From the NCBI RefSeq assembly GCF_000023325.1, contig NC_012785.1, forward strand, positions 558,001 to 622,000: a stretch of DNA of 64,000 nucleotides. The letters run 5' to 3'. The notes below the pieces were generated by a model, which saw only the letters and a list, made by a program, of their open reading frames with translations, ran no database searches and had not been told where the DNA came from. The position numbers and the translations under genes were made by a program. The number at the start of each line of letters is the position of its first letter. Positions within the stretch are counted from its first letter, which is position 1. Shown piece after piece: positions 1 through 64,000 of the stretch. This stretch comes from Kosmotoga olearia TBF 19.5.1 (GTDB lineage: Bacteria > Thermotogota > Thermotogae > Petrotogales > Kosmotogaceae).

Positions 1-450
1 CGGCAATGTCCTGTTCCCTAAGTCGTACTCAATTGTTCCAAATAGAGCTACCTTCTTTCCCGCCTTTTTTAATACATCCCTTACCAGATAAGTGGTGGTT
101 GTCTTGCCATTAGTACCGGCAATTCCTACTACCTGCAGTTTTTTTGACGGATATCCATAAAACCTGTTCGCCAAGACCGCTAGAGCATATCTTGTGTTAG
201 GAACTTTAATAACAGTGACATCTTTAGCTGTTTTAACGTCTTTCTCAACCACCACTACCCGGGAACCTCTCTTTATTGCCTCGGGGATGAATTTGTGTCC
301 ATCAAAATTAAAACCCGGAATACAAACAAATAAAAAACCTTCTTCCACTTTTCTCGAATCACATTCAATGCCGCGAATTACTAAGTCCTGCCTACCTTCA
401 ACCCTTTTTTCTTTCAAATCTTTTATCAGTTCTCTTAGAACCATCTCCAT
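1..450 (-). CDS. murE: MurE-family UDP-MurNAc-peptide ligase (3' end beyond window)
   Basis: Cytoplasmic Mur ligase that adds the third residue of the peptidoglycan stem peptide to UDP-MurNAc-dipeptide. Only the first 150 codons are in the window. They hold the N-terminal Mur domain (IECDSRKVEEGFLFVCIPGF) and the ATP-binding loop GTNGKTTTTYLV near residue 110. The start is the ATG at 450, with the strong ribosome site GGGGAGG eight bases upstream, lying between the murF stop and this start; a second ATG two codons on is possible. It follows murF by 14 bases, so the two are co-transcribed. Whether the added residue is diaminopimelate or lysine depends on the missing C-terminal part. Confidence 0.93.
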   Translation of the reverse strand, partial: MEMVLRELIKDLKEKRVEGRQDLVIRGIECDSRKVEEGFLFVCIPGFNFDGHKFIPEAIKRGSRVVVVEKDVKTAKDVTVIKVPNTRYALAVLANRFYGYPSKKLQVVGIAGTNGKTTTTYLVRDVLKKAGKKVALFGTIEYDLGNRTLP

Positions 451-464
451 GTTTTGGTCCTCCC

Positions 465-1871
465 CTAGAAGACTCCAAGCCTTTTTCTCAATCTCTCCAC
501 TATTTCTTCCATCTTCATTCCACGCGAGCCTTTGATCAAAACAATATCACCCGGTCTCAGGATTCTCAAAAGACGATCTGACGCTTCCACATTATTGACA
601 GAAACAAATATATTTTCCCTGGGCATACCTTCATCTTCAGCTCCATGAGCCATATATTGCGCAAGATCTCCTACGGTTATCAACATGTCAAATCCACAAT
701 CCGCACATATCTTACCTATCTGATAATGGAATTCTGGAGCTTTTTCCCCCAATTCCAGCATTTCACCCAGAATTGCTATCTTATTAGTATAAGAATTCAT
801 CTTTCCAACAGCAACCAGAGCTTCTTGCATTGATTGAGGATTAGCGTTATAACAATCATTAATAATCCTTACACTTTCTTCATTCGAAGTCGCTCTATCT
901 ATAAGAGGAATTTCGATTAATTCCATTCGCAGAGAGGGAAATTTAAAGTCTTTCAGAATATCTATCACTTTCTCTAAACTCAAACCAAAAACCACATGGG
1001 AAACAGCGATTGCTGCTAATCCATTGTAAACATTACAATAGGAAATAGTATTTAGTTTAACTCTGTAATTATTGTTTAGGGTAAATTCGAGAAACGTATC
1101 CCCAACTCTTATATTAGAAGCTGAAAATTCGGATTTATTTTCTACTCCAAAAGTAACTATCCGCTTTGTTCTAGATATCTCCTTCATTTTTAATACGTAT
1201 GGATCATCGGCATTCAAAACCGCTACCCCATCCTCAGGCAAAGATTCCACAAGTTCTGATTTCTCCTGATATACCCCTTCCCTTGTTTTCAAAAACTGCA
1301 GGTGAGTATCACCAATATTAGTAACGACACCAACTGAAGGTTTAGCTATCTCACAAAGCCTTTTTATACCTCCCAATAAATTTGTTTCCATTTCTAGAAC
1401 AGCCAGCTGCGTATGCCTGTCCATTTCCAACAAGGTCAATGGTACTCCCACAAAGTTATTGTAGCTTCCCTTTGCCTTTACAGTTTTGAACTCCCTGGTT
1501 AAGATATACCCTAGCATTTCTTTTGTGGTTGTTTTGCCATTAGAACCAGTAACCGCTATAACAGGGATGTCGAACTCTTCTCTATAAATCTTAGCTATGT
1601 CTCCAAGAGTTTTAAGTGTATCTCTCACCTTTATAATTATATTTTTGCTTTCAACCTCTCTTGACACAATTGCGCCTATCGCTCCTTTTTTGAAGGCTTC
1701 GTCTATAAAATAATGCCCATCAAATCTTTCCCCCTCCAGCGCAACAAATAAATCCCCTTTGTGTATTGTTCGAGTGTCGGTGGAAATGCCAAAAATCTCA
1801 ACATCAGGAGTTCCCGAGAGTAAAGTCCCACCTGTAGCTTCAATAATTTTAGACAAAGATATCGGTTCCAT
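465..1871 (-). CDS. murF: MurF, UDP-MurNAc-tripeptide:D-Ala-D-Ala ligase
   Basis: Final cytoplasmic Mur ligase, joining D-Ala-D-Ala to the UDP-MurNAc tripeptide. At 468 aa it has the normal family length. Seen: the N-terminal Mur domain (STDTRTIHKGDLFVAL), the ATP loop AVTGSNGKTTTKEML near residue 107, the central ENKSEF-type region, and the C-terminal domain with NDCYNANPQSM and LGEMLELG, all typical of MurF. The start ATG has GGAGGT seven bases upstream. It is the first gene of the visible murF-murE unit. It could only be confused with another Mur ligase, and the NDCYNANPQSM motif favours MurF. Confidence 0.96.
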   Translation of the reverse strand: MEPISLSKIIEATGGTLLSGTPDVEIFGISTDTRTIHKGDLFVALEGERFDGHYFIDEAFKKGAIGAIVSREVESKNIIIKVRDTLKTLGDIAKIYREEFDIPVIAVTGSNGKTTTKEMLGYILTREFKTVKAKGSYNNFVGVPLTLLEMDRHTQLAVLEMETNLLGGIKRLCEIAKPSVGVVTNIGDTHLQFLKTREGVYQEKSELVESLPEDGVAVLNADDPYVLKMKEISRTKRIVTFGVENKSEFSASNIRVGDTFLEFTLNNNYRVKLNTISYCNVYNGLAAIAVSHVVFGLSLEKVIDILKDFKFPSLRMELIEIPLIDRATSNEESVRIINDCYNANPQSMQEALVAVGKMNSYTNKIAILGEMLELGEKAPEFHYQIGKICADCGFDMLITVGDLAQYMAHGAEDEGMPRENIFVSVNNVEASDRLLRILRPGDIVLIKGSRGMKMEEIVERLRKRLGVF

Positions 1872-2188
1872 GAAAGTTACCTCCGAAAAAACATGAAGAT
1901 AGAAAGCTTTTGTTCACAGTTCCCTGGTATTTTCTAATTCAATAATATTACCTATGACAACATCTAATTTATATGTGATATTTTTCACAATTTAATTATG
2001 ATCACAAACTATTTCTTTGTTATTAAAAACTATAGAAAATTCAAAGCTAAAAGTGTGTCGTTTTTATCAAACAATCCTGCAGGAAATCCTAAGAAGGAAC
2101 AGAAGAAATAGGAAAGAAATTCGCTAAGCGTGCACCCAAAATTCTAGGGCATTTACGCTTTTTTGCCTTGACAGAGCAATCCCTTCAG

Positions 2189-2314
2189 CTATTTTTTATT
2201 TTTCAATCTTTCCTGAACAGCTTCGCTCGTCAATTCCCGTATAGCATCGGAAGCAATCCATTTATCGCTCTTCGAATCTATCTTCTGGATCTCTTTTGCA
2301 ATTTCAACTGCTTT
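2189..2314 (-). pseudogene. 3' remnant of an AlkD-like DNA alkylation repair gene
   Basis: On the minus strand, about 40 codons open after a stop (TAA at 2317-2315) and end at TAG (2191-2189). They read KAVEIAKEIQKIDSKSDKWI followed by ASDAIRELTSEAVQERLKN. This matches, from memory, the usual C-terminus of bacterial HEAT-like AlkD-type glycosylases. No start, ribosome site or upstream AlkD sequence is present; the neighbouring 1281-codon gene ends at 2338. The rest of the 1872-2337 gap shows no gene. I infer a truncated leftover, perhaps from a rearrangement at the 3' end of the large gene. Confidence 0.55.
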
Positions 2315-2337
2315 TTAATAGGCGTATTAGGTATTTA

Positions 2338-5300
2338 TCATTCGATTTTGCATACCTGCACACCGTAATCAAAAGATTCGCCATGATGCATCCACACCAA
2401 AAGAACCGTATTACCCTGTAAAGGATATATTCCTGTCAGAATATTAGCTCCCCCTTCGCCTTTCCAAAGCGTAATTTTTTGGGAATCGTTGAGGTTTTGG
2501 GCAACGACTTCGAAGGGGTTCCCGTAAACAATCCATTTTCCGCCCGGTAAAATGGCACAAACATAACCTTCAAAAGTGGTTTCATATGTCTTGAGGGTTC
2601 TGCTTTTAACATCGTAAATATTCAATTTTGAATTCTGGTCTTTGAAGAGAACAGAATCTGTTCCTGGTACCCATTGCAGAATCTTATCCGCATACGTAAT
2701 TCCGATTTTTTCTATCGTGGCATCACTGATTTTTAATACATATATACCGCCATCAAGTTTGCGTGCAAGGATATATTCGCCTGAAGGACTTATCCCCTGC
2801 AAAACCAGACCCATGCCTTTGATCGTTGTAACCGGTCTATCTTTATAACTACCTGATTTGTCGATTTCGAAACCTTCGCCACTGTATGCGTAAAGATATA
2901 TTTTATCTTCGGAAATCCAGTCAAAGTTATATCCTTTTGAGAGGATCGCTTTGACAGGTTCAGACAGAGGGAATTCATCAAGCGTCCCAGTTTCTATGTT
3001 ATACAGGCTAAAGCTATTTCCGGAATTGTTATTGCGCTCAATTAGCAATTTTTTGCCATCGGGCGAGAGTCTGAATCTATAGCTTGGATACCCATCTTTC
3101 ATAACGTTCAGCCATACAAGATCACCCAAAGTGATTTTTTCCGGTTTTTCAATCTCCCGGAATTTGTTTGTAGTTTTTCCTACGGATTGGCCTACGTTGC
3201 TTTCAAGAACCCTTATGTTCTCTATCCTGGATCTCAAATTCCTCTCTCTTGACGAAGACCAATTACTGTACTCAAAACCATAACTTTTGAAAGTCTCGGT
3301 TGCCTTTTCAACTGCCTCGGCAAGTAATCTGATAAGTTCTTCCTTTTTCTCGCTGGTCGTGTATCCTCCTGCTTTTTCAATGGCTTCTACTTCAGCCTGA
3401 ATTTTATCCAGATAGCTATCCAAGACCCTATCTGCCTCTTTAGCTGCTTTCTCACGTTTTTCAGCCATTTCAAGAAATTGTTCATACCTTTCGCAAAGGT
3501 TTAAAGCTTTTTCAAGATCTCCACCCACAATGCCCATTATATCCGGATCATCTGGACCCAAGGGGAAAGATATACCTGCTTTTTGTGCACAGAATCCATG
3601 ACCCAGATATGAGCGATATTTCGATACGAAATCCAGTACTCTGGTTTTCAGATCGTGAGTGTAATCAAAAAGAGAGGCTTTTTCGTATTCTTCAATCATC
3701 TGTGACGCGCGTTTTTTGAGTTGATTGTTCTTTACAATCAGTGAATTTATATAATCGGAATATTTCTTCGATGGTTCAAAGTTCAGCATTGCCACGCCAT
3801 TTGACTTTATCCTGTAAACATCACTGGCTATAGCTTCCAATACGTCGCGAGTCTCAAGCCAATACGCATACTTTGAATCTACATCTTTGGTAATCTGGGA
3901 GATCTTCCTCAATTTATTCCGCGCCTCATCTGGCGTTATTTTTTGCTCCCACATATTCCGTATTGTATATGCCATTTGTTCAATCTTGCTTACCCATTTT
4001 TCCATATAAAGCGGTTCCAGAGAGTTGAAACCATCAACGACAATCTGGAGCATGTTCTGGAATAGTTCCACCTTTTGTGTCAGGAACGCCAGATAGACTT
4101 CGAGATATTGCTTTGTTTTTTCATTTTTCAACTCTGCCATATAAGCCCACTGAGAAACTGTGGCCTTCCAATCAAGCGTTCCTTTCATCCTTCCCAATAA
4201 TGACTTCTTGAAAGCTTCAATTGACGCCAGATCCCGTGAATATACGATTCGGCCATCCCGGTCTGTGTAGTAATATTCGGGAACGCTATCAAAGAGGGCG
4301 TTGATCTTTTCGGATAAACTGTTGACTTTCTCGATCAGAGTACCGGTTAAGTGTTCGTCTTCATAACAGATCCCCAAAAGGTTTTCCAGAATCCAGCCAC
4401 CATTTTGTAGCAAGAAAAGTGAGGGCGCTTTAGAAGTAAGTTGGTTTATAAACGATTGGCCAAATCCTTCATTGAATTCCTTCATCATTGCTGAAAAGCT
4501 CGAATAGGGATATATCGAAACATATTGCCCTGTTTTTTGTTTATAGAGCTTCAAAAATTCCACGATTTTTGTTGACAATTTATCTTGAATAAGTTTCATC
4601 TCATTTCCGGGATTAAAAGATCTGATTAACTGGGACAACTTTTGTCTGAATGCTTTCTGGTTCCTTTCTATTTCCTGCTTTTTCGAGGAGATAAAGGTAT
4701 TCAATTCCTCGAGGTTTTGTTTAACATCTTCATTTATACTCTTCACTTTCTCCGAATATTCATTCCAGTCAATCAACCCTTTGTTATAATCCATTTTAAG
4801 TGCACTGGCTATTTTTGCTTTGGCCTCGTTCATCTGACTGATGTAAGAACTGACCACTTGATTGACTTCGTAAGTGAATGCACTCAGAGTTATCTCGTCA
4901 TTTTCCAGCTGCCCGAAGGCGTACTCGATTATCTGTTTGGCATTATCGGGACTTGGTATCTTCTCCTCTACCTGCAATTCACTCAGTGTTTCAATCTTAT
5001 CCTCAATATTTTGTATTGTACTTACTTCACGCAAAGGATCGTGTGTTCTTGCGGTTTCTTCTGCTTTTACTATGACCTCCGCAGGGATAACCTCTTCAGA
5101 CTTTGCCAACTTTTTCGATGGCTCCTTTTTTCCCTGCACCTGTATTTTGCCTTTATTTAAAGCTTTTATTTTCGATAGGAAGTAAGCTTTATCGAAGTAA
5201 CACTTGTTTATCTCATCTTCATTATCGCCAACCAATTCTCTGATCTTTTTGATGAACACCACTTCATTAGCCGCTATGTCATTAAACATGATCTGGAAAT

Positions 5301-6183
5301 CGACAACATTGTAATATTTCGTAAATAGCTCTACAAGCAACGAAGGCGTTTCTATAATGTTTTTTAATATCGATTCAGCCTTTTCCTTGACAGTTTTTTC
5401 TATCGCTTCTTTGGTCAATTTGCCACCCTTGCTGAGAATCTCCAATTCAAGCCTTTTGGTTAACCTGTCTTTCAATTTATCCTTTAGATCATCTGAAGCT
5501 TTAGTGAGAACCTTATCCACCAGCTTTTTTTCTTCGGAGGTTTCGAAGGGTTCAACAAAGTACGTTTTCCACCAGTACTGTGCTATCTTCTCAGTAGCCC
5601 CATAGTTTCTTTTGCAGTAATCGATAAAAGTCACTTTATACGTTGAGTCTATCAATTGGAGGATCGCGTTCTTTACTACTCCACCAAAATCACCTTCGAG
5701 CAGCGGTTCTAAAATCGTTTTCCAGTTCGATAACACGTCGTCTATCACCTTACCAGCCGTTTTCATAGAACCTTTCAGGGTTTCTGATGCAAGATAATCT
5801 ATGGAGTTGTACAGGTTGGATTCAATCAAAGCGGTGAGTTGCTTGTTTTCCCTCAAACGTGCTTCCTGATACTCAAGCTGGAGTCTCAAAATTTCTTCAC
5901 TGGAAGCCCCTCTACTTCGTGCTTCTTGCATTTTTCGGACAGCCTCTTGCGTTTCTTTTTGAAATCTAGCTAAAAGCGGGTCTTTTGAGTAGAGCATTTC
6001 TAAGAACACGTCGCGACCAGATTTGAAGAGCCCATTGTAGTTAATGATACCCTGGATCGTTTTCAAATAGCTTTTGTTTAGTTCACTGGTGATGTTTATA
6101 CGATACTGCAAAGCGTCGTTGCTTGCTGAAAATGCACAAAAGCAGAAAAGCAAAAAAAACATCACCACAACGATCTTCTTCAC
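2338..6183 (-). CDS. Large secreted coiled-coil protein with C-terminal beta-propeller-like repeats
   Basis: Unrecognised 1281-aa protein. It starts with GTG (6183) preceded by GGGGGG, and has a clear signal peptide (MKKIVVVMFFLLFCFCAFSA), so it is exported. Residues of roughly 30-1020 are rich in Lys/Glu/Leu/Ala heptad-like helices with little else recognisable. From about 1030 to the end, short beta-rich repeats appear (FRLSPDGKKLLIERN, ISPSGEYILARKL, LQWVPGTDSVLFKD, ILPGGKWIVYGNP), resembling TolB/WD40-like propeller blades. It stands alone between other minus-strand genes. A surface or periplasmic scaffold is possible, but the function is unknown. Confidence 0.85.
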   Translation of the reverse strand: MKKIVVVMFFLLFCFCAFSASNDALQYRINITSELNKSYLKTIQGIINYNGLFKSGRDVFLEMLYSKDPLLARFQKETQEAVRKMQEARSRGASSEEILRLQLEYQEARLRENKQLTALIESNLYNSIDYLASETLKGSMKTAGKVIDDVLSNWKTILEPLLEGDFGGVVKNAILQLIDSTYKVTFIDYCKRNYGATEKIAQYWWKTYFVEPFETSEEKKLVDKVLTKASDDLKDKLKDRLTKRLELEILSKGGKLTKEAIEKTVKEKAESILKNIIETPSLLVELFTKYYNVVDFQIMFNDIAANEVVFIKKIRELVGDNEDEINKCYFDKAYFLSKIKALNKGKIQVQGKKEPSKKLAKSEEVIPAEVIVKAEETARTHDPLREVSTIQNIEDKIETLSELQVEEKIPSPDNAKQIIEYAFGQLENDEITLSAFTYEVNQVVSSYISQMNEAKAKIASALKMDYNKGLIDWNEYSEKVKSINEDVKQNLEELNTFISSKKQEIERNQKAFRQKLSQLIRSFNPGNEMKLIQDKLSTKIVEFLKLYKQKTGQYVSIYPYSSFSAMMKEFNEGFGQSFINQLTSKAPSLFLLQNGGWILENLLGICYEDEHLTGTLIEKVNSLSEKINALFDSVPEYYYTDRDGRIVYSRDLASIEAFKKSLLGRMKGTLDWKATVSQWAYMAELKNEKTKQYLEVYLAFLTQKVELFQNMLQIVVDGFNSLEPLYMEKWVSKIEQMAYTIRNMWEQKITPDEARNKLRKISQITKDVDSKYAYWLETRDVLEAIASDVYRIKSNGVAMLNFEPSKKYSDYINSLIVKNNQLKKRASQMIEEYEKASLFDYTHDLKTRVLDFVSKYRSYLGHGFCAQKAGISFPLGPDDPDIMGIVGGDLEKALNLCERYEQFLEMAEKREKAAKEADRVLDSYLDKIQAEVEAIEKAGGYTTSEKKEELIRLLAEAVEKATETFKSYGFEYSNWSSSRERNLRSRIENIRVLESNVGQSVGKTTNKFREIEKPEKITLGDLVWLNVMKDGYPSYRFRLSPDGKKLLIERNNNSGNSFSLYNIETGTLDEFPLSEPVKAILSKGYNFDWISEDKIYLYAYSGEGFEIDKSGSYKDRPVTTIKGMGLVLQGISPSGEYILARKLDGGIYVLKISDATIEKIGITYADKILQWVPGTDSVLFKDQNSKLNIYDVKSRTLKTYETTFEGYVCAILPGGKWIVYGNPFEVVAQNLNDSQKITLWKGEGGANILTGIYPLQGNTVLLVWMHHGESFDYGVQVCKIE

Positions 6184-6346
6184 CCTAATCCCCCCAAAAA
6201 ATAGGACGTCTTTTTAATTCTATCATAATTAACCTATATTAACAAAAAATGTCTCCAACCAATATAGTGTGGGAAATACCTTCCACCATAAGGAGACATT
6301 CCTTTATGAGAATTTTCTCGTAACAACGCTACTAAGTTGCTCGGGA

Positions 6347-7486
6347 TTACGATATCAACACATATACAAAATGGGCAAAGACCCCTGCGCTGATACCACC
6401 TATCGTGTGGCTGAAGATTGCTTTACCGACCAGTTGCCTCGATCCCAGAGAATCCATCATCGCAACGTGTGTTGAAAGGTATCCGCTCCAGCACATACCG
6501 ATAGCCGTTAATACTGCAACGTCATTGGGCATGAGTACCCCATCAGCTATGAATTTTGGCACCAGGGCAAGAGCCGCTCCTGTTGAACCCAGCGAAGTGA
6601 GCGGGAAGGCAATGAGTTCCGGGGAGGAAAAACCAAATAGAAACTTCAAAACCCAGAAGAGTCTCTCCCCCAGCCATGGCAATACAGCAATTCCCTCATA
6701 TGCAACGCCTGAATATCCTTCAGGAGAAGCAGGTCCGTAGGTGAGCATCATTATAAAGGTGGAGATTATTAACACACCGGGAATTATCGAAACACCCAGC
6801 TCAACGCCACTTTTTCCACCTTCAAGCACAGCATCCATAAATCTTTCAAAAAGTCCCTTATCAGTGTGTGAAAGTGTGCTGTCTGTCAACTCTATGTCTC
6901 CAAATGCTGCTGAATGTCTGAAGGCTTTCTTCGTATAGAAAGCCATGATCCTCACAGAAACCACGCTTCCAAGAATAGCCGCAACATTTCCCACAAGCGC
7001 TGGAACAAGAAGACTGTAACCGGCAATAGCTGACTGGGCAATCATAAAGGTTGTGAGCATTAGCCCCATTCCAAAGGAGGTTCCAAGATTACACATAAGA
7101 GGTAGTTGATACTGCTTAAAACACCTTATGAAATTCCTGTCTTTCACCAATGAAAGGATCGCCGGGTTATCTGAAAGATATGTGGTTACTATACCGATAG
7201 CAGCAGCCCCCGGCAGGTTGTACAGGGGTTTCATGAGAGGCGAGAGTAACTTATTCAGCATTTCCACAACACCGAATTCCGAAAGCAGTCCACCCAGAGC
7301 TCCCGTAAGTACGGCAACCGCCATGATAAAGAACACTGTATTCAACAACAAGTCGTGAGCGGTGTACATGATGGTTTTAAACATGTTACCCAATCCCATA
7401 CGTGAACCAAAAAGAAATAGAAAAAGGGAAAGAAAAAGGAGAAGCAGAATGGGTTCGATGATCTTCTTCTTCTTCACGTTTTCCAT
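6347..7486 (-). CDS. Gate-domain (nucleoside-recognition type) integral membrane protein
   Basis: Multi-spanning membrane protein of about 379 aa. After a basic start (ENVKKKKIIEP) there are repeated hydrophobic segments, with motifs such as AVAVLTGALGGLLSEFG, GIVTTYLSDNPAILSLV and LSTHVAMMDSLGSRQLVGKA near the C-terminus. The pattern matches Gate-domain proteins related to SpmA/SpmB and YjiH, whose substrates are mostly unknown. I start it at ATG 7486, six bases after AAAGGTGG; a GTG three codons upstream sits inside that ribosome site and is less likely. It is monocistronic as far as can be seen. Transport function is inferred only from the family. Confidence 0.75.
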   Translation of the reverse strand: MENVKKKKIIEPILLLLFLSLFLFLFGSRMGLGNMFKTIMYTAHDLLLNTVFFIMAVAVLTGALGGLLSEFGVVEMLNKLLSPLMKPLYNLPGAAAIGIVTTYLSDNPAILSLVKDRNFIRCFKQYQLPLMCNLGTSFGMGLMLTTFMIAQSAIAGYSLLVPALVGNVAAILGSVVSVRIMAFYTKKAFRHSAAFGDIELTDSTLSHTDKGLFERFMDAVLEGGKSGVELGVSIIPGVLIISTFIMMLTYGPASPEGYSGVAYEGIAVLPWLGERLFWVLKFLFGFSSPELIAFPLTSLGSTGAALALVPKFIADGVLMPNDVAVLTAIGMCWSGYLSTHVAMMDSLGSRQLVGKAIFSHTIGGISAGVFAHFVYVLIS

Positions 7487-7595
7487 CCAATCCACCTTTC
7501 TGGAGATATTGTCCAGGTAAAGTTTAGCATGAAAAGAAGGATAAGTGATGAGGCTACGTCGCGGTGTTCTTGCATCTCAGAAGAAGCAGAAACAT

Positions 7596-7623
7596 TTGCA
7601 TTTCACATAGTTTGTTGTATAAT
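7596..7623 (+). promoter_or_regulatory. Sigma-70-type promoter for a small RNA
   Basis: A -35 box TTGCAT (7596-7601) and a perfect -10 box TATAAT (7618-7623) are separated by 16 bases. The expected start near 7630 falls exactly at the foot of the first hairpin of the structured element at 7630-7703. Confidence 0.6.
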
Positions 7624-7629
7624 ATTAAT

Positions 7630-7715
7630 AGGCTTTCAAGCCTGTTAGCATGGCGAATGTTATCGCCAATGCTCTGAGGGCATGGGCACGGTCCCATGTC
7701 CTCCTTTATTTATTT
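7630..7715 (+). ncRNA. Candidate structured small RNA or leader with three hairpins
   Basis: Three consecutive stems lie directly behind a good promoter. Hairpin 1 is AGGCT-TTCA-AGCCT (7630-7643). Hairpin 2 pairs AGCAT with ATGCT and GGCGA with TCGCC around ATGTTA (7647-7673, one bulged A). Hairpin 3 pairs 7676-7686 with 7693-7703 over 11 bp including one G-T, with loop CACGGT, and is followed by CTTTATTTATTTA, which could terminate transcription. It precedes the DUF3795 gene by about 150 bases, so it could be a free RNA or an attenuated leader. It does not match a riboswitch class I know. The remainder of 7487-7860 shows no gene. Confidence 0.5.
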
Positions 7716-7860
7716 ACTCCATGCTTCTGTCATCTTCGATTTCTCTATAAGAATCTAGCTTATGCTTCGGACGTTGAATCCCGATAACACAACTGGCTTA
7801 TATTCCATTTTTCTGGTACACTTTTAATTGCATTTCCGGTGGAATGGGGGATAGGGAAGT

Positions 7861-8199
7861 ATGAGAGCATATTGTGGTATTGACTGTTTTAGATGTCCCG
7901 TGTACATAGCTACGGTTAACAATGACGACAAGCTTCGTGAAGAAACGGCAAAAAAATGGAGTAAAGAGATTAACCTGGAAATCACAGCGAAAGACCTGGT
8001 CTGCTACGGCTGCAAATCCAGTCAAACATGGAAGATGTGCAGAGATTGTCCTTTTGTTAAATGCTGCAAGGGAAAAGGTTTGGACAACTGCGGTGAATGT
8101 GATTCCTACCCCTGTGCTGAAATCAACAAATTCCTGAAAAACCTTCCGGAAGAATCAGCATTTCTTGATCAAGTTCATAAACAGCGGTTCCCGGATTAA
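7861..8199 (+). CDS. DUF3795 cysteine-rich small protein
   Basis: A 112-aa soluble protein with many cysteines in paired motifs (CGIDCFRCPVY near the start, then CYGCKS, CRDCPFVKCC, CGECDSYPC), matching the DUF3795 family. The cysteines suggest zinc or iron-sulfur binding; no biochemical role is established that I know of. GGGGGAT lies upstream of the ATG. It is the first of a run of small plus-strand genes and follows the candidate small RNA. Confidence 0.8.
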   Translation: MRAYCGIDCFRCPVYIATVNNDDKLREETAKKWSKEINLEITAKDLVCYGCKSSQTWKMCRDCPFVKCCKGKGLDNCGECDSYPCAEINKFLKNLPEESAFLDQVHKQRFPD

Positions 8200-8246
8200 C
8201 AATGGGAACTCTGTAGTAGTTGATCATCATCTGGAGGTTTGTGGAG

Positions 8247-8654
8247 TTGGAAAAGGCGTTTCTTCTTCACCTTGATAAAATTCAACCCAGTCAGCTATAC
8301 ATAAGCCAGGCAAAATTGAAAAGAGTGCTGGATATCATTGAAAAGGAGGGGTTCGAAGCTCTTCCACCGATTCCTGTTATAAGACTAAAAGGATTCATTA
8401 TCTATACGGACGGGCATACACGGGCCATGGCTGCATATCTCAGCGGTTTGGAAGAGGTGCTCGTGTATTGGGATGAAGATGAACTTGATCTACAAGCCTA
8501 CGAAATCTGCGTTGATTGGTGCCTCGATGAAGAAATTAAGAGTATTTCCGACCTAAAAGACAGAATCATTCCGCACAGCGACTACGAAATCTTGTGGTAC
8601 GAAAGATGTAGAAAAATGCAGGAAGATCTTGAAAACAAAAAAGAACGGAGATGA
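8247..8654 (+). CDS. ParB/Srx-fold-like small protein
   Basis: About 135 aa, starting at TTG 8247, nine bases after GGAGG (8233-8237); a GTG at 8241 is in frame but too close to that site. Residues 7-70 resemble the N-terminal ParB nuclease-like fold: LDKIQPSQLYIS, then LPPIPVIRLKG, then YTDGHTRAMAAYLSG, where DGHTRAMA stands in the place of the ParB GERR/GHRR-type loop. The C-terminal half is acidic and helical. It is probably not a chromosome-partition ParB because it lacks the HTH and dimer domains. It sits 6 bases upstream of the pyrophosphatase-like gene. Confidence 0.65.
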   Translation: MEKAFLLHLDKIQPSQLYISQAKLKRVLDIIEKEGFEALPPIPVIRLKGFIIYTDGHTRAMAAYLSGLEEVLVYWDEDELDLQAYEICVDWCLDEEIKSISDLKDRIIPHSDYEILWYERCRKMQEDLENKKERR

Positions 8655-8660
8655 CGGTAC

Positions 8661-9005
8661 ATGAATTTCTGGGAAAGGTTTGAAGCATTCATAACTGAGC
8701 ATGAGATAGTCATAGACAGACCAAAAGGAAGCCAGCACCCGAAATATCCCCAAATTGTGTATCCGCTGGATTACGGTTACCTCAAAGGAACAACGGCGGG
8801 GGATGGTAGTGGAATAGACGTCTGGATTGGTTCCATGGATGAAAGAAAGATCACCGGAGTGGTAATAACAGTTGATTCATTAAAAAGGGATTCTGAGGTT
8901 AAGATCCTGATTGGCTGTAATGAAGATGATAAAAAGAAGATTCTTAAAATAGTAAATAACTCGCACATGAGTGGAATTATTATCGATAATCCCATCATCG
9001 AATAG
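8661..9005 (+). CDS. Short inorganic pyrophosphatase-like protein with altered metal site
   Basis: A 114-aa relative of family I inorganic pyrophosphatases, much shorter than the usual 170-180 aa. Conserved pieces seen: IDRPKGSQHPKYPQIVYPLD (substrate-side strand), YGYLKGTTAGDGSGIDVWIG (metal-binding loop) and TVDSLKRDSEVKILIG. In the classical DGDPVD loop two further acidic ligands follow the first Asp; here it reads DGSGID, so the middle Asp is Ser. Activity on pyrophosphate is therefore uncertain. GGAGAT upstream supports the ATG. It is translated right after the ParB-like gene, probably in the same operon. Confidence 0.75.
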   Translation: MNFWERFEAFITEHEIVIDRPKGSQHPKYPQIVYPLDYGYLKGTTAGDGSGIDVWIGSMDERKITGVVITVDSLKRDSEVKILIGCNEDDKKKILKIVNNSHMSGIIIDNPIIE

Positions 9006-9134
9006 ATTTTCGTTACCAGAGGTATTGCCTTTTTGAATGGAGAATTTCAACGAAGTCTTGTTAAACATATTGGATGAATAAGGGAACACAGAATATTTGG
9101 AAAAGATCAATAAAACTTTGTGGAGGTTGATTGA

Positions 9135-10367
9135 ATGCAGTTTGTGTTGTTAATAGGATTCGTCGTCATGTTATTATGCGTGCTTTTCGCGATGCAAAAT
9201 CTAAAAAAGAAAAGGTTAATAGACGATACTCCTACTTCAAAAGTAAAAGGTGTTTTCATCGGTCTTGTAGAACTAAAAGGGAAAGTCAAAACAACACGAC
9301 CTCTCACGAGCTATCTGACTGAAAAGCCCTGTGTTTATTATCGATGGTCGATTGAAGAGCACTGGACAAAACGCACTACCGAGACATATACCGATTCTCA
9401 TGGAAAAACAAGGACAAGAACAAAGACCGAAAGTGGTTGGAAAACAGTAGCTTCTGGTGGCGACGAAATACCCTTTGAGCTCTGCGATGATACCGGCTGT
9501 ATTCTTATCAGGCCGGAAAAAGCAAGGGTAGAAGCCATAACCGTCATGAACCGTGTTTGCGGTAGAAGCGATCCTTTGTATTACGGAAAAGGTCCCGACC
9601 GCGCGATAATGTATTCCGATCACCGCAGGAGATTCGTTGAACGGATCATTCCACCCGACGCTGATTTGTACGTTTTCGGGCAGGCGAGAGAGAGGGAAGA
9701 TATTGTAGCACCTGAAGTGGCATACGATAAAGAAGCTCCTATGTTCCTTATTTCCACTAGGGAAGAGAAAAAACTCAGCCGAAGGTACAGCCTTTACTAC
9801 TGGCTTCTGGTAGCTGTGGGTATCATTGCAGCTATCGCAACCGCGTATTTTTCGATCGATCGAACATTCTCTCTTCCACAGGAACCGATTCAGCCGTATA
9901 TTGTAACAATAGGTTCCTTTCTGGTTATGCTGTTTATAGGATGGTTCTGGGTAACCCACAACAGCCTCAAATCTTTGCAAAGGCGGGTTCAGCAGGGTTG
10001 GTCCCAGATAGAAGTACAGTTAAAACGAAGGCACGACCTGATACCTCTGCTGGTGAATGTGGTTAAGGGACTTGTAAAACACGAACAGGATACCCAGGAA
10101 AAGCTCGCAGAACTTCGTGGAGAACTCGAAAACATGTCCGGCAAAGAAGTCCTCAAGGTTCTCATTGAACGCTATCCGAATCTAAAATCACAGGAAGCCT
10201 TTATAAAGCTCCAGAAAGAACTCAGCGACACCGAAAACAGGATTGCCCTGGCAAGGGGCTATTACAATGAAATCGCTTCGTTCTACAACGCAAGGCTCGA
10301 ACGATTTCCGGATCTTATTGTTGCAAAGCTTGGAAGATTGAAACACCAGCGACTCTGGAAGCAATAA
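9135..10367 (+). CDS. Membrane GIDE (MUL1-like) domain fused to LemA
   Basis: 410-aa membrane protein with two joined families. Residues 1-20 form a membrane helix. Residues of about 35-200 resemble the GIDE/BAM domain of mitochondrial MUL1-type E3 ligases (VFIGLVELKGKVKTTRPLTS, then a CVYYRWSIEE core and RFVERIIPPDADLYVFGQA). There is no RING finger. Two further helices follow near 220-275, then a LemA domain (VQQGWSQIEVQLKRRHDLIP, LVNVVKGLVKHE, ALARGYYNEIASFYNARLERFPD), whose helical face is thought to lie outside the cytoplasm. GGAGG lies eight bases before the ATG. The domain calls are from recognised motifs; the function is unknown. Confidence 0.8.
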   Translation: MQFVLLIGFVVMLLCVLFAMQNLKKKRLIDDTPTSKVKGVFIGLVELKGKVKTTRPLTSYLTEKPCVYYRWSIEEHWTKRTTETYTDSHGKTRTRTKTESGWKTVASGGDEIPFELCDDTGCILIRPEKARVEAITVMNRVCGRSDPLYYGKGPDRAIMYSDHRRRFVERIIPPDADLYVFGQAREREDIVAPEVAYDKEAPMFLISTREEKKLSRRYSLYYWLLVAVGIIAAIATAYFSIDRTFSLPQEPIQPYIVTIGSFLVMLFIGWFWVTHNSLKSLQRRVQQGWSQIEVQLKRRHDLIPLLVNVVKGLVKHEQDTQEKLAELRGELENMSGKEVLKVLIERYPNLKSQEAFIKLQKELSDTENRIALARGYYNEIASFYNARLERFPDLIVAKLGRLKHQRLWKQ

Positions 10368-10413
10368 AGAATTTGGTGTGGTGCTGGAAAACTAAGAGGT
10401 ATGAGGTGATCGA

Positions 10414-11046
10414 ATGGATTTGCTCCTTATCAGGCATGGACATTCTGTTGGAGACGATGAAAGACGAATTAAAGGAAGCTGGGATGTCGAACTCACTCCA
10501 AAGGGTCTTAAACAGGCAAAGCTGCTCAAAGAAAGACTGGAAAAAGAGAATTACAAATGTGACCTTCTTTTTTCAAGCCCATTGAAACGTGCAGCTCAAA
10601 CTGCTGAAGCAGTTTCTCAGGCTGTGGGAAAGCCTATAATCTATGATTCAAGGTTACGTGAACAGGATTCAGGAAAATTCGCGGGAATGACCAGGGAAGA
10701 GGCTTCAAAATTTAGTCCACCGCCAGATGAAAAGGGTTACAGAAACTATGTTCCGATACCTGGTGGAGAATCACTGTTAGACCATATCCGCAGGGTGAGC
10801 GAATTCTATCTCGAACTTATCGATAAGCATATGGATAAGCGAGTCTGTATAGTGACCCACGGTGGAACCATAAATGTATTGTTGCGGATCATTTATAACC
10901 TGCCTGTGAATCAACCGTATGTGGATAAACACATCTATTTGTTTGCTATGAACGATACAGCTATGTCCAGATTGATAATCAGAGGTCCACAGGATGTCAT
11001 TACCTATTACCTTAATAATTTCAGCCACCTGACTGCGATAAAGTAA
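10414..11046 (+). CDS. Histidine phosphatase (phosphoglycerate mutase-like) family protein
   Basis: 210-aa cytoplasmic enzyme of the histidine phosphatase superfamily. The catalytic LLIRHGHSVGD is at the N-terminus, the second arginine motif is in LFSSPLKRAAQTAEAVS, the acid residue is in LREQDSGKFAGM, and the second catalytic histidine is in CIVTHGGTINVLL. Substrate cannot be told: relatives act on phosphosugars, alpha-ribazole phosphate or nucleotides. No cobalamin genes are nearby. It lies 46 bases behind the GIDE-LemA gene, with a ribosome site GAGGTGA, and ends at a strong terminator. Confidence 0.88.
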   Translation: MDLLLIRHGHSVGDDERRIKGSWDVELTPKGLKQAKLLKERLEKENYKCDLLFSSPLKRAAQTAEAVSQAVGKPIIYDSRLREQDSGKFAGMTREEASKFSPPPDEKGYRNYVPIPGGESLLDHIRRVSEFYLELIDKHMDKRVCIVTHGGTINVLLRIIYNLPVNQPYVDKHIYLFAMNDTAMSRLIIRGPQDVITYYLNNFSHLTAIK

Positions 11047-11062
11047 TTTCATAAAATAAAAG

Positions 11063-11098
11063 AAAAAGCCTCCTTTTATTTTATGGGAGGCTTTTTTA
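11063..11098. terminator. Rho-independent terminator, usable in both directions
   Basis: GCCTCC (11068-11073) pairs with GGAGGC (11086-11091), flanked by A and T runs. It lies between two convergent genes. The loop arm CTTTTATTTTAT (11073-11084) is also perfectly complementary to ATAAAATAAAAG (11051-11062), giving a weaker competing hairpin. Confidence 0.85.
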
Positions 11099-11120
11099 CA
11101 TAATAAGCCGTTGATACATT

Positions 11121-11567
11121 TTAGTTTTTTTGGTTCAATCTCATTTTTTCAGCGATTCTCAAACTCTGCTTTACCCATATAGGGGTATTAACATCTTCGA
11201 GAATCTCCTGAGCAGTTAACCAGAATACCCCTGCAACTTCATCTTCATTTACACAGCGCGGTTCACCGCTTCTGTGTCTGCAAAGGAATACGATATCGAC
11301 GACGGGATCACCTTTATCTGTAAAAAAAGATTTGCTCTCAACATACTGGAGGTCATCGTAAACCTCTATCCCGACTTCCTCCATGATCTCTCGTTTCAGG
11401 GTTTCTTCCAATATATTGAGAGAAGCTTTCTTGACCTCTACTTTTCCTCCAACAAACGAAATTGCGCCGGGAGCATGTTCTTCTTTTTCGCTTCTTTTGA
11501 TAACGAGCCATTTATCTCCATTAAAAATCGCTGCTTCGACATTCACAATACACCATTTCCTATCCAT
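11121..11567 (-). CDS. Nudix hydrolase
   Basis: 148-aa cytoplasmic Nudix protein. The Nudix box is present as GGKVEVKKASLN leading into LKREIMEEVGIE; the REIMEE part carries the metal-binding glutamates, and the loop between GG and RE is about four residues longer than the strict consensus. It would hydrolyse a nucleoside diphosphate linked to another group; the substrate is not visible. Convergent with the phosphatase gene across the terminator. AAGGAG lies about 11 bases before the ATG. Confidence 0.85.
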   Translation of the reverse strand: MDRKWCIVNVEAAIFNGDKWLVIKRSEKEEHAPGAISFVGGKVEVKKASLNILEETLKREIMEEVGIEVYDDLQYVESKSFFTDKGDPVVDIVFLCRHRSGEPRCVNEDEVAGVFWLTAQEILEDVNTPIWVKQSLRIAEKMRLNQKN

Positions 11568-11699
11568 GTTCTCGCCAACTCCTTACCTCAAAATCCCATT
11601 TAAACAAGAGACACAAATAATCTGCCACTACGCATTATAACTAAGATCAAGTTCAGGATGACAATTCAAGAAGACAAAGATCGGGTCTAGGGACTGGAG

Positions 11700-11940
11700 A
11701 AAGTTACGTACAACGTACAACCCACACCAACAACGGGGTTCATCTGCGTCTGCAAGCCTCAGCCTTCGAACGCCGCGTCACCAACTGCCAGCCTTGCAAG
11801 TGTCTGATATTTTTTCAACTGTGAAGCAGTTTGCCCCAACTCCCAAGGAGTTCGTAACAACCACGAAGTGGTTCGGGTCAACTCCGCAGGAGTTCGTGAC
11901 AATCCCGAAGGGATTCTTGTCGCTGCGAAGCAGCTCTTTC
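11700..11940. repeat. Composite repeat ending in a 21-bp-period palindrome array
   Basis: The gap 11568-11956 has no gene. It carries an ACAAC-rich motif (about 11708-11735), a block shared with other gaps (TTCGAACG, CTTGCAAG), then six inverted repeats starting at 11817, 11838, 11859, 11880, 11901 and 11922, exactly 21 bp apart. Arms include AACTCC/GGAGTT, AACCAC/GTGGTT, AATCCC/GGGATT and GCTGC/GCAGC, most around GAA or GCA. It lies just downstream of the broken subtilase gene. Confidence 0.9.
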
Positions 11941-11956
11941 GGACTTTCAATTTTAT

Positions 11957-13704
11957 CTATTTACGCTCCAGTTTATTGTAATATTCTTCAACCGCTGCTT
12001 CTTTGATCTCCAGCACCTTTTGGAGAAGGCTTCCTTCAAATACGGGTTTCAACCTATCAGTAATAATAGGTGAGAACTGAAATTCCACTGTGATGGTCTC
12101 ACCCGGTTCAACGGTAATAGCGGTGGGTGTTCCATCTTTTGGGTTGCCACCAGAGTAACCGTAATAACCGTAGAGGTCTCCAGAAGTTAGATACATATTG
12201 CGATCTACATCTCTCCATGCATAGATGTAAACACTACGCGCTATTACTTCCGTTAGCAAGAAATTCCCGCCCTCATCTGCACAGGTTATCGAATCTATAA
12301 CTCCTGTAACAGCGTCAACCGTCCACACAATGAAAGGCTCGTATCCTGTATCGTATGTCAGAGCCCTGTATGCGTCAACCAGACCTGCACCGTAATAGTT
12401 GTCAAAACCAGGTTCTCCAAGATCTTCCGCGGTATCTCTAAGGATTTTCCTTATCGTTTCAACACCGGTATAACCTTTGCTCATAAGAAGCGCTACAATT
12501 CCAGAAACGTGTGGGGCTGCCATGGATGTTCCCTGTAAAAACTCGTAAAGTTCCCCATCATTTGATATCCAGCATGTACTCAGAACTCCGTCTGGATTAC
12601 CATCTCCATTTGATCAACATCGAGGTCTCCGCCGGGAGCAACAACATCCAGTTCAGGCCCATAGTTGGAATACCAGGCTCTTTCTTTATCTAACCGAACT
12701 GCTCCTACCGCTATTGTTTCGGGGTACTTTGCCGGATACCTCAAACTCCCATTATCATTTCCGGCTGCGCAAACTACGACAACATCATTGTCGTATGCGT
12801 ACTTAATAGCATCGCGAATAATGGAGCTATCAGAGGGGCTGCCAAGGCTCATATTCAATACTTTCGCTCCATGTTCAACAGCGTACACGATACCCCTGGC
12901 AACATCAAATGATGTTCCGATCCCCGAATCATCAAGGACTCTAATCGGTAATATCCTAATACCGCTGCCACCCCAACAAACACCCGAAACGCCCTGGCTG
13001 TTATTGGTGAGGGCAGCTATGGTACCTGCAACATGTGTTCCATGGCTTATGATTTTTCCATCGTAGGACATCCCGGGATCCGTCGGATCTGGGTCATCAT
13101 CTATAAAATCGTAGCCTTCATCGTAGAATACTCCCTGCAAATCCGGATGGTCAAACCTTACTCCCGTATCGATAACAGCTACTACAGTTAGTGATGACCC
13201 CTTGGTAATCGACCAGGCAGCGGGAAGATTTATTAAAGAATAGTGCCACTGTTCAGGATAATACGGGTCATTAGGCGTCACTTCTGCCTGTGAAAAAAAG
13301 AGATAATTCGGTTCCACAAATTCGATTTCAGGAAGTCTTTTTAATTTTTCTATACTCTCCTCATTGGCTTTAATAAGAATATAATTTGTTTTACCATCTC
13401 TGAAGCTAAGCGTTTTCTGAATAGAACCTTTATCCATGCCAATACTCATTAATAAGCTGCTGGCTTTATTTCTATCTAACCAATTGTTGAACTTCACAAC
13501 ATATTCTCCAGGGACATAGTGTTCGGATTCAATTGGACTCGTTGAAGGTTCAATGACTAATACGCTTTGTTGGCCTCCAACAACGCTACCAACAAAAGGA
13601 GAAATACTTCCAAAAATTTTGCTCTTATAGAGGTTAAAAATACATCCTGACAGAAGAAAGAATACAAAAAACAATGAAATAACAAAAAAATCACGCTTCT
13701 TCAT
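11957..13704 (-). pseudogene. Subtilisin-like (S8) lipoprotein protease, frameshifted
   Basis: Exported serine protease split into two frames. The N-terminal 374 codons hold a lipoprotein signal (FFVFFLLSGC, Cys21), a propeptide (VPGEYVVKFNN), the catalytic Asp (VVAVIDTGVRFDHPDL, D179), the catalytic His (SHGTHVAGTIAA, H221) and the oxyanion Asn (AAGNDNG). The catalytic Ser (GTSMAAPHVSG) and a C-terminal beta domain are in the other frame. One extra A in the CAAATGG run (plus-strand T run 12609-12611) would restore DQNGDGNPDG and join the halves. It is either a recent mutation or a base-call error. The gene's 5' end overlaps the end of galA by 14 bases. Confidence 0.88.
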
Positions 13705-15520
13705 AGTAATTCACCTGTCTTCCATCTTCTTTGTATTCTACTGTTTTTTTTAGTTCCACAGCTACTGATGACACGCTCCTCAACCAGATGGAATGTGGTT
13801 CTATCTCTACATCCATTTCTTCCGTATTTACTCCAGACCATGAAAGGGCGTCTTCAGGGATTTTAACCCTGGCTTTTTCATCACTGAGGTTTATGACAGC
13901 AACGGAGTTTTTTTCTTTTCCACCTTTTACCGCCACCGTAAAGATTTCACCGGTATCGTCAAAGAAGACTCTTGGTTTTCCACCCCTCAAAGAAAGCGTC
14001 TTTCGTAAGATCTCAATACCCTCTTCATCCACAAGAGTCATATCATCGCTTTCGATGATGGGATTGTCGAGTAACCCACAGACATAACTGAAAAGTTCTT
14101 TCTCGTTATCAGAGAGTTTAGCCGCTTGAGAGCGAAGAATTGGAGTATCTGGATCGTTTATCCATAACCTCTTATGCATAAAATAACGCGTAAGGGCGTT
14201 TCGGATTGAGTATTTTGCACTCGGGATACCCAGATCCGGAAGCTCTCCACCCCATATTGGTGCGGTATCTGCTCCTATTCTCATAGCATCAACAAGGCCA
14301 ACGGAAGGAAGCAAGGGCGCACCACAACCGAGCAAGTAAACATCATCACCCAGAGCTCCTCTTATTGTCTCCAATCCTTTAACATATGCTTCTATGGGGG
14401 TTATATTTTCGTTCTGTCTTATTCCTGGTATTGCACCCGCAAAAAGGAAATCTATTTTGATGTACTTGAATCCTGATTTTTTGATCTTCGACATAAGATC
14501 TTTTATAAACCCTAGCACTTCCCTGTTTGAAAGGTCGAGAGCGTAAATATCTTTTCCCCAGTTCCTGAAAGCTCGTTTGGGATTACCAGAAGAATCCTTA
14601 ACAAACCATTCCGGATGTTCACGGAAGAGATCCGAGGTTTCCGAGGCACAGAAAGGTGCGAGCCATAAGCCGGGAATGAAACCTTTCACTGATATTTCAT
14701 TTGCTATTTCCTCGAGGGAGGGAAATTTCTCATTGGTTATCAGCCAATCTCCAATGTCTTTCTGATAACCGTCGTCTAGCTGCACTAACGTGTATGGAAG
14801 CCCTCTTTCTTCGCGAAGATTCGCCAGAAGTTTAACATTTTTCTTCAATTCTTCGAAAGTGATATCGGTAAAATAGTGATACCAGCTGCACCAGCCGATT
14901 CCTTCCAATTCTTTGAACACAGGTTTTTTGTAATCTCTTATCATTTCCGCGTAGTTTTCCAGCATTCTGTTAAGTTTATCACTATGAAAAACCACTAACG
15001 GTTCGATCTCTATGGTTTCTCCTGGCTGGAGCGGCTTTCCAAAGAGCTCGATCCTGGCTTCCACGGTTTTGGTAGCTTCATCTATCGTAAAATATGGATG
15101 AGAAACTTTTGAGTCAAGGAATCCAGCTAAAAAACCTTTATTTGCTATAAAATAGTCGCTGGGAAATATATCAATATTGAAAAGCTCAGGTATTGGTGTT
15201 GCCGAAAAAAGAGTCGTCCCTGCAGATTGGGCAAATGCTACGGCCTCTTTTGTGTTGGGAATGCTTTTATACAACCTGAAAGGGAACCATGATCCCCAAT
15301 TATTGCAATAAAAAGGAAAATCGAGATCAGAAAATTTTGCTACGGTGAAACTGGAAAGTTTTATAGGAACCGTTTCGATGTTTGTCAAAGAGAGGTTGAT
15401 TAGATAACCGGAATCCAGAATATTCAGCTTATAGTTGAATTCCAGTCCAGCCGAAACAACTTTCGTCTTCAATTGACCATCGATTTCAATGCCACTCATT
15501 CCCGGTATCTGAATCCGCAC
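13691..15520 (-). CDS. galA: GH36 alpha-galactosidase
   Basis: 609-aa glycoside hydrolase of family 36, cleaving terminal alpha-galactosides such as melibiose and raffinose oligosaccharides. Seen: GIGWCSWYHYFTDITFEELK and LPYTLVQLDDGYQKDIGDW at the head of the barrel, the nucleophile in YIKIDFLFAG, and the acid/base region GCGAPLLPSVGLVDAMRIGAD. There is no signal peptide, so it is cytoplasmic. I start it at GTG 15520, seven bases after GGAGG; the longer reading back to 15562 has no ribosome site. It overlaps the following subtilase by 14 bases. No sugar transporter is adjacent. Confidence 0.9.
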   Translation of the reverse strand: MRIQIPGMSGIEIDGQLKTKVVSAGLEFNYKLNILDSGYLINLSLTNIETVPIKLSSFTVAKFSDLDFPFYCNNWGSWFPFRLYKSIPNTKEAVAFAQSAGTTLFSATPIPELFNIDIFPSDYFIANKGFLAGFLDSKVSHPYFTIDEATKTVEARIELFGKPLQPGETIEIEPLVVFHSDKLNRMLENYAEMIRDYKKPVFKELEGIGWCSWYHYFTDITFEELKKNVKLLANLREERGLPYTLVQLDDGYQKDIGDWLITNEKFPSLEEIANEISVKGFIPGLWLAPFCASETSDLFREHPEWFVKDSSGNPKRAFRNWGKDIYALDLSNREVLGFIKDLMSKIKKSGFKYIKIDFLFAGAIPGIRQNENITPIEAYVKGLETIRGALGDDVYLLGCGAPLLPSVGLVDAMRIGADTAPIWGGELPDLGIPSAKYSIRNALTRYFMHKRLWINDPDTPILRSQAAKLSDNEKELFSYVCGLLDNPIIESDDMTLVDEEGIEILRKTLSLRGGKPRVFFDDTGEIFTVAVKGGKEKNSVAVINLSDEKARVKIPEDALSWSGVNTEEMDVEIEPHSIWLRSVSSVAVELKKTVEYKEDGRQVNYYEEA

Positions 15521-15599
15521 ATAAATACCTCCTAAATCCGTTTCAACTCGATTATAACGCAAGTTATTTACACCGCAGTTGCGTCCACACGAAAGCCGC

Positions 15600-15876
15600 C
15601 ATACGGCGATAAAACCGTTGTCGGTTGTGGGTTGTACGTAAGAATCGAGAGTCCAAGAGCGTTAGAGGTATAGAGAGACCCACGCAGATCCTGACCCAAG
15701 TTCAGGATGACCGGCTTTATTTTCGAAACGTGTTTAATGATTTTCGCTTTTTTGGTTCTATCCGCCGAAGGCGCTTGTCAACTGCACAGCAGTTCATAAC
15801 AACCACGAAGTGGTTCGAAACAACTCCGCAGGAGTTCGTACCAATCCCGAAGGGATTTGTGCCGCTGCGCAGTAGC
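15600..15876 (+). repeat. Composite intergenic repeat with 21-bp palindrome array
   Basis: No gene lies between galA and the IS. The stretch shares its order of modules, in reverse orientation, with 40432-40710: a GTTGT-rich end, a TCGAGAGTCCAAG block, an ATCCTGA/TCAGGAT palindrome (about 15690-15713), a TTTTCGAAACGTGTTTAATGA block, then inverted repeats starting at 15780, 15801, 15822, 15843 and 15864, exactly 21 bp apart. The last unit has one arm mismatch. The IS3-type element begins just after it. Confidence 0.88.
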
Positions 15877-15950
15877 TTTCGTAATCACCCCCTAAAGAAA
15901 TAGGACAAGGGATAACGAAGTGATAGTATGAAAGAAAAGGGGGCGAAGGG

Positions 15951-16328
15951 ATGAGAGGCAGAGAACAATATTCAATGGAATTGAAGCTAAAAGTGGTAAA
16001 GGAATACGAAGAGGGCCACAAAAACACAAGAGAAATCAGGGAAGAATACGGGATACCGGATTCTACATTATGGGGCTGGATAAACAAATACAGAGCGGAG
16101 GGAGAAAGTGCTTTTGAACCGAAACTCAGAGCTGGAGATTTCATTGTTGATCCAACGAAGATACCACCTGTTCTGTACAAAGAGATAGGGCTTGACAAGA
16201 TAAAGAAAGACCCAAAAGAGCTAAAAGGGGTTCTCAACGAAATCGAGAAATACAAACTCATAATAGCAGAGAAAGAATTGGAAATAAGGTTGCTAAAAGA
16301 AGCTCTAAAAAAAACTGGAAAAGGCTAG
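15951..16328 (+). CDS. IS3-family transposase OrfA (HTH)
   Basis: 125-aa DNA-binding half of an IS3-type transposase. The N-terminus carries a helix-turn-helix (SMELKLKVVKEYEEGHKNTR, then REEYGIPDSTLWGWINKY), and the C-terminus a leucine-rich helix (KLIIAEKELEIRLLKEALKK) used for assembly. It ends in a run of eight A residues (16307-16314), a classic slippery site. In the -1 frame reading continues through NWKRLAVELFAETYMGY into OrfB, so the active product is expected to be an OrfAB fusion made by -1 frameshifting. Confidence 0.88.
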   Translation: MRGREQYSMELKLKVVKEYEEGHKNTREIREEYGIPDSTLWGWINKYRAEGESAFEPKLRAGDFIVDPTKIPPVLYKEIGLDKIKKDPKELKGVLNEIEKYKLIIAEKELEIRLLKEALKKTGKG

Positions 16329-16790
16329 CAGTTGAACTTTTCGCTGAAACATATATGGGTTATGGTTTTTCAACCTCTTATCTTTTGAGAATCTTTGGAA
16401 TAACCAGAAGCAGTTACTATCGCAGGAAGAAACCCGTGTTCTTTCTCAAAAAGACAAAACCAGGTAGAAGGCGCAATTACTGTCTAAAGACAAACGGTGA
16501 AAAGTTCGAAGATAAAGAGCTTGAAAAACTATTCAAAGACATATACAGCAGAGTGAATCCATATGAACCTGAGTATTATCTGAAAGTATTAGGAAGCAAG
16601 AAGCTCAGCAAGTATTTTCTGAATGAATTTGGGATAATAGTGAACCACAAGAAAGTACACAGAATGAGAAAGAAGCTGGTGTCGACATCGATTATAAAAT
16701 AGTAAAAACGTCGGTCAAAAATGAGCAAAAACATCGGTAAGAATTGAGTAGTAACATCTGAATATCTCAGATAGAAAAGGAGGTATTCAG

Positions 16791-17894
16791 ATGTTAACGG
16801 AAAAGCAGGTCTTTGAAATCAGAATATTGTACAGAGAGGGGTTAAGCAAGCTAGCAATAGCCAGGCGCCTTGGCATTGCTCCCAACACCGTAAACAAATA
16901 TCTTAATAAGGAGTGGTGTCAAATGGCAAAAAGAGGTTCGAAACTCGATCCTTTCAAGGATTACATCGAGAAAAGGCTCCAGGAGTATCCCGAACTTACA
17001 GCGACAGTGTTGTTTAAGGAATTGGTGGAGAGAGGTTATACCGGTAAACTGACAATACTCCGGATGTATGTGTCCTCAATAAGACCCAAGGGGAAACCTG
17101 AAATTGTTGTCAGATTCGAAACAGAACCTGGTAGACAATTTCAGGTTGATTGGGGAACGGGTACAACGGTTATTGCGGGCGAAAAGACGACCGTTAAGTT
17201 CTTCATTATGGTGTTGAGCTATTCACGGATGCTGTACGCGGAGATAGTACCAGATGAAAAGCTTGAGACCTTGATCCAAGCTCATCTGCATGCCTTTGAG
17301 TACTTTGGTGGTTATCCCTCAGAAGGTCTGTACGACAACATGAAAACCGTTGTAAAGAAGCTTCAGAAACAGAAGGAATACAACGCCAGATTCATGGATT
17401 TTGCAAACTTCTACGGCTTTAAAGTGATTACTCACAGGCCATATAATCCAAAAGCCAAAGGAAAGGTCGAGAGGTTGGTTCCTTACGTAAGGGAGAATAT
17501 TCTTTACGGCCAGAGTTATTCGAGCCTAACGGAATTGAAGAACGTATTAAGAGATTGGTTAGCAATAGCAAACCAGCGACTCCATTCCGAATTAAAAGAA
17601 ACCCCTCTCGAAAGATTCGAGAGGGAAAAGAATCACCTAAATGAGCTAAGTAAATTGTATCCCATTCGCAGATTAAATACAAGACTCGTAAGAAACAAAG
17701 GCCAGATAGTCTACAAGGAAAGGGCATATCATGTTGGTAAAAAATACGTAGGGGAAAGAGTCAATCTCCAGGTGGAAGGTTCACTACTGAAGATATACAG
17801 CAACGATGAACTCATTACAGTACATCCATTGAAAGACCAGGTAGAAAAAAGGTCTTTGAGAGAATACCAGGCTCTTGTGGGTGATGCGGTATGA
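16791..17894 (+). CDS. istA: IS21 transposase IstA
   Basis: 367-aa transposase of the IS21 family. N-terminal HTH (LYREGLSKLAIARRLGIAPN), then the DDE catalytic domain: first Asp in GRQFQVDWGTGTTV, second in PSEGLYDNMKTVVK, Glu in PKAKGKVERLVPYVRENI. A C-terminal beta domain follows (NTRLVRNKGQIVYKERAYHV). It is shorter than many IstA proteins but no key residue is missing. AAGGAGG lies upstream of the ATG. It overlaps istB by 4 bases (ATGA). Confidence 0.94.
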   Translation: MLTEKQVFEIRILYREGLSKLAIARRLGIAPNTVNKYLNKEWCQMAKRGSKLDPFKDYIEKRLQEYPELTATVLFKELVERGYTGKLTILRMYVSSIRPKGKPEIVVRFETEPGRQFQVDWGTGTTVIAGEKTTVKFFIMVLSYSRMLYAEIVPDEKLETLIQAHLHAFEYFGGYPSEGLYDNMKTVVKKLQKQKEYNARFMDFANFYGFKVITHRPYNPKAKGKVERLVPYVRENILYGQSYSSLTELKNVLRDWLAIANQRLHSELKETPLERFEREKNHLNELSKLYPIRRLNTRLVRNKGQIVYKERAYHVGKKYVGERVNLQVEGSLLKIYSNDELITVHPLKDQVEKRSLREYQALVGDAV

Positions 17895-18688
17895 GCTACG
17901 AAAAAGTACACAGCTTGTTGAAAGAACTGAAACTGGAAGGAATCTCCAGGGTATTGGATTCTTCTCTCCAAAACTGGAGCAAAGGAGATAAAGACGTTCT
18001 CGAATTGATTGAAGAACTACTAATAGCCCAGAAGAAAGAAAACGAGAACAAGAAATACATAACAGCTCTCAGATACAGCGGATTACCTTTCCACAAAACC
18101 CTGGAAGAATTCGATTTCAGTTTCCAACCCAGCATAGACAGAAAACAGGTAATGGAACTGAAGACCCTGAGATTCATGTACGAAAAAGAGAACGTGGTAT
18201 TTCTTGGACCTCCTGGAGTAGGAAAAACACACCTGGCGGTAGGTCTTGGAATGGAAGCCCTAAGGGAAGGAAAGAAAATATACTTCGTTAATGCAATAAC
18301 GTTGGTGGATCGATTAAAGAAAGCCTTTGTTGAGAGACATCTGGAAAAAACCATTAGATTCTACAAATCCCTTGACCTACTAATAATAGATGAACTGGGA
18401 TACCTGCCGCTGGATACAGAGGGAGCGAAGCTGTTTTTTGAACTGGTGAGCCAGAAATACGAGCAGGGAAGCATAATCCTGACATCCAACAGAAGCTTTA
18501 CCGAATGGGACAAGATATTTGAAGACGAAGTATTAGCAACAGCGGTATTGGACAGACTCTTACACCATTGTACGATAGTCAATATTCGTGGAAAAAGTTA
18601 CAGACTGAAAGAAAAACAGAAAACGGGGCTTGTTGGTATACAGACGACGATTGGTAGAACCGACAAACTACGCAAATCTGAGCGATGA
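17891..18688 (+). CDS. istB: IS21 helper ATPase IstB
   Basis: 265-aa AAA+ ATPase related to DnaC that assists IstA in target capture. Walker A is [16 protein letters not shown], Walker B is LLIIDELGYLPLD, and the sensor-1 region is IILTSNRSFTEWDKIF. It is translated from an ATG overlapping the istA stop, so the two are coupled. The gene ends 51 bases before the right end of the element. Confidence 0.95.
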   Translation: MSYEKVHSLLKELKLEGISRVLDSSLQNWSKGDKDVLELIEELLIAQKKENENKKYITALRYSGLPFHKTLEEFDFSFQPSIDRKQVMELKTLRFMYEKENVVFLGPPGVGKTHLAVGLGMEALREGKKIYFVNAITLVDRLKKAFVERHLEKTIRFYKSLDLLIIDELGYLPLDTEGAKLFFELVSQKYEQGSIILTSNRSFTEWDKIFEDEVLATAVLDRLLHHCTIVNIRGKSYRLKEKQKTGLVGIQTTIGRTDKLRKSER

Positions 18689-19355
18689 AATTACGCAATT
18701 TTGATCGATGTTTTTTTGCATTTTTGGTTGATGTTGACAGCTGGGATATGTCAGGAAATACTGGCCGAAACAGCACCATCCTGTTAGGCGCTCAACCCAG
18801 CATGAGATAGACAGGACAGGAATACTGTGGGAAGCAGATATTAAGTACATAACCACAATACAGGAAGGGAATATAGCCTTATTGGACATAATAGATGTAT
18901 ATTCAAGGGAAATAGTGGGTTCATATCTTGGGAAGAGTTGCAAGTGCAAAGATTTTACCCGAACACTGGGAAGGGCAATGCTTTACCAGGAAACGGTACC
19001 TCAGTTGGTCCGTACGGATAATGGAAGCCTGTTTACAGCTAATTACACCCGGGAATATTTTGAAAAGAACGAGATAATCCAGGAATTCGGGATAAAGCAC
19101 CACCCTGATTCCCAGGCTTTTATTGAATCACAACATTCGAATGTGCAAAGGGAATTTGTGGCTATGAATGTGTTTGAGAGAGCGGAAGACGTTTACCGGA
19201 AATACCAGGTGTACATGGATTTCTATCATAATCTCAGACCACATGGTTCTTTGAAATACATGACACCACAAGCCTTTAAGAAACAGTGCAATATTTCTTT
19301 GATTCAGTCCGTTAATGCTTGATCTCGTTAACCTGTGTCTCATTATTGGGGGTCA

Positions 19356-19625
19356 GACCGCTTTCTCCAATCTATAACATCCAATCTCGCTCTGTAATTT
19401 TAAGTCACCGGATCCCGGTTCTCGAATCTCTGTCTTTAACAGCGTCTGCAAGCCTCCTGGACGAAGTCCAGCACTTCGACAGCGTAGCTGCTGCTCTCTC
19501 GGTTTCTCGGTTCTCGATCGTCACGCACAACCTACAACCACTTCGAACAACGATAATAAGCGTAGCTTTGCACATCATTCGCATAGTGAATCCAAACATT
19601 AACCTCGAAATGGTTCCCTAGATTT
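19356..19625. repeat. Tail of a composite intergenic repeat
   Basis: No gene. It holds the palindrome CTGGAC-GAA-GTCCAG (19457-19471), an AGC-rich stretch, a CTCGGTTTCTCGGTTCTCGA motif (about 19498-19518) and CACGCACAACCTACAACC (about 19521-19540). The last two also occur at 22240, 32500-32560 and 40660-40710. Confidence 0.7.
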
Positions 19626-21743
19626 TTACCTCCTTTGATTTTTAAGCCAGCGCATTACTCGTGGATATGATTTCCAAACTTTTTCATACTCTAAAGCATA
19701 AATTATTGCTTCTTTTTTTTCCAATTCAATCTCAACATTATCCAGCTCTTCAGGATCAATACCCATAAGTAAGATATCTATAACATATGGGTTCATTCTT
19801 TTTGCCAAACTCAATTCCAGATTTGCCCTTTCTATGTTTCTTCGGATGTAATAGATGAATGCCCGCCCCATTACGAAATCAAGGCTGTTTTCATCTTCAT
19901 ACCACTCTAAAAGTTTTTCTGCTTTTATGAAATTTCTTTGTCTGAAATAACAATTCAACAAACTATTTTTAGCGTTTAAGAAGTCCATTGGCTCAACTAC
20001 GAGCATCCACTCAAAAATCTGAGTGGCTTTTGCTAAATTACTTCCTCTCATCCTTAGAAAATCTCCAAAGTCTTTGAAAAGCATCAAAATTGGTCTGTTA
20101 TGATGGTGTGAGAATTCTATCATGTAGTTTCTCAGATTAAGTTTCCTGAGTAACTCTTGAATTTTCTCGACACCAGTTTCGAGGGTTCGTCTACAATCTT
20201 CTTCCATACCTAGTGTAAAATATTCATTCGCCAGTTCCATATAAGCCGTAAATTCATAGGGATGTTTTTCTAAAACCTTCTCCAGAATCTGCACTTTATC
20301 TTCCTTATTTTCAAGCATCTTTTTAAGATAGTACTCTCTTGGCGGGAGATTATACCTCAATGAAGGAACTCTTTCACTACTATCGATTTCAAAACCTGGA
20401 AAAAGGCTATCTTTTTCCTCAAAGATCGTGCGATGCATTTTTCTGGCGATCTCGTAATTGGTTGAAACCACAGATGATACTATCGCCGACTCTTCAGAAT
20501 CTTTATCTCTCAACTTAGGAATTACGCCATTTTCAACAAAGCTTTCAAATGCTTTCTGATCCCTCTTAGAAAGACTCTCATAAAGCACAAGAGCATACTC
20601 TTTGTATCCATAAGCCTGAGCCAATAAAGCTCCCGCAAGCCTGGCCCTAGAATTGGTTTTCAGATCCATTATATATTTGATAAATTCTTCCAGCGCTCTT
20701 GATTTTCGCTTTGTTTTTTTCTTGAGAAGACTGTCGCAAACCGCCCTTATAATCAATGGCACTTCTGTCTTCTCTTCTGTCCTGCCCAGTTCTTCCAAGA
20801 AATTGATAATCCTCTTTCCAACAAATGAAAAGCTTGTATTTTCAGCTATTCCAGCAATTATCACTGGCAGTAAACCTGACGTAGGCGCCATTCGATTCAA
20901 AACATATATATGACTCTTAAAAGAAGATCCCCACGTTAACAGTGAAGCACCTGCATAAGCTGCTTTACGCCTCACTTCATCATCTTCGTGCCTCAAAAGA
21001 CAAACCAGCGATAATATCGATGGATCTGTCCCAAATAATGTGTCTGGGAAAAAAACCTCGAAAGGCAATTCAAGATAATCCGGTCCAATATTGGGATTCA
21101 ATCCCAACGCATAGGATGTTATTGTTGATTCAAAATAACCAAGAGTAAGGTTGAAAGTAATGTCCAATGCTTTCAAAAAGAATCTTGGACAATTTCTAGC
21201 AAGGTTCATTGCCTCCGCAACTATTTTGATTAGCTCTCTATCATTTCCATTATCATCTTCTTCGTTGTCGGAAAGTTTGAAATTCTGAAGAAAAAATGCA
21301 ATAGCATCTAACCCAGCCAACAAATACCAGCGAGCTATTTCAGTATTCCCATATTCAGGTTCCCCCAAAATAATAGCAATTACCTCTTCATCATTTTTAA
21401 CACTATCGGATTCCACATTATCAACTTCACGCTCATTGGCTTTTCTAATAAGCCGGCCTAAATTAATAATTTTCTGTGCTATCCTGAACCTGGTTTCAAA
21501 GGGAATATCTTCATCCCACAGAAAGATACCCCAGAAATAAAGTAAAAAGTATTTGTTATCATTGAGCACTTTGGAATCAAGTCCAAAAGCATCTTTCAAA
21601 AGTGATGAGAGTTGATCAAACTTCTCGCTATCAACTTCCTGCCGCAATTCTTCCCAATTAAACTCAGGTCCGGTATAATCGGTACCGATCTCCAGAAGAT
21701 CACAAAGATATGTTATTCTGTACTTCTGGTACTCACTCCACAT
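19626..21743 (-). CDS. Helical-repeat (HEAT/TPR-like) protein of unknown function
   Basis: 705-aa protein that I do not recognise as a named family. It has no signal peptide or membrane helix, so it is likely cytoplasmic. Residues of about 225-400 look like HEAT repeats (SILSLVCLLRHEDDEVRRKA, then YAGASLLTWG), and from about 480 the sequence looks TPR-like (PYEFTAYMELANEYFTLGME, ANLAKATQ-type pairs, NSLLNCYFRQRNFIKAEKLL). A low-complexity acidic stretch lies near 155-165. The start ATG has AAGGGATGGGG upstream. It is flanked by repeat-filled gaps on both sides and seems to stand alone; a scaffold role is only a guess. Confidence 0.75.
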   Translation of the reverse strand: MWSEYQKYRITYLCDLLEIGTDYTGPEFNWEELRQEVDSEKFDQLSSLLKDAFGLDSKVLNDNKYFLLYFWGIFLWDEDIPFETRFRIAQKIINLGRLIRKANEREVDNVESDSVKNDEEVIAIILGEPEYGNTEIARWYLLAGLDAIAFFLQNFKLSDNEEDDNGNDRELIKIVAEAMNLARNCPRFFLKALDITFNLTLGYFESTITSYALGLNPNIGPDYLELPFEVFFPDTLFGTDPSILSLVCLLRHEDDEVRRKAAYAGASLLTWGSSFKSHIYVLNRMAPTSGLLPVIIAGIAENTSFSFVGKRIINFLEELGRTEEKTEVPLIIRAVCDSLLKKKTKRKSRALEEFIKYIMDLKTNSRARLAGALLAQAYGYKEYALVLYESLSKRDQKAFESFVENGVIPKLRDKDSEESAIVSSVVSTNYEIARKMHRTIFEEKDSLFPGFEIDSSERVPSLRYNLPPREYYLKKMLENKEDKVQILEKVLEKHPYEFTAYMELANEYFTLGMEEDCRRTLETGVEKIQELLRKLNLRNYMIEFSHHHNRPILMLFKDFGDFLRMRGSNLAKATQIFEWMLVVEPMDFLNAKNSLLNCYFRQRNFIKAEKLLEWYEDENSLDFVMGRAFIYYIRRNIERANLELSLAKRMNPYVIDILLMGIDPEELDNVEIELEKKEAIIYALEYEKVWKSYPRVMRWLKNQRR

Positions 21744-21989
21744 AAGACCCCATCCCTTCTATGAAAATATATTTGAAACTTCATAACGCTTTGAAAGGCA
21801 TTAACTCTATCAATTATGAAAATCTACCTCACACAATATATTACAACATTTAAAGAACTATTCAGAAAAGCTCTCACTAAAAATCCACACAGCTTTCGTC
21901 TAAATACCTTTTCCCGCTCAATTTTAGTTGATAATCACCGTTTATTAATTGCGAAACCGATAAAGTCACTCTGTGGCTGAAAAGCGTTC

Positions 21990-22262
21990 TTCAAAGCGAA
22001 CGAAGGGGATCTTGCTAACACAAATGACACTGGGAACGACTACGTCGTTGACATAAAAGAACGAGGCACAGCATGCTGTATAAAAATCGAGAACCGAGAA
22101 TCGAGAATCCGAGATGGTAAAGGCGAAAAACATTTTCACTCTTTATTTTAAAACCTTCGAACGTCGCTCTACCAGCTGACAGCGTTGCAAGCCTCGGCTG
22201 CGCAGCAGCTATCGGCTCTCGGATCTCGGATTCTCGTTTTTTACGCACAACCTACAACGTTT
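21990..22262. repeat. Composite intergenic repeat between nrdG and the helical-repeat gene
   Basis: The 528-bp gap 21744-22271 has no gene; 21744-21980 is plain AT-rich sequence. The remainder holds AACGAC-TAC-GTCGTT (22035-22049), ACAGCATGCTGT (22068-22079), a run of GAGAACCGAGAATCGAGAAT (about 22088-22110) whose inverted partner TCTCGGATCTCGGATTCTCG lies at about 22217-22236, a GCTGC-GCA-GCAGC palindrome, and CGCACAACCTACAACG at the nrdG end. Confidence 0.75.
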
Positions 22263-22271
22263 TTTAACGTC

Positions 22272-22925
22272 TCATCCTCTAACAACAACGTTCTCTACAT
22301 AGGGTTTAAGAGCTTTTTCGAAGTCAAGCAAAATCTCCCTGGGATAGGGAGAAACTGAATTCACCGGTCGATATTGTTGGATCGCCACATTTTTAATACC
22401 TTTCAGCAGCTCAGCAAATTTCGGGAAGTTATCCGGTTTAATATATGGTGGGTAAACGGTGATTCTTATTTCATAGTCCTTTGCATTTTTTGTTATCTCA
22501 AGACTCTCAAGAATCGTTTCGAAGCCCACATTGGAGAAAAGGGAATAATCAAGGCTTTTCAAATCCATAGCGATAAAGTCAACGATTTCAATCAATTCTT
22601 TCAGAACTTCGGGATTACTACCGTTTGTATCGACCTTTATGAATTTACCCGGGAATCTTTTTTTGAGTTCTTTAAAGAAAGAGAGAAGAGCATGACCATG
22701 CAAGGTCGGCTCCCCTCCGGTTATAACGACGGCATCTATTAAATTCTTTCTTAAAGATAGATATTTATAAACATCGACTTCTTTGATCGGATGAGGAATT
22801 CGCTTTTTCAGTTCGGCGTTATGGCAATACTCACAGTCAAAATTACAGCTTGAGGTAAAGAGAGTTGTCGATACCTTTCCCGGATAGTCCACCAGACTTA
22901 CTTTCTGCCATCCTGCGAAATCCAT
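22272..22925 (-). CDS. nrdG: NrdG, anaerobic ribonucleotide reductase activating enzyme
   Basis: 217-aa radical-SAM activase that puts the glycyl radical on NrdD. The [4Fe-4S]/SAM motif CNFDCEYC follows VSLVDYPGKVSTTLFTSS; the SAM-binding GGEPTLHG and the strand FIKVDTNGSNPEV also fit. The start ATG has GGAGAGG upstream. It overlaps the end of nrdD by 83 bases, an unusually long overlap; an out-of-frame TAG sits immediately before this ATG. Confidence 0.94.
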   Translation of the reverse strand: MDFAGWQKVSLVDYPGKVSTTLFTSSCNFDCEYCHNAELKKRIPHPIKEVDVYKYLSLRKNLIDAVVITGGEPTLHGHALLSFFKELKKRFPGKFIKVDTNGSNPEVLKELIEIVDFIAMDLKSLDYSLFSNVGFETILESLEITKNAKDYEIRITVYPPYIKPDNFPKFAELLKGIKNVAIQQYRPVNSVSPYPREILLDFEKALKPYVENVVVRG

Positions 22926-24996
22926 CTATTTCAGTCCTCTCCACACGAAATTCCTTTCTGCTTTTGAACTCTTCCTGTTTACCAATATTCCAGTGCTGAA
23001 CCGGCCTGTAATAACCGGTGATACGCGAATAAACCTCCGTTGGTTGCCCGCAGATAGGGCAAGAATATTCCTCACCTTTTATGTAACCATGATTACGGCA
23101 TATGGAGTAGGTTGGAGAGATTGTGAAGTAAGGAATGCGATAATTTTCCGCGATCTTTTTGACAAGCTCCCGGGTAGTTCGCCAATCGTCAACGCTTTCC
23201 CCAAGGAAAGCATGGAACACTGTACCTCCGGTATATTTTATTTGAAGCTCCTCCTGAAGTTCCAGGGCAGAGAAAATATCTATTTCATAATCCACCGGAA
23301 GGTGGGTAGAATTGGTGTAATAGGGAGCATCTTTACCAGCGGTGATTATGTCCGGGAACAGTTTCTTGTCTATCTTGGCGAGGCGGTAAGAGGTAGACTC
23401 AGCCGGTGTTGCCTCAAGGTTATAGAGGTTTCCTGTCTCTTCCTGATAAATCTTCAGACGTTCTCTCATAAAGTCCAGAACCCTGATAGCAAAGCGTCTT
23501 GAGTTTTCTTCATAAATAGGTTTTTTGAGCCATCTCGCGTTGAGACAAGCCTCGTTCATTCCAACAAGTCCTATCGTTGAGAAATGGTTATCGAAGTTCT
23601 TGAGGTACCTCTTGGTGTAAGGATACAATCCTTCATCATTCAGTTTTTCTATAACCTCACGTTTTATTTCAAGACTGCGTTTTGCCAGATCCATCATTTT
23701 TGAAAGTCTCTGGAAGAATTCCACCTCGTTCTTACTTAAATAAGCCAACCTTGGAAGATTGATCGTTACGACACCGATAGAGCCAGTGTATTCATCCGAA
23801 CCAAAAAGACCTCCGCCACGTCTTCTTAACTCGCGCTTATCCAGCTGAAGCCGGCAACACATACTGCGCACATCATCAGGGTTGAGATCCGAATTTATAA
23901 AGTTCTGGAAATAGGGAGTACCATATTTTGATGTGATTTCAAAAAGAAGCTCGGAGTTCGGGTTTTCCCAGTCAAAATCTTTGGTGATATTGTACGTTGG
24001 TATCGGATACTGAAAGCCTCTTCCGTTGGCATCCCCTTCTTTCAGGATCTCCAGAAAAGCCCTATTTATTATGTCCATCTCTTTTTGGCAATCACCGTAC
24101 GTGAAATCCTGAGGTTCTCCACCTACGATGGCTGGCTCGTCTTTGAGTCTTTTTGGAACTGTCCAGTCAAGGGTTATATTTGAGAAGGGCGACTGTGTTC
24201 CCCAGCGACTGGGCGTATTTACACCAAAAACGAATGATTGTATGCACTGCTTGACTTCCTTGAAAGTGAGGTTATCCACCTTTACAAAAGGTGCAAGATA
24301 GGTGTCGAAAGAACTGAACGCCTGTGCGCCGGCCCATTCGTTCTGGAGGATTCCAAGAAAATTAACCATCTGGTTTGCCAGCGTCGAGAGATGTCTGGCC
24401 GGTTTGGAAGAAACCTTTCCCGGCACACCGCCAAGCCCCTCTTCTATAAGCTGCCGGAGACTCCAACCAGCGCAATAACCGGAAAGCATAGACAGATCGT
24501 GTATATGGAAATCCCCGTTTTTATGTGCTTTTCCGATCTCTTCATCATAGATTTCGCTGAGCCAGTAATTCGCTGTAACAGTCCCGCTGTTGTGGAGTAT
24601 CAGCCCACCAATTGAGTATGTAACGGTGCTGTTTTCTTTAACCCGCCAGTCCCTCTGGTTAAGATAGTTATTGACTGTTTTGGCAAAATCCAGCATCGAT
24701 GATTTGAGATTCCTCAGCTTCTCTCTTTGCTTACGATACAATATATAAGCCTTGGCAACCTTGTTGAATCCAAGATCTTCAAGGGTTTTTTCGACAGAGT
24801 CCTGAATATCCTCGATGTCAACAATGTTTTCTTTAATCTTCCCCTGAAAATCAGAAGTTACCCGAAGAGCGAGCCTTTCGAGTATGTCATCTGTGTAAGC
24901 AGTATCCGTTGCTTCAAATGCTTTCTTTACAGCAAGAATTATCTTTGAAAGTTCAAATTCCACTAGAGAGCCGTCTCTTTTCCTGACTAGAAGCAT
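22843..24996 (-). CDS. nrdD: NrdD, anaerobic (class III) ribonucleoside-triphosphate reductase
   Basis: 717-aa enzyme making deoxynucleotides without oxygen. N-terminal ATP-cone (MLLVRKRDGSLVEFELSKII), then the catalytic barrel with the Cys-bearing SMCCRLQLDKRELRRRGGG, a C-terminal zinc site (CRNHGY ... CPICG) and the glycyl-radical loop RITGYYRPVQHWN. After KSRKEF the protein continues for about 34 residues inside nrdG; in the next frame the message would stop at a TAG touching the nrdG ATG, so a one-base change may have lengthened the C-terminus. It is the first gene of the nrdDG operon, behind a candidate NrdR box. Confidence 0.95.
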   Translation of the reverse strand: MLLVRKRDGSLVEFELSKIILAVKKAFEATDTAYTDDILERLALRVTSDFQGKIKENIVDIEDIQDSVEKTLEDLGFNKVAKAYILYRKQREKLRNLKSSMLDFAKTVNNYLNQRDWRVKENSTVTYSIGGLILHNSGTVTANYWLSEIYDEEIGKAHKNGDFHIHDLSMLSGYCAGWSLRQLIEEGLGGVPGKVSSKPARHLSTLANQMVNFLGILQNEWAGAQAFSSFDTYLAPFVKVDNLTFKEVKQCIQSFVFGVNTPSRWGTQSPFSNITLDWTVPKRLKDEPAIVGGEPQDFTYGDCQKEMDIINRAFLEILKEGDANGRGFQYPIPTYNITKDFDWENPNSELLFEITSKYGTPYFQNFINSDLNPDDVRSMCCRLQLDKRELRRRGGGLFGSDEYTGSIGVVTINLPRLAYLSKNEVEFFQRLSKMMDLAKRSLEIKREVIEKLNDEGLYPYTKRYLKNFDNHFSTIGLVGMNEACLNARWLKKPIYEENSRRFAIRVLDFMRERLKIYQEETGNLYNLEATPAESTSYRLAKIDKKLFPDIITAGKDAPYYTNSTHLPVDYEIDIFSALELQEELQIKYTGGTVFHAFLGESVDDWRTTRELVKKIAENYRIPYFTISPTYSICRNHGYIKGEEYSCPICGQPTEVYSRITGYYRPVQHWNIGKQEEFKSRKEFRVERTEIDGFRRMAESKSGGLSGKGIDNSLYLKL

Positions 24997-25047
24997 CTAA
25001 ATCCCCCCATTTCAGTCCCTATAAATAGTAAGCCAACAATATAATGG

Positions 25048-25061
25048 TACTATATATAGTA
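25048..25061. promoter_or_regulatory. Candidate NrdR box upstream of nrdDG
   Basis: TACTATATATAGTA is a perfect 14-bp palindrome 52 bases upstream of the nrdD start. It resembles the NrdR repressor site (consensus around acaCTATATATAGtgt). NrdR sites normally come as a pair; a second clear copy at the usual spacing was not seen. The rest of the 24997-25171 gap is AT-rich promoter-like sequence. Confidence 0.6.
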
Positions 25062-25171
25062 TCACAAAAAGAGAAAAAATAACGCATCTATATTTTTACT
25101 ATAATAAGAAACTTAGAGTAATTATTCCCGATTAGTGTTCAATTTTGAAGAAGTGGAAAAAAATTGCGGTA

Positions 25172-25714
25172 TCAAATCCTTTTCACAACAAACTTCTCAA
25201 TTTCTTCGACACCTATCATCTTCACCATCTTTATGAACGCTTTTGCAGTGGCGACAGCATCTCCCAGCGCACGATGCCGATCCTCACAAAAGATACCCAG
25301 GCGCGCCAGAATAATGTCAAGATTGTGTCTGCCACGAAAAAGGCTGCGCGAAAGGCTGATGGTATCCACAAAAGGATTCGGAAGTTCGCCGATTCCAATT
25401 TTCTTCCCGAAATAATCGAGAAAGGAAAGATCAAAGGGAGCATTTTGTATCACAAGAACGCGATCTCTCACGAAATCATAAAACCTCGGTAGAACAATTT
25501 CTATCGGAAGCTTATCTTCGAGCATCAGGTTGTTTATGCCTGTAATCATGGTTATGGAGATCGGCACGTGCCTCTTTGGTTTTATAAGTTCGTTGAAGGA
25601 TTCTTCGTAGATTATTTCCCAGTCCCTGACAACCACGCCCGCGATTTCTATCAACTCTGCCCCTTTATGAGGGCTGGAACCGGTGGTTTCGGTATCTATG
25701 ACAACAAATTCCAA
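25172..25714 (-). CDS. DnaQ-type DEDDh 3'-5' exonuclease
   Basis: 180-aa exonuclease of the DnaQ/PolC-epsilon type. Exo I is VVIDTETTGSSP, Exo II lies in VIQNAPFDLSFLDYF, and Exo III is EDRHRALGDAVATA, giving the D-E-D-H-D set. It starts with TTG (25714), seven bases after GGAGG, directly behind the amidohydrolase stop. It may proofread for a polymerase or trim DNA or RNA; a free-standing form cannot be assigned further. Confidence 0.9.
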   Translation of the reverse strand: MEFVVIDTETTGSSPHKGAELIEIAGVVVRDWEIIYEESFNELIKPKRHVPISITMITGINNLMLEDKLPIEIVLPRFYDFVRDRVLVIQNAPFDLSFLDYFGKKIGIGELPNPFVDTISLSRSLFRGRHNLDIILARLGIFCEDRHRALGDAVATAKAFIKMVKMIGVEEIEKFVVKRI

Positions 25715-25715
25715 T

Positions 25716-26858
25716 TCAATCCTCCTTACTCACTTCCTTGAGTAGAGAATAAAATACCTTCACGCCAAAATCAATGCATCTGTCCTCCGGTAAAAACTTT
25801 GATGTGTGTAATCCGGCTTTCATCGTTTCGGTAGCACATCCAAGCCAGAACATCAGTGAAGGGTACCGCTGGCTGAAAAACGCGAAATCCTCGCCGGTGA
25901 ACTTTGTCTCGCATTCAGCAAATTCCAAACCAATACTTTTGACCGTTTTCGCAAGGGCTTTAAAGAGCCTGGAGTCGTTCATAAGTACTGGATAATACGC
26001 TCCATAACGAACCTCGCCCTGAACCTTCCATGTTTTGCTTATGTTTTCAGTAAATCTTTCCATGAGCTCGTCTATTTTCTCTTTGGTTTTTATGTCAAGA
26101 ACCCTATAGGTTCCCTCAATTATTGATTTTTCCGCCACTATGTTCCTTCGATCACCCGCTACCAATTTTCCGATGGTGAACACATAACGCTCCTCTTCCG
26201 GGATGAACCTTGTGAGAGCGGAATAAAAAGCGGTTATGAATTCTGATGCGGGTAGTATTGTATCCCTGCCTTCATCAGGTTTGGCTCCATGAGCACTTTC
26301 ACCTTTAAAGATAACGTCGAATTCCGTTGGGCTCGCGAAAATAACTCCTTCTTTAGAAGCAACCGTACCCATTTTATAATCAGGGCTTACGTGTAATGCG
26401 AAAGCAGCTTTTACATCATATGAGTCAAGAAATCCGCTTTCAAGGAAAGGTTTCGCTCCCCCGGGGCCTTCTTCGGCTGGCTGAAAGAAGAACAAAATAT
26501 TTGCTTCTGAAAGTTCTCTTGCTACTTGTTTGATCAATCCAGTAAGCACGGACATATGGATATCGTGACCGCATGCGTGCATCCAGCCAGGGTTTTCCGA
26601 TGCGAAATCCACATTAGTTTCTTCTTCAATGGGCAGGGCATCCATATCTGCTCTGAAAAGGACAAAGCTCTTATTTTCTGCATTACGATATTCTACCACC
26701 AATCCTGTTTCCAGAACTTCATAAATTTTGAAGTAATTTTTCGGTAAATCTGAAAGGAATTTCAGTAAGATCTTTTTTGTTTCATATTCCCTAAAACCAC
26801 CTTCCGGATTTTTATGCAATCTGTGCCTTAATTCGTGCACCTTGCCAATTTCGATCAT
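25716..26858 (-). CDS. M20D amidohydrolase, possibly N-acetyldiaminopimelate deacetylase
   Basis: 380-aa metal-dependent amidohydrolase. Seen: HRLHKNPEGGFREYET, FRADMDALPIEEET, the metal motifs MHACGHDIHM and QPAEEGPGGA, the lid-domain His in GESAHGAKPDEG, and GEDFAFFSQRYPSLMFWLG near the end. The EDF...MFWLG segment is typical of YkuR-type N-acetyldiaminopimelate deacetylases in lysine and peptidoglycan synthesis; other M20D members act on hippurate or IAA-amino acids. It is coupled to the exonuclease gene one base downstream. No other dap gene is nearby, so the substrate remains open. Confidence 0.87.
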   Translation of the reverse strand: MIEIGKVHELRHRLHKNPEGGFREYETKKILLKFLSDLPKNYFKIYEVLETGLVVEYRNAENKSFVLFRADMDALPIEEETNVDFASENPGWMHACGHDIHMSVLTGLIKQVARELSEANILFFFQPAEEGPGGAKPFLESGFLDSYDVKAAFALHVSPDYKMGTVASKEGVIFASPTEFDVIFKGESAHGAKPDEGRDTILPASEFITAFYSALTRFIPEEERYVFTIGKLVAGDRRNIVAEKSIIEGTYRVLDIKTKEKIDELMERFTENISKTWKVQGEVRYGAYYPVLMNDSRLFKALAKTVKSIGLEFAECETKFTGEDFAFFSQRYPSLMFWLGCATETMKAGLHTSKFLPEDRCIDFGVKVFYSLLKEVSKED

Positions 26859-26958
26859 TTAAATATCCCCCTATTTTTTGGAGTATAATTATTACAACAC
26901 GTTGATTCAAAACAAATATAGCACAGTTTTGCTGTGTGAAAATGGTGGGGGTGACCCT

Positions 26959-27294
26959 ATGGAGATGGAAAATTCAAGTACTCCAAAAAGCCTCGATGAA
27001 GGTTTAATAAAGGCACTACAGTCAGCCATTCAAAAAGCACCTATAAGAAACGGTGGAAAAATTTACCTCACCGATATCTGGGTGATAACCTCCCTGCCGG
27101 AGGACATGATCATAGAGCTTTTCAGAAGGAACCAATTTGCTCTCCCGGAGGGAGTCCTGGCCGTTGTCGATGATAGAAGAAGACGCAAAAAAGTAATCTA
27201 CGATGTAAGAGAGACAAAAACGGAAAAACATGAAGAAAACCCTGAAGAAACAGAAGATGGGGAAAACGGAGATATTACGCCGACCACAAAATAA
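26959..27294 (+). CDS. Small conserved-looking protein of unknown function
   Basis: 111 aa, started at ATG 26959 because GGTGGGGGTG lies just upstream; the frame is open to 26878 but has no ribosome site there. The middle (ALQSAIQKAPIRNGGKIYLT, DIWVITSLPEDMIIELFRRN, QFALPEGVLAVVDD) looks like a folded alpha/beta unit; the tail is charged and probably disordered. I do not recognise the family. It precedes glpK by 25 bases and may share its mRNA. A CACAG-TTTTG-CTGTG inverted repeat lies just upstream (about 26920-26936). Confidence 0.7.
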   Translation: MEMENSSTPKSLDEGLIKALQSAIQKAPIRNGGKIYLTDIWVITSLPEDMIIELFRRNQFALPEGVLAVVDDRRRRKKVIYDVRETKTEKHEENPEETEDGENGDITPTTK

Positions 27295-27319
27295 ATAAAA
27301 AAAGTTAGGGGGGATTTTC

Positions 27320-28780
27320 ATGGGGTACATCCTGGCAATTGATCAGGGGACCAGTAGTTCAAGGGCTATTATCTTTGATGAGGATCTCTATCAAGTTGCT
27401 AGCGCACAAAAGCCTTTCAAACAAATTTATCCGAAACCTGGCTGGGTGGAGCATGATCCAAACGAGATAGTTCTCAGTGTTATGTCTTGTGTGGAAAAAG
27501 CAATTCAAGACGCTAAGATCTCTTTTAAGGACATTGAGGCGATAGGCATAACCAACCAGAGAGAAACGATCGTTGCCTGGGATGCCGAAACGGGCAAAGC
27601 TCTCTACAATGCCATTGTCTGGCAATGTAGAAGGACAGCGGATAGGGCTAAAGAACTGGAAAGACAATATCGGAATTTTATACATTCAAAAACTGGTTTG
27701 CTTCCTGACCCTTATTTTTCGGCAACAAAGATGGAATGGATGCTAAGAAATGTTCCAGAAGTTAGAAAAGCCGCGAAAAAAGGAACTTTAAGATTTGGTA
27801 CCATAGATTCCTGGTTGATTTGGAATCTAACACCTGACAGACAACATGTAACCGATCACTCAAACGCTTCCAGAACCATGCTTTATAACTTGAACGAGTT
27901 GAAATGGGACGAAGAATTGCTCGAGTTTTTCGGTATCGAAAAAGAATTTTTGCCAAAGGTTGTTGATTCTTCAAAACTGCTGATACGTTCTGTATATGGC
28001 CCGGTAATATCCGGCATTGCCGGAGATCAACAAGCATCTCTTTTCGGGCAAACCGCTTTTAACGTAGGTGACGTAAAATGTACCTACGGAACCGGTTCTT
28101 TCATCCTGATGAACACTGGAGATAAACCAAGATTCTCGAGAGAAGGGCTTTTAACCACCGTAGGTTGGAAGATCAACGATGAAATTGTCTATGCAATCGA
28201 GGGCTCAATATTTACAACAGGTGCCCTTATAAACTGGCTGAAAGATGGTTTGCAGATAATCTCCACTCCCGAAGAAACGGAGTTATTGGCAACCAGTGTT
28301 GAAGATAATGGCGGTGTCTATTTTTCTGGTGCCCTTGCCGGTCTCGGTGCACCATACTGGGATTCTAAAGCCCGCGGCTTGATCATAGGTTTAACCAGAG
28401 GAGCAACCCGTGCACATATAGTCAGAGCTGTGTTAGAATACATTGCTTTTAGAACAAAAGAAATACTGGAAATAATGGAAAGGGATACAGGAATAAAGGT
28501 CAATCGACTCCTTGTTGATGGTGGCGTTACGAGGAACAACTTTTTGATGGAACTTCAGTCTAAAGTATTAGGTGTAACTGTCGATAGACCAATAGTCAAG
28601 GAGACCACAGCACTTGGAGCAGCCATGCTTGCCGGGCTCGCAGTTGGTTTATGGGATAAAGAAACCCTCGCGGGAATACGGAAAAGCGAAGTCGTTTTTA
28701 CCCCAACGAGAAAAGAATTGGAGGATGAATACAAAAAGTGGAAAGAAGCGATAAAACGTTCTATGAACTGGGCGGAATGA
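27320..28780 (+). CDS. glpK: Glycerol kinase GlpK
   Basis: 486-aa FGGY kinase converting glycerol and ATP to glycerol 3-phosphate. Diagnostic pieces: YILAIDQGTSSSRAIIFDED, IGITNQRETIVAWD, GIAGDQQASLFGQ and YGTGSFILMNTG in the hinge, and VDGGVTRNNFLMELQSKVLG in the second FGGY signature. Length matches the family. GGGGGGAT lies eight bases before the ATG. The stop overlaps the tsaE start by four bases. No glycerol facilitator or glycerol-3-phosphate dehydrogenase is adjacent. Confidence 0.96.
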   Translation: MGYILAIDQGTSSSRAIIFDEDLYQVASAQKPFKQIYPKPGWVEHDPNEIVLSVMSCVEKAIQDAKISFKDIEAIGITNQRETIVAWDAETGKALYNAIVWQCRRTADRAKELERQYRNFIHSKTGLLPDPYFSATKMEWMLRNVPEVRKAAKKGTLRFGTIDSWLIWNLTPDRQHVTDHSNASRTMLYNLNELKWDEELLEFFGIEKEFLPKVVDSSKLLIRSVYGPVISGIAGDQQASLFGQTAFNVGDVKCTYGTGSFILMNTGDKPRFSREGLLTTVGWKINDEIVYAIEGSIFTTGALINWLKDGLQIISTPEETELLATSVEDNGGVYFSGALAGLGAPYWDSKARGLIIGLTRGATRAHIVRAVLEYIAFRTKEILEIMERDTGIKVNRLLVDGGVTRNNFLMELQSKVLGVTVDRPIVKETTALGAAMLAGLAVGLWDKETLAGIRKSEVVFTPTRKELEDEYKKWKEAIKRSMNWAE

Positions 28781-29247
28781 ATGAAAAAGCTGTAAGACAC
28801 CTGGCTTTTGAGATTGCTAAAAGGCTTGAAGGTGGTGAAATTCTTCTCTTAAAGGGTGATTTAGGAACAGGAAAAACTACCTTTGTTAAAGCGCTCGCTG
28901 AAGGTCTCAGGATAGATCCCGATGATGTCAGAAGCCCTACGTTTACTATTGTGAATACGTATGTCGGTAGGAATTTAACGCTCCTTCATGCTGATCTTTA
29001 CAGATTAAGTGATCCGTCAGAGGTATTGGAACTGGATCTTTTAGGCCTTCTAGGCCCCGAAACTGTGCTTGCCGTAGAGTGGCCGGAGCTTTTGGCTGGA
29101 TTCATTGGAAAGAACGCTCTCAAGATCGAGCTGGAATATGAGGATGAAAAAACAAGAAGATTGAAATTGAGCGGATCCTATAAATGGATAGAGAGAATGG
29201 TGAAAGACTTTTTCAAAAAGGAAAGACAAACCAAGGAGGTGAAATAA
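28777..29247 (+). CDS. tsaE: TsaE, tRNA threonylcarbamoyladenosine biosynthesis ATPase
   Basis: 156-aa P-loop ATPase that works with TsaB/TsaD in making t6A37 of tRNA. Walker A is LLKGDLGTGKTTFVKALAEG; the family motifs SPTFTIVNTY, LLHADLYRL and VLAVEWPELL follow. The start is ATG 28777, within ATGA at the glpK stop; a start 13 codons upstream would lie inside glpK with no ribosome site. Its own stop overlaps the lon ATG by one base. Confidence 0.92.
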   Translation: MNEKAVRHLAFEIAKRLEGGEILLLKGDLGTGKTTFVKALAEGLRIDPDDVRSPTFTIVNTYVGRNLTLLHADLYRLSDPSEVLELDLLGLLGPETVLAVEWPELLAGFIGKNALKIELEYEDEKTRRLKLSGSYKWIERMVKDFFKKERQTKEVK

Positions 29248-31622
29248 TGGCGCAGAAGTTCCAGCTACTGGAAAAGGCAGCGGTGAACCCTGAAAAGAAA
29301 GCGCAGATTCCGGATGTTCTCCCTGCAATCGCCACACGAACGAACATGCTTATCTACCCTTCACTGGTAATGCCGTTATATGTCGGTAGAGATAAATCAT
29401 TGACAGCTCTTGAAGAGTCGATAGCAAAATACGACCAGCTCATATTTTTAATTTCACAAAAAGACGTAACCACTGAGAACCCAACTGTGGAAGATCTCTA
29501 TAAAGTCGGAACCGTTGCACGTATCGTGCAGTTGATGAAAATGCCTGATGGCAATTACAAGATCCTCGTTGAAGGTCTCGCGCGTGCAAAGATAGTTGAC
29601 GTTGTTGAAAAAGATAATCTTTTCGTTTTTAAGATAGAGGTTTTGAAAGCTAAATATCGAAGGACGAAAGTTCTTGAAGCCCTCATCCGAAAAGTAAAAG
29701 AACTGGCGATGAAGTATGTCAACATGAGCCGTCGATATCCGGATGAATCCATAGTCGCGCTTGAAGATACCGCTAATCCTGATAAATTCGCAGATTTTGT
29801 CTCGTCTCTCCTGCCGTTGCCACTTGAAGAAAAGCAAAAACTCCTGGATGCTGTATCGCCCAAGGAGAGATTAGAGCTGCTTCTCGAGATTTTAACCCGG
29901 GAAGTAGAAATACTCAATCTTGAGGAAGAACTTGATAGAAGAGTAAAAGAGAAAATCGAGCAAAGCCAGAAAGAATACTATCTCCGTGAAAAAATGAAGG
30001 CTATACAGGAAGAGCTCGAAGGTGAAGAAGACATCGAAATAAAGGAACTAAAAGAAAAGCTCGAAAAAGGGAATTATCCAAAAGAGGTTAGGGACAAAGC
30101 CGAACAGGAGATATCAAGGCTTGAAAAGATGTCACCATACTCCGCTGAAGCTACGGTGATCAGAACCTATCTTGATTGGTTGCTAAATCTACCATGGACA
30201 GAGGAAACAGAAGATCACATCGATATAAAGGCTGTTAGAAAAACTCTCGACGCAAATCATTATGGTCTTGAGGATGTCAAGGAAAGGGTGCTTGAGTTCC
30301 TAGCCGCAAGGAATTTTTCCAAGAACCTTCGCGCACCAATTCTATGCCTGGTGGGACCACCGGGAGTTGGAAAAACATCTCTTGGTAGATCCATTGCAGA
30401 GGCTATGGGGCGAAAATTTGGAAGGATCTCCCTAGGTGGTATGAGGGATGAGGCCGAAATTAGAGGTCATCGCCGTACTTACGTTGGAGCCCTTCCGGGT
30501 AGAATCATTCAGATGATAAGAAAATTGAATTCTAAGAATCCTGTGATCGTTCTGGACGAGATCGACAAACTGGGTGTGAGTTTCCAGGGAGATCCAGCTT
30601 CAGCTTTGCTGGAGGTTCTCGATCCTGAACAGAACAACACCTTTACAGATCATTATCTTGAGGTTCCTTTTGATCTGTCAAAGGTTCTTTTCATAACAAC
30701 TGCAAATGTGCTCTATACTATTCCACCGGCACTCAGAGATCGTATGGAGATCATCGAGATACCGGGATATACCGATACTGAGAAACTTCATATCGCTAAG
30801 GATTACATACTCCCGAAACTCTATGAAGAGTATTCTATAACGAAGCGAAAAGTGAATATCACCGAGGGTGCTATAAAAAAGATAATAACTGAGTACACCA
30901 GAGAAGCTGGTGTGAGAAACCTCGATAGAAATCTTTCTAAGATTATCAGGAGAGCAATCTTGAAACTTTCTGAAGGTCAGAAGAGCGTGAAGGTAACCAA
31001 AAATAATATCGAGGAGTACCTTGGAATACCGAAGTATAAAGAAAGCGATTTAAGAAAGCGTCCGGAAATTGGGGTTTGTACAGGTCTGGCATGGACGGCT
31101 GTTGGCGGTGAAATAATGCACATTGAGGTGCTTCCTATCCCCGGAAAAGGGAAATTCATCACCACAGGACAGCTCGGTGATGTTATGAAGGAATCGGCAC
31201 AGATAGCGCTCAGCCTTGCCAAAAAACTGTGCGACGGCAAAAAATACGTTAAGGTATTTGAAACGAACGATTTTCATATTCATGTCCCGGAAGGTGCGGT
31301 TCCGAAAGATGGTCCCTCCGCCGGAGTAACACTGTTGACAGCTATCATTTCTGCCGTAACAGGAACCCCAATAAAGCATGATGTTGCTATGACCGGTGAA
31401 ATAACGCTGAGAGGGCGCGTTTTACCAATCGGCGGATTAAAAGAAAAGCTTATGGCAGCTTATCGTGCGGGAATCAAAACAGTTATACTTCCAGAAACTA
31501 ACAAAAGAGATCTCGAGAAAGTTCCAGATGAAATAAAAGACAAGCTAAAATTTGTCTTCGTGGAAACAGTTAAAGAGGTCATTGAGGAGGCTCTGGTAAA
31601 GGATGTTGATAAAAAAGGTTGA
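29247..31622 (+). CDS. lon: ATP-dependent protease Lon
   Basis: 791-aa Lon. The N-terminal substrate domain occupies about residues 20-200, a coiled coil follows, the AAA+ module has Walker A ([20 protein letters not shown]) and Walker B ([12 protein letters not shown]), and the C-terminal protease has the catalytic Ser ([15 protein letters not shown]) and Lys ([20 protein letters not shown]). I use ATG 29247, eight bases after GGAGG (AGGAGGTGAAATA precedes it). Its last 20 bases overlap engB. It degrades misfolded and regulatory proteins in the cytoplasm. Confidence 0.97.
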
Positions 31623-32175
31623 ACTCGTCAAAACCGCATTCAAACCCGGAGATTACCCTGAGCCTGTTAAAAGAGAAGTTGCTTTTGCCGGAAGGTCGAA
31701 CGTCGGGAAATCTACATTGCTAAATACCCTTTTCCAGAGGAAATTAGCACATACAAGTTCCAAACCCGGGAAAACCAGATCTATAAACTTCTATCTGGTC
31801 AATTCAAAGTATTACTTCGTGGACCTTCCAGGTTACGGTTTTGCAAGTGCATCCAAACAAGAACTTGCAAGATGGAAAGAACTGATAGAAGACTATTTTT
31901 CTACCCGTGATAACCTGAACCTTGTCACAATCCTAATGGATTCAAGGCATCCTATGCAGAAAAACGATTACAAAATGCTCGAATGGATAAAAGATTATTC
32001 AATACCTTTTATCGTAGTCTTGACTAAAACCGACAAACTTTCGGGAAACGAATTGAAAAAGATGATCCAGATTTATGAGAAAGAATTAAAGTTATGGGGC
32101 TCACCACCAATCATTCCCTTTTCTGCAAAAACAAGGAGAGGGCTCAACGAACTGTTGAAAATTTTGATACCGTGA
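31603..32175 (+). CDS. engB: EngB/YihA/YsxC ribosome-biogenesis GTPase
   Basis: 190-aa TRAFAC GTPase needed for assembly of the large ribosomal subunit. G1 is FAGRSNVGKSTLLNTL, G3 is YFVDLPGYGFA, G4 is VLTKTDKLSGNE and G5 is IPFSAKTRRGLNELL. It starts inside lon and is the last gene of the glpK-tsaE-lon-engB run; lon-engB adjacency is common in bacteria. Its TGA is followed at once by the first palindrome of a hairpin array. Confidence 0.95.
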   Translation: MLIKKVELVKTAFKPGDYPEPVKREVAFAGRSNVGKSTLLNTLFQRKLAHTSSKPGKTRSINFYLVNSKYYFVDLPGYGFASASKQELARWKELIEDYFSTRDNLNLVTILMDSRHPMQKNDYKMLEWIKDYSIPFIVVLTKTDKLSGNELKKMIQIYEKELKLWGSPPIIPFSAKTRRGLNELLKILIP

Positions 32176-32328
32176 GCCCGGCTACGCCGGGGGTAAGCAC
32201 GATTCCGTCGTGGGTTAGCACGCTGGCGCGTGGGTAAGCTTGGCTGCGCCAAGGGTAAGCCCAGCTGCGCTGGGGGTGCGAACCGCTTCACGGTTGGTAC
32301 GCACCTTCGGTGGAAAAAAACAAAAGCG
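32176..32328 (+). repeat. Array of divergent short palindromes with GGGTAAGC linkers, about 21-bp period
   Basis: Directly after the engB stop come seven short inverted repeats. Unit starts are at 32176, 32197, 32218, 32238 and 32259, then less regular ones at about 32280 and 32301. Arms are CCCGGC/GCCGGG, CACGA/TCGTG, CACGC/GCGTG, CTTGGC/GCCAAG, CCCAGC/GCTGGG, ACCG/CGGT and CACC/GGTG. Linkers are nearly constant (GGGTAAGC or GGGTTAGC), while arms differ in sequence yet stay complementary. Confidence 0.9.
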
Positions 32329-32364
32329 GGTATAGGGTCTGGGGTCTAGGGTTTAGAAAAAGAG

Positions 32365-32562
32365 ACGCACAACGCACAACGTACAACCAACAACGGCTTT
32401 TATCACTGCACAGCAGTTCGTAACAACCACAAAGTGGTTCGAAACAACTCCGCAGGAGTTCGTGACAATCCCGAAGGGATTCGTATCTGCCGCGCAGCGG
32501 CTCTCTTGATTCTTTCGGGCTCTCGGTTCTCGATTTTTCCGTACAACCTACAACCTATGTTA
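32365..32562. repeat. Composite repeat with second 21-bp palindrome array
   Basis: Holds an ACAAC-rich motif (about 32366-32393), then inverted repeats starting at 32404, 32425, 32446, 32467 and 32489 (arms ACTGC/GCAGT, AACCAC/GTGGTT, AACTCC/GGAGTT, AATCCC/GGGATT, GCCGC/GCGGC; centres 21 bp apart), then CTCGGTTCTCGA and CGTACAACCTACAACC up to the GGDEF gene stop. Nothing coding is seen between engB and that gene. Confidence 0.9.
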
Positions 32563-34044
32563 TTAACCATTTAATACACCAAAAAACCTGTACTTCTTTT
32601 TGGTATCGGAGGATTTAGCGATCCTCAAAGCCTCAAATGCTTTAGTCATTAAAACGTCCGGATTGTGTCCATCTTTTGGAAACATGGCTATTCCTGATGT
32701 CGCATTCAGAAAGAGTTTGAATTTTCCAAGCTCGATGGGGTCCTTAATAGAAACGGTGATCTTATCGATCAATTTCACGACATCTTCTTCTTCTGAAACC
32801 AATGCGATTATTCCGAATTCATCTCCTCCAACTCTACCGATAATATCGTCTTTTCTGAGAACTCTCCTCAAACGCTCCCCAAATCTTTTTAAAACGTTAT
32901 CAGCAAGAACCGGACCAAGAAGCTGATTTACCGAGGTAAAGTCATCGATGTCGAGAAAAATTAGCGCCAATTTTTTGTTTTCTTTCTCAGAAAACTCAAT
33001 CATGTAGTCAAGGGTTTTCAAGAATTCTTTGCGTTCCAGTAATCCTGTAATTGGATCTCTTACTATTTGAGATTGTTTAATCTCCAAATTTTTAAACTCC
33101 TTTAATGCTTTGAGTTGGATGGAGGCCATCACATATCCGATCATAATTATGGCAAGAAAAACTACATCATAAACAAATATACGTTTAAGAACTACTAGCT
33201 GCCCTCTTTTGATTTCTGCGTCAGGATATAAGGTCAAGATACCTATCATTCTATTTTCAAGAAGATTGTCTATTTTAATTGTGCTTAAAGTCCATATCCC
33301 TTCAGTGCTTAACCATTGGGTTTGTCCATTTCTTAATATATCTTCCTTTGGGATAATTGGCACTAGTATGTCAGTGTATAAATTACGAAAAGAAACTTCT
33401 GAATTCTTTGAGAAAACTCCAAAGACCAGATCGTTGTTCCTCAAAAAATTCCTGAACACTTTTCTTAACCAATCTTCCGAATGCAAAAGAAAAATCGTAC
33501 CCACTTTATCTTTTCCATTGTAAAGCGGTGCTCCAAAAGTTATCCAAAGTTTTTCTTCAAAATTTAAGGGACTGATATAAATAAAATCAATAACCGTTTC
33601 TGTTGATTCACTTATAGCATTTGTGGATATCAACTCCTGTATGATTTCCTCGATTTTTTTGCAATATATCTGAGCATGTTTTTGTAATACCTTTCCGGAA
33701 TTATCAACTATGTAAACTTTGGCTCCAGGATCATCTTCAAATCTAGAATCAGTAAACGCAATTAATAACTGCTTCACTCTTTCTTCGTCAAGAATTTTCA
33801 AATCAAGTAATCCTGCAAAAAACTTAAATTCTGCAATTTCTTTTTCCAGGGTTTTTTCGAGAATCATTGAAAAACTTTCAGCTTTACTTTTTTCTGAAAG
33901 CTTGAACTCATCCAATTTAGTTCTGAATTCAACAGAGTAGCATATGATCGAACTGATAATCAAAATAGAGATAAGAACTACCAGCACTGAAATCTGGATT
34001 TTTTTACTTTTTAAAAAGCATTTATTCAGCTCATTCATTTTCAT
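32563..34044 (-). CDS. Membrane-anchored GGDEF diguanylate cyclase
   Basis: 493-aa inner-membrane sensor. One membrane helix near residues 18-36, an extracytoplasmic sensor of about 230 residues, a second helix near 285-305, then a GGDEF domain. Catalytic motif GRVGGDEFGIIA is complete, and an inhibitory RxxD site (RKDD) sits five residues before it, as in product-inhibited cyclases. It should make cyclic di-GMP from GTP in response to an unknown outside signal. There is no EAL domain and no obvious partner nearby. The 3' end abuts repeat sequence. Confidence 0.9.
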   Translation of the reverse strand: MKMNELNKCFLKSKKIQISVLVVLISILIISSIICYSVEFRTKLDEFKLSEKSKAESFSMILEKTLEKEIAEFKFFAGLLDLKILDEERVKQLLIAFTDSRFEDDPGAKVYIVDNSGKVLQKHAQIYCKKIEEIIQELISTNAISESTETVIDFIYISPLNFEEKLWITFGAPLYNGKDKVGTIFLLHSEDWLRKVFRNFLRNNDLVFGVFSKNSEVSFRNLYTDILVPIIPKEDILRNGQTQWLSTEGIWTLSTIKIDNLLENRMIGILTLYPDAEIKRGQLVVLKRIFVYDVVFLAIIMIGYVMASIQLKALKEFKNLEIKQSQIVRDPITGLLERKEFLKTLDYMIEFSEKENKKLALIFLDIDDFTSVNQLLGPVLADNVLKRFGERLRRVLRKDDIIGRVGGDEFGIIALVSEEEDVVKLIDKITVSIKDPIELGKFKLFLNATSGIAMFPKDGHNPDVLMTKAFEALRIAKSSDTKKKYRFFGVLNG

Positions 34045-34386
34045 TTCGACCCTTCCTCTATAGGATTAGGATTTAAGACTTGTTCGTTTGACTAAATTTT
34101 ATGAATGCAAATTAATGCCAAAACACTGTGAATTTAGGGCGCAAATCCAATTGGTGATAATAGTGAGTTTACTGGTACTTCGTGTGTTTTTAAAAACACC
34201 CAATTGCGTATGAGAGAAATCAATTTCCGAATTGAGAGCATTTTTCTGAGTGTTTCCATAAACCACGACAATCCAAAATTATTACTAAAAGTTATTGTTG
34301 AGATATTGCTGACATATAATTCAGATAACAAAAATGTACTATAATTAGATTGGAGGAATATAGCAGATTTGGTTGGAGGTGAGTTT
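34045..34386. other. Intergenic region without a gene; one palindrome and promoter-like boxes
   Basis: Divergent spacer between the GGDEF gene and the DUF47 gene. GTGTTTTTAAAAACAC (34184-34199) is a perfect palindrome. TATAAT occurs at 34315-34320 and 34340-34345, either of which could be the -10 box for the plus-strand gene, but the matching -35 boxes are weak. Confidence 0.45.
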
Positions 34387-35037
34387 GTGGGTTGGTTCTT
34401 CGGTAAAAAAGAAGAAGAAATTCTGAACAGTTTTTTTAAGCACATCGAAAAAATACAGGAAGGAATCGACCTTCTTGAACGCTTTTTTGACGCTTACGAA
34501 GATAACGATTGGGATCTTGTCGAGGAAATAAGAAACAAGATAAGTGACATTGAACACGAAGCAGATGTAATCAGAAGAGACACAGAAAACGGAATGTACT
34601 CTGGCGCTTTTTTGCCCAATTTTCGCGGTGATTTGTTGGGTATCATAGAAAGTGCAGACAAAATTATGAACAAGATACAAACGGTTGCAGATTTGATATG
34701 GATGCAACACGTTGAAGCTCCTTTAGAGATCAGAAAGGACCTGAAAGAACAGGTAAACCTTGTAATCAAAACTTTCAAATCTCTTGCAACGTCTTTGAGA
34801 GAAATGTTCGACAATATGGATAAAGCTCAAGCATATATAGAGGAAACCGAAAAGTTTGAACATGAAGAGGATTTGAAAGAAAAGGTAATGATTTCCACAC
34901 TTTTTAAGCTTAAAGATATGTCTCTGGCGGAAAAACTCCAGATCAAGGAACTTATACTAAACATAGGTGATATAGCCGATCTTACTGAAGACACCTCTGA
35001 TAGAGTTCAGATCGTTATAATGAAGCGCAAGGTTTAA
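34387..35037 (+). CDS. DUF47/PhoU-like protein, Pit accessory
   Basis: 216-aa helical protein of the DUF47 family, related to PhoU and usually encoded with Pit phosphate permeases. Seen: ISDIEHEADVIRRDTENGMY, LPNFRGDLLGIIESADKIMN, and near the end ILNIGDIADLTEDTSDRVQI. The E-x-D pairs resemble PhoU metal-binding motifs. I start it at GTG 34387, seven bases after GGAGG; a TTG at 34369 has no ribosome site. It faces the broken pit gene, meeting it tail to tail, rather than preceding it in an operon as is usual. Confidence 0.85.
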   Translation: MGWFFGKKEEEILNSFFKHIEKIQEGIDLLERFFDAYEDNDWDLVEEIRNKISDIEHEADVIRRDTENGMYSGAFLPNFRGDLLGIIESADKIMNKIQTVADLIWMQHVEAPLEIRKDLKEQVNLVIKTFKSLATSLREMFDNMDKAQAYIEETEKFEHEEDLKEKVMISTLFKLKDMSLAEKLQIKELILNIGDIADLTEDTSDRVQIVIMKRKV

Positions 35038-35045
35038 GAAAGAAG

Positions 35046-35069
35046 GCTCACACGCTCGAGCGTGTGAGC
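35046..35069. terminator. 24-bp perfect palindrome between convergent genes
   Basis: A perfect inverted repeat centred on CTCGAG, with outer arms GCTCACACGC and GCGTGTGAGC, starts nine bases after the DUF47 stop and ends just before the pit stop. It could end transcription in both directions, though there is no T run. Confidence 0.6.
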
Positions 35070-35739
35070 AAATCACAAGAAAACACTTATAATTCCCAAC
35101 ATCGTTACACACATCAAACCGCTAATAATGGGTGTACCAACCCAACCATATACGACGCGCATAACCATCTTTGTATTTCCTATGCGCGTCCCTCTTGCGA
35201 ATCCTGCACCTATCACAGCTCCAACGATCGCTTGCGAAGAACTCACCGGTACACCAATGAGTGCGTATATCCACACCGTTAAAGCCGAGCCCAGAACAAC
35301 TACCAAAGAGGAAAAATAGTCAAGTTCGACTATGCTCTTTCCAACCGTTAACATTACCCTTCTGCTGAACGTTAAAATCCCGAAGGCTATCGAAAGTCCA
35401 CCGATCAGAGCCAGAAGCTGTATATTCAACAACCTTCCAACGAGCGCCCCGGTAACGTTAGCAACGTTATTTGCCCCCAGGGAATACGAAGCATAGGCTC
35501 CGAAAATCCAGGTTGCTACTTTTATTGTTAAATCCTGTGTTTTAACGTTTTTAATCAACCTAAAAGGATAAGACAAGATTATATACAAGACAAAACCGAA
35601 CACGAAGGCCCCAAAAGGTGTGCCAACCCACGAAAGCATAATTTTTACGAGTTTTCCAGCATCTACATGTCCGTTTATCAAAAGGCCTGCACCAGTAAGA
35701 GCACCAACAACCGCCTGTGTTGTTGATACAGGAAGACCG

Positions 35740-36809
35740 TAGGGTGTCTCAAAAATCAGTAACAGCCAATAATATCAGCCACCTTTCTGTGAGGACGGCT
35801 GTTCAAGATATTGAACATAACACAAAGATTGTATGCCAATATGGCCAAACCCAATACCGCATCATAATTCCTGTTTCTCACATACCAAATGTATTCCAGA
35901 TTGAAATATTCTTGTAGAATGTTAATCGTTCTCTCTATCTCCCAACGGTTTTTATACTTCTCCGCATATATTTGCCTCAATTGAATGCCCAGCCAACGAG
36001 CCTGACACTGTTTTTCCAGTGATACACCTTTCCTTTTGTTTGTGTCTATTACTGGTATCATGCTACTACAATCGAATATATAACGGTATATCTGTTGCGA
36101 ATCATATGCGCTGTCTGCGAGGAAATACTTATATCCCTGGCCAGAATCTATTTGTGCCTTTGCCACCGTCGAATCGTGTACAGCTGCTGGCGTTGTCATC
36201 CAATCTTGAATCAATAGGTTCTGTGCATCCAAACTCATATGTACCTTTCTTCCGTATTCCCAGCCTTTTGTCGTCTTTGTCCAACTGGATTGGGGGTCTT
36301 TGTATTTCCCTGTCCTTCTTCGTCTTTGTGCTGTATGGGTTTTACAAGTCTTGGTCACGAAAGGAATCCACCACCAACTCAATCCTTTCAAGTCCTTCTA
36401 TATCCAAAAAGAGGTTTACAACATCTTTGTTTATCCTGTGAAGAGGCAATTCTCTTACTCTCCTGGATATAGTCTGGAATGGTGGTATGTTTTTCAAGTC
36501 CAAGAGTTCCATGTATTTGGGATTCTTTTCTAAAAAGTTCTTTGCCCCACGATATGAGACATCGCATAGCTTCAATAAAATGGAAAGTTTCAAGATGCTC
36601 TTGTCAGAATAAGCCTTTCTTCTACCTCTGCCTTGTTTGTTAACGAAGTTAGAAGGCAAAAGCTTGTCTAACTGCTCAATAATCTTTACAATATCGCTTT
36701 TTGTGAGTTCTTGTGGTACCATTTATTTGGGCCTCCTTTCTTGTTTTGGGCTATTTCAATGGTACCACCATTGGAACTTGGGAGGCCCGCTTTTTTTCGT
36801 GACACCCTA
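35740..36809 (-). mobile_element. IS4/IS5-type insertion sequence in pit
   Basis: 1070-bp element with terminal inverted repeats TAGGGTGTC (outer 9 bases identical at both ends). It is flanked by a 10-bp target duplication AGGAAGACCG at 35730-35739 and 36810-36819. A long imperfect hairpin (GGGCCTCC at 36726, CAATGGT-ACC-ACCATTG, GGGAGGCCC ending about 36787) lies upstream of the transposase and may shield it from outside transcription. Confidence 0.93.
35756..36722 (-). pseudogene. IS4/IS5-type DDE transposase in two frames
   Basis: The first frame (36342-36722) starts MVPQELTKSDIVKIIEQLDK and reaches the first catalytic Asp (IELVVDS). The rest is in another frame: CKTHTAQRRRRTGKYKDPQS, YFLADSAYDSQQIY with the second Asp, and YKNRWEIERTINILQEYF with the Glu. 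Dropping one T from the TTT run near 36356-36358 joins the frames as VVDSFVTKTCKTHTAQ. The frames overlap by 50 bases, so this is either a one-base insertion or a programmed frameshift of the kind some two-frame IS5 groups use. Confidence 0.8.
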
Positions 36810-37342
36810 AGGAAGACCGAAAAACGTCATTATCGTAACCGTTAAAGCAGCAGCAAACATGGAGACAGCTGATGTTGCAAGATTTATCTCTGTAAGCCCC
36901 CCAATTGTAGAAAGACCTTTCGAACCCTGAAGTACGGCACCTAAAACAACAAAAATAGACGCCACTATTGTGGCTGTTCTAAAACGAATTACTCCGTTGA
37001 CCACAGGTGGCCCAAAAACATTTGCTGCGTCATTTGCGCCAAGCGACCATCCTAAGAAAAGTGAAGGCAATATGTATATGAGCATCACCAAAACGTTTCA
37101 CCTCGCCCAAGAAAATTACCCTGTAAGCCATATTTTATCATATCTTCGAATTTTTCTTCACACCCTCGAACGGTTGTTATGAACCATTCTAAAGGATTTG
37201 AGGCAAAAATAGTTATTTAAGCCAGATAAAATACCATCTTTGAATCTATAAGTTTTTTCAAGTTATTCTGTTTCTTTCTGCACAGTGTTAACTGATGTTT
37301 GTTTTTATGGTTGTAATGTTATACTTTTATTGAGGTGATCGA

Positions 37343-37816
37343 ATGTTCAAGATGACACATCATGCGTGTGTTAGAGGAGTAGTTATTGATAAAGGGAAGG
37401 TTCTTGTTGTGGAACACTCTCACTCTAACAGGCCCCCTTTCTGGTGCTTTCCAGGAGGACACGTAGAAGAGAACGAAACACTTGTTGAAGCTGTAAAACG
37501 CGAATTAAAAGAAGAAACACACCTTGATGTTGATGTGGGTCAGATCGTCTTTGTCCAGGAATTTGTTAAAGAACATCTGATCGAGCTGTTTTTTGAATGT
37601 TTTATCGTGGATGGAGAAGCAAGACTTGGTAGTGACCCTGACAACCCCGGCATGCCGATTTTAACAAGAATGAAGTGGGTAGAACCTGAAGAACTTCTGG
37701 AGCTTCCTGTTTATCCTAAAGCTTTGTCTCAAATTTTGTTCGAAGATCACAGAAATTTTCCAAAGATAGGTTTTCAGGCTCTTTACGAAAAGGAGGAAAT
37801 CCAGAAGGACAAATAG
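37343..37816 (+). CDS. Nudix hydrolase
   Basis: 157-aa Nudix protein with a canonical box GGHVEENETLVEAVKRELKE followed by ETHLD, and the usual front strand RGVVIDKGKVLVVEHSHS and FWCFPGG. Substrate not visible; the FPGGHVE entry resembles ADP-ribose or nucleotide-sugar hydrolases. GAGGTGA lies six bases before the ATG. It stands alone between the pit gene and hpf. Confidence 0.88.
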   Translation: MFKMTHHACVRGVVIDKGKVLVVEHSHSNRPPFWCFPGGHVEENETLVEAVKRELKEETHLDVDVGQIVFVQEFVKEHLIELFFECFIVDGEARLGSDPDNPGMPILTRMKWVEPEELLELPVYPKALSQILFEDHRNFPKIGFQALYEKEEIQKDK

Positions 37817-37943
37817 TTCTCGTTCTTGCTTTTCTTAACATTGGGAAACTACATCGTGGAAGGATGAAACTGTATCAAACTTCAACGAGTCAAACGTATT
37901 AGATCCAGTTCTTCAACGTTTATTTTAAGAAAGGAGGGTTATT

Positions 37944-38480
37944 ATGAAGTACAACATCTACGCCAAGGACATACCAGTAACTGATACCATGAAGGAGCAC
38001 ATTGATAAGAAACTCGCCAAGGTTTTCAGAGCAATTGATGAAGATCATTTCACCTCAATGGACGTTAGAGTCATGAAAGAAAGGGGGCTTTATAAAGTAG
38101 AAATAACCGGTCATCTCCCCGGTTTTGTTGTTAGAGTAGAAGAAAGAGGCGACGACTTTTATGGTGTTGTAGAAGCAATAGCAAACACCCTTGAAAGAAG
38201 GATTAAACGTTATAAAGAAAGAGCGAGAATGAGACATAGAGCAAGTGCTAAAGAGATCCTGGAGGCTATTCCGGAAGTTCCTGATGAGGAAGAAAGAGGA
38301 CTTCAAATAACCCGTACGAAGCGTTTTTCTATAAAACCTATGAAAATCGATGAAGCACTCTTACAAATGGAAATGCTTGGTCATACATTTTTTGTATTTA
38401 GAAACGTAGACACTGATGAAGTTAACGTTCTGTACTTAAGAAAAAATGGTACAGTTGGTTTAATAGAAATGTCAGAATAA
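37944..38480 (+). CDS. hpf: Long-form ribosome hibernation promoting factor
   Basis: 178-aa ribosome-binding protein. The N-terminal S30AE domain (MKYNIYAKDIPVTDTMKEHI to about residue 100, RVMKERGLYKVEITGHLPGF) binds the decoding region. After a charged linker, the C-terminal domain (FSIKPMKIDEALLQMEMLGH, TFFVFRNVDTDEVNVLYLRK, GTVGLIE) is the dimerisation part that joins two 70S ribosomes. GGAGGGTTATT precedes the ATG. A strong terminator follows, so it is probably monocistronic. Confidence 0.95.
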   Translation: MKYNIYAKDIPVTDTMKEHIDKKLAKVFRAIDEDHFTSMDVRVMKERGLYKVEITGHLPGFVVRVEERGDDFYGVVEAIANTLERRIKRYKERARMRHRASAKEILEAIPEVPDEEERGLQITRTKRFSIKPMKIDEALLQMEMLGHTFFVFRNVDTDEVNVLYLRKNGTVGLIEMSE

Positions 38481-38503
38481 TCAAAAAATTTGAACTACCT
38501 GAT

Positions 38504-38528
38504 CAGGCCGCTTTTTGCGGCCTGGTTT
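38504..38528 (+). terminator. Rho-independent terminator of hpf
   Basis: CAGGCCGC (38504-38511) and GCGGCCTG (38517-38524) pair around TTTTT, followed by GTTTT. It lies 24 bases after the hpf stop and before the rng ribosome site. Confidence 0.88.
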
Positions 38529-38550
38529 TAAACAAATAAAGTGGAGGTGA

Positions 38551-39996
38551 ATGGAGATCACAAAAAAGAAAAGAACGCAGGCTATCGTTTTTAGCTCATT
38601 AGAAGATGAGGTAAGGATCGCCATTCTTGACGAAGGTAAAATCCAGGAAGTTTTTTTTGAAGAAATGGACAACGAAAGTTACATGGGAAACATTTATCTT
38701 GGAAAGATAGAAAATGTGGTTCCAAGTTTGGAAGCAGCTTTTGTTAATATCGGAATCGGGAAAAACGGCTTCCTTAGATTCAAAGATACCAGAAATAACC
38801 AAAAACTTGAAAAAGGAAAAAAAGTCCTAGTCCAGGTTAAAAAAGATCCAATAGGTTCCAAAGGTCCACAACTAACACTGAAAATCAGTATACCAGGAAG
38901 ATGTCTCGTTTATATGCCCTTTTCCAAACACGTAGGAATATCGAAAAAAATAACCGACCAGGCAGAACGTGAAAGGCTCATCTCCATCGCTAAAGGAATA
39001 ATAGAGAATGATGAAGGGATTATCTTCAGAACAGCCGCTAACGGTGTTGGTGAAGATACTCTTCGCGAAGAGCTGGAAAACCTGAGAACAATATGGAAAA
39101 AGATAAACGAAAAATTCAGAAGGGCGAGAAAACCCCAGATTCTCTATGAAGAACCAAGTCTTGTTGAATACATACTTAGAGAGAGACTAACTGAAGATGT
39201 AAAAGAAATAGTCGTCGATAGCGAAGATCTCTGGCACGATGTTGTTGCAGGGATAAGCAAATTCAAAAGCGGGTTTAAACCGATTGTAAGGTACGTTGAA
39301 GAAGACGCATTCCTACATGAAGGAATATACGAAAAGATGAAGGTATTATACACACGGGTCGTTCCACTTCCAAATGGCGGAAATATATTCATAGATAAAA
39401 CAGAAGCAATGACAGTCATCGATGTTAACTCAGCCAGCAATACTCACGGCAGTGACGTTAGTGAAATGTCTTTGAACACTAATCTTGAAGCCGCGGTAGA
39501 GATAGCGCGACAGCTACGCTTGAGAAACATTGGTGGAATTATAGTCATTGACTTTATCGATATGAAAAGTGAAGCTGACAGAAAGAAGGTTATCTCGCTG
39601 CTTTCTGAAGAACTTAAAAAAGACAAGGCGCATTCACTGATCCTTGGATTTACAAGACTCGGTCTTCTTGAAATGACCCGTAAGAGATCAACAGCAACTA
39701 TAAATTCCAGAATATATAGTACATGCCCTATATGTCGTGGAACTGGTCAAATAGAGTCACCAAAAATTACTTACCAACGGCTCGTAAGCGACTTACAGAG
39801 ATTGTTCAAAGACAAGAAAATCAAATCAGCTACCGTGCAGGTATATCAAAATCTTTCTGGAATACTCACACCTGAGGTACAAAAGCAGTTGAGTAAGCAA
39901 TTCAAGAGAGAAATTAAAGTGTCCTTCACCTGGCCAGTCCCAGCGACTTACGATATTAAAGGAAGTACAAAGTCAGAAGCAAAGTCAAAAAAATAG
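38551..39996 (+). CDS. rng: Ribonuclease G/E family endoribonuclease
   Basis: 481-aa RNase G-type enzyme for rRNA and mRNA processing. The S1-like N-terminal fold includes YMGNIYLGKIENVVPSLEAA and FVNIGIGKNGFLRFKD. Catalytic metal ligands sit in EAMTVIDVNSAS and GGIIVIDFIDMKSEADRKK. The zinc-link CPICRGTGQIE allows dimer formation. There is no long C-terminal scaffold, so it is G-like rather than E-like. GGAGG lies only three bases before this ATG, so the start is slightly uncertain. The gene ends just before two tRNA genes on the other strand. Confidence 0.93.
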   Translation: MEITKKKRTQAIVFSSLEDEVRIAILDEGKIQEVFFEEMDNESYMGNIYLGKIENVVPSLEAAFVNIGIGKNGFLRFKDTRNNQKLEKGKKVLVQVKKDPIGSKGPQLTLKISIPGRCLVYMPFSKHVGISKKITDQAERERLISIAKGIIENDEGIIFRTAANGVGEDTLREELENLRTIWKKINEKFRRARKPQILYEEPSLVEYILRERLTEDVKEIVVDSEDLWHDVVAGISKFKSGFKPIVRYVEEDAFLHEGIYEKMKVLYTRVVPLPNGGNIFIDKTEAMTVIDVNSASNTHGSDVSEMSLNTNLEAAVEIARQLRLRNIGGIIVIDFIDMKSEADRKKVISLLSEELKKDKAHSLILGFTRLGLLEMTRKRSTATINSRIYSTCPICRGTGQIESPKITYQRLVSDLQRLFKDKKIKSATVQVYQNLSGILTPEVQKQLSKQFKREIKVSFTWPVPATYDIKGSTKSEAKSKK

Positions 39997-40024
39997 GGGT
40001 TTGGAAGATTATCCGATTAAACAA

Positions 40025-40101
40025 TGGCGTGCCCGGGGCGATTCGAACGCCCGGCCTCCAGATCCGCAGTCTAGCGCTCTATCCAGCTGAGCTACGGGCA
40101 C
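40025..40101 (-). tRNA. tRNA-Arg (anticodon GCG)
   Basis: Full cloverleaf: acceptor GTGCCCG/CGGGCAC, D-arm GCTC/GAGC, anticodon stem CTAGA/TCTGG with loop CTGCGGA (anticodon GCG, codons CGC/CGU), T-arm GGGCG-TTCGAAT-CGCCC, discriminator G and an encoded CCA. GCG in place of the common ACG (inosine) arginine anticodon is notable. Confidence 0.95.
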
Positions 40102-40106
40102 ACCAA

Positions 40107-40198
<92 letters not shown>

Positions 40199-40409
40199 AC
40201 CTACAAAAGGATTCTAACACGCTGACAACTTGATGTCAAGATTCTTGAAATTCTCGTGAACGGGCTTCCTGTGAAGTAAGTAACTTCCTATCTTTAAGAG
40301 CATTCAAGATTAGTTAACTCATTTACAAATTTGTTGACATTCTTATGTTGCATATATGTGCAATAATGCAATTAAAAGATAGAATAGAGATTCGAGAAGC
40401 TGAGAGCCG

Positions 40410-40735
40410 AGAGTCCGAGAGAATCAAAAGAGCCGCTGCGCGGCAGATACGAATCCCTTCGGGATTGTCACGAACTCCTGCAGAGTTGTTTCGAACCACT
40501 TCGTGGTTGTTACGAACTGCTGTGCAGTTGACATGTGCCTTCGGCGGAATAGAACCCAAAAAGCGAATATCATTAAACACGTTTCGAAAATAAATCCGGT
40601 CATCCTGAACTTGTTTCAGGATCTGTAAGGGTCTCTCTATACCTCTAACGCCCTTGGACTCTCGGTTCTCGATTATCACGAACAACCTACAACGCACAAC
40701 CTACAACGTTTCTTGATTTTTAGATCTCGGATTCT
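40410..40735 (-). repeat. Composite intergenic repeat with 21-bp palindrome array (inverse of the 15.6-kb copy)
   Basis: No gene lies in 40199-40760. Inverted repeats centred at 40438, 40459, 40480, 40501 and 40522 are exactly 21 bp apart (arms GCCGC/GCGGC, AATCCC/GGGATT, AACTC/GAGTT, AACCAC/GTGGTT, AACTGC/GCAGTT; loops TGC, TTC, TGT). Then come GCC-TTC-GGC, the TCATTAAACACGTTTCGAAA block, ATCCTGAA...TTCAGGAT, ACTCTCGGTTCTCGA, and ACAACCTACAACG twice. Module order matches 15600-15876 read on the other strand. Confidence 0.9.
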
Positions 40736-40760
40736 CGACGCGCGAAAAGGGAGTGATCAT

Positions 40761-41039
40761 ATGAAAGAGATGGTTGATTTCTTCAAGGCACTCGGTTGCG
40801 AGTGGAGGATAAGATTGGTTGAGATTCTTTCAGAGAACAATAAGTGCATGTGCGAAATCGAAGCGGAATTTCCCATTGATAAAACAACGCTTTCCCGGCA
40901 TCTGAAAGCTCTCAAGGACGCCGGAATTGTAAGAGAAGAAAAAGTGGGAACACGAAAAAATTTATTCATCACTGACGAGCGGGTCCTTGAAGTCATCGAG
41001 TTAGTAAAAAAAATCATTGAGGACAGAAAATTTGCTTAA
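40761..41039 (+). CDS. ArsR/SmtB-family transcriptional regulator
   Basis: 92-aa winged-helix repressor. HTH region MCEIEAEFPIDKTTLSRHLK, with a Cys pair (KCMCEIE) in the recognition-helix position that in ArsR proteins binds arsenite or other soft metals. GGGAGTG lies five bases before ATG 40761; the frame is open further up but has no ribosome site. Its stop (TAA) is followed at once by the permease gene, so it likely represses its own operon and senses what the permease exports. Confidence 0.88.
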   Translation: MKEMVDFFKALGCEWRIRLVEILSENNKCMCEIEAEFPIDKTTLSRHLKALKDAGIVREEKVGTRKNLFITDERVLEVIELVKKIIEDRKFA

Positions 41040-41056
41040 TGAGTTGGAGGGCTAAA

Positions 41057-42211
41057 ATGAGAAACATTCTGCCAATGATTATCACAAAATTTTCAAATCC
41101 CCGGATAAAAGTGGAATTCAAAAAATTTTCCCTGTTAGTTGGTGGGTTTTTGCTGTTTTACCTCTTACCTTTCGAAAATTCAAACGTCCAGCAGGCAATT
41201 CTTGGCGGTTTTACGATGCTAAGTTCTTATGCGAAAGAACACGTTTTGTTCTGTCTCATTCCAGCATTTTTTGTAGCGGGTACCATAACTGTTTTTGTTA
41301 AGAAAAGCGCTATTTTAAGGGTTCTCGGGCCACAAGCGAAGAAAATTATCGCTTATCCTGTTGCAGCATCTGCTGGTGGAATTTTAGCTGTATGTTCTTG
41401 TACCATTCTCCCATTGTTTGGAGGCATATATAAGCGAGGTGCTGGATTGGGACCAGCCATAGCTTTTTTATTTACAGGTCCGGCAATCAATGTGGCAGCT
41501 ATTTTCCTGACAGGAAGGGTTCTTGGATGGGAGTTATCAATAATCCGGCTCGTGGCTACCATTTCATCTGCTATCGTAATTGGACTTATTATGCAGGCAA
41601 TATTTGCTGAAAAAGGCGAGGGTGGTTTTACCATTGTAGAAGATGAACCGGAACTCTCCTGGGCTCAAATCCTTGTATTCCTTGGTCTTCAATTTGTTTT
41701 CCTTATAGCCGGAGGTTTAAAAATCAACGTCATCATAAAAACAACCATTATGGTTATTGCTGCTTTGGGAATCATTTTGATGGCACTAAACTTCAAACCG
41801 AGTTACAGTGCTCGCTGGATTGAAGAAACCTGGGAGTTCACAAAGAAAATACTTCCTTATCTTTTCTTTGGCGTCTTTATTGCCGGAATTATTTCTCATT
41901 CTCTGCCCAAAACAGTTGTGCAGACTTTCCTGGGTGGAAACAGATTGTTTTCAAATTTCTTTGCGTCAATTTTTGGAGCATTCATGTACTTTGCGACCCT
42001 TACAGAAGTTCCCATCATCCAGTCTCTTATGGAACTTGGTATGGGAAAAGGACCGGCTTTAGCCCTGTTTATGGCGGGATACACACTGAGCTTGCCCAAT
42101 ATGATAGTTCTCACAAAACTACTTGGAAAGAAAAAGGCTTTTACTTATTTTGCACTGGTAATAGTTTTTTCAACTTTTTGGGGATACCTTTATGGAAATC
42201 TTATGAAGTAA
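41057..42211 (+). CDS. ArsP/DUF318-type permease
   Basis: 384-aa integral membrane protein of the UPF0718/ArsP permease family, with about eight to ten helices. The signature CSCTILPLFGGIYKRGAGLG and the twin FLFTGPAINVAAIFLTG are present, and the second repeat has FATLTEVPIIQSLMELGMGKG and GYTLSLPNMIVLTKLLG. Relatives export methylarsenite; others have unknown substrates. I use ATG 41057, six bases after GGAGG. It lies between an ArsR regulator and a thioredoxin-like protein, the usual setting for this family. Confidence 0.87.
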   Translation: MRNILPMIITKFSNPRIKVEFKKFSLLVGGFLLFYLLPFENSNVQQAILGGFTMLSSYAKEHVLFCLIPAFFVAGTITVFVKKSAILRVLGPQAKKIIAYPVAASAGGILAVCSCTILPLFGGIYKRGAGLGPAIAFLFTGPAINVAAIFLTGRVLGWELSIIRLVATISSAIVIGLIMQAIFAEKGEGGFTIVEDEPELSWAQILVFLGLQFVFLIAGGLKINVIIKTTIMVIAALGIILMALNFKPSYSARWIEETWEFTKKILPYLFFGVFIAGIISHSLPKTVVQTFLGGNRLFSNFFASIFGAFMYFATLTEVPIIQSLMELGMGKGPALALFMAGYTLSLPNMIVLTKLLGKKKAFTYFALVIVFSTFWGYLYGNLMK

Positions 42212-42228
42212 AAAGGAGGTTGAAAGCG

Positions 42229-42462
42229 GTGAAAATTGAGATCTACGGAACAGGTTGCCCAAAATGCAAACAGACAGAAAAAATAATAAGAATGGCAGTT
42301 GAAGAACTGGAAATTGACGCAGAAATCGTAAAAATAGAAGATCTCATGGAAATCATGGCGCGAGGAATTTCAATAACTCCTGCAATCAGGATTGATGGGG
42401 AAATTGTGCTCAGTGGGAAGATTCCTTCTCTCGAAGAAGCAAAAAAACTCTTACAGCGATAA
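42229..42462 (+). CDS. Small thioredoxin/glutaredoxin-like redox protein
   Basis: 77-aa thioredoxin-fold protein: VKIEIYGTGCPKCKQTEKII carries the redox pair CPKC, and ISITPAIRIDGEIVLSGKIP has the cis-proline (TPA). It belongs to the minimal archaeal/Thermotogae type often found with ArsP-type permeases. It starts at GTG 42229 behind AAGGAGG. It may reduce the permease or the metalloid. Its stop is directly followed by a palindrome array. Confidence 0.88.
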   Translation: MKIEIYGTGCPKCKQTEKIIRMAVEELEIDAEIVKIEDLMEIMARGISITPAIRIDGEIVLSGKIPSLEEAKKLLQR

Positions 42463-42640
42463 GCATGCTCGCACGTGAATAAGCCCGGCTCTGCCGGGGG
42501 TACGCGTCTTCGGCGGAAAGAACCTGAGATCCGCTATTTTAGGGGCAGAACATGCTCTGCCCCTACGATAAAAAAACAGTGATTTATTGCAACCTTGCAA
42601 ATCCAACTCGTCATCCTGAGCTTGACTCAGGATCTGATGC
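42463..42640. repeat. Short palindrome units and dispersed hairpins downstream of the thioredoxin gene
   Basis: Units of the GGGTAAGC-linker type start at about 42463 (CATG/CGTG) and 42483 (CCCGGC-TCT-GCCGGG), then GCG-TCTTCGG-CGG. A separate hairpin AGGGGCAGA-ACATGC-TCTGCCCCT follows at 42541-42564, and ATCCTGAG-CTTGA-CTCAGGAT at 42613-42633. The first unit touches the stop codon of the gene. Confidence 0.8.
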
Positions 42641-42648
42641 AGGAGTAA

Positions 42649-42858
42649 AATAAAGGAGTTGCTTCCGTTTTACTTTGTCCAGGATTTTTTCATAGAGCTA
42701 TTGATGAAATTTCTAAAAGCAGCCGAAAACAAAGCTGGCACTCTGTAGCGCGAAGAGCCTACAAAAGAGCAGCTATTACATTTGTTGGTGATTATAGGGC
42801 AATAAGAGGTGATCTGTCAAATCGGAAACTTTACTATAAATATACTTCCCTTTCCTAA
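42649..42858 (+). pseudogene. Possible remnant of an unidentified gene
   Basis: Between two stops, one frame reads NKGVASVLLCPGFFHRAIDE, then ISKSSRKQSWHSVARRAYKR and AAITFVGDYRAIRGDLSNRK. The composition is protein-like, but there is no convincing start and the 3' part overlaps the histidine kinase gene on the other strand. I do not recognise a family. It may be chance. Confidence 0.3.
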
Positions 42859-44187
42859 TTGACTTTTTACTTGTATTTCAGCATTATGAGCTAAAGCTAT
42901 TTCTTTAACGATAGAAAGTCCCAAACCAGCTCCTTCAACTCTCGAGCGTGATTTGTCTATTCTATAAAATTTATCGAAAATCCTTTCGAGTTCATTTTCT
43001 GGTATACCCTGGCCAGTGTCACAAATAGATACAAGGACATGTTTAAGACCTTTTTTCTTCTCAGAAAGCTTTGCAGTGACTGTAACTTGCCCACCTGGTT
43101 GGTTGTACTTTATGGCATTATCGATTAAATTAAGAAACAAGCGAACTACAAGATCAAAATCTCCAACAATTGTCAGATTGTCCTGTAAATCCGCTTTTAA
43201 TATGATTCCTTTTCTATTTGCCGCATATTGCATTTGTTCAACGACAACTTCAAGCAATTCCGTTAAATCTATCTTTTCTTTGTGTAGTTTTATTGCTTTA
43301 CTGTCAAAGCGCGCAACTATGAGAAGAGTGTCTACAAGCTTGCTCATTCTTTCAACTTGTTTTCTTATTTGTATTAAAGAGTCTTTATATTCTAGCGCAT
43401 CCCGTTCACGATTAAGTGTTACATCTATTATGCCTTTTATCGATGTCAAAGGAGTTCGCAGATCATGAGCAGCATTTGCAGAAAATTGTTTTTGGCTATT
43501 CAATGCATTTTCCAACCGATCAAGCATTTGATTAAACGTTTTTGATAAACGCCCCAATTCGTCATCTGGAAGATCTATATCAAGGCGCCGATCTATTTTT
43601 TCAGCGTTAATTTCTCTTGCCAGGTTTGTGATACGGTCTATTGGTTTCAGCGTTTTTTTAGCAAGCAAATAACTACCAATAGATGCGATAATAAGTGTTA
43701 GTGGTATAAAAATTACAAGCAAACTTCTAAATTTTTCCAGAGTTTCTCCGAATGGTTCCGTAAACTCTGCTACCTGGAGCCAACCTAAACTAAGCTTTAC
43801 TGTGTAAACACGCCATTCTCCAGAATCAGTTAATATGGTCAAAAAACCTTTTTTTAAAATTTTCGGATCCGCTGGTAAAAGAAAATAGTTTCCAAAACCA
43901 TCAATAACGTTTCCGTTTTCGTCCAGGATACGAGCAAAGAGTTCTTTACCAATAAAATTTTTTATCAAATTAGCTCCATTTTCCGTGTTTTGAAAGGCAA
44001 GTTTATTATCATCATAATCAATATTTATTATTAGTTGGGAGGCTATGAACTCCAAATTTTTATCTATAGTTCTCCGTAAATTAGTAGAGAAGCTGAAATA
44101 GAGAACTACCGTGAACGTTATGAGTACAATCGCTAGAAAAGTTACATACCAAATTGTTAACTTGGTTCTTATTGTTATTGTTTTCAT
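42817..44187 (-). CDS. Membrane sensor histidine kinase
   Basis: 456-aa kinase. Membrane helices near residues 10-30 and 155-175 flank an extracytoplasmic sensor; a HAMP segment follows (LKPIDRITNLAREINAEKID). The phosphorylated His is in FSANAAHDLRTPLTSIKG; the ATPase domain has N (LNLIDNAIKYNQPGGQV), G1 (CDTGQGIPENEL), F (IFDKFYRIDKSRSRVEGAG) and G2 (GLGLSIVKEIALAHNAEI) boxes. It is paired with the response regulator 9 bases upstream. The signal is unknown; the nearby PepSY protein suggests an envelope stress or metal response. Confidence 0.94.
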   Translation of the reverse strand: MKTITIRTKLTIWYVTFLAIVLITFTVVLYFSFSTNLRRTIDKNLEFIASQLIINIDYDDNKLAFQNTENGANLIKNFIGKELFARILDENGNVIDGFGNYFLLPADPKILKKGFLTILTDSGEWRVYTVKLSLGWLQVAEFTEPFGETLEKFRSLLVIFIPLTLIIASIGSYLLAKKTLKPIDRITNLAREINAEKIDRRLDIDLPDDELGRLSKTFNQMLDRLENALNSQKQFSANAAHDLRTPLTSIKGIIDVTLNRERDALEYKDSLIQIRKQVERMSKLVDTLLIVARFDSKAIKLHKEKIDLTELLEVVVEQMQYAANRKGIILKADLQDNLTIVGDFDLVVRLFLNLIDNAIKYNQPGGQVTVTAKLSEKKKGLKHVLVSICDTGQGIPENELERIFDKFYRIDKSRSRVEGAGLGLSIVKEIALAHNAEIQVKSQLGKGSIFIVKFPI

Positions 44188-44196
44188 ATTAAAAAA

Positions 44197-44898
44197 TCAA
44201 GATTCGCCTCCCTTACTTTTATTTGGCTGTATTTCTCCTATCATATACCCCACACCATGTACTGTATGTATTAGTTTGTTCTCAAACCCATTGTCTATTT
44301 TCTTTCTCAAATAGCGTATGTATACATCTACAATGTTTGACTCTGTATAAAAATCTAAGTTCCAGACGTGTTCAACTATTCGTGTTCTGCTCAATACTTG
44401 ATTTGGATGACGCATTAAGAACTCCAGCAGTGCATATTCTCTTGGTGTTAAGTCTATCCTCTTTCCAGAGCGCTCAACATGATGGGTTACAGTATCAAGG
44501 ACAAGATCGCCTACTTGAAGCTTCAAATTTAAAATTGTGGGAGGACGCCTTAAGATGGCTCTTATACGTGCAAGAAGTTCGCTGAAAGAGAATGGTTTTA
44601 CAAGATAATCATCTGCTCCTGCATTCAATCCGGTAACTTTATCTTCAGTGCTATCAAGGGCTGTAAGCATAAGTATGGGTGTTGAAATACCATTTTCTCG
44701 AACTTCACGGCATACTTTTAAACCGTCTTTCACAGGCAGCATAATATCTAATATAATTAGATCATAGTCCACATCAAATATCTTATTCAATGCATCTTCT
44801 CCATTATCAACAGTATCAACAATGTATCCTTCTTCCGATAACCCTTTTTTTACAAATTCTGTGATTGCTTCTTCATCTTCCACAAGAAGAATTCTCAC
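44197..44898 (-). CDS. OmpR/PhoB-type response regulator
   Basis: 233-aa regulator. Receiver domain with acidic pocket (LLVEDEEA), phosphorylated Asp (YDLIILDIMLPVKDGL), Thr (MLTALDS) and Lys (DDYLVKPFS). C-terminal winged helix (RIDLTPREYALLEFLMRHPN, VLSRTRIVEHVWN, VDVYIRYLRKKID, IHTVHGVGYMI). I start it at GTG 44898, eight bases after GGGGAG; three codons upstream are possible in frame. It should bind promoter DNA when phosphorylated by the adjoining kinase. The PepSY gene upstream is a likely target. Confidence 0.95.
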   Translation of the reverse strand: MRILLVEDEEAITEFVKKGLSEEGYIVDTVDNGEDALNKIFDVDYDLIILDIMLPVKDGLKVCREVRENGISTPILMLTALDSTEDKVTGLNAGADDYLVKPFSFSELLARIRAILRRPPTILNLKLQVGDLVLDTVTHHVERSGKRIDLTPREYALLEFLMRHPNQVLSRTRIVEHVWNLDFYTESNIVDVYIRYLRKKIDNGFENKLIHTVHGVGYMIGEIQPNKSKGGES

Positions 44899-44923
44899 AA
44901 GTATCACTCCCCGTGAATTTGAA

Positions 44924-44947
44924 ACTCGGTGCCATTAGGCACCGAGT
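44924..44947 (-). terminator. Hairpin between the PepSY gene and the response regulator gene
   Basis: ACTCGGTGCC (44924-44933) and GGCACCGAGT (44938-44947) form a 10-bp perfect stem with loop ATTA. In minus-strand direction it follows the PepSY stop by about 28 bases and is followed by TTTC. It may end most transcripts and leave some read-through into the regulator and kinase genes. Confidence 0.7.
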
Positions 44948-44975
44948 AAAGTAATCTTATTTTACCACGTCTTCT

Positions 44976-45497
44976 TCATTCATTTTCCATCTCCTCTTGT
45001 ATATTCTCACTCTCAGAATCAGCATCTTCAACATGAAGGATTTTTGCGGTTCCTGCATCGACTTTTACCTCTTGGCCATTGTCTAGGATCACACCATAAA
45101 CAAGGAATCCATTTTCGTTTTCAAGCTTAATACTTTTGATGTTTGCGCTTGGGTATGAGCTCATAACCACGTTGGCTGCCTCTTCCTTACTGATCTTTGC
45201 AAGGGTAGAAAGATCTTTCGGTTCGGGGTTTGATACCATTACACTACCAGTGTAAGATGGTTCCTGTACTTCGGCCTGTTTTTCGGTATTTTCTACACTC
45301 TCTGATTGCTCGTTTGCTTCTGTGGCTTCAGATTCTTCATTTTTGACTTGTTCCTTAGTGTCATCATCTGCTGTTTGCGTTGTTGCATAAGATGGTGTTT
45401 GTGCGCTGCTTGAGCTGTTCGCAAAAGTAAAATTCGCTACCAGCAACATACTAACTAGCATCAATACGATAAGAATAGGGACAGTTTTTTTCTTCAT
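44976..45497 (-). CDS. Exported PepSY-domain protein
   Basis: 173-aa secreted protein. Signal peptide in residues 1-26 (MKKKTVPILIVLMLVSMLLV, cleavage near FANSS). A long Glu/Thr/Ser-rich disordered spacer follows, then a PepSY domain at about 100-165 (ISKEEAANVVMSSYPSANIK, SIKLENENGFLVYGVILDNG, QEVKVDAGTAKIL). PepSY proteins often inhibit proteases or assist envelope sensing and are commonly encoded beside two-component systems, as here. GGAGG lies eight bases before the ATG, with a 14-bp palindrome just upstream. Confidence 0.88.
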   Translation of the reverse strand: MKKKTVPILIVLMLVSMLLVANFTFANSSSSAQTPSYATTQTADDDTKEQVKNEESEATEANEQSESVENTEKQAEVQEPSYTGSVMVSNPEPKDLSTLAKISKEEAANVVMSSYPSANIKSIKLENENGFLVYGVILDNGQEVKVDAGTAKILHVEDADSESENIQEEMENE

Positions 45498-45523
45498 AAG
45501 TTACACCTCCTAATTTTTAATTT

Positions 45524-45537
45524 GACAGCCGGCTGTC
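45524..45537. promoter_or_regulatory. 14-bp palindrome upstream of the PepSY gene
   Basis: GACAGCCGGCTGTC is a perfect, GC-rich palindrome in AT-rich surroundings, 26 bases upstream of the PepSY start. It could be an operator or a 5'-UTR hairpin. The remaining 45538-45880 has no gene and is AT-rich; tldD probably has its promoter near 45815-45840. Confidence 0.5.
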
Positions 45538-45880
45538 TTTGATTTCCAACAATATGTTATCAATCAAAAATGAGAAAACTCTAAGAAAAGAATTAGAACT
45601 TTCTCATAATCTCAGGATGACTCAAATTACATTTTATTTTCCTAAAAGGTGGAATACAGGACCGTTTTTACAGAGCTTGTTTTTGGCGATATAAAATCCA
45701 GCTCCAAGGATAAAAAAATTAAGCCTTAGTACCCAAAAAGTCCAATCTGTAACTCTATGATTTTCTCTCCAAAAACAATGTTTGTTTTGGATATTTTCTT
45801 TTTTTCTGTGTTTGTTTTATATTTTTTGGTAAAATAAAAAAGTAAGGAATACTAACCAATTAGTTTTTAGGAGGTTTTTT

Positions 45881-47266
45881 ATGATTGATGGCAGGACAGC
45901 AAATGAAGTTATTGGCGTTTTGCTGAAACATGGTGCTGAATTCGTGGAATTATTCATTGAAGAACGGGATACCAGCAACTTTTCCCTTGTTAATGGACAG
46001 CTAGAAAGAGCTCTTTCAGGAAAAACTTTTGGTATAGGTATCAGGGCCTTTTCTAAAAACCGTTCTTTATACGCCTTCACCAACGATCTTTCAAAAGAAA
46101 CGTTAGTACAGATTGCTGCAAACCTTGGAGAAGTTATCAATGGGAATGGCGAACCACTTTCCCTTGATTTCCGCGAACAATCTATTGAGAACAGGCATCT
46201 CTTTATCCTTGAACCATCCTCTGTATCAAAGACAGACAAAGTCAAGGTAATGAAAATGGCTTTCAATGGTGCCAAAAGCGTTTCCAAACTCATAACCCAG
46301 GTACTTGTGGATTACTGGGATTACGATCAGAGGATTACCATCATAAATTCTGAAGGACTTAAGGTTTCAGATAGAAGGCTCAGAACAAGACTGATGATTA
46401 CTGCCGTGGCTTCTAGGTACAATGAAAAAGAGACGGGCTTTTATGGTCCCGGTGCGGCAATGGGTTTTGAGTTTTTTAACACCTTTGATGTCTTTGAAGC
46501 AGGACAAAAAGCCGGGCGTATCGCGGCTCGAATGGTCGAAGCTGAATACGCTCCCGCTGGCAGGATGCCGGTAATCATTGCAAACGAATTTGGCGGTGTT
46601 ATCTTTCACGAGGCCTGTGGACATGCCCTTGAAGCAACATCTGTAGCCAAGGGATCTTCAGTATTTACAGGTAAACTAGGCCAAAAAATAGCGGCCGATT
46701 GTGTTTCCGCAGTTGATGACGCTACAATACCGAATGCCTGGGGATCCACGAATATCGATGACGAGGGAACACCTACCAGGAGAAACGTGCTCATAGAAAA
46801 TGGAGTACTGAAGAGTTATCTCATAGACAGGTTCAACGGCATAAAAATGGGTATGGAAAGTACAGGGAGCGCCAGAAGGCAGGACTATCGCTATGCTCCT
46901 ACTTCAAGAATGAGCAATACCTTTATACTTCCGGGTCCATACTATCCTGAAGAGATCATTTCAAATACAGAATACGGACTTTATGCAAAATCCTTAGGCG
47001 GGGGCTCGGTAAATACAGGAACGGGAGAATTCAATTTTGCGGTCAGAGAAGGATACCTTATTGAAAAAGGAAGGATCACAAAACCTGTAAGGGGTGCAAC
47101 GCTCATTGGAAAAGGCTCTGAGATCCTCATGAAGATTGACATGGTTGGAAATGATCTGAAACGCGGTCAGGGAATGTGTGGTTCAGCATCTGGTTTAATA
47201 CCGGCTGAAGTAGGGCAACCAACCATTAGAGTCTCTGAATTGACCGTTGGGGGGCGAAATAGATGA
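45881..47266 (+). CDS. tldD: TldD metalloprotease subunit
   Basis: 461-aa catalytic partner of the TldD/TldE heterodimer, a zinc protease that trims unfolded or modified peptides. The metal motif HEACGH is in GGVIFHEACGHALEATSV; the C-terminal GGGSVNTGTGEFNFAVREGY and GMCGSASGLIPAEVGQPTIR are characteristic. GGAGG lies upstream of the ATG. Its stop overlaps the tldE start (ATGA). No peptide-modification genes are adjacent. Confidence 0.95.
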   Translation: MIDGRTANEVIGVLLKHGAEFVELFIEERDTSNFSLVNGQLERALSGKTFGIGIRAFSKNRSLYAFTNDLSKETLVQIAANLGEVINGNGEPLSLDFREQSIENRHLFILEPSSVSKTDKVKVMKMAFNGAKSVSKLITQVLVDYWDYDQRITIINSEGLKVSDRRLRTRLMITAVASRYNEKETGFYGPGAAMGFEFFNTFDVFEAGQKAGRIAARMVEAEYAPAGRMPVIIANEFGGVIFHEACGHALEATSVAKGSSVFTGKLGQKIAADCVSAVDDATIPNAWGSTNIDDEGTPTRRNVLIENGVLKSYLIDRFNGIKMGMESTGSARRQDYRYAPTSRMSNTFILPGPYYPEEIISNTEYGLYAKSLGGGSVNTGTGEFNFAVREGYLIEKGRITKPVRGATLIGKGSEILMKIDMVGNDLKRGQGMCGSASGLIPAEVGQPTIRVSELTVGGRNR

Positions 47267-48633
47267 CGTTCGAGAATTTTAAGAAAATGGTTTTTGAGTA
47301 CGCAGCCGCTAAGAAAACCAATGATTTTGAAATCTACATAAAGAAAACACACGAATTTGATGTCAGTATTCAGAAGGGTGAAATTGAGAAATACAAAGAT
47401 GCTACAACATTGGGAGTGAGTTTCAAAGTTCTCAAAGATGGAAAGGTGGGTTATTCTTTTTCCGAGGTGCTGGACGAGCAAGCGGTGAAACTGCTTGTTG
47501 ATGAAGCACTGGAAAATGTAACAGTAATAGAGTCTGAGGAGTCCGACTTTCTTCACGATGGTTCAGGAGAGTACACTGACTTTCCCACCCTTTATCTCGG
47601 AGAATTTGATAGACTGACAACACGCGAAAAAATCAAAATAGCGATGGAACTTGAAAAAACGATTATCAATTCGCACCAGGAGATCTTTATGCTTCCCTAT
47701 AATGCATTCAACCACAGGACATCAGAGACCTACATAGCCAATTCCTCTGGAATGGAAATGTATTCCAGGTCAGATGGTGGATATGCTTACGTTATGGCAT
47801 TGGGTAAAAAGAACGGGTCGCCAAAGAGTGCTTTTTACTTCACGGCAGGAAAAAGTCTACAAGATCTTGAGCTTTCAAATATCCCCATAAGAATTTCCCG
47901 TGATATAGAACTGCTTCTCACTGCCAAACCTGTAAAGAGCGGTAAATACGCCGTTATTTTTAGAAACGATGCCTTTGGTTCGCTCCTGGCAGCTTTTGCT
48001 CAGATGTTCTCAGCTAAATCAGTGCAAAAAGGTCTTTCTCTCTTGAAAGATCAGCTTGGGAAAAAAATTGCTTCCGAAAAATTCACCTTGATTGACGACT
48101 CATTTTTGAAGATGAGCCCTGTTAGCAGAACCTTTGACGATCAAGGCGTACCAACAAGGAAAAAAGCAATAATCGAAAATGGAGAATTGAAAACCTATCT
48201 GTACGATTTAAAAACTGCTAGAATCGACAATCGTGAGTCAACGGGTAACGCTTTGAAGATAGGAAGCTACAAAGATCCTACAAGTATTTCTTATTTCAAT
48301 CTTGTACTTGGAAATAGTGGAATCCCCTTCGAAGATATGGTAAAAGCTATCGAAAGAGGTCTGGTAATCATTGAACTTGATGGATTGCATTCAGGAACCA
48401 ATCCGATTTCTGGCGATTTTTCCCTTGGTGCCAGAGGCTTTTTGATAGAAAACGGAAGGATTGTTGGAGGCGTTGAAGGGATAACAGTATCCGGTAACAT
48501 CCTCGGCGTTTTGAAGAATATTGTCGAAACAGGTAACGATGCAAAGTTTTCCTTGCCAGGTATAACAGGATTCTCCTCATTTGCATTCCTTCCCTCAGTT
48601 TTAGTAGAGGAGATCGATGTAGCCGGGCTCTAA
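47263..48633 (+). CDS. tldE: TldE (PmbA) subunit
   Basis: 456-aa non-catalytic partner of TldD. It shares the fold (SVQKGLSLLKDQLGKKIASE, DDQGVPTRKKAIIENGELKT, SGTNPISGDFSLGARGFLIE) but lacks the HExxxH motif, which marks it as TldE/PmbA. It starts within the tldD stop and so is translationally coupled. A bidirectional terminator follows. Confidence 0.94.
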   Translation: MTFENFKKMVFEYAAAKKTNDFEIYIKKTHEFDVSIQKGEIEKYKDATTLGVSFKVLKDGKVGYSFSEVLDEQAVKLLVDEALENVTVIESEESDFLHDGSGEYTDFPTLYLGEFDRLTTREKIKIAMELEKTIINSHQEIFMLPYNAFNHRTSETYIANSSGMEMYSRSDGGYAYVMALGKKNGSPKSAFYFTAGKSLQDLELSNIPIRISRDIELLLTAKPVKSGKYAVIFRNDAFGSLLAAFAQMFSAKSVQKGLSLLKDQLGKKIASEKFTLIDDSFLKMSPVSRTFDDQGVPTRKKAIIENGELKTYLYDLKTARIDNRESTGNALKIGSYKDPTSISYFNLVLGNSGIPFEDMVKAIERGLVIIELDGLHSGTNPISGDFSLGARGFLIENGRIVGGVEGITVSGNILGVLKNIVETGNDAKFSLPGITGFSSFAFLPSVLVEEIDVAGL

Positions 48634-48680
48634 CAAGTTTTGGGGTATCTCATAGATTGAACTTGCTATAATTCTTGCTG

Positions 48681-48711
48681 TAGCTCCCCAACATTGTGAT
48701 TCGGGGAGCTA
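48681..48711. terminator. Terminator shared by tldE and the hyp operon
   Basis: TAGCTCCCC (48681-48689) pairs with GGGGAGCTA (48703-48711), followed by TTTAGTT on the plus strand. It lies between the convergent ends of tldE and hypA. Confidence 0.8.
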
Positions 48712-48718
48712 TTTAGTT

Positions 48719-49060
48719 CTACTTAAAAACAACCTCTTTTATATAAACCTCATCACACGAAAGCACCCTAAGATCCCCTCCACAATAAGGGCAGTGAATT
48801 TCATAGCCCTGGGATGAAAACTTCTTTCCACAATCTTTGCATTCAAAGAGAAGTTCGTCAGTAATAAATTTGATTTCAAGATCTGGGAAATCTGACTCTT
48901 TTTTAATCACGTTGAAAGCTTCTTCGATCTGATTTTTGTCTGCCACAACTAGTTTTCCTATCCCGATAACAATTTTTTCGATATTCCCGAACTCTTCGGG
49001 CTTGAAATTCTGTTCGATGAATATCTTCACCCTTTCAGCTATCGATAATTCATGATGCAT
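48719..49060 (-). CDS. hypA: HypA nickel-insertion protein
   Basis: 113-aa nickel metallochaperone for [NiFe] hydrogenase. N-terminal nickel site MHHELS (an extra His in the family's MHE motif); zinc site with two CxxC pairs (ECKDCGKK and HCPYCGG). Last gene of the hydrogenase-hyp operon, 48 bases after hypE and just before the terminator. Its usual partner, the GTPase HypB, is not in the window. Confidence 0.93.
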   Translation of the reverse strand: MHHELSIAERVKIFIEQNFKPEEFGNIEKIVIGIGKLVVADKNQIEEAFNVIKKESDFPDLEIKFITDELLFECKDCGKKFSSQGYEIHCPYCGGDLRVLSCDEVYIKEVVFK

Positions 49061-49108
49061 ACAATTCCTCCTCTTTGTTTAAATTCAGCCACACCCCATC
49101 AAAAAACT

Positions 49109-50089
49109 TCAACAGATCCTCGGTGTGAGTTCTTCAACAAGCATCGGTAACACACGTTTAGCACCATTCCGGGTTTTCAAGATGAGTAAAGGTCTCTCAA
49201 TTATGCCGCCAACAAATCCTATCGTTGAGGGGTCAAAACCTGCGTTTTTAAGTCTTTCTAACAAATCTTGAGCATCTTCAGGGTGGCAGATAATCACTGC
49301 TGTTCCTTCACATGCGAGGTATAGAGGATCGATACCCAGTATCTCTGAAACGGTTTTTACCCCCCCCGGTATCGGCAGTTTATCTTCATAGATAGCAAAA
49401 TTTCTTTTTGTCGAGTGAGAGAATTCGTTGAGTATCTGGGCAAGGCCACCTCTTGTCGGATCTCTCATAGCATGAACACGCAACCCTTTTATAACAGCTA
49501 AAAGCTTTGTAAGTACCCGGCAATCAGATTGAAAATCTATTTGAAATCCCTTTCTTTCAGCCATTATAGCGGCCCCATGCAAACCAATTGGGCCTGTAAT
49601 AATTATCAAATCGTTTGTTTCTATCCTTTTGACACAAAGCTTTTCGTATAAAACCTCTCCCAGGCACGTTGTGTTGATCACTATTTTATCGAGCGCTCCA
49701 TGCTCCATTACCTTTGTGTCACCGGCGATGATTTTCACACCATTTTCATCGAGTTCTTTGCGAATGGAATCTATTATTTTATCCAGCCTGGAAAATTCAA
49801 ATCCTTCTTCGAGAACAACTGAAAGGGTAATATATTTTGGTTTAGCTCCTGTCATTACAAGATCGTTTATGCTACCGCACACGGAAAGTTTCCCAATATC
49901 TCCGCCGGGAAAGAACACGGGACTGATAGTGAAACTGTCAGTGGTAACAGTATCTACAACTTCCTCCAAAAAACCGCTGTCATTTTCAGTTGAAACCAAA
50001 GTACTTCCAAGAAGTTTCTCTATATGCTTGAGTAACTTAAACTGTTTTTTCCCGCTGTTGTGGTGAAGTGTTATGATTCTTTCTTTCAA
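49109..50089 (-). CDS. hypE: HypE, thiocarboxamide dehydratase of CN ligand synthesis
   Basis: 326-aa AIR-synthase-like ATPase that dehydrates the carbamoyl group on its own C-terminal cysteine to make the cyanide ligand. The C-terminus ends LTPRIC, the required Cys. Core motifs: FFPGGDIGKLSVCGSINDLV and MRDPTRGGLAQILNEF. I start it at TTG 50089, seven bases after GGGGAG at the hypD end; a longer reading into hypD has no homology. It acts with HypF. Confidence 0.95.
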   Translation of the reverse strand: MKERIITLHHNSGKKQFKLLKHIEKLLGSTLVSTENDSGFLEEVVDTVTTDSFTISPVFFPGGDIGKLSVCGSINDLVMTGAKPKYITLSVVLEEGFEFSRLDKIIDSIRKELDENGVKIIAGDTKVMEHGALDKIVINTTCLGEVLYEKLCVKRIETNDLIIITGPIGLHGAAIMAERKGFQIDFQSDCRVLTKLLAVIKGLRVHAMRDPTRGGLAQILNEFSHSTKRNFAIYEDKLPIPGGVKTVSEILGIDPLYLACEGTAVIICHPEDAQDLLERLKNAGFDPSTIGFVGGIIERPLLILKTRNGAKRVLPMLVEELTPRIC

Positions 50090-50093
50090 GCTA

Positions 50094-51119
50094 TCACTCC
50101 CCTTTTCTTCCATACAGAAAACTCGCATGACAGGCCCCTTCTGATGAAACCATGCATGGACCAACGGGCGTTTCCGGTAAACAGAGAGTACCAAAGAGCT
50201 GGCATTCTTCAGGTTTTATCTTGCCGGTAAGAACTTCACCGCAGGGACATGGATCTTCTGAACTTACGTTTTCCATTTGAAAATGCGCCATAACGTCGAA
50301 TCTTCGGTATTTTTCTCTGAGTTTCAATCCTGAATTGGGGATAGTGCCCAATCCTCTCCAAAGGGTATCTGTAACCTCAAAAAAATTCTTAATTTTCTCT
50401 CGCGCGTCGAGATTTCCTTCTGGTTTCACAGCAGAAGCATAAACATTAACAACCCCATAAGCACTCTTCTCAAGCATTTCGGACATCTTTTCCAACGCAA
50501 CGGTTAGTTCTTCTCGTGTGAACCCGGCTATAACAAATGGTTTTTTTACTTTCTCTGCCAGCTTTATGTAAGGTCGCTCACCTATTATTGTGCTAACATG
50601 ACCCGGGCAGATGAAACCATCGAGTTTGTTTTCTTCATCTTCGAGAAGAGCCTCCATCGCCGGCGGTATAAGTTTGAGCAATAGATATACGTAAAGGTTT
50701 TCTATTCTTTCTCTCTCGATTTCTTCAATCAGCGACGCTATAAGAGGAGCTGTGGTTTCAAAACCAATAGCAACAAAAACAGCGCCTCTGGCTGGATCTT
50801 TCTTCATATCATCCACAATCCATAACGGGTTGTACACCTCTCTCACGCAAGCACCAAGAGCTTTTCTCTCCCTTAAATTCCCATTTTTTCCCGGAACCTT
50901 CATAAGATCACCGAAAGTGTAGATTCTCATTCCTAGATCACAAAGGTAAAGTATCCTGTCTATATCGGATTGTGAAGTGACACATACAGGACATCCCGGA
51001 CCACAAACAAGCTCGAGTCTCTCTGAGTAAAGCTCTTTTAACCCATACCTCATGAGGGCGTGAGTGTGAGTCCCGCAAATTTCCATAACTCTGTACTTCT
51101 TAGCTTCCACGAGCTTCAT
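50094..51119 (-). CDS. hypD: HypD, Fe(CN)2CO assembly scaffold
   Basis: 341-aa iron-sulfur protein that, with HypC, builds the Fe(CN)2CO unit. Conserved parts: VMEICGTHTHALMRYG, LVCGPGCPVCVT, AIGFETTAPL, FICPGHVSTIIG, and the C-terminal Cys set (DPCPCGEVLTGKIKPEECQL, FGTLC). It starts 20 bases inside the hypC gene. Complete and of usual length. Confidence 0.96.
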   Translation of the reverse strand: MKLVEAKKYRVMEICGTHTHALMRYGLKELYSERLELVCGPGCPVCVTSQSDIDRILYLCDLGMRIYTFGDLMKVPGKNGNLRERKALGACVREVYNPLWIVDDMKKDPARGAVFVAIGFETTAPLIASLIEEIERERIENLYVYLLLKLIPPAMEALLEDEENKLDGFICPGHVSTIIGERPYIKLAEKVKKPFVIAGFTREELTVALEKMSEMLEKSAYGVVNVYASAVKPEGNLDAREKIKNFFEVTDTLWRGLGTIPNSGLKLREKYRRFDVMAHFQMENVSSEDPCPCGEVLTGKIKPEECQLFGTLCLPETPVGPCMVSSEGACHASFLYGRKGE

Positions 51120-51324
51120 CTATCCTTTCAGCAATTTCTAATATTTTCCTTGCTGCTTCAGTGTCGATTGTTTGTATAGCAAACCCGGCGTGAACGAGTA
51201 CAAAATCACCCGGAGAAACGTCCGGGACAAGTCTTATGTCAACCTCAAGTTTTATTCCTTCCCGTCCTACAAGGGCTTTATTATCTTTGATTTTGATAAC
51301 CTTCAAGGGTATTGCCAAGCACAT
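51100..51324 (-). CDS. hypC: HypC/HupF chaperone
   Basis: 74-aa chaperone of the large subunit and partner of HypD. The true start is the second of two ATGs, giving MCLAIPLKVI, because after Met removal the N-terminal Cys is essential. GDFVLVHAGFAIQTID is the family core. Its ATG shares one base with the hypF TGA stop; its end overlaps hypD by 20 bases. Confidence 0.96.
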   Translation of the reverse strand: MCLAIPLKVIKIKDNKALVGREGIKLEVDIRLVPDVSPGDFVLVHAGFAIQTIDTEAARKILEIAERIDEARGS

Positions 51325-53567
51325 CATCCATCACTTCCAATCACATGCCAGTAGATCTGCCCAAACGCTATTCCCTCATCGTTTGGAGAGACTTTTTCAT
51401 TAAACCAAACATTAAAACCTTTTTTCTCTAACAGGGCAACGGCCACCTCAAGCAAAAGTTTGTTTTGAAAAACACCTCCAGAAAGGCATACGTTCTTTTC
51501 TCCTGTAAGTTTCTTTATTTCTCCACACACAACAGAAATAGCTTCGGCGAGCGTTCGATGGAATTTCGAAGCGAGTTCTGAGATTGAATTTTTATCTTTT
51601 TCGCTATAAAGTTCCCTTATCATTTTCCGAAAGTCAATTTGCCATGGTAAGGCAGATTTATCCAATACCCAGGAAAATGATTCAGAATGCCTTTTGGCAA
51701 CAGATTCCAGCTTCATTGGGGCTTCCCCTTCAAAGGTATTCTCTTTGCAAACATCGAGTACAGCAGCGGCAGCATCGAACAACCTTCCAGCTGAAGAAGT
51801 CTTCACGGGAGCGTTTTCATACAACAGGTGAGCTTTTTCATCTTTCAGATCCACCCCGGAATCAATGAGGTAAGCATAAGCCATGAGCTCCGGTTTTTCA
51901 ATAGCCAGCTCTCCTGAGGGCATTGGGATGTAACGTAAATGTGCAAATCTCATACATTTCGAATTATCAATAGAGAAAAACTCTCCTCCCCAGATTTTCC
52001 CATCAAATCCGTATCCGGTACCGTCAAAAGCAACACCTATACATTTCTTTAATGCTTTCTCAGCCATAACGCTGTAAATATGGGCAACATGGTGTTGACA
52101 GGAATATATTTCACAATCCCTGTTTTCAGCGTATTCTTCACCAAGCGTTTTCGAAAAGTAATCTGGATGAAGATCGGTAACTACAACCCTAGCGTGTAAA
52201 TCGAAAAGCTTTTCGAAGCGCTTTAGCATTTTTTGATACTGCACCTGATTTATGTAATACGAAAGATCCCCAAGATACTGGCTCCCATAAAAACTCTCTT
52301 CTCTGAAAAAACCGAAACTGGATTTTAGGTCCGCTCCTGTGGCGAGAATTTCCGGGTGCTTTCTGTTTCTTAACGGTATCTTTATGACCTCCGGAATAAA
52401 ACCACGGGATTTTCTTACAAAAACCGGCTTTCCTGCTAAAACCTTAATAACGGAATCGTCGCATCTGTTTACAATTTTTCTGTCATGCAGCAAAAGACCA
52501 TCACTTAGTTTCGAAAGTTTTGTAAGAGCCTCAAAATTATCGGCACACAGCATCTCTCCGGATATATTTCCGCTCGTCATCACCAGCACAAAAAAATCTT
52601 CCAGAAGAAGGTAATGGATACCGGTATAGGGAAGCATCACTCCTATGGTATGAAATCCCGGCGAAACATCGTAGAAAATGTCTCCACGCTTTCTTAAAAG
52701 AACGATTGGCCTTGCAGGAGAAAGAAGCAGCCTTTCCTCGACCTCCCCAACATATGCAAATTTTTTAACTGTCTCCAGATCTTTTGCCATAATCGCAAAG
52801 GGTTTCCTGGGTCTGTCTTTCAAATTCCGCAGTTTTTTGATAGCATCCGGGTCTGGTTTACAAACGAGGTGAATCCCTCCTATTCCTTTTATAGCCACGG
52901 TGCCACCGGCACGTATTATGCCTATCGCCTGCTTAACAGCTTCTTCACCTGAAAAGTGGCTTACAATCTCGTTTTTGATAATTTCTACGATCCAGTATTT
53001 TGGTCCACAATCTTCGCAACAATTGGTTTGAGCGTGGTATCGCCAATCTCTCAGGTTTGTGTATTCGGTATTACAGTCATGGCACATGGAAAAGTCATCC
53101 ATTGATGTTTTGTCTCTGTCGTAAGGCAGCACATAAGCTATTGAAAAACGTGGTCCACATCGGGCACAGTTGGTAAAGGGATAAAGATATCTTCTGTTCC
53201 CTTTTGAAAACATCTCACCAATGCATTTGTCGCACATGGCTATGTCCGGTGGTATCGATGTGTTGATTTTTCCCGTCTTCTTACTGTTGATTATTCTGAA
53301 ACCCCTAATCTTGTTTGTTTTCACAGCTTTTTTTGAAAAGGACAGCTCTCTAATTTTCGCTGGCATTGGCTTTCTTTCATTCAAAATTTCGATGAATTCT
53401 CTCAACTTCGTTTCATCGCAATCAAGAACGATTCTTACGCCACTTTCGCAGTTCTCCACATAACCGTGTAACCCGAGGTCTTCAGCCAGGGTTGCCACGA
53501 AAGGCCTAAAACCAACGCCTTGAACGATACCGTTGATCATTATTTCAAACACCTCTATTTCCTGCAT
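51324..53567 (-). CDS. hypF: HypF carbamoyltransferase
   Basis: 747-aa enzyme that moves a carbamoyl group from carbamoyl phosphate to HypE. Domains in order: acylphosphatase (1-95, INGIVQGVGFRPFVATLAED), two zinc fingers (about 108-190, CDKC ... CARCGPRFS and CHDC ... CCEDCGPKY), a YrdC/Sua5-like domain (about 205-385, AGGTVAIKGIGGIHLVC) and a Kae1-like domain (about 400-747, SCQHHVAHIYSVMAE, GVAFDGTGYGFDGKIWGGEF, CLSGGVFQNKLLLE). It starts 13 bases inside the protease gene. Confidence 0.97.
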   Translation of the reverse strand: MQEIEVFEIMINGIVQGVGFRPFVATLAEDLGLHGYVENCESGVRIVLDCDETKLREFIEILNERKPMPAKIRELSFSKKAVKTNKIRGFRIINSKKTGKINTSIPPDIAMCDKCIGEMFSKGNRRYLYPFTNCARCGPRFSIAYVLPYDRDKTSMDDFSMCHDCNTEYTNLRDWRYHAQTNCCEDCGPKYWIVEIIKNEIVSHFSGEEAVKQAIGIIRAGGTVAIKGIGGIHLVCKPDPDAIKKLRNLKDRPRKPFAIMAKDLETVKKFAYVGEVEERLLLSPARPIVLLRKRGDIFYDVSPGFHTIGVMLPYTGIHYLLLEDFFVLVMTSGNISGEMLCADNFEALTKLSKLSDGLLLHDRKIVNRCDDSVIKVLAGKPVFVRKSRGFIPEVIKIPLRNRKHPEILATGADLKSSFGFFREESFYGSQYLGDLSYYINQVQYQKMLKRFEKLFDLHARVVVTDLHPDYFSKTLGEEYAENRDCEIYSCQHHVAHIYSVMAEKALKKCIGVAFDGTGYGFDGKIWGGEFFSIDNSKCMRFAHLRYIPMPSGELAIEKPELMAYAYLIDSGVDLKDEKAHLLYENAPVKTSSAGRLFDAAAAVLDVCKENTFEGEAPMKLESVAKRHSESFSWVLDKSALPWQIDFRKMIRELYSEKDKNSISELASKFHRTLAEAISVVCGEIKKLTGEKNVCLSGGVFQNKLLLEVAVALLEKKGFNVWFNEKVSPNDEGIAFGQIYWHVIGSDG

Positions 53568-54034
53568 TCTCTTTCAAATCCTTTCACAATGGTCTCGATA
53601 ATCCTTTTCATTTCCAGAGAAAGGGTCGTGCCAAGAGAAAGGACGGCGGGCCTTAATCCAACCAGGTAAATTTCAAATCTCTTCTTCCTATTCAAAAAGT
53701 CGATAATAGAAGCCAATCCAAAACTATGAGTGGAAAAGGAAAAATCACGTATCTCTTCTTTTTCATAAATCCGGTAATTTTCCTCTATCCCTTGAACCGT
53801 GTCAATGAAAACGATAACGTCATGTTTCCCTTTTGAAAGCGCATCGAGGTAATTTTCCGGTGTTTGATAACATTTAACAGCTTTCCAGTTTTCAGAAAGT
53901 GGAAACTCCAAAATTCTATCTATGATTAATAAACCAGCTGTATCATCTGACCTCAACGGATTTCCAAGCCCCACGAAAAGCACCTGGCGCTTTCTCAACT
54001 TCAATAAAAATTCCTCGATTTTACTTAAACGCAT
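53555..54034 (-). CDS. HycI/HybD-type hydrogenase maturation endopeptidase
   Basis: 159-aa nickel-dependent aspartic endopeptidase that cuts the C-terminal tail of the large subunit after nickel insertion. N-terminal signature VLFVGLGNPLRSDDTAGLLI with the metal-binding Asp; the second conserved part is FIDTVQG and FSTHSFGLASIIDFL. I use ATG 54034 (MRLSKIEEF), which overlaps the ferredoxin stop; no strong ribosome site is seen, so coupling is likely. The gene is directly in line with the hydrogenase genes it serves. Confidence 0.92.
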   Translation of the reverse strand: MRLSKIEEFLLKLRKRQVLFVGLGNPLRSDDTAGLLIIDRILEFPLSENWKAVKCYQTPENYLDALSKGKHDVIVFIDTVQGIEENYRIYEKEEIRDFSFSTHSFGLASIIDFLNRKKRFEIYLVGLRPAVLSLGTTLSLEMKRIIETIVKGFERECRK

Positions 54035-54629
54035 CTTCAACAACGACAAGATGCCGGCATTTCGGGCAAAGAAGTTTAAAGAGTTCTTCTCTCCTGATGA
54101 TCTCTCTTGGTCGCATTTCAGGAAAGGAATATCCCAGATCTGTTAGTTTTATCAGGACAAGATTTGGATTACCATAGGTGTAAGCCCCAAGTCTTTTTAT
54201 AAGCCATTTAAGATGATCAACAGTTGTGATAATTGCCCCACATCTCTCACAGAAGACGAGTTCTTTTTCAATACAGTTGTAATTTCTTTCTTCTGATCTA
54301 TCAAAGGTTGCGGTCGTAAAATCTGTAGTTTGAACGATTCCATCTTCAACAATGCACTTTTCCTGGCATTGTCCGCAATATATGCAATCGGTATACTTCA
54401 CAGTTAAGACCCTTACCTTTTCAACCAGGTCATCCACCATGTCTATCGCTTTCGCAGGGCAAACCTGGACACATGCACCGCATCCGACACATTTTTCGGG
54501 GTTGAAGAGAGGCTTTCCCCTGTAAGTTTCGACAGGTTCATAAACTTCAAAGGGGAACTTCGTTGTAAACCTTTTAGAAAAGATGTTGGAAATAGCTTCC
54601 TTTATCTCTCTAATTTTCGGAGTCATCAT
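54021..54629 (-). CDS. NuoI-like 2[4Fe-4S] ferredoxin subunit with zinc-ribbon tail
   Basis: 202-aa electron-transfer subunit of the hydrogenase. Two cluster motifs: CVGCGACVQVCPAKAID and CIYCGQCQEKC. Unlike the shorter MbhN, it has about 90 extra residues with two CxxC pairs (FCERCGAII and LLCPKCRHL) that look like a zinc ribbon, as in some HycF/HyfH relatives. Start ATG 54629 has GGAGAG upstream; the gene overlaps the mrpG end by 20 bases. It probably relays electrons between reduced ferredoxin and the NuoB-like subunit. Confidence 0.88.
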   Translation of the reverse strand: MMTPKIREIKEAISNIFSKRFTTKFPFEVYEPVETYRGKPLFNPEKCVGCGACVQVCPAKAIDMVDDLVEKVRVLTVKYTDCIYCGQCQEKCIVEDGIVQTTDFTTATFDRSEERNYNCIEKELVFCERCGAIITTVDHLKWLIKRLGAYTYGNPNLVLIKLTDLGYSFPEMRPREIIRREELFKLLCPKCRHLVVVEDAFK

Positions 54630-54969
54630 TATTTTCACTCTCCTTCAGACTTTCACCGTACATATCTACAACAGTACCTTTAAAAGGCTTCACACCGCTC
54701 CTGTAAGCAGCTCTTGAAATTGCATGGGCCGCAACCGGTGATGTAAGTAATATGAATACCATACATATCAACGCTTTCATGCCTCCAGCGCTAAATCCTT
54801 CCAGTACAAAAACCCCCACCAATATTCCAGCCGAACCAAAGGTGACACATTTCGTCGCTGCCTGTAATCTGTTGAAAACATCCGGCAATCTGAGCAATCC
54901 CAGTGCCCCAAAAAAATCGAAGGCAAGGCCAAAACAGATCAACATGTATCCTATAACCGTTCTAATCAT
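54610..54969 (-). CDS. mrpG: MrpG/MnhG antiporter subunit
   Basis: 119-aa small membrane subunit with three helices (IRTVIGYMLICFGLAFDFFG, ALGLLRLPDVFNRLQAATKC, ALICMVFILLTSPVAAHAIS). LPDVFNRLQAATK is the MrpG signature. Start ATG 54969 lies seven bases after GGGAGG and just inside the mrpF stop; an upstream in-frame start would sit inside mrpF. Confidence 0.93.
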   Translation of the reverse strand: MIRTVIGYMLICFGLAFDFFGALGLLRLPDVFNRLQAATKCVTFGSAGILVGVFVLEGFSAGGMKALICMVFILLTSPVAAHAISRAAYRSGVKPFKGTVVDMYGESLKESENNDDSEN

Positions 54970-55300
54970 CAAGAGCCCTCCCTTCAAGGAATTTAGCCAG
55001 AGCCAGAGATACTATAAAGCTTTGGAGCGCCCATGCCATCGCGATGTCTATGAAGAAAGATGCCGTGGTAAAGACGTATAAAAGAGCTAAAAGCCCGACG
55101 ATTAATATGCCAAATATATCCACAGCCACGATTCTATCTGCTGCTGAAGGTCCAAAGATCACTCTTAAGATTGTCATTAGCGTACAGGCGAGGAGTATAT
55201 TGATCAATCTGGCCACGAAAGCAAGATCAACCAGGAAGAAATTACCTATAAAAAAAGCGATGATTACCACAAGGCCAATCAGCCATTTCAATATTTTCAT
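54962..55300 (-). CDS. mrpF: MrpF/MnhF antiporter subunit
   Basis: 112-aa membrane subunit with three helices. The family motif is in LRVIFGPSAADRIVAVDIFG, including the conserved Asp-Arg pair of the second helix. It overlaps mrpE by 4 bases. MrpF and MrpG belong to the Na+/H+ antiporter part of the complex. Confidence 0.93.
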   Translation of the reverse strand: MKILKWLIGLVVIIAFFIGNFFLVDLAFVARLINILLACTLMTILRVIFGPSAADRIVAVDIFGILIVGLLALLYVFTTASFFIDIAMAWALQSFIVSLALAKFLEGRALDD

Positions 55301-55800
55301 CGCATAAACCTCCTCAGGATTGACTCGAATCTATCACCTATGAGTTCAGTACATTTATCCACTTCAAAAGCTTTAACGTTAATCCAGTGTATGTAAAGAA
55401 AACCTTCATCTTTGTCAATATCCACGGTCAATGTTCCGGGGGTAAGGGTTATAGAGTTAGCGAGAACAGTTAAAGAAGCGTCTTCTTTCAACTTGCTCTT
55501 TATTCTGATGAATCCCGGTTTTATGGGAAGATACGGATTTACAACAATCATGACTACGTTGAGATTTGCCTTCAGCATCTCCCAGAAGAGAACCAATAAA
55601 TAGAGCAAAAAATAGGGCGCCTTGCTGGCAATAATGCTTCTCCCGCTTTTAAAAAGGATTTTCCCCGCTACAAGGGAAACGAAAAGAGCAACTACCAGAC
55701 CGGCAATAATCTCCTGAACATCTGTGATAGCTGTTATAAGTATCCAGACAAAAAAGGATAATGTAAAAACCGTAATTTTACTTTTCGTGGAAAGTTTCAT
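55297..55800 (-). CDS. mrpE: MrpE/MnhE antiporter subunit
   Basis: 167-aa subunit: N-terminal membrane helices (FTLSFFVWILITAITDVQEI), then a cytoplasmic domain with the MrpE motif LANSITLTPGTLTVDIDKDE. It overlaps mrpD and mrpF by 4 bases each (ATGA), giving strict translational coupling. Confidence 0.93.
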   Translation of the reverse strand: MKLSTKSKITVFTLSFFVWILITAITDVQEIIAGLVVALFVSLVAGKILFKSGRSIIASKAPYFLLYLLVLFWEMLKANLNVVMIVVNPYLPIKPGFIRIKSKLKEDASLTVLANSITLTPGTLTVDIDKDEGFLYIHWINVKAFEVDKCTELIGDRFESILRRFMR

Positions 55801-57275
55801 CGTCCACCACCTGCCGTAAACAAAGCGATGTAGGCCGTTCTGTCCGTTATACAGGAAACAACCTTTTCCAGAATGTTTTCCCGTACAACAGGAACGTAAA
55901 ACAAAGCGGTTGCAAGTGTGAGAACCGCAAGGATTATCATGGGAATCTTCAGTGATGCGGGTAGAGATCCTTTATCGTTAACCTCTTTATTCCTCTTTCT
56001 GAAAGCCTTCTTGAGCATTCCAAGATAATATCCAAGAGTTATCACGCTTACCGCGAGGGCAATAATCGCATAGATAAATTTTCCGGTATATATTGCGGCG
56101 GTAATTATAATCAGCTTGCTGAAGAATCCACCGAAAGGAGGTACACCGGAAATTCCTAAAGAAGCCATAAGAGATGTTACGTAAGTGGTTCTGTCACTTA
56201 CACCTTTCATCTCTTCCATATCTCTCGTGCCTTCAATCAGTTCCACTGCTCCAGCATCCATGAAAAGCAATCCTTTCAGTACAGCATGGTTCAACATGTG
56301 ATAAATCGCACCAAGCACCCCAAGGGGTGTTCCAATACCGAGAGCGAAGATGATGTATCCCATCTGGCTGACACTGCTGAAACCCAGCATTCTCTTGATA
56401 TCTTTCTGCATAACAGCTACAAGAGCGCCTATTACCATGGAAAGCGTCCCAAATATAAGAAACAATTCCTTCACCAGTTCTGAAACCCCGAATACCATGT
56501 AGAAAACCCTAATGAGTGTGTAAGCTCCCAGAACTTTTATCAGTACCCCGGAAAGCATAGCCGATACAGGTGATGGAGCTGAAGGATGTGCATCTGGTAA
56601 CCACGAATGAAATGGAAACATCGCCGCTTTCAATCCAAACCCCGTCAGGAATAGAGCGTAAACAAGGTTAGTCTCACCTACCCCAATCATCTTATTTGAA
56701 ATCTGCATCAGGGTCAAAGACGAGGTCATACTGTACACGCAACCTATCCCAAAGAGCACAAGGCTTGAGGATAACGAACTCATGATCGCGTACTTGAAGG
56801 CCGCTTCATAATGTTCCGCCTCACCATGAAAAGCTACAAGAGCGTAAGTAGCTATAAGCGCGATCTCCATAAAGACAAAGAGGTTGAAGAGGTCACCGGT
56901 AATCGCCACACCGTTAAGGCCGGTAATCATCAGCATTAAAAGCGCGTAGTAGTTCCATATACCAGAAAATTTTCTCATATATCCGACGGAATAAATCGTA
57001 CTCAGTACAGCCAACGCGGAGACCATGGTAACCAAAAAGGCTGATAAATAATCGATTACAAAGGATATGGTATACGGTATTTTCCATCCGGAAAGTTCGT
57101 AAAGAATCGCTCCTCCTTCGCTTTCAATCATAGGAAAGAGCAGGAGAGAAATCGCTAAAAGAGAGAAAGTGGCCGTCAAAGCAATCAGTTCTGGCAGAAC
57201 CTTATTCTTCCTCCCTAATAGAACAATCAAGAAACCTGCAGCCAAAGGTATGATAACCAGATAAGGTATTATCAC
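55797..57275 (-). CDS. mrpD: MrpD/NuoN-type ion-translocating subunit
   Basis: 492-aa polytopic subunit with about 14 helices, the proton or sodium channel of the Mrp module. Signature LFLTGFGLKAAMFPFHSWLP followed by DAHPSAPSPVSAMLSGVLIK carries the conserved Lys and Pro of antiporter-type subunits; the membrane Glu is in LFVFMEIALIATYALVAF. It overlaps mrpC and mrpE by 4 bases. It would be MbhH in Pyrococcus nomenclature. Confidence 0.92.
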   Translation of the reverse strand: MIIPYLVIIPLAAGFLIVLLGRKNKVLPELIALTATFSLLAISLLLFPMIESEGGAILYELSGWKIPYTISFVIDYLSAFLVTMVSALAVLSTIYSVGYMRKFSGIWNYYALLMLMITGLNGVAITGDLFNLFVFMEIALIATYALVAFHGEAEHYEAAFKYAIMSSLSSSLVLFGIGCVYSMTSSLTLMQISNKMIGVGETNLVYALFLTGFGLKAAMFPFHSWLPDAHPSAPSPVSAMLSGVLIKVLGAYTLIRVFYMVFGVSELVKELFLIFGTLSMVIGALVAVMQKDIKRMLGFSSVSQMGYIIFALGIGTPLGVLGAIYHMLNHAVLKGLLFMDAGAVELIEGTRDMEEMKGVSDRTTYVTSLMASLGISGVPPFGGFFSKLIIITAAIYTGKFIYAIIALAVSVITLGYYLGMLKKAFRKRNKEVNDKGSLPASLKIPMIILAVLTLATALFYVPVVRENILEKVVSCITDRTAYIALFTAGGGR

Positions 57276-57616
57276 TCCCTGAGCCTCCTTATCTTCCTCA
57301 GGTCAAATGTTCCGTATTTACGATGAATATTTATAGCCAGCGTTATCAACAATGCGGTCACACCGAGCTCGATAACAATAGACGTCAGAACCAGCGCCTG
57401 CGGCAGTGGATCGACCATCAGTATTAGTTCGTGCTCTTCTCCGGGAAGAAATATAGGAAATCTCGCACCTTCTCTGTACGCAATAAGTATCAGGAAAAGA
57501 TTTGTAGCGTAACCCATAATACCGAACCCAAGAATTACTTTCACGATATTTCTCTTTACGAGCATTCCATACAATCCAACAAGAAAGAGCGCAAAACAAA
57601 GTATGTAGAGATTCAT
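57272..57616 (-). CDS. mrpC: MrpC/NuoK-type antiporter subunit
   Basis: 114-aa subunit with three helices (NLYILCFALFLVGLYGMLVK, VILGFGIMGYATNLFLILIA, LPQALVLTSIVIELGVTALL). DPLPQALVLTSIVIELGVTA is the MrpC/NuoK signature with its membrane Glu. Start ATG 57616 is seven bases after GGGAGG at the mrpB end. Confidence 0.93.
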   Translation of the reverse strand: MNLYILCFALFLVGLYGMLVKRNIVKVILGFGIMGYATNLFLILIAYREGARFPIFLPGEEHELILMVDPLPQALVLTSIVIELGVTALLITLAINIHRKYGTFDLRKIRRLRE

Positions 57617-57618
57617 AG

Positions 57619-58077
57619 TCATTCCTCCCTGTTATCCTCTCCTTCATCATGTTCTATCAAAGCCAAAACAACAAACGCAAGGAATATTCCCGTTCCAACT
57701 TTTAAGGCAATGGCGAAATTCAGTAGCGGTATAGTACCTGAGCTGAAGAGATCAAAAAGTTTCCCTTTTCCCAGGAAGTTTGTCAGAAAAGGTAGCCCAA
57801 GCAGCATAGCAACCAAACCAATTCCAACATAAAACAGAACTCCCGTGGACTCCAGCATATGAAGTGCTTCCTCATCCGGAAGCTTTATCGGAGATTTTTT
57901 ACCGTATGCGAGAGTGATGTGAATGAAAGCCAAAGCAATAACGAGTCCACCAGCGAATCCACCGCCGGGCGTCAGGTGCCCGTGAACAACAAGAAATATT
58001 CCATAAAGCATTATCAACCAGACAGTGAAACGCGTTATGGTCTTGACAATGATTGTCATTCCGTGTTCTTTTTTCAT
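57619..58077 (-). CDS. mrpB: MrpB/MnhB antiporter subunit
   Basis: 152-aa subunit with about four helices. The conserved HGHLTPGGGFAGGLVIALAF identifies MrpB. It overlaps the MbhDE fusion gene by 4 bases and ends two bases before mrpC. Confidence 0.93.
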   Translation of the reverse strand: MKKEHGMTIIVKTITRFTVWLIMLYGIFLVVHGHLTPGGGFAGGLVIALAFIHITLAYGKKSPIKLPDEEALHMLESTGVLFYVGIGLVAMLLGLPFLTNFLGKGKLFDLFSSGTIPLLNFAIALKVGTGIFLAFVVLALIEHDEGEDNREE

Positions 58078-58610
58078 ATGTCATCCTTCCCTTTGTCCCT
58101 TTTTCTAAGGAGGGTTACAACGCCAAGAATAGAAACGAATAAAATAGTTGCCTCACCAAGGGTGTCATAAACTCTGTAATCAAGAACAACGGAGGTCACA
58201 AGGTTGACCGCACCTGTTTCCTCAGTACCACTTTCCAGATATCTCTCTGAAACCTCTAGCAAGGGTTTTCCAAATTCTGGCAGAATGGAGAAAAGTGGAG
58301 CTATCAGAAAAAGAACCAAAAGAATCACAACTAATTTGGCGGAGAAAGAAACCTTACTTTCTTTAACGGTTTCATAACGCTCGCCGGAATTCTTCAACAG
58401 CAAAATAAGGATTATCACCGAGATGATTTCGTAAACAAACTGTACGAGAGCGAGGTCAGGTGCCTGTAAAAATAGAAAAGCAACGGCAACAGCGAGTCCA
58501 ACCATACCAACAGAAATCACCGAAGACAAAAGGTCTTTTATTTCGAGAGCAACTATCGATGCGAAAATCATAAAACCAATGAGAAAGTACATCCACGATT
58601 CGATTGGCAT
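58074..58610 (-). CDS. MbhD-MbhE fusion (MrpA C-terminal/DUF4040-like) subunit
   Basis: 178 aa. The first half (residues 1-75, GMVGLAVAVAFLFLQAPDLA followed by LVQFVYEIISVIILILLLKN) is the DUF4040/MbhD unit found at the end of MrpA; the second half (LDYRVYDTLGEATILFVSIL, then GVVTLLRKR) is the MbhE/MrpB-N-terminal unit. In Pyrococcus Mbh these are two genes; here they are one. The Asp in QAPDLA and Glu in GEATI are the conserved membrane acids. It lies three bases after the large antiporter gene. Confidence 0.88.
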   Translation of the reverse strand: MPIESWMYFLIGFMIFASIVALEIKDLLSSVISVGMVGLAVAVAFLFLQAPDLALVQFVYEIISVIILILLLKNSGERYETVKESKVSFSAKLVVILLVLFLIAPLFSILPEFGKPLLEVSERYLESGTEETGAVNLVTSVVLDYRVYDTLGEATILFVSILGVVTLLRKRDKGKDDI

Positions 58611-58613
58611 ACG

Positions 58614-60413
58614 TTACCCCCCTCTCGCCATTACAAAGAGAAAAACGAATAGCCCAATAACTATCCATACCAGTTGAAAAGACAGCTCACCTGTATGCAA
58701 CTTTCTCAGTGGTATTGCCAGGTTGCGGGCACCTGCTTTCAACAGTTCAAAGGCATCAAACCATTTATTTTCCGCTGCTGTGTATATACTCTTCAGCGGT
58801 GGCATTTCTTCAACTTCGTTGAAAAAATCAACCCCACTAATCTTGAAAGAAGCAGAATCTTTCTGACCTCCAACAAAAGCTTCATCAAACCTCACTCGCT
58901 TAAAAATCAGATAAATGAGGCCACCGAACAAAAGACTGAGGACAATCACACTCAGCAGTTCCGGCGAAGAATAGAAACCTACTGGAGTAATTTGTTTCAC
59001 AGGCAGGATTCTATCGATAAATCTTAGAGGGAAGAACCTCCATCCAATACCGATCATCAGACAAAGGCCTGCATTTATCGATAGCGCTATTTGTCTGACA
59101 ATCGAAACTTCCTTTACTCCATCCAACCTTTTGGGTCGCTTGCTGAGAAAAGACGAATAGATGAACTTCATAAAACTGGCAAAGGTCAACGCACTACCAA
59201 AAAGGGCAAGAACAAGGCATATCATATATAAAACACCCAGCATATAACCGCTGCTGGCTATTGCAATTAATACTCCCTGATACACCAACCATTTAGAAAC
59301 GAAACCATTGGTAAGTGGTATTCCAGAAATGGAGAAGGAACAGACCAACGTGCCTATGAAAGTAACCGGCATTTTTTTGGATAGCCCCCCTATTTTTTCG
59401 AGTTCACTTGTTCCGGACTGACTCTCAACATTTCCCATCCCCATAAACAATCCGGATTTATAGATAGAATGGTTAACCATGTGCAACAACCCACCAGCTA
59501 TACCAATGGGATTACCGGTCGCTACACCAAGGACCATGTATCCAACCTGGCTAACGGCATGATAACCGAGAAGCTTTCGCCCGTTGTGCTGTATCAGAGC
59601 CATCATAACTGCAGCTATTATTGTCAAAGCACCGAGTAAGGCCATCACTATTTTCAGAACTTCCGAAGGAGTTATGAAATTCATGAACAGCCTGGCAAAA
59701 AGGTAAATACCCATTAGTTTGTCGAGAGAAGCGGGAAGCAAAAAAGTGGATTCGAGAATGGATTTCTCACAGTATTCCGGAACCCATGTATGGAGTGGAA
59801 AAGCTCCAGCTTTAGCAAAAGAAGCTAAAGCTATAAAAATGAAAGCCGTCACAATCCATCCTCCGTTTATGCCAATTGGACTTCCACTCATCCTGAGAGG
59901 CAAGCCTGTGGAGCTAATAATGATTAAAAAGGCAAATATCAGCAGAGCATCTGATATTCCTGAAATCAGCAAAGCCTTCTTGGAAATTGCAGCCGCTTCT
60001 TCACGAATAACACCGTACAAATAAAGCATCAAACCTGACAATCCCCAGAAAATGAGAAAAAGAATTGCATTATCAGACATAAGGGCGCTGTTGACGAAGT
60101 ACACTGTGAGGATAAAGTATATATGAACCTTTTTTATACCGGTTTTCAGAAGGTATATAGAAAAAACAAAGCCAAGAAGATTAGCAAAGAATACTGTGAA
60201 GAAAGAAAGATCGTCAAGGACGTACAACTTCTCGCCATTCAAAGAAAAACTGAGTGGAAGATCTCTGACAAAAAACAGAGTGTTTGCAAAGAGAGAAGCG
60301 ATAGTTATTATGTTAAGCCACCGCACGATTTTTACCGGAAAAACAAGATCTAATAGAATCACAACTAACGGCAAAAAAAGCATAAAAGAAATCGGAGTCA
60401 TAAGGATTTCCAT
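58614..60413 (-). CDS. NuoL/HyfB-like second antiporter-type subunit
   Basis: 599-aa polytopic protein of the NuoL/MrpA/HyfB family. Channel motifs: ALASFAKAGAFPLHTWVPEY and LLGYHAVSQVGYMVLGVATG with HMVNHSIYKSGLFMGMG. After the core, a charged segment (VRFDEAFVGGQKDSASFKIS) resembles the C-terminal arm of HycC/HyfB-type subunits. Together with MrpD this gives the complex two channel-like subunits, whereas Pyrococcus Mbh has one. ATG 60413 has GGGAGAG upstream and overlaps the large-subunit end by 16 bases. Confidence 0.88.
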   Translation of the reverse strand: MEILMTPISFMLFLPLVVILLDLVFPVKIVRWLNIITIASLFANTLFFVRDLPLSFSLNGEKLYVLDDLSFFTVFFANLLGFVFSIYLLKTGIKKVHIYFILTVYFVNSALMSDNAILFLIFWGLSGLMLYLYGVIREEAAAISKKALLISGISDALLIFAFLIIISSTGLPLRMSGSPIGINGGWIVTAFIFIALASFAKAGAFPLHTWVPEYCEKSILESTFLLPASLDKLMGIYLFARLFMNFITPSEVLKIVMALLGALTIIAAVMMALIQHNGRKLLGYHAVSQVGYMVLGVATGNPIGIAGGLLHMVNHSIYKSGLFMGMGNVESQSGTSELEKIGGLSKKMPVTFIGTLVCSFSISGIPLTNGFVSKWLVYQGVLIAIASSGYMLGVLYMICLVLALFGSALTFASFMKFIYSSFLSKRPKRLDGVKEVSIVRQIALSINAGLCLMIGIGWRFFPLRFIDRILPVKQITPVGFYSSPELLSVIVLSLLFGGLIYLIFKRVRFDEAFVGGQKDSASFKISGVDFFNEVEEMPPLKSIYTAAENKWFDAFELLKAGARNLAIPLRKLHTGELSFQLVWIVIGLFVFLFVMARGG

Positions 60414-61606
60414 AATTTATACTCTCCCATGTTTTTAATGAGTCTATCAGTCTTATCCTGGGATAGTTTCAACAGGTTGCTGGTTATTTCCATCCCTTTT
60501 TCGGTCTGAAGTCTGACGGATCTTTCGGTGCAGCAATAACAGGGATCAACAGAAGCGAGGGTAATCAATACGTCGGCAAGATTTTCGCCGATACAGGAAG
60601 CTTTGTAAGTCGGGATATTAACGTAACTTGGTGCTCTTATTTTGTGCCTGACAGGGCGGTTAGAACCATCCGTTCTTATATAGTGGAAAACCTCTCCTCT
60701 TGGAGCTTCGTGCCGTCCTATCCCCTCGCCGGCAGGTATTTCCTTAACGTCATTGTATATCGGCCCTTTAACCTTCCTCAACTTCTCTATTATTTGCCTG
60801 ATCATCTTTATGCTTTCAAATACCTCTAAAATCCGTACCACTGTTTTGGCAAAAATATCGCCCTCTTCCCTTACAACAACCCCAAAATCGAGCAGATCAT
60901 AGGCCGCGTAAGGTTCATCTTTCCTGACATCGATAGCAACACCAGAAGCTCTCGCGGTGGGACCAACAGCGCAATAGCTTATTGCCTCTTCTTTGGTGAG
61001 TACTCCAACTCCACACAATCTGCTCCTTACTACCGGATCATTCGCTACGGCTTTGGCAACCATAGTTAGTTTTTTCTCGAGAAAGTCAAGTTTTTCATGA
61101 ACAACAGAATTCAAAGAAACATCGTAATCTCTTCTCACACCACCGATTTTGAACGTCCCATAATGGTTTCTGTTCCCGGTTATCATCTCAATAACCTCAA
61201 GTACCGGCTCCCTGTATTTCCATGCCCACATCCACAAAGTATCGTAACCAATGAAATGTCCCGCGAGTCCCAACCACAGAAGATGACTGTGAACCCTTTC
61301 TAACTCACCAATAAGAGATCTTATATAGCGGGCTTTAAGTGGGACTTCAATCTCTCCAATATCCTCAAAAGCGTTTATACAGGCAAAGGGATGGGAAGCG
61401 GAGCATATACCGCAAATTCTTTCCACCACAAATATAGATTGGTCAAAGGTGCTTTCTTCAGAGATTTTTTCTATACCCCTGTGCATCCATCCGGTTTCCA
61501 TCTCAATGTCGACTACCCGCTCTCCGTCGAGTTTTATTTTGAAATATTCTGCTTCTTCGAGTAACGGATGAAAGGGTCCAACCGGTAGATTAAATTCTTT
61601 ACTCAT
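60398..61606 (-). CDS. mbhL: Group 4 [NiFe]-hydrogenase large (catalytic) subunit
   Basis: 402-aa catalytic subunit related to NuoD. Both nickel-binding motifs are complete: L1 is RICGICSASHP and L2 is DPCYCCTERS, so it should hold an active NiFe centre and evolve or oxidise H2, unlike Mbx/Fpo relatives that lost these Cys. The 31-40 residues after L2 (from about SVRLQTEKG) are the tail expected to be removed by the endopeptidase encoded downstream. It overlaps the NuoC-like gene by 8 bases. E. coli HycE and Ech are the closest well-known types by motif. Confidence 0.95.
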   Translation of the reverse strand: MSKEFNLPVGPFHPLLEEAEYFKIKLDGERVVDIEMETGWMHRGIEKISEESTFDQSIFVVERICGICSASHPFACINAFEDIGEIEVPLKARYIRSLIGELERVHSHLLWLGLAGHFIGYDTLWMWAWKYREPVLEVIEMITGNRNHYGTFKIGGVRRDYDVSLNSVVHEKLDFLEKKLTMVAKAVANDPVVRSRLCGVGVLTKEEAISYCAVGPTARASGVAIDVRKDEPYAAYDLLDFGVVVREEGDIFAKTVVRILEVFESIKMIRQIIEKLRKVKGPIYNDVKEIPAGEGIGRHEAPRGEVFHYIRTDGSNRPVRHKIRAPSYVNIPTYKASCIGENLADVLITLASVDPCYCCTERSVRLQTEKGMEITSNLLKLSQDKTDRLIKNMGEYKLWKSL

Positions 61607-62039
61607 GTTTTCTTCTCTCCACTCTCAAAGGTTTTTTTGGTATCTTCTCATTATTCTCCGTCAGAAGCGGTTTCAATCCGGGATGGTCTATAAACCCAAC
61701 ACCAAAAAGTTCATGAATTTCCCTTTCGATCCAGCTAGCTCCTTCAATAATTTTTGCAATGGAGGGAACAACTGGTTTTTCGACAGGAACAAAGACCTTA
61801 GGACAGTAATAACAGCCCGTAAGGTCATCTGAAAAATGATAAATTAACTCAAAGGTTTCTATATTCTCAATAGCCGTTATCGTTGAGAGCCGCACCCCTC
61901 TTGTGAAAAGAATCTTTGCAACATTTGTTATGTTTTTAGCATCAACTTTGAAGTAAATACGCTTTCGCTTTTCAGAAAGAAGCTCAATATTTTCCTGGAT
62001 CGCCGCAAAAAGCTCTTTTTTTCTTTCAATTGGATTCAT
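61599..62039 (-). CDS. mbhK: NuoC/MbhK-like hydrogenase subunit
   Basis: 146-aa 30-kDa-subunit-type protein that supports the large subunit on the cytoplasmic arm. The motif PSIAKIIEGASWIEREIHEL followed by FGVGFIDHPGLKPLL is the NuoC signature. Start ATG 62039 is seven bases after GGGAGG; an upstream in-frame ATG lies inside the previous gene. Confidence 0.91.
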   Translation of the reverse strand: MNPIERKKELFAAIQENIELLSEKRKRIYFKVDAKNITNVAKILFTRGVRLSTITAIENIETFELIYHFSDDLTGCYYCPKVFVPVEKPVVPSIAKIIEGASWIEREIHELFGVGFIDHPGLKPLLTENNEKIPKKPLRVERRKHE

Positions 62040-62040
62040 T

Positions 62041-62454
62041 TCACAGCCTCCCAAGCAGTTCTGATAATCCGGCTATCATGGTTTCTGGCTTTGGAGGACA
62101 ACCTGGTATGTACAAATCAACAGGAACAAATCTATCTAAAGGTCCACACCTCGTATAACTCTCCTTAAAGGTTGCTCCAGCCACCGGGCAGGTTCCTACT
62201 GCGATCACAAATACAGGCTTAGGAGCTTGGTTATAAATCCTTATAACCCTTTCAGAAACCTTACATCCCCCCATCCCAGTTACGAGCAGAACGTCAGCAT
62301 GTCTTACTGAACCGACAAGTTTTATTCCGAAACGCTCGAGGTCATATCTCGGCGTTAACATATCGAGAATCTCTATATCGCAGTTATTACATGGTGACGC
62401 GCTGACATGAAACACCCAGAGTGATCTTTTCAGAATCTTCGTGTAAAATCCCAT
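62041..62454 (-). CDS. mbhJ: NuoB/MbhJ-like small hydrogenase subunit
   Basis: 137-aa subunit carrying the [4Fe-4S] cluster next to the NiFe site. Ligands: CNNCDIE (CxxC), the Cys of VAVGTCPVAGATF and the Cys of LYIPGCPPKPETMI. Start ATG 62454 is six bases behind GGGGGG; another ATG two codons earlier sits against that site. It passes electrons from the ferredoxin subunits to the catalytic site. Confidence 0.93.
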   Translation of the reverse strand: MGFYTKILKRSLWVFHVSASPCNNCDIEILDMLTPRYDLERFGIKLVGSVRHADVLLVTGMGGCKVSERVIRIYNQAPKPVFVIAVGTCPVAGATFKESYTRCGPLDRFVPVDLYIPGCPPKPETMIAGLSELLGRL

Positions 62455-62456
62455 AT

Positions 62457-63368
62457 TCATCCCCCCAAAAGTGCTATGAGAAGCGCTATAAAAGCCATAG
62501 GTGCCAGTTTCTTCCAGAAAAAACCGAGCATTTTTTCAATTGTTACCCTTGGGTTTATGTTCTTAACCACCACAACGATCAGGAAAGTGATCAGATAGAA
62601 AGCTACTATCCACAGATACCTGACTATCGATATCTCCTGAGGAACACCGAAAAAAAGAACGCTCAACAGCAACGGAACAACCAAAAACTTCATTCCTTTT
62701 GAAAGCTTCCATAAACCAAGCAACACGCCCGAATACTCGATTTCTACACCACCCGCAAGTTCCGTTTCTGCTTCAGGTAAATCGAAGGGTTGGATTGCTA
62801 ACTTAGCTTGAATGCAGACCAATCCCAGGATATATGCGATTACTCCAGAGATAGAAGTTATTGCCGGAGAACCGTAGATCAGTCTTAACAGATTGAAATC
62901 AAACCCCGATTTCACAACAGGCACCAGAATGACCATAATAAGAACTAGTTCATCAGCAAGAAGCATCTTCAGTTCTCTGGAAGCACCTATACCGGCGTAA
63001 ACATTCCTCGAAGCAGCGGCTCCAAGAAACGTAGCCATAGAACAAAGGATAAGCAGGTAAATTATCAGTATCACATCCCCTGCGATTCTTATTCCAAGAA
63101 AGACAGCACATCCCAGAACAGTAGAAAGGGTTGTAACAGTTGAAAATGAGACAATCGGGGCAAGGACATACACTACAGAGGCTGAGAGTTCAGGGACAAT
63201 GCTCTCTTTCCCGAACAACTTGAAAACATCCAGAAAATTCTGATACCATGGTGGCCCCACCCTATGCTGGAAAAGAGCACTAAGCTTGCGTTCCAGCCAC
63301 CATATTATTAAACCTGCAAAACCGGTAAAGAGAATTCCCGGAAATACAATGGTATAAAAAACAATCAA
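62457..63368 (-). CDS. mbhM: NuoH/MbhM-like membrane anchor subunit
   Basis: 303-aa polytopic subunit with about eight helices that joins the hydrogenase arm to the membrane. Signatures: WWLERKLSALFQHRVGPPWY near the N-terminus and QPFDLPEAETELAGGVEIEY in the middle, which is the loop forming the E-channel in complex I relatives. It overlaps the upstream ferredoxin gene by 4 bases. Confidence 0.94.
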   Translation of the reverse strand: MIVFYTIVFPGILFTGFAGLIIWWLERKLSALFQHRVGPPWYQNFLDVFKLFGKESIVPELSASVVYVLAPIVSFSTVTTLSTVLGCAVFLGIRIAGDVILIIYLLILCSMATFLGAAASRNVYAGIGASRELKMLLADELVLIMVILVPVVKSGFDFNLLRLIYGSPAITSISGVIAYILGLVCIQAKLAIQPFDLPEAETELAGGVEIEYSGVLLGLWKLSKGMKFLVVPLLLSVLFFGVPQEISIVRYLWIVAFYLITFLIVVVVKNINPRVTIEKMLGFFWKKLAPMAFIALLIALLGG

Positions 63369-63865
63369 ATTATTCTGCCCTCCTTATAACGCCAATTCGG
63401 CGCGCGTATCGCAAGATACTTTCCGGCAAAATAAAATCCATTCTCAGGTTGTTCTCTTTCAACATCTAAAACCCTTATTGTGTTACCACTACAGGTTTCA
63501 GCACATAAGGGAACATAATTAGAATCAGCATTCATTTGAGAAAGACAGAAATCACAATGTGTGGTCACGTAACTTATCGTTTCTGGAAATAGTGTTCCAA
63601 AAGGACACGCAAGGACACAGGATTTACAACCGACACAAAGCAGGTTGTAACGTTTTACTGTTCCATCCGGTTGTCTCTCTAAAGCATCCTTTGGACATGC
63701 TTTCACACAATGAGCGTTCTTGCATTGTCGGCAATAAACCGCAAATTCCGCGACCTCTACAATCGAAAGAACGCCATTATTTTTCCCGTGATACAGGTAT
63801 TCACATTTGATTCTGCTTATATCGCTCTTAATAAGTTTCTCAATATCTATCAGTAGTTTCTTCAT
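63365..63865 (-). CDS. HycB/CooF-like multi-cluster ferredoxin
   Basis: 166-aa iron-sulfur protein with cysteine groups for several [4Fe-4S] clusters: CRQCKNAHCVKACPKDAL, CVGCKSCVLACPFG, CDFCLSQ and a Cys pair in PLCAETCSGNTI. The pattern matches HycB/HydN/CooF-type electron carriers, which connect hydrogenases to a partner dehydrogenase. It starts within the stop of the FAD oxidoreductase gene (ATGA) and overlaps the NuoH-like gene, so it belongs to the same operon. Confidence 0.9.
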   Translation of the reverse strand: MKKLLIDIEKLIKSDISRIKCEYLYHGKNNGVLSIVEVAEFAVYCRQCKNAHCVKACPKDALERQPDGTVKRYNLLCVGCKSCVLACPFGTLFPETISYVTTHCDFCLSQMNADSNYVPLCAETCSGNTIRVLDVEREQPENGFYFAGKYLAIRAPNWRYKEGRII

Positions 63866-64000
63866 GCCCAGATTTCCCCCGGATTCTCAAATTGGTCATA
63901 AGTAAATACTGGCCCATCTTTACAAACGAAATAGTGTTCTATGGTGCAATGTCTGCAAAGTCCAACTCCGCAATACATCTTGCTTTCCATCGATAAATAA
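63862..64000 (-). CDS. FAD/NAD(P)-type oxidoreductase, C-terminal end (5' part beyond window)
   Basis: The last about 45 codons of a minus-strand gene: YLSMESKMYCGVGLCRHCTI then EHYFVCKDGPVFTYDQFE. The Cys pattern C-G-x-G-x-C-x-x-C followed by VCKDGPVF is the [2Fe-2S] binding end of the PyrK/HydG/AsrB family of ferredoxin-NAD(P)-reductase-like subunits, such as the gamma subunit of sulfhydrogenase. It overlaps the HycB-like gene by 4 bases, so a flavoprotein heads or precedes this part of the hydrogenase operon. Too little is visible for a firm name. Confidence 0.8.
   Translation of the reverse strand, partial: YLSMESKMYCGVGLCRHCTIEHYFVCKDGPVFTYDQFENPGEIWA

Follow-up and report, generated by a model that had tools for sequence, protein, structure and literature searches.

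A six-unit palindrome array at 21-bp pitch

The window, by which we mean the whole 64-kb stretch of Kosmotoga olearia DNA analysed here, spans C1:558001-622000 of one 2,302,126-bp contig. At 11816-11935 it holds six short palindromes that had been picked out in a sequence-only reading of the same DNA and described there as units with 5-6-bp arms and loops of about 3 nt at a perfect 21-bp step. The sequence and a hairpin scan bear out this description: the stems start at 11817, 11838, 11859, 11880, 11901 and 11922, every step being 21, and the loops are exactly 3 nt in all six units, with a 6-bp stem frame in units 1-5 and a 5-bp stem in unit 6. Because the terminal stem is one pair shorter, the centre-to-centre steps read 21, 21, 21, 21 and 20. 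The parts of the array, and the other arrays assigned in the window, are as follows.

11816-11935, plus strand: hairpin array of six palindromes at 21-bp pitch, linker dialect A (sequence and hairpin scan)
11817-11831, plus strand: unit 1, AACTGT-GAA-GCAGTT, 5 of 6 pairs, with a T-G loop-closing pair
11838-11852, plus strand: unit 2, AACTCC-CAA-GGAGTT
11859-11873, plus strand: unit 3, AACCAC-GAA-GTGGTT
11880-11894, plus strand: unit 4, AACTCC-GCA-GGAGTT
11901-11915, plus strand: unit 5, AATCCC-GAA-GGGATT
11922-11942, plus strand: unit 6, the terminal hairpin GCTGC-GAA-GCAGC (5 bp), followed by a degenerate end motif, TCTTTCGG
15779-15876, plus strand: second dialect-A array, last unit degenerate
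32176-32296, minus strand: dialect-B array at 21-bp pitch, arms CCCAGC, CTTGGC, CACGC, CACGAC and CCCGGC
32403-32503, plus strand: third dialect-A array
40430-40530, minus strand: fourth dialect-A array

A generic hairpin-chain scan finds five arrays of at least three units in the window, against 0.03 per 64-kb shuffle. An Rfam scan of the 11816-11935 array matched no family. The end motif that follows its terminal hairpin, TCTTTCGG, reads TCTCGG in the majority of copies. Degenerate short repeats enclose the arrays, at window 11690-11735 and 3' of most arrays, with ACAACNN on one side and, on the other, TCTCGG in which two bases vary; some of these are kept between genera. The linker of the dialect-B array is GGTAAG or similar, and this array directly adjoins the stop codon (window 32173-32176) of a gene resembling a small GTPase.

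Fixed unit plan and variable stems

Across 217 oriented units, the forward-strand position profile gives a 21-nt plan consisting of a C, one side of a 6-bp stem, an R-N-A triloop closed by C-G, the other side of the stem, a second C, and four free nucleotides. The 5' foot is C in 95% of units, the 3' foot is C in 90%, and the closing pair is C-G in 93%; the loop opens with G (88%) or A (12%), is variable in the middle and ends with A in 99%, making it mostly GNA. None of 175 stems has a seventh pair, and C stands opposite C at that position in 166 of them, so that the stem stops at 6 bp because of a C-C mismatch at its foot.

Within this frame, at least 23 distinct stems form perfect 6-bp helices, and pairing at stem positions 2-5 holds in 97-100% of units compared to 22-45% for most shifted partners. 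Copies of the array differ by compensatory changes: AACTCC/GGAGTT becomes AACTCT/AGAGTT or AACTCA/TGAGTT, AACTGC/GCAGTT becomes AACCGC/GCGGTT, and in the terminal hairpin GCTGC/GCAGC becomes GCCGC/GCGGC or GTTGC/GCAAC. The strongest test of covariation is a three-unit pattern that fixes only the foot C, the loop and the closing letters and demands no stem pairing; it has 119 matches in the genome and 0 with a reversed-pattern control, and among the matches listed the stems are complementary in nearly all. With a two-unit pattern, both stems are fully paired in 91 of 131 matches in the sampled K. olearia sequence. Mismatches within stems comprise 15 G-T and 9 A-C, a difference that is not significant, and these counts do not distinguish selection on DNA from selection on RNA.

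Copy number, linker dialects and unit order

Genome-wide figures come from searches and from samples of 464-561 kb. BLAST locates the family-A array in 46 copies, distributed over both strands of the genome. In an unbiased 464-kb sample, made up of the window and twenty evenly spaced 20-kb stretches, there are 29 arrays of at least three units, against 0.2 in shuffles, from which we estimate by extrapolation a total of about 140 arrays in the K. olearia genome. Arrays of this size make up about 1% of the sampled sequence. The 21-bp spacing is held elsewhere in the genome, as the sequence-only reading had expected: 61 arrays in 561 kb give 190 steps, with 152 at 21.0, 29 at 20.5 or 21.5 and 8 at 20, and the separation between like hairpins in the sampled sequence is sharp (49 at 21, the remainder mainly at about 42). 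At G000:C1:97000-100000, 131000-134000 and 257000-272000, several arrays are clustered and linked by a constant segment, GTAAGAATCGAGAGTCCGAGAACCGAGAGGGCC; these clusters resemble larger mosaic amplifications.

Three linker dialects (CGNNNC, CTTACC-like and CATAGC-like) share the one unit plan. Each array has 2-6 units, head to tail and of one polarity, in a preferred order: AACTGC, AACCAC, AACTCC, AATCCC, GCYGC in dialect A and CACTCC, CCTGAC, CCCAGC, CCACGC, GCYGC in dialect B. All three dialects share an array end, a GCYGC hairpin followed by TCTCGG repeats, and this end together with the preferred unit order gives each array a direction and a terminus. The dialect-A order recurs in dozens of dispersed copies, so that much of the arm variation within an array is inherited. 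The proposal that self-complementarity is conserved over varying arms, originally drawn from the differing arms of the 11816-11935 array, therefore stands in part: much of the variation in that array itself is inherited, and the independent variation lies in the compensatory changes between copies and in two further arm sets with other linkers and the same pitch. The arrays are thus not all near-identical copies. Inheritance of a duplicated 21-nt unit accounts for the pitch just as well as helical phasing by two turns would.

Genomic context and taxonomic range

Gene context was read from a simple codon-model caller run on the sampled sequence, in which genes cover 87%. All 27 testable arrays are intergenic, with neighboring genes in the same orientation as the array in 5 cases, opposite in 6, convergent in 9 and divergent in 7. 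No replication-strand bias of the arrays is evident by region.

Across 103 Thermotogota genomes, the three-unit pattern matches 119 times in K. olearia (G000), 23 times in G006, 4 times in G004 and 3 times in G002, all of them Kosmotogaceae, to which the arrays within Thermotogota are essentially confined. One or two matches each also occur in draft genomes of other Thermotogota families (G042:C46, G056:C136 and G096:C46), possibly through binning contamination or recent transfer. Searches of plasmids, phages and viral contigs yielded no arrays. An exact four-unit pattern was searched in GTDB genomes; among the matches listed and examined there was no true array, with at most 19 of 24 stem pairs formed, and most resembled high-G+C chance sequence or internally repeated sequence.

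Group IIC introns inside the arrays

One array copy is interrupted by a group II intron. The K. olearia genome has 14 domain-V matches and 6 reverse transcriptases, and the main intron class is group IIC (Rfam D1D4-3; RF02001, RF00029), with an intron protein whose best match is the GsI-IIC RT (E 1e-87). Eleven group IIC introns have kept their 5' end intact, and every one of them lies within a 21-bp array. Since arrays of at least three units cover only about 1% of the sampled sequence, this association is not due to chance. In ten of the 11, the insertion point is exactly where a linker ends and the following unit starts, and in the eleventh it follows a terminal GCTGC hairpin and TTTCTCG; the distance from stem to insertion is 6-7 nt in every case. 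When the flanks are joined across the intron, the spacing is 21.0 in 5 of 8 measurable joints, 20.5 in one, and about 41-42 in two, where the next unit is imperfect. Arrays of both dialects A and B have been hit, the sole invariant letter across the 11 sites being a G at -1, and in 10 of 11 cases the strand read by the intron is the one with the T-N-C loop, not the GNA strand.

A DNA hairpin, which group IIC introns are known to need, is a key determinant of where they insert, and in a cryo-EM structure the target is a stem-loop DNA with a short spacer and IBS1 (PMC3898094, PMC10190682). The array stem-loops occupy the corresponding upstream position at all 11 sites. Because these introns recognize DNA hairpins, their placement makes it probable that the units fold into hairpins as DNA, and they may do so in the cell. 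The introns would then offer an independent in vivo readout of where hairpins are presented.

Mesotoga introns are 83% identical to the K. olearia group IIC introns and lie mostly 3 nt after CGTC REP stems, which number 40 in a 200-kb Mesotoga sample versus 19 in 464 kb of K. olearia. Related group IIC introns thus use different palindromes from host to host, in each case an abundant one. Arrays occur without such an intron in the relatives G002, G004 and G006, and Mesotoga has introns and almost no arrays; the arrays are therefore neither produced nor kept up by the intron. In two Mesotoga-like genomes, G009 and G012, loci L355-L373 hold about two dozen near-identical group IIC copies, mostly 3 nt past CGTC-3 REP hairpins.

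Relationship to known elements

Like REPs of the GTAG and CGTC super-families, the arrays are short, intergenic, high-copy, strand-polar palindromes whose stems vary with complementarity kept (PMC3733652). REPs are defined by a GTAG/GTGG or CGTC tetranucleotide tag at the hairpin foot (PMC3733652, PMC6006769), whereas the array units have a C at each foot, a linker of four free nucleotides and a 6-bp stem with a triloop, and stand strictly head to tail at 21 bp, a layout that is missing or under-represented among REPs (PMC3733652). We considered and rejected an identity with CGTC REPs, which are a different, known element. For K. olearia, Di Nocera 2013 gives CGTC-3 REPs only, and no account of 21-bp arrays was found in its main text (PMC3733652); the RepRanger survey has counts for Mesotoga, without such arrays. 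BIMEs and REPINs are, like the arrays, intergenic mosaics that combine several palindromes with further short repeats, but they contain alternating or inverted REPs, whereas array units share one orientation, a fixed pitch and a preferred order. The near-identical repeats and unique spacers of a CRISPR are also not seen here, since stems differ and linkers are 6 nt, and the stems are followed by the linkers CGNNNC, CTTACC or CATAGC where an intrinsic terminator, with its G+C-rich hairpin, would have a T-run (by inspection).

Known group IIC targets, intrinsic terminators and attC sites, resemble the arrays in having a hairpin of free stem sequence, about 6 nt and then the insertion point; the arrays differ in being dispersed, in their 6-bp stems and lack of a T-run, and in offering several equivalent sites per array. 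At the level of the single unit, the G-N-A triloop closed by C-G is that of the d(C-GNA-G) DNA mini-hairpins, and GCGAAGC is found verbatim in many units. These mini-hairpins, as cited in PMC6479982, were characterized in oligonucleotides (Hirao 1994; Yoshizawa 1997), whereas here the motif recurs across the genome of a thermophile as part of a dispersed repeat. The stability of GNA loops is taken from the literature; the energy model (ViennaRNA with DNA parameters) is insensitive to triloop sequence and gives GNA no bonus. The sequence-only reading knew of no named element with this design, and we likewise found no description in the open-licence PMC literature searched. We regard the arrays as a REP/BIME-like dispersed repeat of new design that serves as an intron landing site, although priority is not certain.

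Interpretation and alternatives

We consider it likely that the 11816-11935 array belongs to a dispersed, intergenic repeat family of Kosmotogaceae that works through DNA shape, with no fixed stem sequence, and that is used by group IIC introns. Once in single-stranded form, as at a replication fork, the units would fold into mini-hairpins, with the C-C mismatch setting the stem length and the GNA loops perhaps adding stability in a thermophile; a group IIC intron RNP could then dock on the stem of a unit and reverse-splice about 6 nt 3' of it. The family itself may persist between genes as a tolerated, non-autonomous repeat of REP/BIME-like type. Most dispersed repeats are recognized by their sequence, and this family differs: the stems vary freely while the loop, the closing pair, the foot mismatch and the pitch stay, a natural covariation argument for a functional family of DNA hairpins. 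With dozens of natural sites differing only in stem sequence, hairpin recognition by group IIC introns becomes testable. A more ambitious version of this explanation, which we offer tentatively and think less likely to be right than wrong, is that the arrays are a dedicated, shape-coded DNA-hairpin scaffold that folds in single-stranded DNA, is copied by single-stranded DNA or reverse-transcriptase machinery, and has been adopted by group IIC introns as a multi-site safe harbor and their main genomic home.

Among the alternatives, mobilization of REP-type arrays by the two-copy Y1 (HUH) transposase of the genome, as in RAYT/REP systems, survives best and is nonetheless unlikely. K. olearia has two Y1_Tnp genes, similar to NF047646 REP_Tyr_transpos though below its cut-off, and array remnants lie about 20 bp or less from the stop codon of both. 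The homologues (82% in G002, 65% in G009, and also in G016 and G006), however, are preceded by an unvarying AATAGGGACAGA terminal repeat and have no adjoining array, which fits the TIRYT class with GGGGWSAS repeats (PMC3733652); because they keep only this GGGACAG repeat and no arrays, the Y1 transposase, although a candidate, is probably not the partner of the arrays. Furthermore, Mesotoga has several Y1 genes and zero three-unit arrays, and the array units are without a GTAG/GTGG foot.

Somewhat less probable still is a neutral origin, in which arms without a function stay complementary through tandem duplication and palindrome-correcting mutagenesis (template switching in quasi-palindromes). 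The correction of quasi-palindromes is a known type of mutation that would mimic covariation, and the arrays have clearly multiplied by copying, with a preferred order of units. Such correction should close the C-C mismatch at the foot as well, yet 0 of 175 stems reach 7 bp, and the loop holds R first and A third while its middle varies and the closing pair stays C-G.

A strand-specific RNA element, either a hairpin chain in 3' UTRs or a small RNA that stabilizes or terminates transcripts, appears improbable. The stems are predicted to fold as RNA also, and convergent gene pairs are somewhat over-represented (9 of 27 arrays). Against this, and against the earlier suggestion of an RNA hairpin chain, the arrays lie in both orientations relative to their neighbor genes, the excess of G-U over A-C (15 versus 9) is not significant, no T-run follows the hairpins on inspection, and Rfam has no match.

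Protein dimers bound in a row to duplex DNA, all on the same side of the helix, were also suggested in the sequence-only reading and are very hard to reconcile with the data. Such a row would suit a 21-bp repeat, which is two turns of B-DNA, and the pitch of 21.0 in 152 of 190 steps. But base-specific dimers would keep the arms constant, and the arms are the free part of the unit; a symmetric dimer would not need the asymmetry of the conserved loop, R-N-A on one strand; most deviations in pitch (20.5, 21.5 and 20) stem from a changed loop or stem length; and group IIC insertion points to hairpins. Finally, seven-residue peptide repeats, for which 21 nt would be seven codons and short ORFs do cross the 11816-11935 array on both strands, can be dismissed, as several frames are open with no conserved start, linkers may carry stops, and steps of 20 or 22 nt break the frame in other copies.

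Other mobile elements in the genome

A decayed 95-bp 5' group IIC fragment at G000:C1:1376512-1376606 is the one exception to the association, lying outside any array. The 7 group IIC introns in the half of the genome between 1.05 and 1.95 Mb all have plus-strand orientation, which would be expected of insertion that follows the direction of replication. Another group II class, with a domain V just below the Rfam cut-off, has three copies that are not obviously array-associated (G000:C1:82018-82087, 87979-88048 and 1522404-1522473). The two K. olearia Y1 genes, at G000:C1:1341659-1342348 (L082) and 1355258-1355947 (L081), belong to the TIRYT kind and have AATAGGGACAGA terminal repeats, and the Y1 reading frame contains a GGGGACA...TCCCC palindrome. 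Within the window, an IS end at 18665 agrees with published K. olearia IS ends (PMC5398504).

Follow-up and report, generated by a model that had tools for sequence, protein, structure and literature searches.

The gene for an EngB-type GTPase in Kosmotoga olearia TBF 19.5.1 (31603..32175, + strand; taken from the ORF list, with an MMR_HSR1 domain) is directly abutted at its stop codon by an array of short hairpins whose arms differ from unit to unit within a near-constant frame, and the locus raises the question of whether that geometry matters in itself and, if so, whether in DNA or in RNA. The window analyzed here – the whole stretch of 64,000 nucleotides, to which coordinates refer unless otherwise stated – lies in a genome consisting of a single contig of 2,302,126 bases. 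A reading made from the sequence only had placed units at 32176, 32197, 32218, 32238 and 32259, had regarded their arms and those of an array at 11.8 kb as two unrelated sequence sets, and had raised the possibility that engB mRNA ends inside the array. Our analysis indicates that the geometry matters, most likely for the folding of single-stranded DNA, that the array's position behind engB is incidental, and that arrays of this type are REP-like, an abundant and unusual repeat that is probably constrained at the DNA level.

The array is real, but its hairpins start one base later than had been read (at 32177, 32198, 32219, 32239 and 32260), and there is a sixth at 32281. Together the six span 32177–32295 at a pitch of 20–21, and a seventh, 4-bp hairpin (32302..32312, − strand; CACC-TTC-GGTG) lies at the array end. 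All are assigned to the minus strand, where a full unit consists of an arm, C, GNA, G and the second arm. Unit 1 (32177..32191) is CCCGGC-TAC-GCCGGG on the plus strand, hence C(GTA)G on the minus strand, and is followed by a type II linker (32192..32197; GGTAAG on the plus strand). Also as written on the plus strand, unit 2 (32198..32212; CACGA-TTCCG-TCGTG) has a mismatch at the inner pair, unit 3 (32219..32232; CACGC-TGGC-GCGTG) has a tetraloop, and units 4 (32239..32253; CTTGGC-TGC-GCCAAG) and 5 (32260..32274; CCCAGC-TGC-GCTGGG) have triloops. Unit 6 (32281..32295; AACCG-CTTCA-CGGTT) belongs to the other, type I, set, and its junction linker (CGCACC on the minus strand) is of mixed type; the engB array is a hybrid, type II in its first five units and type I in the sixth. 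Each of the seven units is predicted by a thermodynamic model to fold alone as DNA.

The linker and spacing pattern GGGTWAGC-N13-GGGTWAGC (up to two mismatches) has 42 matches in the genome against one for the reversed pattern, BLAST with two of the window arrays finds 32 and 46 genomic places, and a three-unit covariance model gives at least 117 matches; covariance-model counts are lower bounds throughout, because candidates were scored in part in each genome (at most 92 or 54). From the DNA examined we collected 78 distinct arrays of at least three units, with 293 units in total, leaving out clusters with fewer than two GNA/TNC loops (including L118:11356 and L123:13095 of 19 clusters, and 33069 in the window). 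The unit plan is a 5–6 bp stem, a C-G closing pair, a GNA triloop on one strand (present in 235/293 units) and a linker of 6–7 nt, the linker being 6 nt long at 179 of 220 junctions, 7 nt at 37 and 5 nt at 4. A constant linker within a 21-bp design had been proposed; the linker is indeed near constant, but units with 5-bp stems give a pitch of 20, and the 21-bp pitch (177/220 junctions) is about as constant as linker length.

Three types are distinguished on the GNA strand: type I (AACTGC, AACCAC, AACTCC, ACCGGC, AATCCC; CGTAAC-like linkers), type II (CACTCC, CCTGAC, CCCAGC, CTTGGC, CCCGGC, CACGC; linker CTTACC, with ACC as the final three bases in 27 of 27 length-6 junctions) and type III (CGCAAC, CGTGAC, CTGAGC, CTGGGC; linker CATAGC). 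The supposed two unrelated sets in fact intergrade, as types I and II share the C(GNA)G core, the sixth unit behind engB comes from the other set, and mixed arrays are found at other sites too. Unit order is polar (AACCAC precedes AACTCC 33 times, with 1 reversal; AACTCC precedes AATCCC 17:0, and AATCCC precedes GCCGC 14:0), and neighboring units never have the same arm (0/220, with 20.6 expected under independent draw), for which common array descent may be the cause.

Six clusters of three or more hairpins are present in the window, one of which (33069–33130) is not of the array kind; among 20 shuffled windows, 17 had no cluster and three had one. Besides the engB array these include four type I arrays: the six-unit array noted before at 11.8 kb (11817..11934, +), a four-unit array (15780..15857, +), a second array in the gap between engB and a convergent GGDEF gene (32563–34044), and a five-unit array at 40432..40529 (−). 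The second array in the engB gap (32405..32501, +; ACTGC, AACCAC, AACTCC, AATCCC, GCCGC) is oriented opposite to the engB array, and its unit order recurs on the other strand in the 40432..40529 array, with 97% identity. A subtilase-like frame at 11957–13704 on the minus strand appears by eye to be split (ORFs 11957–12523 and 12580–13704).

Arrays are embedded, together with other repeat modules, in larger mosaics. Runs of 7-base repeats (ACAACGT/ACAACCT, TCTCGGA/TTCTCGG) flank many of them (32365–32395, 32540–32560, 40660–40720 and other gaps), the relation 21 = 3 x 7 to the array pitch possibly being chance, and GTCATCCTGAAC..TTCAGGAT palindromes, many of them dimeric, lie next to arrays (window ~40597–40630; flanks of L034, L116 and L126). 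Array orientation is uniform only within local islands, and the GC skew of the genome samples is irregular; at 1.34–1.40 Mb of the genome the skew goes from −0.08 to +0.21 and array orientation from + to −, a flip that could mark a rearrangement.

That geometry is conserved while arm letters change, as the sequence-only reading had it, is borne out by the 42 places selected on the linker. Watson-Crick pairs occur at positions 2-14, 3-13, 4-12 and 5-11 in 36, 40, 35 and 36 of these, where the highest values among 1000 shuffles are 27, 32, 28 and 30; pair 6-10, mostly a fixed C-G, is paired in 36 of 42 where shuffles average 35.4, and the selecting pattern itself sets pair 1-15. Pairing is complete in 25 of the 42, with seven arm types, and two of the sites, at about 292 kb and 1002 kb in the genome, resemble chance matches and are included in the counts. 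Alignment A1 leaves out two rows shifted in register; covariation is also seen in the stem-selected alignment A2, whose pair counts are biased by its selection (39 of 90 extracted stretches, each with at least 5/6 pairs). Among units flanked by two intact units 433 of 444 cells are paired, and mismatched units of both directions occur. C(GNA)G is an exceptionally stable DNA mini-hairpin, and systematic samples totaling 400 kb contain 62 such triloop hairpins with 6-bp stems, where shuffles lead one to expect 2.2; the same count gives 11 against 2.2 in Kosmotoga pacifica (G002), 4 against 1.2 in G009 and 7 against 0.4 in G022, and there is thus some enrichment beyond array-bearing genomes.

The compensatory changes anticipated between arrays appear between paralogous units, but in three orthologous array pairs (23 hairpins, 132 stem cells) 128 cells are unchanged, three have one-sided changes and one has a two-sided change, which sits in a unit of a swapped block. 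Covariation is therefore a matter of paralogous units, with compensation by point changes at a single site not yet observed, and the orthologous comparison indicates that cassettes are exchanged in blocks, the end of one array having been swapped as a block between orthologs.

The family is dispersed: abundant in its own genome, with dozens of matches in two genomes of the same family and few elsewhere in the phylum. Among 61 genomes at least 43 model matches are found in G006, 27 in K. pacifica, 11 in G008 and 0–8 in the remainder, and a scan of 103 genomes of the phylum finds at least 14 with one or more. A clear engB ortholog (E 1.5e-51 or better) is present in 18 of 19 genomes searched, and no array of this kind was detected within 1.5 kb on each side of the engB loci of 18 other genomes of the class (G001–G014, G017, G022, G041, G046); G002 and G008 have the next gene directly behind engB, and the engB-bearing contig of the close relative L067 has no array cluster. 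Six syntenic intergenic gaps compared between the same-genus genomes G006 and G002 have arrays in both genomes in one case and in one genome only in five, and the five gaps without an array in G002 measure 18, 67, 299, 358 and 722 bases there against 546, 440, 539, 821 and 625 in G006. In three Mesotoga-like genomes (so labeled from kinship) a single array rides in a 2-kb AbiEi/AbiEii block that is 96–98% identical; this toxin-antitoxin block, with the array behind it (L199, L200, L201), is found at differing places in the three, and was likely transferred horizontally, carrying the array along as a passenger. In three genomes of other genera or families, G004, G041 and G099, the matches fall on short contigs (L215, L216, L278) whose identity to K. 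olearia sites is 94%, 99.5% and 87%, respectively; these are probably mis-binned contigs of close strains. One type I pattern, used to look for a viral origin, gave 0 matches in viral contigs.

A search with PF01797 identifies two Y1 transposase genes in the K. olearia genome (57.5 and 58.6 bits; cut-off 23). Over 839 bp, a stretch that takes in degraded array units immediately behind the stop codon, the two share 95% identity, and one copy has a five-unit array 87 bp downstream; array units thus lie 3' of both copies, and none is found in the 5' flanks of either. Both genes have the Y1_Tnp core with HUH and Y---NP that defines a RAYT (TnpA-REP, class 2), Y---NP being given as the class 2 signature in a passage of PMC6006769, and these residues are invariant in 11 of 11 relatives. 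The NCBIfam model for REP-associated tyrosine transposases (NF047646) scores 68 and 67 bits, under its cut-off of 80, and phmmer found no relative of solved structure for the RAYT at E 0.001.

Of 61 relatives, 8 have a RAYT and 9 have array BLAST hits, with 6 common to both. Within the family (17 genomes) BLAST hits occur in 6 of 8 genomes with a RAYT and 1 of 9 without, and model matches in 7 of 8 and 3 of 9 (G004, G008, G011), kinship confounding both comparisons; no RAYT was found in G008 with its 11 matches (genome 83% complete), and G010 and G016 have a RAYT with 1 and 0 matches, respectively. No array lies in the 350-bp 3' flank of the K. pacifica RAYT or alongside most RAYTs outside K. 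olearia, including most Mesotoga-like ones, and in two Mesotoga-like genomes a fragment of a RAYT 3' end comes after the array, with the layout unchanged between the two (read by eye). Among the matches listed, G000 has 1 of 91 array sites within 10 kb of a RAYT (rotation mean 1.3) and 15 within 50 kb (mean 4.5; 0.9% of rotations), and G002 has 3 of 19 within 10 kb (0.9%). Clustering of arrays near RAYT is modest, and the link between RAYT and arrays is a suggestive one.

We favor the reading that what lies behind engB is one copy of a dispersed, REP-like repeat whose units are maintained so that they can form single-stranded hairpins and which RAYT probably handles, an account whose chances we judge to be evenly poised. 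Each cassette of ~21 bp – a perfect palindrome of 5–6 bp, closed by C-G around a GNA triloop, with a half-linker on each side, set head-to-tail in rows – would be conserved for its capacity to self-fold as single-stranded DNA. A RAYT-like Y1 (HUH) transposase, or a recent ancestor of it, would recognize the loop, the perfect stem and the linker; we infer that it acts on the arrays and that single-stranded cutting and strand transfer, with recombination between copies, could spread arrays and swap cassettes. Mismatched cassettes would leave circulation, and we propose that their loss yields covarying arms without selection on RNA.

The foremost alternative, possible in our judgment and yet doubtful, is that these are passive repeats, disseminated through duplicated segments, horizontal transfer and gene conversion between intergenic mosaics, their palindromes kept perfect by template switching at replication, with neither transposase nor function. 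The embedding of arrays in larger repeat mosaics, the near-identical AbiEi/AbiEii block with its array, the block exchange of an array end between orthologs and the mismatched units in both directions are all consistent with it, and as some arrays move with larger segments, passive spread is real. By itself, however, it leaves unexplained the fixed GNA loop and linker set and the RAYT copies that carry array units. A further reading, tentative and rather unlikely, makes the arrays a distinct class of polar, head-to-tail, swappable cassettes, in which a Kosmotoga RAYT with no GTAG requirement would read C(GNA)G plus linker, and differing arms would ensure self-folding and stop slippage.

It is quite improbable that the arrays act at the RNA level, as hairpins in 3' UTRs with a role in mRNA termination, protection or processing, and we rejected an RNA element on strand, wobble, terminator and synteny tests. 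A first set of gene calls, which put 43 of 78 arrays inside ORFs, was replaced by codon-scored calls, those ORFs apparently being mostly frames kept open by the 21-bp period; with ORFs of more than 15% array left uncalled, 0 of 78 arrays lie in called genes, an exclusion that would also pass over any genuine small gene with an array inside it. For the 46 arrays with a called gene on each side (the other 32 were dropped), the sense strand of the nearest gene carries TNC in 25 and GNA in 21. Where the closest gene boundary is a 3' one, TNC is in sense in 20 of 26 cases, engB included, as 3' UTR elements might be, but GNA is in sense in 15 of 20 at 5' starts; the same array end is turned towards the nearest gene in 35 of 46, and it is therefore position that is biased, with an array end facing the gene, and not transcript sense. 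Moreover, 24 arrays from the samples, the window and the RAYT stretch comprise 11 between tandem genes, 7 between divergent genes, 5 between convergent genes and 1 at an edge, and the divergent cases, like the engB orthologs that have no array, argue against a role in 3' UTRs. G-T and A-C mismatches are about equally frequent at pairs 2-6 of the linker-selected set (8 and 9), so there is no excess that would reflect RNA wobble tolerance of one strand. The RNA fold of the engB-array region is unremarkable (z = −1.23), and no intrinsic terminator (a G+C-rich hairpin then a T run) was found at 32177–32330; one terminator-like site lies in the neighboring array (32489–32501), near the shuffle mean of 0.7. 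Rfam models at gathering thresholds find two tRNAs only in the window, and the arrays match no RNA family. The idea of the array as a functional 3' element in which engB mRNA terminates thus finds neither a terminator-like site, nor a strand preference, nor a wobble excess, nor conservation at the engB site to lean on. The strand, wobble and fold results favor a DNA-level constraint, and they carry a warning that strong covariation with constant geometry need not imply RNA function. A double-stranded protein-binding array (a nucleoid or gyrase site) with a spacing of two helical turns would suit the prevailing pitch of 21 but is hardly credible, the arm letters being free with pairing alone kept, and helical phasing as the main constraint was rejected because linker length is held while pitch follows stem length, down to 20 with shorter stems.

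REPs rank among the most frequent repeats in bacteria, and for the questions of how they spread and why their stems covary, a thermophile with three linker types, ordered and very short perfect palindromes, and two near-identical RAYT copies offers natural variants that separate the roles of loop, linker and stem. Literature searches found no description of these arrays in titles, abstracts and passages, and inclusion in supplementary tables is possible. The arrays are REPs in the broad sense – short (15-bp palindromes), palindromic, extragenic and in many copies, as counted above – and they resemble REPs with their RAYT/TnpA-REP transposases (REPtrons), especially the short perfect palindromes of group 3, in being high-copy short extragenic palindromes with small loops and stems that stay paired as letters change, in a genome with a RAYT-type transposase (HUH, Y---NP) whose copies have repeat units beside them. 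In contrast to canonical REPs they lack the GT[AG]G tag, which is found 0–2 nt 5' of the stem in 4 cases in both flanks of 293 units; their units are head-to-tail with different arms in fixed order, whereas head-to-tail dimers are described as absent or rare among tagged REPs in an excerpt of PMC3733652; and, unlike in REPtrons, neither RAYT copy lies between inverted REPs on both sides. Mosaic intergenic clusters and regularly spaced palindromes are shared with BIMEs and REPINs, but BIMEs alternate in orientation and REPINs are inverted pairs (passages of PMC2817692 and PMC6006769), whereas GNA loops stay on one strand in the arrays examined, with one unit of opposite loop (TTC) in L022. CRISPR arrays are alike in regular spacing, but the Kosmotoga arrays have a near-constant linker between palindromes that differ among units.

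CGTC-3 REPs are listed for K. olearia and M. prima in the part of Di Nocera 2013 (PMC3733652) that treats them, which also describes K. olearia tyrosine transposases without flanking CGTC repeats; the GTCATCCTGAAC..TTCAGGAT palindromes that adjoin many arrays are probably these elements, and although they share a genome, the arrays fit neither the 9-bp stem nor the CGTC tag of CGTC-3. RepRanger includes Mesotoga prima, and Thermotogota REP motifs are there said to resemble no others (PMC12306157). A Stenotrophomonas TnpA-REP of group 3 uses an 8-bp perfect palindrome with a 3-nt loop and, in the passages of PMC8266576 that report this, is crippled by loop reversal or stem mismatch while most stem letters matter little, which is the pattern expected if only loop, linker and pairing count, as in the Kosmotoga arrays.
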